Shown here: one piece after another, positions 1 to 17,625 of the stretch
Numbering within the stretch: position 1 is the first letter of the stretch
Layout of the letters: every line of letters starts with the position of its first letter
Assembly: GCA_021812265.1 (NCBI GenBank)
Contig: JAKAOI010000004.1
Coordinates: 1 to 17,625 of the forward strand
Length of the DNA: 17,625 nucleotides
Direction of reading: 5' to 3'
Source: Chloroflexota bacterium
GTDB taxonomy: Bacteria > Chloroflexota > Ktedonobacteria > Ktedonobacterales > JACDGC01
Translations under genes and position numbers: made by a program
Notes under the pieces: generated by a model
Seen by the model: only the letters and a program-made list of their open reading frames with translations
The model's database searches: none
Told to the model about the DNA's origin: nothing

Positions 1-1
1 T

Positions 2-106
2 CCGATCTCCCAATGGCTGGAATTCGAGAATGATCCGGAAAATAAAATTGTTCGGCCGCTGCAAATTTATACCGGTTACGCTCAGCGTGACGTTCCGGCT
101 AAATAA
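2..106 (+). CDS. C-terminal fragment of an unrecognised protein
   Basis: An open frame enters from the left edge and stops at TAA 104-106, giving the last 34 residues of a protein that ends in RDVPAK. It lies directly upstream of a strong intrinsic terminator, which supports it as the real 3' end of a gene. The visible tail is polar, with acidic and aromatic residues (WLEFENDPEN), and shows no membrane segment or motif I can assign. The function is unknown from this fragment. Confidence 0.55.
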   Translation, partial: PISQWLEFENDPENKIVRPLQIYTGYAQRDVPAK

Positions 107-132
107 ACTGGTTTTAACGAACACACGCTTGC

Positions 133-166
133 AGGGATTTGGTATACTCGCCAAATCCCTTTTTTT
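133..166 (+). terminator. Intrinsic terminator of the left-edge gene
   Basis: A perfect 10-base inverted repeat, AGGGATTTGG (133-142) and CCAAATCCCT (151-160), encloses an 8-base loop and is followed by a run of T to position 166. It sits 26 bases after the stop of the left-edge gene and only 16 bases before the next start codon. Confidence 0.9.
140..148 (+). promoter_or_regulatory. Candidate extended -10 promoter inside the terminator loop
   Basis: TGG-TATACT (140-148) matches an extended -10 element (TGn plus a hexamer close to TATAAT). No good -35 is seen. Transcription would start near 155, inside the right arm of the terminator, so the new transcript would not contain the whole hairpin. 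This is the only promoter-like sequence close to the gene starting at 183. Confidence 0.4.
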
Positions 167-182
167 ATAGCAAAGGAATTAT

Positions 183-995
183 ATGAGACTATCTCGATTA
201 TTATCGGTTTTGGCGTTGGTGGTATTATTTTGCGCGTCTTGCGCTGCTCCAAATTCTACTCAAGCGCCGGTGATCTCTCAGCGCGCGGCGATGTGGATTC
301 CGGCGGTAAAAACATCTTGGCAAATTCAATTAAGCGCACTGCCTATTGCGCCATTTGCGTTTGCAGAAGTATATGATATCGATGGTTTTGACGCTTCTGC
401 GCATTTAGTGGCGCAATTGCACGCACAGCATATTCATGTTTTTTGCTATATTGATGTGGGAAGCTGGGAAAATTTTCGCCCCGACGCCGGCAGTTTTCCT
501 GCGCAATTGTTGGGAAAAACATTAGATGGCTACCCGGACGAACGTTGGTTGGATATTCGGCAGATTGCCGCGCTGGCTCCAATTATTACGGCGCGGATGC
601 GTATGTGCAAAAATAAAGGTTTCGACGCCATCGATCCCGATAATGTTAATGGTTATGAAAATGATACGGGATTTCCGCTGACGGCGCAGGAACAAATACA
701 ATTTAATTTGTTTATAGCGCAAACAGCGCACACGTTTGGGCTTTCCGTGGGATTGAAAAATGATATCGATCAAATCCCAGTGTTACTGCCAAATTTTGAT
801 TGGGCTTTAAATGAACAATGCTTTGAATATCAGGAATGTTCTAAGTTGCTGCCATTTACAAATGCCGGCAAAGCGGTTTTTGAAATTGAATATAATCTAA
901 AGCCAAATCAATTTTGCAGCCAAGCAAACGCGCTGAATTTTAACTCGCTCTATAAAAATGTGAGTTTAGATGCGTTTAGTGTTTCATGCCGATAA
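183..995 (+). CDS. GH114-like (endo-alpha-1,4-polygalactosaminidase family) lipoprotein
   Basis: A 270-residue secreted protein of the GH114 / TM1410-like TIM-barrel family, whose characterised members cut alpha-1,4-linked galactosamine polymers. The start is ATG 183, with AAAGGAA (172-178) as ribosome site. Residues 1-20 form a signal peptide with a hydrophobic core and a possible lipobox ending at Cys20. The -3 residue is Cys rather than the usual Leu, so lipidation is likely but not certain. The barrel begins near residue 37. Family-typical acidic motifs are CYIDVGSWE (88-96), GFDAIDPDN (146-154) and FEIEY (233-237); the Asp of YID and the Asp residues of FDAID are the likely active-site group. 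Length is usual for the family. It appears to be a single-gene unit and may act on an extracellular or biofilm polysaccharide. The fold call is firm, the exact substrate is not. Confidence 0.85.
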   Translation: MRLSRLLSVLALVVLFCASCAAPNSTQAPVISQRAAMWIPAVKTSWQIQLSALPIAPFAFAEVYDIDGFDASAHLVAQLHAQHIHVFCYIDVGSWENFRPDAGSFPAQLLGKTLDGYPDERWLDIRQIAALAPIITARMRMCKNKGFDAIDPDNVNGYENDTGFPLTAQEQIQFNLFIAQTAHTFGLSVGLKNDIDQIPVLLPNFDWALNEQCFEYQECSKLLPFTNAGKAVFEIEYNLKPNQFCSQANALNFNSLYKNVSLDAFSVSCR

Positions 996-1067
996 ACTAT
1001 ATGCATGTTGTTACCCTACCATACCTACCATTTATGTCGGCGGATACTATGCAAAAAGTTTAAGTTC

Positions 1068-1095
1068 TTGACGCCACTGCGAATTGCCGTACAAT
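1068..1095 (+). promoter_or_regulatory. Sigma-70-type promoter of the receptor-pseudokinase gene
   Basis: TTGACG (1068-1073) and TACAAT (1090-1095) are separated by 16 bases, a good match to the housekeeping consensus. Transcription would begin near 1102, leaving a leader of about 55 bases that carries the ribosome site GAAGG (1144-1148). Confidence 0.65.
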
Positions 1096-1157
1096 AAAAA
1101 TTAAATATATTTCAGGCTTACTCTCTCGGCAGGTTTGCTAGAAGAAGGTACAGAAGG

Positions 1158-4100
1158 ATGATCTGCAAAAATTGCGGTTTCACGAATGCACAAGACGCGC
1201 GCAGCTGCGCTCATTGCGGTATGCCGCTCATCAGTTCCAATCAACTGATATCAAAAGCGCCCAGCCGGCCCAGAATGGCTCCGTTGGATCCGCAAAATAA
1301 TCCGGCCGGAGAGAATGCGCCCGGTGACAATAATTCTTATAATAGTAACCGGCGCGCTCCAAATATTGAGGCGAATATTCCGCCGGCGGGGCAACAGCCG
1401 CCGCAACAAAATAGCAATTCATCGGCTCCGCTGCGCCGGTCTGGCCCTATTCATCCTTCGGCGCCAAACAATATTTCCACGCAGCGCTCTAACGCAGGGT
1501 ATCCGTTTACAACACCGACACAGCAAACGCCAACTCCGCAGCAATTTGTTCGCCCGCCCAGCCAGCCACAGCATCGTTCAGGGCCGGTATATCCTGCTTC
1601 ACAGCCTGCGTCAGAGCCTAATAACCGGCTGCCTGCCCCATATCGGCCGAATATGCCGAATATACCAAATGTATCAAATAATCCCGGATCGCCGTCTTTT
1701 GGCGCAAGTTCTATGCAGCCTTCCCGGCAATTTCGCTCTATGCAGCAGGGACAATCCGGTCAATGGGATTTATTTGAGGATGTCAGCAGTTTATCCGGGC
1801 AGTGGAACATGCAGCAATTTCGGAATACTGGTTTTGGAGAAGGAAGTGTTATTCGCAATGGCTTAATTCGTGTCTTAGGTGTGTACGAACCAATACGAAA
1901 AATTACGACGTCATCCACCGTTCAGCGCTGGATGGCGGTAGATATGAGCCGAGGCGGCGATCGCATCATTCTTGCGCGTATTCCATTAAATGATATGAAC
2001 GCAATAGAAGCCGATTTTTCTCGCGAAATGATCTCTAATAAACTGCGAGATATTAGTGAACACCCGAATGTACAAAAATATATAGATTCTTTTATCGATC
2101 AACAGGCAATCTATTTTGTATTTGAAGCAATAGAAGGCAGATGGCTGAGTGATCGTGTGGAAGAATTAGGGACCATAAGTGAACAAGCAGCTAAAAAATT
2201 ACTTGGGCAAGTTTTAGATGTATGTGAATTTTTAGAGAACCAAAGGCCATCTGTACCGCATGGCGAAATTTCTCCCGATTCGTTGTTGTTATCAGAGAAT
2301 GAAGAGAAAATATATGTGTGCAATTGGTCTATCCCGCTGTTAGCGCAGACCTTGAATGTAAAACTTCCCAGTAAACCAGCGCTGATAAAAAACTTTTCAC
2401 CGCCGGAAGCGGAAGCTGATGAGCCTAAAATTGCGAATGACTTATATGCCGCCGCCGCTTCATTTTATTACGCTATGACTAACGCCAGTATGTCGGTTTA
2501 TCGTTCCGGGCTATTTCAGCCACTTCATCAGCTCAACCCTGCAGTTAGCGCATCAATGGATCGTTTTATTAATAAATCGCTTAGGGTTTCACCGGCGCAG
2601 CGCTATATCGATACTGAAGATATGCGCATTGCGCTGGAAAAAACTGACCACAGACCGCAAAAGAAAGTGAAAGACGCTCAAAGCTCAGCCGGCGGTATGT
2701 CGATTATCATAACTACAATTGTGTCGCTTATTATTATTACCACATTGATCACCGGCCTTATTATTCATTCGCAATTTTCATCGTCTTTTATTGCGGCAAC
2801 TCCGCAGCCTTCGCCAACTGTTAATCCTACCGCTGTTGCATTAACGCAGGAAGGTTTGGGCATAAGCGAGGGCCAAACGGCGTTTTATATTTCCGACACA
2901 TCGGTGTATAAACTCACACCACAGCAAATCGTTGCGCAAGCTTCGTCCGGAACCGCTATACCGGCGGCGGCTGTTGCAGAAGCGCAAACAATGATCGGCG
3001 CGCAATATTACGCTAAAGGCGATTACGCCAACGCCGTCATCTATTTTGCCGACGCCACGAAAACAGATCCCAGCAACCCCGAAGCCGCTATTTACCTGGC
3101 CAATGCGCAAATTATGGCTGGCAGCCACACAAATTTTATTACTCTTGCAGTGGCCAGCAGTTTCAGTGGGCAAGATCTTCCGTCGACATTGCAAATTTTG
3201 CGCGGCATATCGATTGCGCAAAATGAAATCAATTCCAGCGATGTGTATCCCGGGAAAGTAAAAATTGCTATTGCCAGTGTTGGGGCTGATGGCGCCGGCG
3301 CAGTTCCTGTTGCATCATACCTTGTGAATATGGTGCAAAACGGCAACGCCGACCATGTTGTTGGAGTTATTACATGGGCGCCAAATAACTTAAACGCAAA
3401 TTCGGCAGTGTTAATTCAACAGGCGGCAAATATCCTTACTTCTGCGCAAATTCCCATTATTGCGCCTGAAAGTGTTACCGATTCTATAGGCGGAACGCCG
3501 TATTTCTACACCATAACGGCTTCGGTAGCTGATCAAATGACTGCTATGGCGCAATTCATCTTGCAAAAATTCCGGCCGTTTTCCATTGAGCTTGCTGTAG
3601 ACCCATCTAATGCGAGAAACCAAGAAGCGGCGTTTATTATGAGCAAAGTTCTTAGCAGCATTCCGAATGGACCCAATGTGCACACAGATAATATTTCACT
3701 GCAAAGCAGCGCGTCTTTTATCACCGCCGCAAAAGATACGGGCATATATGGATCCGGCGCGGTGATTGTAATAGGCAGTGACCAAGATACAATTGCTATG
3801 AACAAAGCGTTGATATCTTTTGGCTTAAATACCCCCATTCTTGCTGGGCCAATGGCGGATTCTCCGGCGTTGCTTGGGCAAGGCAGCTCTGCTATGGCGC
3901 AGTATGCGCTGCAGCATGCGTCTCAGATGAGCAATATTTATACGCTAAGCCTGGCCGATCCATCAGTTTGGAGCTATTTAAATCAGCAGCCTCCTCAGTT
4001 TTTTCAAAAGTTTTATGCAACTTTTTCAACGCAAACCAATGTTATTAACGCAGATCAAAACGCGATTTTATCTTATGACTCGATGTATTTAATAACGACA

Positions 4101-4400
4101 TCGTTAGTAAATTCAAATGGATGGACAAATAAAATCATTCCTTCCGCGCAATCACTTCGCGACTCGTTGGATAATGTTACGCCCAGCCAGCCATTTAACG
4201 GAATCAGCGGGGTTATTGCTTTTGATAGTCAAGGTACAATTGTTCATCGCGCTATGGAAATTTTAAATCTGCAAGTCAGTCAAAATTCGGTGAATAGCAG
4301 CGGGCAACATAACTTGGTTTGGCAGATTGTTTCCATTGTGAATGGCGCCAATGCGATTTGCGCTACTTCTGCGCAGCAAAATTCCTGCGCGCCTATTTAA
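1158..4400 (+). CDS. Zinc ribbon - pseudokinase - TM - TPR - periplasmic-binding receptor fusion
   Basis: A 1080-residue membrane protein with five parts. (1) Residues 1-22 form a zinc ribbon with CxxC pairs at Cys3/Cys6 and Cys17/Cys20. (2) Residues 30-200 are a Pro/Gln/Asn/Ser-rich, probably disordered linker. (3) Residues 236-495 are a protein-kinase-like domain. The VAxK lysine is Arg274 (ILARIPL), the HRD loop reads HGEISPDSL (368-376) and DFG is replaced around CNWS (388-391), so catalysis is unlikely. (4) Residues 514-537 are one hydrophobic membrane helix. (5) Outside, a TPR-like pair lies at 605-654 and a Leu/Ile/Val-binding type 1 periplasmic-binding fold at about 658-1065. Cys1068 and Cys1077 could form a disulfide. 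The likely role is sensing an extracellular small ligand and signalling inward by interaction rather than phosphorylation. This is inferred. It has its own promoter and is followed by lon. The ATG is supported by GAAGG nine bases upstream. Confidence 0.8.
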   Translation: MICKNCGFTNAQDARSCAHCGMPLISSNQLISKAPSRPRMAPLDPQNNPAGENAPGDNNSYNSNRRAPNIEANIPPAGQQPPQQNSNSSAPLRRSGPIHPSAPNNISTQRSNAGYPFTTPTQQTPTPQQFVRPPSQPQHRSGPVYPASQPASEPNNRLPAPYRPNMPNIPNVSNNPGSPSFGASSMQPSRQFRSMQQGQSGQWDLFEDVSSLSGQWNMQQFRNTGFGEGSVIRNGLIRVLGVYEPIRKITTSSTVQRWMAVDMSRGGDRIILARIPLNDMNAIEADFSREMISNKLRDISEHPNVQKYIDSFIDQQAIYFVFEAIEGRWLSDRVEELGTISEQAAKKLLGQVLDVCEFLENQRPSVPHGEISPDSLLLSENEEKIYVCNWSIPLLAQTLNVKLPSKPALIKNFSPPEAEADEPKIANDLYAAAASFYYAMTNASMSVYRSGLFQPLHQLNPAVSASMDRFINKSLRVSPAQRYIDTEDMRIALEKTDHRPQKKVKDAQSSAGGMSIIITTIVSLIIITTLITGLIIHSQFSSSFIAATPQPSPTVNPTAVALTQEGLGISEGQTAFYISDTSVYKLTPQQIVAQASSGTAIPAAAVAEAQTMIGAQYYAKGDYANAVIYFADATKTDPSNPEAAIYLANAQIMAGSHTNFITLAVASSFSGQDLPSTLQILRGISIAQNEINSSDVYPGKVKIAIASVGADGAGAVPVASYLVNMVQNGNADHVVGVITWAPNNLNANSAVLIQQAANILTSAQIPIIAPESVTDSIGGTPYFYTITASVADQMTAMAQFILQKFRPFSIELAVDPSNARNQEAAFIMSKVLSSIPNGPNVHTDNISLQSSASFITAAKDTGIYGSGAVIVIGSDQDTIAMNKALISFGLNTPILAGPMADSPALLGQGSSAMAQYALQHASQMSNIYTLSLADPSVWSYLNQQPPQFFQKFYATFSTQTNVINADQNAILSYDSMYLITTSLVNSNGWTNKIIPSAQSLRDSLDNVTPSQPFNGISGVIAFDSQGTIVHRAMEILNLQVSQNSVNSSGQHNLVWQIVSIVNGANAICATSAQQNSCAPI

Positions 4401-4477
4401 AATTGGAATCAAACTTGCAGAAAAGAACATCGTGTATACGTGGTATTTGGCGCTTGGCGCAGTCATATGAAACGCTA

Positions 4478-4507
4478 TTGACACCAATTGCCGTTTCGCG
4501 CCAAAAT
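4478..4507 (+). promoter_or_regulatory. Possible distal promoter upstream of lon
   Basis: In the 306-base gap 4401-4706 a perfect -35 hexamer TTGACA (4478-4483) is followed after 18 bases by CAAAAT (4502-4507), a 4/6 match to the -10 consensus. If used, it would give lon a leader of roughly 190 bases that contains the hairpin at 4535-4570. The weak -10 makes this uncertain. Confidence 0.3.
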
Positions 4508-4534
4508 AAGTAGATACGGAAAAATACCGTTTAG

Positions 4535-4570
4535 TCCCCTAAAACAGACCTTTTCTTGGTTTTTAGGGGA
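4535..4570 (+). promoter_or_regulatory. Strong inverted repeat / RNA hairpin upstream of lon
   Basis: TCCCCTAAAA (4535-4544) pairs perfectly with TTTTAGGGGA (4561-4570). Inside, a CAG bulge (4545-4547) is followed by a further stem ACC/GGT (4548-4550 with 4558-4560) closing a 7-base loop. No T-run follows, so it is not a standard intrinsic terminator. It may be an operator for a dimeric repressor, a leader hairpin, or the 3' end structure of the upstream gene. It is not the CIRCE heat-shock element. Confidence 0.55.
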
Positions 4571-4638
4571 TAGCGCCCACACCAAACAAAAAAATAGTTC
4601 TCACACATATAAAATCCTGCTGAAGTTGGTTTTTATTA

Positions 4639-4647
4639 TGATACAAT
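4639..4647 (+). promoter_or_regulatory. Extended -10 promoter proximal to lon
   Basis: TGA-TACAAT (4639-4647) fits the extended -10 pattern with one mismatch. A weak -35 (CTGAAG, 4620-4625) lies 16 bases upstream of the hexamer. Transcription would start near 4654 and give a leader of about 53 bases with the ribosome site AAGGAG at 4690-4695. Confidence 0.5.
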
Positions 4648-4706
4648 ATACTAACGCTGATTATCTGTCCAAGCTATGTTTGGCAGTTTAAGGAGAGACG
4701 CTTTTC

Positions 4707-7196
4707 ATGTCTTATAATGAGTTTTTTTTCCATTTAGCCGACAATGACGATGAAGATGAAGACGAGTCGGTTTATGTTGAACATATTGATATGGAAGATT
4801 TAAATGACTCTATTGATAACAATACAGTAAATAAAAATTCAGAACCCAAATTTGCGGAAATTCTGCCAATTATCCCCTTAAAAGGTGTTGTAGTGTTTCC
4901 TTTTGCCGTAACTCCGCTGGCGGTTGGGCAAGAGCGCTCTATTGCGCTGATAGAAGACGCTATGCGTTCCGATAAAATAATTGGATTGGTTGCGCAAAAA
5001 GATCCCGATTTAGAGCAAGGCGGTCCGGATGATACATTTCGCGTGGGCGCTGTTGCGCGTATTGCTCGGCTGATTCGGCTGCCTGACGGCAATTTACAGA
5101 TTATGGCCCAAGGATTAGAGCGTATTGTTATTGATGAATATGTGCAAGAAACTCCCTATTTAAAAGCAAAAACGCATGTTTCCAAAGAATTAGTGGAAAA
5201 TGATATTGAAACCGAAGCGCTGAAGCGCAGCGCCGTCGATCTCTTTCAGAAGATGGTTGGTTTGGTGCAATATCTTTCCGAAGAGCTGGCAATGGCAATT
5301 ATTAATTTGGAGGATCCTCGCCAGATAGTTTATTTTATTGCCTCTACCGTAAAAATGGATCTCCATTTCCGGCAAGAACTGTTGGAGATGGATTCTGTCC
5401 GCGCAAAATTAGAAAAAGTTATTCAGTTTTTAAATAAAGAATTGGAAATTCTTGAGCTTGGTAAAAAATTGCAAAATCAAGCGCAAGACGAAATGACGAA
5501 AGCGCAGCGGGAGTATTATCTGCGTGAACAGATAAAAGCTATTCAAAAAGAACTGGGAGAAGAAAGCGACGACGCCGCCGCAATCAATGAACTTCGCTCA
5601 CGCATTCAAAAAGCCGGTTTATCTGAATCTGCTTTAAAAGAAGCGAATCGGGAATTATCTCGGTTAGAAAAAATATCTGCCGCGTCACCCGAATATTCCG
5701 TTATCAGAACTTATCTGGAGATGATTGTATCTCTGCCATGGAACCAAATGAGCGAAAGCGTTATCGATATTCAGCGATCCCGCGAGACCTTGGATCATGA
5801 TCATTATGATCTGGAAAAAATTAAGGATCGAATCCTTGAATATTTGGCTGTGAGAAAACTCCGTGAAGAACGATTTAACGAAAACGGCGAGGGAAGCAGC
5901 CAAATGCATGAACCGGTGCTGTGCTTTGTTGGGCCTCCGGGGGTTGGCAAAACCTCTCTTGGGCAATCTATAGCGCGGTCGCTGAACAGAAAATTTGTGC
6001 GCTTATCGCTTGGCGGTATTCGCGATGAAGCTGAAATTCGCGGCCATCGCAGAACATATATTGGCGCAATGCCGGGCAATATTCTGCAGTCTTTGCGCCG
6101 CATTGGGGTGCGAAACCCTGTGTTTATGCTGGATGAAGTTGATAAACTTGGCGCAGATTGGCGCGGAGATCCTTCTTCTGCGCTGTTGGAAGTGCTGGAT
6201 CCTGAGCAGAATTTTAGTTTTCGCGATAATTATTTAGATTTGCCTTTTGATTTGTCTCAAATTATGTTTATTGCTACGGCTAATGAAATGGAGCGTATTC
6301 CGCCGGCGCTGCTCGATAGAATGGAAGTAATCAGTTTATCGGGATATACTGAAGAGCAAAAAGTACACATTGCCAGAACGTATCTGCTGCCTAAGCAATT
6401 AAAGGCCGCCGCGTTGCTGCCCGAAGAGTTGATTGTAAGCGATGACGCAATTCAACACATAATCAGAGAATATACACGAGAAGCCGGAGTGCGCAATTTA
6501 GAGCGTAAAATTGCAGATGTGTGCCGCAAGGCAACAAAAGCAATTGCCGCCGGCTCCGCTAAATCGATGAATGTTACAAAAGATTCACTGTATGAACTGT
6601 TAGGCAGGCCAATAGCCCCGGATGAGACATTTGAAAGGATTGACAGACCGGGAGTTGCCGCCGGTTTATCAGTTACTCCGTATGGCGGCGATGTACTGTT
6701 TGTTGAGGCGGCTATGATGCCGAGCGCCGAAGAACAGTTAGTTTTAACCGGGCAACTTGGCAATGTTATGAAAGAATCTGCCCAAACTGCGCTGACGTAT
6801 GTCCGATCAAACGCAGCTGAATTTGGGATAGATCCGCATGTGTTTCGCGGCATGAGTGTGCATATTCATGTGCCGGCAGGGGCTACACCAAAGGATGGTC
6901 CGTCGGCGGGGGTAACCATTGCTACCGCAATTGTATCACTGGTAAAAGGGCAAAAGGTGCGATGGGATGTGGCAATGACTGGCGAAATATCGCTGCGGGG
7001 CAAGGCGCTGCCAATCGGCGGGCTGCGCGATAAAGCGTTGGCGGCGCATCGTTTAGGCATTCATACAGTTATATTTCCCAAAGGCAATGAAATGGATTTG
7101 GATGATTTTCCGCAAGACTTGAAGCAGGAGATGCAATTTCTTCCCGTGAGTGACGTAAGTGAAGTAATTGCTATTGCTCTAGCGGAACCGGAATAA
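4707..7196 (+). CDS. lon: ATP-dependent protease Lon (LonA type)
   Basis: An 829-residue soluble AAA+ serine protease that degrades misfolded and selected regulatory proteins. The N-terminal substrate-binding domain spans about 50-245 and a coiled-coil linker follows (to about 345). The ATPase module has Walker A GPPGVGKT (409-416), Walker B VFMLDE (472-477) and an arginine in LLDRME near 538. The protease domain has the catalytic dyad Ser733 (PKDGPSAG) and Lys776 (GGLRDKALAAHR), 43 residues apart as in E. coli Lon. Length is normal for LonA apart from an unusual acidic N-terminal extension (about residues 11-37) before the conserved domain starts near ILPIIPLKG. The ATG at 4707 follows AAGGAG at 4690-4695 (11-base spacing). 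It is monocistronic, bounded by the leader hairpin upstream and a bidirectional terminator downstream. Confidence in function is very high. Confidence 0.98.
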   Translation: MSYNEFFFHLADNDDEDEDESVYVEHIDMEDLNDSIDNNTVNKNSEPKFAEILPIIPLKGVVVFPFAVTPLAVGQERSIALIEDAMRSDKIIGLVAQKDPDLEQGGPDDTFRVGAVARIARLIRLPDGNLQIMAQGLERIVIDEYVQETPYLKAKTHVSKELVENDIETEALKRSAVDLFQKMVGLVQYLSEELAMAIINLEDPRQIVYFIASTVKMDLHFRQELLEMDSVRAKLEKVIQFLNKELEILELGKKLQNQAQDEMTKAQREYYLREQIKAIQKELGEESDDAAAINELRSRIQKAGLSESALKEANRELSRLEKISAASPEYSVIRTYLEMIVSLPWNQMSESVIDIQRSRETLDHDHYDLEKIKDRILEYLAVRKLREERFNENGEGSSQMHEPVLCFVGPPGVGKTSLGQSIARSLNRKFVRLSLGGIRDEAEIRGHRRTYIGAMPGNILQSLRRIGVRNPVFMLDEVDKLGADWRGDPSSALLEVLDPEQNFSFRDNYLDLPFDLSQIMFIATANEMERIPPALLDRMEVISLSGYTEEQKVHIARTYLLPKQLKAAALLPEELIVSDDAIQHIIREYTREAGVRNLERKIADVCRKATKAIAAGSAKSMNVTKDSLYELLGRPIAPDETFERIDRPGVAAGLSVTPYGGDVLFVEAAMMPSAEEQLVLTGQLGNVMKESAQTALTYVRSNAAEFGIDPHVFRGMSVHIHVPAGATPKDGPSAGVTIATAIVSLVKGQKVRWDVAMTGEISLRGKALPIGGLRDKALAAHRLGIHTVIFPKGNEMDLDDFPQDLKQEMQFLPVSDVSEVIAIALAEPE

Positions 7197-7272
7197 TGCG
7201 CATGTTTTTCAAATCGATTCAGTGACACGCGCGCGGCGCAGTTTGAATGGTGTATCGTATTGAAGAGCAAAA

Positions 7273-7308
7273 AAGAAGCGGAGTAAAACACTCTGCTTCT
7301 TCTTTTTT
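7273..7308. terminator. Bidirectional intrinsic terminator between lon and the HTH gene
   Basis: A 12-base stem, AAGAAGCGGAGT (7273-7284) with ACTCTGCTTCTT (7290-7301), includes one G-U wobble and a 5-base loop. On the plus strand it is followed by TTTTTT (7303-7308). On the minus strand the A-run at 7269-7274 supplies the U-tract. It therefore can end both lon and the convergent regulator gene. Confidence 0.9.
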
Positions 7309-7335
7309 ATATATTTGTAAGACGGTATTCGCGAG

Positions 7336-7836
7336 CTAATCCACTATAGGCACAAATGCAAATTTTGTGCCTTTCTGCGAACCCGTCTGAGTAAACGATT
7401 CATGTAATATTCCGGAAACATTGGGCTGTTTCCAGCTAAGTTGCTCTACCTTTTCGCGTATAGACGCAAGTTGAGCGTGAATTGCCTGTCGAGTTTGCTG
7501 TTGTTGTCTAGCTATTTCCGATGGTCGTTTCCCTTCTACAAGCGCAGCGCAGATATCTCGCTGTCGTTGTGTAAGTGTTTGCCCCAGCAATTCCAGCGCT
7601 TTTTGAGCCAGAGAAATGGTTTCACCCGTCTTGGTAGACTTACGATACACATCTAAATCTGGTTGATGAAATATCCAGCGATCGGCAATACGTATCCCCG
7701 GAATTTTTTCATTTTCTACAAGGCGCATAAAATGCCAGTAACTCATGTTGAGGTATTTCGCGGCTTCACGTGTTGTCATGAAGCTGTTCAGAGGGATAAA
7801 AGAGGGCGCGGTCAGGTTGTCTGAATTCAATGCCAT
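7336..7836 (-). CDS. Two-HTH DNA-binding regulator (excisionase-type plus LuxR/sigma-4-like)
   Basis: A 166-residue cytoplasmic protein. Residues 18-66 form an excisionase/MerR-like winged helix (HTH_17 type: MTTREAAKYLN...GIRIADRWIF, then a DLDVY helix). Residues 87-132 form a second HTH resembling the sigma-70 region 4 / LuxR tail (LTQRQRDICAALVEGK followed by SEIARQQQQTRQAIH). The last 35 residues are not recognised. I chose ATG 7836 rather than the in-frame upstream start at 7914, because AGGAG (7847-7843) lies six bases before it and nothing comparable precedes 7914. It probably represses or activates a nearby promoter, perhaps its own. No integrase or phage gene is present, so a role as a true excisionase is not supported. 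The DNA-binding role is likely; its target is unknown. Confidence 0.8.
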   Translation of the reverse strand: MALNSDNLTAPSFIPLNSFMTTREAAKYLNMSYWHFMRLVENEKIPGIRIADRWIFHQPDLDVYRKSTKTGETISLAQKALELLGQTLTQRQRDICAALVEGKRPSEIARQQQQTRQAIHAQLASIREKVEQLSWKQPNVSGILHESFTQTGSQKGTKFAFVPIVD

Positions 7837-7842
7837 TGAGAT

Positions 7843-7885
7843 CTCCTCTCCTCGGCAATGGAGTCCGCCATGCGTATGCAGGGCG
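7843..7885 (-). promoter_or_regulatory. Structured leader with possible ribosome-site masking
   Basis: In the 344-base gap 7837-8180, the first part is the leader of the HTH gene. On the minus strand, CGCC-c-TGC (7885-7878) pairs with GCA-t-GGCG (7873-7866) around an ATAC loop. Just after it, a CTCC (7863-7860) can pair with either GGAG of the ribosome site. The base pairing is seen directly; translational control is inferred. Confidence 0.35.
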
Positions 7886-7918
7886 TAAAACGTCGCTCCG
7901 CAGCGTTGTTTCAATTAT

Positions 7919-7947
7919 ACTATACCATATATTAGTTCATTAATCAA
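7919..7947 (-). promoter_or_regulatory. Promoter of the HTH regulator gene
   Basis: Reading the minus strand, TTGATT (7947-7942) is followed after 17 bases by TATAGT (7924-7919), preceded by TGG as an extended -10. An overlapping TATAAT lies five bases further downstream. The predicted transcript has a leader of about 75 bases. Confidence 0.6.
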
Positions 7948-7971
7948 TCGTTACGCTTGGAATATTTGCTC

Positions 7972-7996
7972 AAAACACAAGAATATGGTGTGTTTT
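7972..7996. repeat. Inverted repeat upstream of the HTH promoter
   Basis: AAAACAC (7972-7978) and GTGTTTT (7990-7996) are perfect 7-base arms separated by 11 bases. The repeat lies about 25 bases upstream of the -35 of the HTH gene and could be an operator. It is not followed by a T-run on either strand close enough for a good terminator. Confidence 0.4.
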
Positions 7997-7999
7997 ACC

Positions 8000-8029
8000 A
8001 AAAAAATCAGAACAAATGGCCATTTGTTC
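8000..8029 (-). terminator. Perfect palindrome with U-tract: terminator of the membrane-protein transcript
   Basis: GAACAAATGG (8010-8019) and CCATTTGTTC (8020-8029) form a perfect 20-base palindrome. On the minus strand it can fold as an 8-bp stem with a GGCC loop, and after three bases it is followed by seven T (8006-8000). This fits a terminator for the glycosyltransferase/flippase pair, about 150 bases past the stop. The symmetric form is also typical of an operator. The stretch 8030-8180 shows no supported gene. Confidence 0.55.
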
Positions 8030-8180
8030 CTGCCCCATTTTTCTTATTTAAGACTTTTGCTTAGAGCAGAAGTGTATGTTTTGCATATCTGAAACAGCGG
8101 GAGGCTGGGGATACTCCCAAAACTCTGTATAAGGGGCGCGCTGCCCTTTGTACACTCCCAATGTTATAGGCGGGCAGTTT

Positions 8181-9182
8181 TTATGTATGAGCTGGTAGCC
8201 GGATGGCGCGCAGCGCTTGAACAGCTCCAACACAGGTGAACTCGGCCAGCATCGGCAGAACTCTTGCTGCCGCTACTGCAGCTGCGGCTCCAATAACCAT
8301 GGATGGGGCCGCGCCGGAAGCAAATAGCAGCAGCGCAATAGTTCCTTCGCGGAAGCCTAACCCGCTGGGAGTAATAAAGCTAAGGAAGCCAATAGCCCAA
8401 CCGATTGCGTAAATGCCCATAAATACCGGCAGCATTTCCCATGAATGTATAGTAAACCCTATGGCATACAGCGCAATGGTGAATCCGGTTCCCACAGTCA
8501 GCCAGCTTGCCAGCCACATCAACAGCACAGGAATAATATCTTGAAAACGCAACGTTATCGGCGCTATTTCACGTTTTAGCAGTTTGCCGGCATATATAAA
8601 TATTTTGTTCATAGTTTGCGGGCGCAGCCCAAACAGCAGTATAGGCAACCCTACAATCAGCAGAACTGCTGCAATAGATCTAATATATGTGTTAAAAGCG
8701 CCTAAATGATTTGTGTGCGGCCAAAGCGGTAAGGTTATAATAAAGAAAAAAATTGCGCCGGCAATTTTTGTTGCCAGTTCTACCGTCATACTGATGAACG
8801 TTTTTGTTTTGGGGGAGCCTTCACGCTCGGCGTATACAACACGCGACGCCACATGCCACACATTCCCGGGGATATAGCGCACTAATTCCGCGGTAAGGTA
8901 TACATATTCTGCAGTAAAAAGCGGCAGATGAACTTCTAAGCGGCGCAGAATAGCGCGCCAGATTGCGGCAAATGAAAGCTCTTGCGCAACATACAATAAA
9001 AACGCCGCAAAAAGCAGCGGCCAGCTTATGCGCCATGGAAAACGCAGCGCGCTGCCCCAGCCCGAAACAAATGCGCGAATAATAAAATACGCCAGCGCAA
9101 GTAGAAGCGCTGCCTGCGCGAAGCGTTTCAGCCATTGGCTGCGCAGCAGCGCCAGTACTTTTGATTGCTGAAATACGCTCAA
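8181..9182 (-). CDS. Flippase-like / LPG-synthase-TM family integral membrane protein
   Basis: A 333-residue polytopic membrane protein of the UPF0104 / lysylphosphatidylglycerol-synthase transmembrane family (PF03706 type). About eight hydrophobic helices are visible. Family motifs are RYIPGNVWHVASRV (102-115) and the conserved late segment FLSFITPSGLGFREG (266-280). The family lacks the soluble catalytic domain of MprF here, so only a lipid or glycolipid transport or flipping role is suggested. The start is TTG 9182, which overlaps the TGA of the upstream glycosyltransferase (9181-9179), with GGAA as ribosome site. This implies translational coupling. The two genes probably work on one lipid-linked product. 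The substrate is unknown. Confidence 0.8.
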   Translation of the reverse strand: MSVFQQSKVLALLRSQWLKRFAQAALLLALAYFIIRAFVSGWGSALRFPWRISWPLLFAAFLLYVAQELSFAAIWRAILRRLEVHLPLFTAEYVYLTAELVRYIPGNVWHVASRVVYAEREGSPKTKTFISMTVELATKIAGAIFFFIITLPLWPHTNHLGAFNTYIRSIAAVLLIVGLPILLFGLRPQTMNKIFIYAGKLLKREIAPITLRFQDIIPVLLMWLASWLTVGTGFTIALYAIGFTIHSWEMLPVFMGIYAIGWAIGFLSFITPSGLGFREGTIALLLFASGAAPSMVIGAAAAVAAARVLPMLAEFTCVGAVQALRAIRLPAHT

Positions 9183-10195
9183 TTCAATTCCTGCCTAACG
9201 CTATACTCTTCTTCGGAGCGGAAATTGAAATGGCGTATCATCTCGCTTTGTAAACCAGTCAGCACAAATTGTGCTCCGACGATCATTAATATAATACCCA
9301 AAAACAAGATGGGATGATTTTTAATCGGGTCGTTGGTTACAAACTTATTGATAACTACCCAAAGATCGATGCCAAATCCTGTCAGAAAAGATAGAATACC
9401 AATTGGCCCAAATAGCCGCAACGGAGTGCGTAAATAACTCGTTAAAAATAAAACCGTCATTAAATCCAAGAATCCGCGTAAAAATCTGCGGGCGCCAAAC
9501 TTCGATTTACCGAATTGCCGGGGATGATGTGTGACTTTCACCTCTGTTACCGAAAATCCGCGGCCTTTGGCCAGAACCGGAATAAAACGATGCAATTCGC
9601 CGTATAGTTTCAGTTCTTCTATTAATTCGCGCCGATATGCTTTAAAGCCGCAATTCATATCGTGCAAATACACGCCGGTGAATTTGCGCACCGCTAAATT
9701 AAAGAAAAATGACGGAATGGTTTTAGACGGCGGATCGTGCCGAGGAAATTTCCAACCGGAAACAAGATCGTAGCCTTCATGAATCTTTTGTAAGAAATGC
9801 GGTATTTCAGCCGGGTCATCTTGCAAATCGGCGTCCATTGTTAAAATAATTTTTCCGTTAGCGTGAGTGAATCCCGCCAGTAAAGCCGGAGATTTGCCGA
9901 AATTTCTGCGGAAACGGATGACTCGCACCCGATAGTCTTCCTTGTGTATAGCTTCTGCGATTTTAAATGAGCGATCCGTACTGCCATCATCAATGAAAAT
10001 TATTTCAAAAGATTCTCCCACCTTATCCATTGAATCGCAAACTTTGCTGTATAATTCCTGTAAACTGCCTTCTTCATTTAAAAAAGGAATAATAATTGAT
10101 ACAGCGACTGAAGATTTAGGTTGATCTTCCTTTACGATGGAAGATTCAGTCATGGGAATAAATTGATTGAGCGCATGGATAATTTCTTGTTCCAT
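9179..10195 (-). CDS. Family 2 glycosyltransferase, GtrB/DPM1-like, with C-terminal membrane helices
   Basis: A 338-residue GT-A enzyme that probably moves a sugar from a nucleotide donor to a polyprenyl-phosphate or lipid at the inner face of the membrane. The catalytic domain runs from about 30 to 240: VSIIIPFLNEE (32-42), IDDGSTD (68-74), the metal-binding DAD (121-123) in MDADLQDDP, and a QFGKSKFG acceptor-loop motif (227-234). Two membrane helices follow (about 258-283 and 296-318), the layout of GtrB and DPM-like enzymes. I prefer ATG 10195, because AGGAG (10207-10203) is seven bases away; the in-frame ATG at 10201 would leave only one base. It is the first gene of a minus-strand pair with the flippase-like protein, diverging from pstS. 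The donor sugar cannot be read from sequence. Confidence 0.9.
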   Translation of the reverse strand: MEQEIIHALNQFIPMTESSIVKEDQPKSSVAVSIIIPFLNEEGSLQELYSKVCDSMDKVGESFEIIFIDDGSTDRSFKIAEAIHKEDYRVRVIRFRRNFGKSPALLAGFTHANGKIILTMDADLQDDPAEIPHFLQKIHEGYDLVSGWKFPRHDPPSKTIPSFFFNLAVRKFTGVYLHDMNCGFKAYRRELIEELKLYGELHRFIPVLAKGRGFSVTEVKVTHHPRQFGKSKFGARRFLRGFLDLMTVLFLTSYLRTPLRLFGPIGILSFLTGFGIDLWVVINKFVTNDPIKNHPILFLGIILMIVGAQFVLTGLQSEMIRHFNFRSEEEYSVRQELN

Positions 10196-10365
10196 GGACA
10201 TGCTCCTGATATATACATTGCTGAAGCCGAGCTATACACGCTGGCTTATATGTTTATAACGAATATCTTTGGTCAATAGAAGCGGTTTAGCTGACAATAC
10301 CCAAAAATCTCAGCAAATTCTCAGAATTTCCCAACCATTTAAACCGAAACATGGTGGCAGTGATA

Positions 10366-10402
10366 TTAACAAACATTTAACATTCATAACACATAATTAA
10401 CA
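10366..10402 (+). promoter_or_regulatory. Candidate Pho box upstream of pstS
   Basis: TTAACA occurs at 10366-10371, 10377-10382 and 10397-10402, with ATAACA at 10386-10391. They form two pairs, each with an 11-base repeat (six bases plus a five-base gap). Known PhoP-P sites of Bacillus are TTAACA-like repeats with five-base gaps lying at about -20 to -60, and these lie at about -22 to -58 from the predicted start. A PhoB-type regulator is encoded in the same operon. Confidence 0.7.
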
Positions 10403-10411
10403 TAGTGGGGT

Positions 10412-10417
10412 TAGAAT
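10412..10417 (+). promoter_or_regulatory. -10 element of the pst operon promoter
   Basis: TAGAAT (10412-10417) is the best -10 hexamer before pstS. The expected -35 position (10389-10394) shows no consensus hexamer and is overlapped by the TTAACA repeats, as in activator-dependent Pho promoters. Confidence 0.5.
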
Positions 10418-10423
10418 CAGTGC

Positions 10424-10448
10424 GGAACTTCAAATTGAAGTTTTTTTT
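10424..10448 (+). promoter_or_regulatory. Terminator-like hairpin in the pstS leader
   Basis: AACTTC (10426-10431) pairs with GAAGTT (10437-10442) around AAATT, and can be extended by two G-U pairs. The right arm runs into eight T (10441-10448). It lies between the -10 and the ribosome site. The stem is AT-rich and weak, so it may act as an attenuator or pause, or may have no effect. Confidence 0.4.
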
Positions 10449-10467
10449 CAACACTTTTGGAGGAATT

Positions 10468-11511
10468 ATGACACTGAACCAATTCGGCCGCAAATTATTT
10501 ACTGTTGCCGGCGTTGTAGGGGTTGCTGCGATGATGTTTGTTGCAGCTTGCGGAACCTCTTCTACAGGATCAAACAGCTCATCCGTAAATACTTCTCTTA
10601 CTGCTTGCCACGTTACCGCGGCAGATCTTACTCTTAGCACTTCTTCCACAACACCGGCGGCTCCGACAGCAGTTACGGGCCTTTCCGGTCAGCAATTAAC
10701 CATTGACGGTTCTTCGGCGCTTCAGCCATTCTTTGTGGCCGCCGCGAAATATTTCGATCAAGGCCAAGGCACACACACAACAGCTGTTGCTAATGGATCT
10801 GGCAATGGATTAAAAGACGTTGAATCTGGCGCAGTACAAATCGGCATGTCGGATTTCTTCTATCAGCAAGACCCCGCTGTTCCCAATCCCTCTACTGTTT
10901 TTGCAGACCTTGTGGATCACCAAGTAGCGGTTGTTCCGTTCTCATTAGTCGTCAGCAAAGATATCAGCTCGCAGATTGAGAACCTGACAACACAAGAAAT
11001 TGTCGATATTTACACCGGCAAAGTTACAAACTGGAGCCAAATTGGCGGACCCAACGAATTAGTTACTGTTATTAATCGCCCGCTGGTTTCCGGCACACGC
11101 GCCACATTCCGCAAATATGTGTTAAATGGCGCTACTGAAAGCGCTGGCACAACCTTAACACAAGACACCACCGGCGCGGTTGCCGCTGCTTTAAGCACAA
11201 CCAACGGCGCTATCGGATATGTTGCTAACGGCTTCGTGTTGAATCCGCAATATTCCAGCTCTATTTTCCCAATCTGCATTAATGGATTTGGCGCAACATC
11301 ACAAAATATCAATAGCGGAAGCTATTTATATTGGAGCTTTGAGCACGCTTATACCAAAGGCACACCGGCAGCAAACAGCGCAGCGCAGCAATTCTTGAAT
11401 TATGTTGTAACTGCTCCGGTGCAAAATTCCTTACTGCCTCAGTTAGGTTACTTGCAAGTCAGCAATTTAACACAGGCCGCCCTTGCCACACACCCCGCGC
11501 CTACCAACTAA
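10468..11511 (+). CDS. pstS: Phosphate ABC transporter, substrate-binding lipoprotein PstS
   Basis: A 347-residue high-affinity phosphate-binding lipoprotein. I chose ATG 10468, with GGAGG (10459-10463), over the longer frame from 10405. Only this start places a clean signal peptide at the N-terminus, with lipobox FVAAC and lipidated Cys28. A Ser/Thr-rich tether (29-72) precedes the binding domain. Likely phosphate contacts are the GSSAL motif (81-85), Ser111 in NGSGNG, Asp129 in MSDFF, and SGTR (208-211). Length is usual for the family. It is first in the pst operon behind the candidate Pho box, and a stem-loop after the gene could let it be expressed above the membrane components. It delivers phosphate to PstC/PstA. 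Confidence 0.95.
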   Translation: MTLNQFGRKLFTVAGVVGVAAMMFVAACGTSSTGSNSSSVNTSLTACHVTAADLTLSTSSTTPAAPTAVTGLSGQQLTIDGSSALQPFFVAAAKYFDQGQGTHTTAVANGSGNGLKDVESGAVQIGMSDFFYQQDPAVPNPSTVFADLVDHQVAVVPFSLVVSKDISSQIENLTTQEIVDIYTGKVTNWSQIGGPNELVTVINRPLVSGTRATFRKYVLNGATESAGTTLTQDTTGAVAAALSTTNGAIGYVANGFVLNPQYSSSIFPICINGFGATSQNINSGSYLYWSFEHAYTKGTPAANSAAQQFLNYVVTAPVQNSLLPQLGYLQVSNLTQAALATHPAPTN

Positions 11512-11558
11512 TTTAGCAACATAAATCAGTCGGCACGCTCGGAAGAGAATAAAAGAGA

Positions 11559-11599
11559 AAGGCAGAGAAACAATGATGATTCAGAGTTCTCTCTGCCTT
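11559..11599 (+). promoter_or_regulatory. Stem-loop between pstS and pstC
   Basis: AAGGCAGAGA (11559-11568) and TCTCTGCCTT (11590-11599) are perfect 10-base arms with a 21-base loop. No T-run follows. In the 120-base gap between pstS and pstC it may stabilise the pstS message or partly block read-through, giving more binding protein than permease. Confidence 0.6.
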
Positions 11600-11631
11600 A
11601 TCGAATGTAAAGATACAGGAGAAATCCTATT

Positions 11632-12609
11632 ATGAGCAAAGCGCAGATTCAACAAGCTGATTCTGCAGCAAGGCTTGCCGGATCAGGCAAATTTTCTTTA
11701 AAAAAATTATTTGATGACTCGGCTACCATCTACTTTACTATTTGCGCGCTGATAGTTATTGCAACGTTACTGTTGGTATATGTCAATATTGGCTCTCAAG
11801 CCTATCAAACATTTACGCAATGGCATATTTCACTGACAAATTTATTCACCTCAAATAATTGGGACGCAGTCAACAATTTTGGGTTAAAAGCAAACTTTAG
11901 CGGAACACTTATGTTAGTTATACTTACGGTGTTTATTTCCGCGCCATTTTCTGTTGGTATGGCTATTTTTATTGCCGAAATTGCGCCAAACTGGATACAG
12001 GCTCCCATGCGCGGCGCGGTAGAGTTGTTTCTTGGTATACCATCAGTTATTTTTGGTTTACTTGGCCTTATTGTTGTTGTTCCGTTTGTACGCAATGTTA
12101 TGAACTCGCTTGCAGGCGCATATCTATACAATGGTTATGGAATTATTGCGGCAATTATTATTGTGACATTTATGGTTCTGCCAACCATCACCACCATTTC
12201 AATCGACGCTATTCGCGCTGTGCCTAGGGAAATTCGTGAAGGAAGCTTGGCGCTGGGCGCAACTCGCTGGCAAACCATTCGCAACGCTGTGTTGCCTGCT
12301 GCGCTTCCCGGTGTGATGACCGGCGTAATTCTTGGAGTAACCAGAGCGCTTGGTGAAACGGTAGCTGTGGCGTTTGTCATTGGCGGCGCCGAACAATTTC
12401 CGTTTACTGTAAACGCAACCGCCCCGTTTATACATTTCAGCAATGGCTCTGACGTGCTGACAACATTGCTGCTGTTTAATTTCAAAGAAGCCACAAATAA
12501 TACACCGTTATATAGTGTGTTATATACTATCTCATTTATGTTGCTTATTATTTCAGCAATAATGATAGCCATCAGCCGATATTTTGCCTCAAGGAGGGTC
12601 TATCGATGA
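11632..12609 (+). CDS. pstC: Phosphate ABC transporter permease PstC
   Basis: A 325-residue inner-membrane permease, one half of the phosphate channel. A short cytoplasmic N-terminus precedes the first helix (about 31-53), and the core helices begin near residue 90. The cytoplasmic coupling loop that contacts PstB (EAA motif) is REIREGSLALGATRW (199-213), followed by LPAALPG, which is typical of PstC. RALGET (238-243) is also conserved. The start is ATG 11632 with AGGAGA (11617-11622). The stop overlaps the pstA start by four bases (ATGA), so translation of the two permeases is coupled. It partners PstA in a heterodimer. Confidence 0.95.
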   Translation: MSKAQIQQADSAARLAGSGKFSLKKLFDDSATIYFTICALIVIATLLLVYVNIGSQAYQTFTQWHISLTNLFTSNNWDAVNNFGLKANFSGTLMLVILTVFISAPFSVGMAIFIAEIAPNWIQAPMRGAVELFLGIPSVIFGLLGLIVVVPFVRNVMNSLAGAYLYNGYGIIAAIIIVTFMVLPTITTISIDAIRAVPREIREGSLALGATRWQTIRNAVLPAALPGVMTGVILGVTRALGETVAVAFVIGGAEQFPFTVNATAPFIHFSNGSDVLTTLLLFNFKEATNNTPLYSVLYTISFMLLIISAIMIAISRYFASRRVYR

Positions 12610-13538
12610 GCAGCATAGCCGAGTCGTTAGTGAAAACCATGGAAAAACAAACACAAGTTCGCGCCGCAAGAAGACAGAGAGCAAAAATAACGAACCAAGT
12701 TATGAATGGTGTATTTTGGCTTGTTGCCGCCATTGTACTTTCTGCGCTTCTTTTTGTTTTGGGATATGTTGTGCTGAACGGGTACTCATATGTTACCGTT
12801 AAGTTTTTAACCGGAAGTGACTTTGCAACCGGTATTGCGCCGCAATTATTCAATACACTGTATATTACTGTCGGCGCGTTGATTCCTCTTTTTGTCATCG
12901 GTGTCAGCGCAGCTATTTATGTGTCAGAATATGCGCGGCAAGGGTGGTTTTTAAATATCTTGCGCTTTGCCTCGGATACATTAACCAGTGTGCCATCCAT
13001 CGTGATTGGTCTTTTGGGGTTTTTGTTGTTTGTAACTAACTTTGGTAATGGCCCCCGCTGGGGATTTTCGCGGGCAGCGGGAATTTTAGCGCTTACGATA
13101 TTAAATTTGCCGTGGATGCTGCGCGCAGCAGAGGACGCTTTACGCGCCGTGCCAAAAGATTTCCGCGAGGCCAGTATGGCGCTTGGCGCAAATAAATTTC
13201 AAACAGTTACCCGCGCTATATTGCCCGCTGCAATTCCGGGATTGGTTACTGCAACACTGATAGTGGCAGGCCGTATTATCGGCGAAACTGCCGCGCTCAT
13301 CTATACTTCCGGCGAGGCTGGGCCAACAGCAGGCTGGTTTACTCTTAATCCATTTTTTGCCGGAGATACGCTTTCGGTGCATATATATTCGTTATTTGCT
13401 GATAACCCCACTACCGGCGCATACCAAGGCAGACTTGCTACTGCGGTGCTGCTGCTTGTTTTAATTATTGTGATTAACGGCACGGCGCGATTTCTTGGCC
13501 AACGGTTACATCAGCGATTTTCAGGTAAAAAAGCGTAA
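12606..13538 (+). CDS. pstA: Phosphate ABC transporter permease PstA
   Basis: A 310-residue inner-membrane permease that pairs with PstC. A basic N-terminus (residues 10-30) precedes helix one (33-57). The EAA coupling loop is KDFREASMALGANKF (184-198), followed by ILPAAIPG, and RIIGETAAL (223-231) matches the PstA family. The start ATG 12606 overlaps the pstC TGA and is preceded by the strong ribosome site AAGGAGG (12591-12597) inside pstC. The stop at 13536-13538 is 15 bases before the chosen pstB start. There is nothing odd in length or motifs. Confidence 0.95.
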   Translation: MSSIAESLVKTMEKQTQVRAARRQRAKITNQVMNGVFWLVAAIVLSALLFVLGYVVLNGYSYVTVKFLTGSDFATGIAPQLFNTLYITVGALIPLFVIGVSAAIYVSEYARQGWFLNILRFASDTLTSVPSIVIGLLGFLLFVTNFGNGPRWGFSRAAGILALTILNLPWMLRAAEDALRAVPKDFREASMALGANKFQTVTRAILPAAIPGLVTATLIVAGRIIGETAALIYTSGEAGPTAGWFTLNPFFAGDTLSVHIYSLFADNPTTGAYQGRLATAVLLLVLIIVINGTARFLGQRLHQRFSGKKA

Positions 13539-13553
13539 GGAGCTTCATTGTTC

Positions 13554-14441
13554 ATGTCTCAACAAAACTCTTCTCTTAATAATTCACCTTTAACTACTGT
13601 TTCCAAAGACGGGGCGATTAAGCGAGTAAATGAAGAACGGCTTTTAACATCGGCTGAAACAGTGACCAAGATGCGCGCGCCGACAGCGCCTTTGAAAATT
13701 CAGACCAATACTTTGAATATCTATTATGGCGCAAACCATGCCATAAAAAGTGTTTCAATGCCGATTCCCGAAAAACAAGTTACTGCGCTTATGGGGCCAT
13801 CGGGCTGCGGTAAGTCAACGTTTTTAAAGTCGCTGAACCGTATGTTGGATATTATACCCGACACGCATATTTCCGGAGAAGTGCTGTTTGATAACAAAAA
13901 TGTTTATGCGCACGGAATTGATGTTGTGGAATTACGGCAGCGGCTGGGTATGGTATTTCAACGACCCAATCCGTTTCCTAAATCTATTTTTGAAAATGTT
14001 GCTTACGGATTAAAAATTATGGGCGGCTTCAGTCGCAGTGAAATTGCCGACCGAGTAGAAACAAGTCTGCGCGGCGCGGCGCTTTGGGATGAAGTGCAAA
14101 ACCGGTTGAATCAAAGCGCGCTGGGATTATCCGGCGGGCAGCAGCAGCGGCTGTGCATTGCCCGCGCGCTGGCGGTTGCCCCCGAAGTGCTGTTGATGGA
14201 TGAGCCGGCTTCAGCGCTAGACCCAATTGCGACATTGAAAATTGAAGATTTGATCCATGAGCTGCGTCAGCAGTATACTATTGTCATTGTGACTCATAAT
14301 TTGCAGCAGGCAACTAGGGTTTCACAGTATACCGGATTTTTCTTGACCGGCGCGCTTATAGAATTTGGACCAACCGCGGATGTATTTGAACATTCGCTGG
14401 ATGAACGCACCTATGATTTTATCATGGGGCGATTTGGATAA
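13554..14441 (+). CDS. pstB: Phosphate ABC transporter ATP-binding protein PstB
   Basis: A 295-residue cytoplasmic ATPase that powers the PstCA channel. Motifs are Walker [10 protein letters not shown] (81-89), Q-loop Gln136 in VFQRPNPFP, signature LSGGQQQR (192-199), Walker B VLLMDE (212-217) and H-loop VTHN (246-249). The PstB-typical ending YDFIMGRFG is present. About 45 residues precede the ATPase core ([13 protein letters not shown]), a longer and probably disordered N-terminus than in E. coli PstB (257 residues). The start could be ATG 13554 or the in-frame TTG 13548. AAGGAG (13537-13542) is 11 and 5 bases away respectively; I prefer ATG. The order pstC-pstA-pstB-phoU is the classical one. 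Confidence 0.95.
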
Positions 14442-14493
14442 CTATTTGCATGATATTTGGCGTGCGCTGCCGGCAAAGACAGGAGTTTTTATT

Positions 14494-15147
14494 ATGGCGC
14501 GTGATGGATTTCAGATAGCGCTGCAGCAGATCGAAGAAGATTTGCTGAAGATGGCGGCTTTTGTTGAAGATGTTATAGCAAAGTCTATTCAGGCAATGAC
14601 TCGCAGCGATAATCGGCTGGCTGACACAATCATATCGAATGATTCGGTTGTAGATGATCTGCGGGAACACATTCATGAACATGTTGCGCTTACCATTGAA
14701 AAGTGGGCGCCCTTGGGCAAAGCATTGCGGCGTATTTTGGCGTATCTTGTCATTGCAGATGAATTGGAGCGCATGGGTGACTATGGCGTGCATGTTGCTC
14801 GCAGCGCGCACGCAGGATTTCCTTCCATGCCGCTGACGCTTATTGGCAAAATGAGTGAATTGGCGCAGCAAGTGCGCGTGCAGCTGCGAAGCGGTGTTGC
14901 CGCTTTTGCGCAAAATGACACCGACGCGGCGCGCGCCGTATGCTTGAATGATACAGTTATTGATTTAGCTTACAAAGCATTATACCGGGAACTTCTAAAA
15001 TATATGTGCGATTATTCAGACGCAGTGCAGGAAACAACTCAATTTTTGTTTACCATGCACGATTTGGAGCGCATCGGTGACCGTGTAGCGAACATTTGCG
15101 AGAGTATCATATATATAGAAACCGGTAAATATGAAAAACTTAATTAA
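14494..15147 (+). CDS. phoU: Phosphate signalling regulator PhoU
   Basis: A 217-residue all-helical protein made of two three-helix bundles. In the Pho system it links PstSCAB to the sensor kinase and restrains the regulon when phosphate is plentiful. Each bundle shows the metal-binding E-xxx-D signature: DELERMGD (89-96) and HDLERIGD (189-196). The chosen start is ATG 14494 (MARDGFQIAL), with AGGAG (14481-14485) eight bases upstream. The longer frame from 14365 would overlap pstB by 77 bases and adds a sequence not seen in the family. The gene lies 52 bases after pstB and 11 bases before the response regulator, so it is in the same operon. Confidence 0.94.
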   Translation: MARDGFQIALQQIEEDLLKMAAFVEDVIAKSIQAMTRSDNRLADTIISNDSVVDDLREHIHEHVALTIEKWAPLGKALRRILAYLVIADELERMGDYGVHVARSAHAGFPSMPLTLIGKMSELAQQVRVQLRSGVAAFAQNDTDAARAVCLNDTVIDLAYKALYRELLKYMCDYSDAVQETTQFLFTMHDLERIGDRVANICESIIYIETGKYEKLN

Positions 15148-15158
15148 AGGCTTACACC

Positions 15159-15866
15159 ATGGTTTACACAATTCTGCTGACTGAAGATGAAGCCTCCATT
15201 CGCGATATGCTTGCGTACCGGCTTCGCTCGGAAGGATATAATGTTATTACATCTTCCGACGGCCCCGATGCGCTGGAAGCGGCGCATAAAACACATCCCG
15301 ATCTCATTATTCTGGACCTTATGCTGCCGAAAATGGATGGATTGGAGGTGTGCAAGCAGTTACGGGCGAATACACAATTCCAATCGACTCCTATTATTAT
15401 GTTGACTGCGCGTGTAGAAGAAAGCGATAAAATTATCGGTTTAGAGCTAGGCGCAGATGACTATGTAACAAAACCGTTCAGTTGGCCGGAGTTGCGCGCA
15501 AGGATCCGCACTCAGCTTAGGCGTACCGAAACGGGAGGATCGGCGCGCGGAGATATAGCTGCGCATGGCGTGCTTGAAGCAGACGATATGATGGTGGATA
15601 TCGATCGCAGATTGGTTACGCGCAAATCGGTTGAAATAGAGTTGGCGGCGCGGCTGTTCGATTTATTGGTATATTTTATACAGCAGCGCGGGCTGGTTTT
15701 AACCCGCGCGCAACTGCTTGAAACGGTTTGGGGCTATGATTACGACGGTGATAATCGGACGGTAGATGTGCATGTACGCTGGCTGCGGGAAAAAATTGAG
15801 GACGATCCCTCCAACCCGCAATTTATTCAAACAGTGCGCGGAGTGGGGTATCGCTTCAAAATGTGA
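15159..15866 (+). CDS. phoB: OmpR/PhoB-family response regulator (likely PhoB/PhoP)
   Basis: A 235-residue two-component regulator. The receiver domain (1-120) has the acidic pocket Glu9/Asp10, phospho-acceptor Asp53 (ILDLMLPKMDG), Thr83 and Lys105 (TKPF). The C-terminal winged helix (about 137-234) contains VWGYDYDGDNRTVDVHVRWLR (190-210, binding helix) and ends with VRGVGYRF. ATG 15159 follows AAAGG (15146-15150). As the last gene of the pst-phoU operon it is the best candidate to bind the TTAACA repeats before pstS, which would give positive feedback. No histidine kinase follows: the next gene is convergent. The OmpR-family assignment is certain, and the PhoB role rests on context. Confidence 0.88.
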   Translation: MVYTILLTEDEASIRDMLAYRLRSEGYNVITSSDGPDALEAAHKTHPDLIILDLMLPKMDGLEVCKQLRANTQFQSTPIIMLTARVEESDKIIGLELGADDYVTKPFSWPELRARIRTQLRRTETGGSARGDIAAHGVLEADDMMVDIDRRLVTRKSVEIELAARLFDLLVYFIQQRGLVLTRAQLLETVWGYDYDGDNRTVDVHVRWLREKIEDDPSNPQFIQTVRGVGYRFKM

Positions 15867-15889
15867 GATTACCGGTTCAGCGGCATACT

Positions 15890-15901
15890 TCATGTACATG
15901 A
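15890..15901. repeat. 12-base palindrome between convergent genes
   Basis: TCATGTACATGA is perfectly self-complementary and lies in the 36-base gap between the response regulator and the convergent small gene. There is no T-run on either strand, so it is not a convincing terminator, and I saw no other terminator in the gap. Confidence 0.3.
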
Positions 15902-15902
15902 T

Positions 15903-16331
15903 TTAAGCGCTTTCTTGTGCCGCCCCAGTATCCGGAGGATCCGGTTCGGTATCTGCATACGCAGAACTTTGACTTGCGCCAAACGAGATCTGCAAGTCGT
16001 GGAGCGCGCCGGAGAAAACTGCATTGGCCTTATTCATTGCCTCGTCTAAGTCTAGCTTATGATACAAAAACATGCGCAGCGATTTATCGGCTTCGACTGC
16101 TGCTTGCAGCCTTGCCCATTCTTTTGTATCTAACGACAGCGAATCTTTCAGTGTCAGCAAATAAGATCCCTGAAGTGAAGCAACCCTGCCGAACTCTTCG
16201 CTTGCGAAGCGCAGCCGTTCAATTTGCTGGGGGTGAACATGTATTTGCGCTAATAGCGACCAATGCGAGCCTTTCTCTTTTTTGTAATGTTTTTTAAGAA
16301 TTTCGTCTAGCTCTGCTGCAAGAAAACCCAT
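15903..16331 (-). CDS. Unrecognised 142-residue, mostly helical protein
   Basis: I do not recognise this protein. It is soluble, with no signal peptide or membrane helix. Residues 1-115 look helical. The stretch 5-55 (ELDEILKKHY, then HWSLLAQIHVHPQQIERL) resembles a diverged Cro/XRE-type HTH, in which HWSLLAQ would be the first helix and HPQQIERL the recognition region. This is weak. The last 25 residues are acidic and rich in Ala, Ser and Pro, probably disordered. ATG 16331 is preceded by a weak AGG (16342-16340). It has good codon use, no competing frame except a shorter antisense one, and its own upstream spacer of 70 bases, so I take it as real. It points toward the pst operon but does not overlap it. 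Confidence 0.6.
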   Translation of the reverse strand: MGFLAAELDEILKKHYKKEKGSHWSLLAQIHVHPQQIERLRFASEEFGRVASLQGSYLLTLKDSLSLDTKEWARLQAAVEADKSLRMFLYHKLDLDEAMNKANAVFSGALHDLQISFGASQSSAYADTEPDPPDTGAAQESA

Positions 16332-16333
16332 AA

Positions 16334-16391
16334 AACGCCTACTTTCACAACGGAAATATACCTAGAAAATAAATTGAAAGAATGTGGCGTT
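16334..16391. repeat. Nested inverted repeats in the spacer before the small gene
   Basis: AACGCC (16334-16339) with GGCGTT (16386-16391), and inside them CTTTCA (16342-16347) with TGAAAG (16375-16380), form two nested pairs. They span the whole 70-base spacer between the acyl-CoA dehydrogenase stop and the small gene's start. They may be an operator or the end structure of the dehydrogenase transcript. Short arms make chance possible. Confidence 0.25.
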
Positions 16392-16401
16392 ATGGCAGTT
16401 T

Positions 16402-17547
16402 TTACTTATTTTTTAGTAACGATCTGGCAATAACAATTCGCTGAATTTGGCTGGAGCCTTCAAAAATTTCAGTCACTTTCAAGTCACGCATAAAGCGTTC
16501 CAGCGGCCAATCTTTTACATAACCGGCTCCGCCCAGGATTTGAATTGCGTCGGAAACTACCCGCTGCGCCATGCCGGTTGAAAACAGTTTAGCCATGGCG
16601 GCTTCGCGTGTTGCCGAGCCATACGCATCCAGTGTGGCGGCTGCCTGAAAAGTCAGCAATTCTGCCGCTTCAATCTGCACGGCCATATCAGCGAGCATAA
16701 ATTGCACACCCTGAAATTCAGCGATGGGTTTGCCAAACTGCTGACGTTCCTTAGCATACGCCGTTGCGATTTCCAATGAAGTTTTTGCTGTTCCGGCGGC
16801 GGCGGCGGCAACATTAATCCGCCCGCTGTCCAACGCGGAAAGAGCAATTTTCAGCCCTGCGCCTTCCGGACCGATTCTTTGTTCTTCCGCTATAACACAG
16901 TTGTCAAAGATCAGTTCTGCGGTTGGTGACGCATGCAGCCCCATTTTTCTTTCAATTTTTCCTACAGTAAAACCCGGAGTACCTGATTCTACTATAAAAG
17001 ATGAAATACCTTTAGAACCTGTTGTTCCCGGCTCCCGCGCCATAACAATAACAACATCGGCGACATTGCCGCTTGTTACCCACGCTTTTGTTCCAGATAA
17101 TGTATACGATCCATTTGCTAATTTGGCTGTTGTGCGTAAAGACGCAGGATCGGACCCTGCGTGAGCTTCGCTGAGCGAAAAAGCTCCCAATGTGGCGCCA
17201 TTTGCCATGTCGGGAAGATATTTTTGCTTTTGCGTTTCCGAGCCAAATTGAGTAATGATTCCGGCAGCCATATTATGCACTGCAAGCCAAACCACTGTTG
17301 ATAGATCTGCCGTCGCCAGTGTTTCATAAGCTACAGCCGCAGAAAGTCTGCTCAGCTTTGCGCCTTGCCACTCTTCGGGAATGGTTATAGCGGTAAGGCC
17401 TAAATCTGCTAAAGGAGTCATAAGCTCTCGCGGGAATCGTTCTTCTTCATCCCATTGGGCCGCAAAGGGAACAATACGTTCTTTTGCAAAGCGCGCCAGC
17501 GTGCGCTGAATTTCTGTCTGCTCGTCATTGAGTAGTACGTTTTGCAT
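16402..17547 (-). CDS. Acyl-CoA dehydrogenase (short/medium or branched-chain type)
   Basis: A 381-residue FAD enzyme that oxidises an acyl-CoA to the trans-2-enoyl-CoA and passes electrons to electron-transfer flavoprotein. The N-terminal helical domain covers about 1-118. The middle beta domain carries AFSLSEAHAGSD (122-133) and KAWVTSG (154-160). The C-terminal helical domain has QFGKPIAEFQ (270-279), the FAD-contact segment QILGGAGYVKDWPLER (336-351) and the catalytic base Glu363 in IFEGSSQIQR (361-370), the position used by medium- and short-chain enzymes. Length is standard. ATG 17547 follows AGAGGAT (17557-17551). No other beta-oxidation or ETF gene is in the window, so the chain-length preference stays open. 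Confidence 0.95.
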   Translation of the reverse strand: MQNVLLNDEQTEIQRTLARFAKERIVPFAAQWDEEERFPRELMTPLADLGLTAITIPEEWQGAKLSRLSAAVAYETLATADLSTVVWLAVHNMAAGIITQFGSETQKQKYLPDMANGATLGAFSLSEAHAGSDPASLRTTAKLANGSYTLSGTKAWVTSGNVADVVIVMAREPGTTGSKGISSFIVESGTPGFTVGKIERKMGLHASPTAELIFDNCVIAEEQRIGPEGAGLKIALSALDSGRINVAAAAAGTAKTSLEIATAYAKERQQFGKPIAEFQGVQFMLADMAVQIEAAELLTFQAAATLDAYGSATREAAMAKLFSTGMAQRVVSDAIQILGGAGYVKDWPLERFMRDLKVTEIFEGSSQIQRIVIARSLLKNK

Positions 17548-17568
17548 AATATCCTCTTTTATTAAAGC

Positions 17569-17593
17569 ATTTTACACATCAATGGTACATCAA
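17569..17593 (-). promoter_or_regulatory. Direct repeat and -10 upstream of the acyl-CoA dehydrogenase
   Basis: On the minus strand TTGATGT occurs twice (17593-17587 and 17582-17576) with an 11-base period, followed one base later by TAAAAT (17574-17569), a possible -10. An 11-base direct repeat is the spacing used by OmpR-type activators. No regulator is implied by position. Confidence 0.35.
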
Positions 17594-17625
17594 AATCACC
17601 ATCATCTGCAAAATTACTATAAAAA

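What the first reader, a model, noticed from the sequence alone, without database searches (positions are those of the whole stretch)
1158..4400. Transmembrane receptor joining a zinc ribbon, kinase-like domain, TPR and solute-binding fold
One gene links a cytoplasmic zinc ribbon and kinase-like domain to an extracellular TPR-like segment and an amino-acid-type periplasmic-binding domain through a single helix. Bacterial Ser/Thr receptor kinases normally carry PASTA or beta-propeller sensors, and Leu/Ile/Val-binding proteins normally feed ABC transporters. No transporter genes are adjacent. This suggests a one-protein sensor for an extracellular ligand.
Basis: partly seen in the sequence, partly recalled or inferred. 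Interest (0 to 1): 0.75.

Follow-up and report, generated by a model that had tools for sequence, protein, structure and literature searches.

The report
Receptor with a dead kinase domain
A bacterium carries a membrane receptor whose outer part resembles an amino-acid-binding protein and whose inner part is a protein kinase that has lost its catalytic residues yet is strongly conserved, so it probably signals by binding partners and not by phosphorylating them.

The parts
1158..1235 (+). N-terminal zinc ribbon, residues 1-26, cysteines 3, 6, 17, 20 (cytoplasmic)
   Evidence: Pfam Zn_Ribbon_1 below cut-off; four Cys in 18 of 18 orthologue rows with an N terminus (L012, L023, L026 cut and dropped)
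1236..1832 (+). disordered Pro/Gln/Asn-rich linker, residues 27-225
   Evidence: pLDDT under 50; dN/dS 0.12
1833..2642 (+). pseudokinase domain, residues 226-495
   Evidence: model and PknB match; motifs lost; dN/dS 0.036
1974..1976 (+). Ala273 at the place of the VAIK lysine
   Evidence: alignments
2259..2267 (+). His368-Gly369-Glu370 at the place of HRD
2322..2330 (+). Asn389-Trp390-Ser391 at the place of DFG
2700..2777 (+). single transmembrane helix, residues 515-540
   Evidence: hydropathy and model
2844..2912 (+). conserved juxtamembrane GISEG module, residues 563-585
   Evidence: S570 and G572 invariant in 21 rows, G572 and D580 in 35 rows
2964..3119 (+). TPR-like unit, residues 603-654
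3126..4343 (+). LivJ/LivK-type ligand-binding domain, residues 657-1062
   Evidence: pocket positions N744, V773, R820, D877
4344..4400 (+). C-terminal two-cysteine tail (Cys1068, Cys1077) and stop
   Evidence: two-Cys tail in 11 of 11 f1/f4 rows, 0 of 14 f2 rows, last 20 residues only

Best explanation
A receptor pseudokinase. SHOWN by sequence and models: a cytoplasmic zinc ribbon and a kinase fold without the canonical catalytic residues are tethered by one helix to an outer TPR-like unit and a LivJ-type ligand-binding domain; orthologues in three families of one Chloroflexota order share the loss, group by family, and the dead domain is under strong purifying selection. INFERRED: a small extracellular ligand closes the binding domain; through the TPR-like unit, the GISEG module and the helix this changes pairing or orientation of the cytoplasmic halves; the pseudokinase does not phosphorylate but acts as an allosteric or scaffold surface for a cytoplasmic partner, most likely an active Ser/Thr kinase (the intact sister receptors in the Ktedonobacter/Thermogemmatispora family, other Hanks kinases in the window's family), with the zinc ribbon as a second docking site.
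Against: No ligand, partner or output was found. Gene neighbourhoods give no lead: apart from congeners and Thermogemmatispora, only a CPBP-like gene recurs beside it, in f4. Some proteins with degraded motifs are enzymes (SelO, SidJ; PMC12599244). The pocket is changed in f1 and f4, so ligand gating is itself uncertain. dS is mostly 0.7-1.8, near saturation; the 26-codon zinc ribbon has dN/dS 0.79 with dS 0.23. Inactivity rests on motifs alone.
Confidence: 0.6

Rival explanations
1. Constitutive scaffold: the outer domain no longer binds a small ligand and serves as a protein- or envelope-binding module; the pseudokinase anchors cytoplasmic partners at the membrane without ligand gating.
For: Of 11 f1/f4 rows, none keeps Tyr at the LivJ Tyr150 place and 1 keeps Ser at the Ser79 place; the acid is Asp or Glu in 8 of 11. 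The binding domain evolves faster than the dead kinase (0.071 against 0.036). EssB/YukC is a non-sensing precedent.
Against: Fold and acid D877 kept; the binding domain is still constrained (dN/dS 0.071); 4 of 6 f2 orthologue rows keep all four positions, counting Ser at the Thr102 place; pockets of this fold are replaceable (it binds amides, aromatic acids and others in solved entries listed).
Confidence: 0.2
2. A pseudo-enzyme with another activity, such as AMP transfer or glutamylation, on the kinase fold.
For: SelO and SidJ show that the fold can be repurposed (PMC12599244 section 4).
Against: Letters at the three catalytic places differ among orthologues (AEN, VEN, LML, LNS, LAV, QNG, QAG, RAL, RAY, RAH, HAF, YAY, YAF), not what a conserved new active site would give at those places.
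Confidence: 0.08
3. An active Ser/Thr receptor kinase, using displaced residues.
For: Pfam Pkinase above cut-off; fold intact. Four Thermogemmatispora orthologues (L011, L014, L015, L016) have a Lys at the start of strand 2.
Against: No Lys, Asp or Asp at the three places in 22 of 22 orthologues; that strand-2 Lys is absent from the window protein and from the other orthologue rows.
Confidence: 0.08
4. A decaying gene without function.
For: Catalytic residues lost.
Against: Open in 22 orthologous rows, strong purifying selection, kinase domain dN/dS 0.036.
Confidence: 0.02

Closest known systems
Ser/Thr kinases fused to solute-binding proteins (MSMEG_1200 and others)
   Same: Kinase fold and solute-binding domain in one polypeptide (PMC6069109 discussion); the database name 'bifunctional serine/threonine-protein kinase/ABC transporter substrate-binding protein' stands on homologue P0154
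   Different: Here a whole clade lacks the catalytic residues; zinc ribbon and TPR-like unit are added. Homology to MSMEG_1200 itself was not tested
GlnH-GlnX-PknG of Actinobacteria
   Same: Extracytoplasmic amino-acid-binding protein linked across the membrane to a Hanks kinase that bears TPRs and often a metal-binding cysteine domain (PMC6069109, PMC8546545 passages)
   Different: Three proteins, active kinase, TPRs in the cytoplasm; here one protein, dead kinase, TPR-like unit outside
EssB/YukC
   Same: Cytoplasmic pseudokinase, single membrane helix, extracellular C-terminal domain (PMC9600267 passages)
   Different: All-helical extracellular domain, part of a type VII secretion system
MviN and other ActPs3 pseudokinases
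   Same: All three motifs lost; membrane segment C-terminal to the domain in many members (PMC12599244 section 8)
   Different: Actinobacterial; MviN recruits FhaA after phosphorylation by PknB; no solute-binding domain described
Receptor guanylyl cyclases GC-A and GC-B
   Same: Extracellular ligand-binding domain, single helix, cytoplasmic kinase homology domain (PMC9672810 passages); the window's Pfam family is ANF_receptor; PBP-type fold of the GC-A sensor is recalled
   Different: Opposite chain order, cyclase output, animal; likeness of design, no claim of descent

Membership tests
Hanks-type Ser/Thr receptor kinase | Bilobal protein-kinase fold | tested here: met
Hanks-type Ser/Thr receptor kinase | VAIK Lys, HRD Asp, DFG Asp | tested here: not met
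   A273, E370, N389; none of the three kept in 22 of 22 orthologues
Bacterial pseudokinase | Kinase fold with degraded catalytic motifs | tested here: met
Bacterial pseudokinase | No phosphotransfer | not testable with these tools
   needs purified protein
Named bacterial pseudokinase families (ActPs1-3, GLW, CP1, DYD, DLHK) | Family profile | not tested
   profiles not on hand; 'chloroflexi', 'periplasmic', 'solute-binding' and 'zinc' do not occur in the review's main text
LivJ/LivK-type solute-binding protein | Type I periplasmic-binding fold | tested here: met
LivJ/LivK-type solute-binding protein | Alpha-amino-acid contacts (LivJ Ser79, Thr102, Tyr150, Glu226; recalled) | tested here: inconclusive
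   Places read from alignments: N744, V773, R820, D877; the LivJ residue list is recalled and no superposition was inspected
LivJ/LivK-type solute-binding protein | Genes of a partner importer beside it | tested here: not met
   Flanks GH114-type and lon. In 21 loci an ABC-ATPase cluster (c1) appears in 5, never adjacent; in L098 it goes with an ABC-2 membrane protein
Solute-binding protein-kinase fusion | Both folds in one polypeptide on either side of one helix | tested here: met
Solute-binding protein-kinase fusion | Catalytic kinase | tested here: not met
   by motif only
TPR protein | TPR profile over curated cut-off | tested here: inconclusive
   TPR_19 22.8 bits against 25; three helices in the model
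Zinc ribbon | Two CxxC pairs | tested here: met
   18 of 18 rows; metal binding untested

The most novel reading that the evidence does not exclude
A lineage-wide bacterial receptor pseudokinase, gated by a solute-binding domain, arose by one ancestral duplication and works as the non-catalytic partner of active solute-binding receptor kinases or other Hanks kinases: a prokaryotic parallel to animal receptors that couple a periplasmic-binding-type sensor to a pseudokinase.
Probability: 0.45. Interest if true: 0.66.

Novelty: new variant of a known kind. Interest (0 to 1): 0.52.

Why it matters
[quoted passage not shown] This family offers both sides of a test: a receptor with a dead kinase and a sensor fold whose ligands can be screened, and sister receptors with intact motifs, in genera that include named species (Thermogemmatispora onikobensis, Ktedonobacter sp. 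SOSP1-85). It makes testable whether an extracellular solute can signal through a kinase fold without phosphotransfer.

Tried and rejected
NCBIfam MADS6 kinase (E 9.1e-11, 41 bits against a cut-off of 460), PASTA kinase and TOMM kinase hits: generic kinase similarity, all far below cut-off.

Operon reading: ORFs in the window and 20 related loci were clustered. Direct neighbours recur only in the congener L084, among the Thermogemmatispora loci (L095, L096, L101, L102), between L098 and L100 (one genus), and in f4, where a CPBP-like membrane protein (named from its EE-FWRG motif, recalled) lies beside the receptor in 5 of 6 loci (L023 is a short contig). Pfam of nine ORFs near the receptor in L098 and L088 gave acetyltransferases, an ABC-2 membrane protein and two ABC ATPases, no amino-acid importer set.

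WNK-like displaced lysine: none in the window; four Thermogemmatispora orthologues have a Lys at the start of strand 2, not shared by the rest; rejected as a family feature.

Protein searches: searches returned mostly generic kinases because only the 7990 candidates sharing most words were scored; (query L011, residues 430-916) reached the fusions. Plasmid records: 0 of 464 (L035) and 0 of 1 (window) cover 80% of the query. EssB or MviN chains are not among the 50 rows shown, which says nothing.

A string test for K, HRD and DFG classed 22 pseudo, 27 active, 8 mixed and left L012 out; it counted L025 (an orthologue) as having a Lys, which sits one column off (His), and paralogue L029 as pseudo. 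The column-based states are used here; they count DFS rows as keeping Asp.

The whole-chain fold searches were filled by the binding domain, hence the separate kinase model.

Full report

In the alignment of 58 distinct fusions from fetched loci the window protein has A273 for the VAIK lysine, H368-G369-E370 for HRD, N389-W390-S391 for DFG, a Lys at the place of the helix-C glutamate (read by eye), and no glycine in the loop. On a kinase-domain alignment of 94 rows (57 fusions; 30 kinases of the window's family; 7 others; L012 dropped because it is cut before the motifs) all three catalytic residues are lost in 22 of 22 orthologous fusions: 5 genomes of the window's family f1, 6 of f4, 11 of f2. 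Family codes are the tool's. f2 holds Thermogemmatispora and Ktedonobacter, judged from matching contig lengths of P0122, P0125 and P0145 and of G011, G023 and G045. The replacing letters differ between orthologues, while D428 and R482 are invariant and E417 is over 90% in 21 rows.

PARALOGUES. In the fetched set only f2 genomes have sister copies, often in tandem (three in a row in L068, L069 and L070). At E<=1e-60 the f1 genomes have one match each (G003 two) and the f4 genomes none or one. Of the 35 paralogue rows 29 keep Lys, Asp and Asp; 6 have lost one or two. On the kinase tree drawn from kinases of f1 genomes as outgroup, the dead fusions together with four pseudokinase proteins that lack the binding domain (L027, L030, L031, L033) form one clade (SH-aLRT 99); the paralogues form its sister group (87). 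Cautions: quick method; long branches flagged by the tool; two further rows, from L097, fell among the outgroup. A tree from TPR and binding-domain columns alone puts the same 35 paralogues on one side of a branch with support 100. The simplest history is one duplication and one early loss of catalysis, then descent within each family; the trees are consistent with it, they do not prove it.

SELECTION. Between the window genome and its congener (JAJYBV010000019.1, MAG BP9.bin130; L002 and L084 are the same contig) dN/dS is 0.036 in the kinase domain, 0.071 in the binding domain, 0.056 in the GISEG-plus-TPR part, 0.12 in the linker, 0.098 around the helix, 0.101 in the C-terminal tail and 0.79 in the 26-codon zinc ribbon; lon gives 0.034, the GH114-type gene 0.099 and the LPG_synthase_TM-type gene 0.108. 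dS is 0.7-1.8, except 0.23 in the zinc ribbon, so the ratios are rough; still the dead domain is the most constrained part of the protein by this measure.

LIGAND POCKET. A profile of 24 binding domains hits LivJ 4gnr at E 3.6e-26. Equivalents of LivJ Ser79, Thr102, Tyr150 and Glu226 (list recalled) are N744, V773, R820 and D877 in the window. In 7 paralogue rows Tyr, the acid and Ser at the Thr102 place are kept in 7 of 7 and Ser79 in 4 of 7. Of 6 f2 orthologue rows 4 keep all four (counting Ser at the Thr102 place; L019 has a gap two columns before it); L025 has Thr for Ser79; L011 (Thermogemmatispora) has Pro and Ala at the Thr102 and Tyr150 places. Of 11 f1/f4 rows none has Tyr, 1 has Ser79, 8 have Thr or Ser at the Thr102 place and 8 have Asp or Glu. 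So an amino acid is a fair guess for the paralogues and a poor one for the window protein. f1 and f4 copies end in a two-cysteine tail (11 of 11 printed; 0 of 14 in f2).

DISTRIBUTION. With the 21-row profile 44 of 47 genomes of the order match at E<=1e-60; these include paralogues and partial matches. Over 400 genomes of the phylum 40 match at E<=1e-100, all in the order (40 of 47; 0 of 353 others), with only two candidates scored per genome. Other phyla were not searched for this fusion, except plasmid records and the protein collection.

CONTEXT. Flanks are a GH114-type gene and lon, an order shared with the congener only. A phosphate cluster (PBP_like_2, ABC ATPase, PhoU, response regulator) begins at 10405, not adjacent. 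ABC-ATPase ORFs occur in 5 of 21 loci, never next to the receptor; in L098 the set is ABC-2 type.

MECHANISM. Shown: topology, dead active site by motif, conserved fold, selection, grouping by family. Inferred: ligand binding outside changes the pairing of the inner halves, and the pseudokinase plus zinc ribbon control a partner, most likely an active kinase. Non-catalytic precedents are EssB/YukC and MviN (PMC12599244 sections 4 part 1 and 8; PMC9600267 passages). Signalling from a solute-binding protein to a kinase has a precedent in GlnH-GlnX-PknG (PMC6069109 abstract and discussion; PMC8546545 passages). The animal receptor guanylyl cyclases share the design of sensor, helix and kinase homology domain (PMC9672810 passages).

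NOVELTY. PMC6069109's discussion already names kinase and solute-binding domains in one polypeptide (MSMEG_1200; 260 more in InterPro), and databases carry such names. I saw no description of a pseudokinase-solute-binding receptor in the listings of searches of an open-access library; subscription papers are missing from it, the phrase could not hold the slash, and most listed papers were not opened. PMC12599244 does not mention Chloroflexi, periplasmic, solute-binding or zinc in its main text. Hence: new variant of a known kind.

Noticed in passing
L097:6038-8065 (G017): Directly upstream of the orthologous receptor lies a 675-aa protein with a degenerate kinase domain (HGN, TNF), a hydrophobic stretch and a C-terminal part that reads like PstS (by eye): a second kind of solute-binding domain joined to a kinase fold.
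   Followed up: partly
L027, L030, L031, L033: Pseudokinase proteins of 452-651 aa without the binding domain (CLN or CLH at the three catalytic places), three of the four with the zinc ribbon, that join the dead-receptor clade.
   Followed up: partly
L065 with L029, L068, L069, L070: Tandem triplets of solute-binding receptor kinases in Thermogemmatispora-type genomes, mixing copies with intact motifs and copies with one or two catalytic residues lost (KDN, KDG, RDG).
   Followed up: partly
L089, L090, L091, L092, L093: A CPBP-like membrane protein gene sits beside the receptor, divergently oriented, in 5 of 6 f4 loci and in no other locus of the 21 clustered.
   Followed up: no
window 4344-4397: C-terminal two-cysteine tail present in f1 and f4 copies and absent in f2; perhaps an extracytoplasmic disulfide.
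   Followed up: no
window 10405-15866: PstS/PstC/PstA/PstB/PhoU-type cluster followed by a PhoB-like response regulator; no histidine kinase ORF follows it in the window (PstC and PstA called by position).
   Followed up: no
window 183-995: GH114-type gene upstream of the receptor, shared only with the congener among 21 loci.
   Followed up: no
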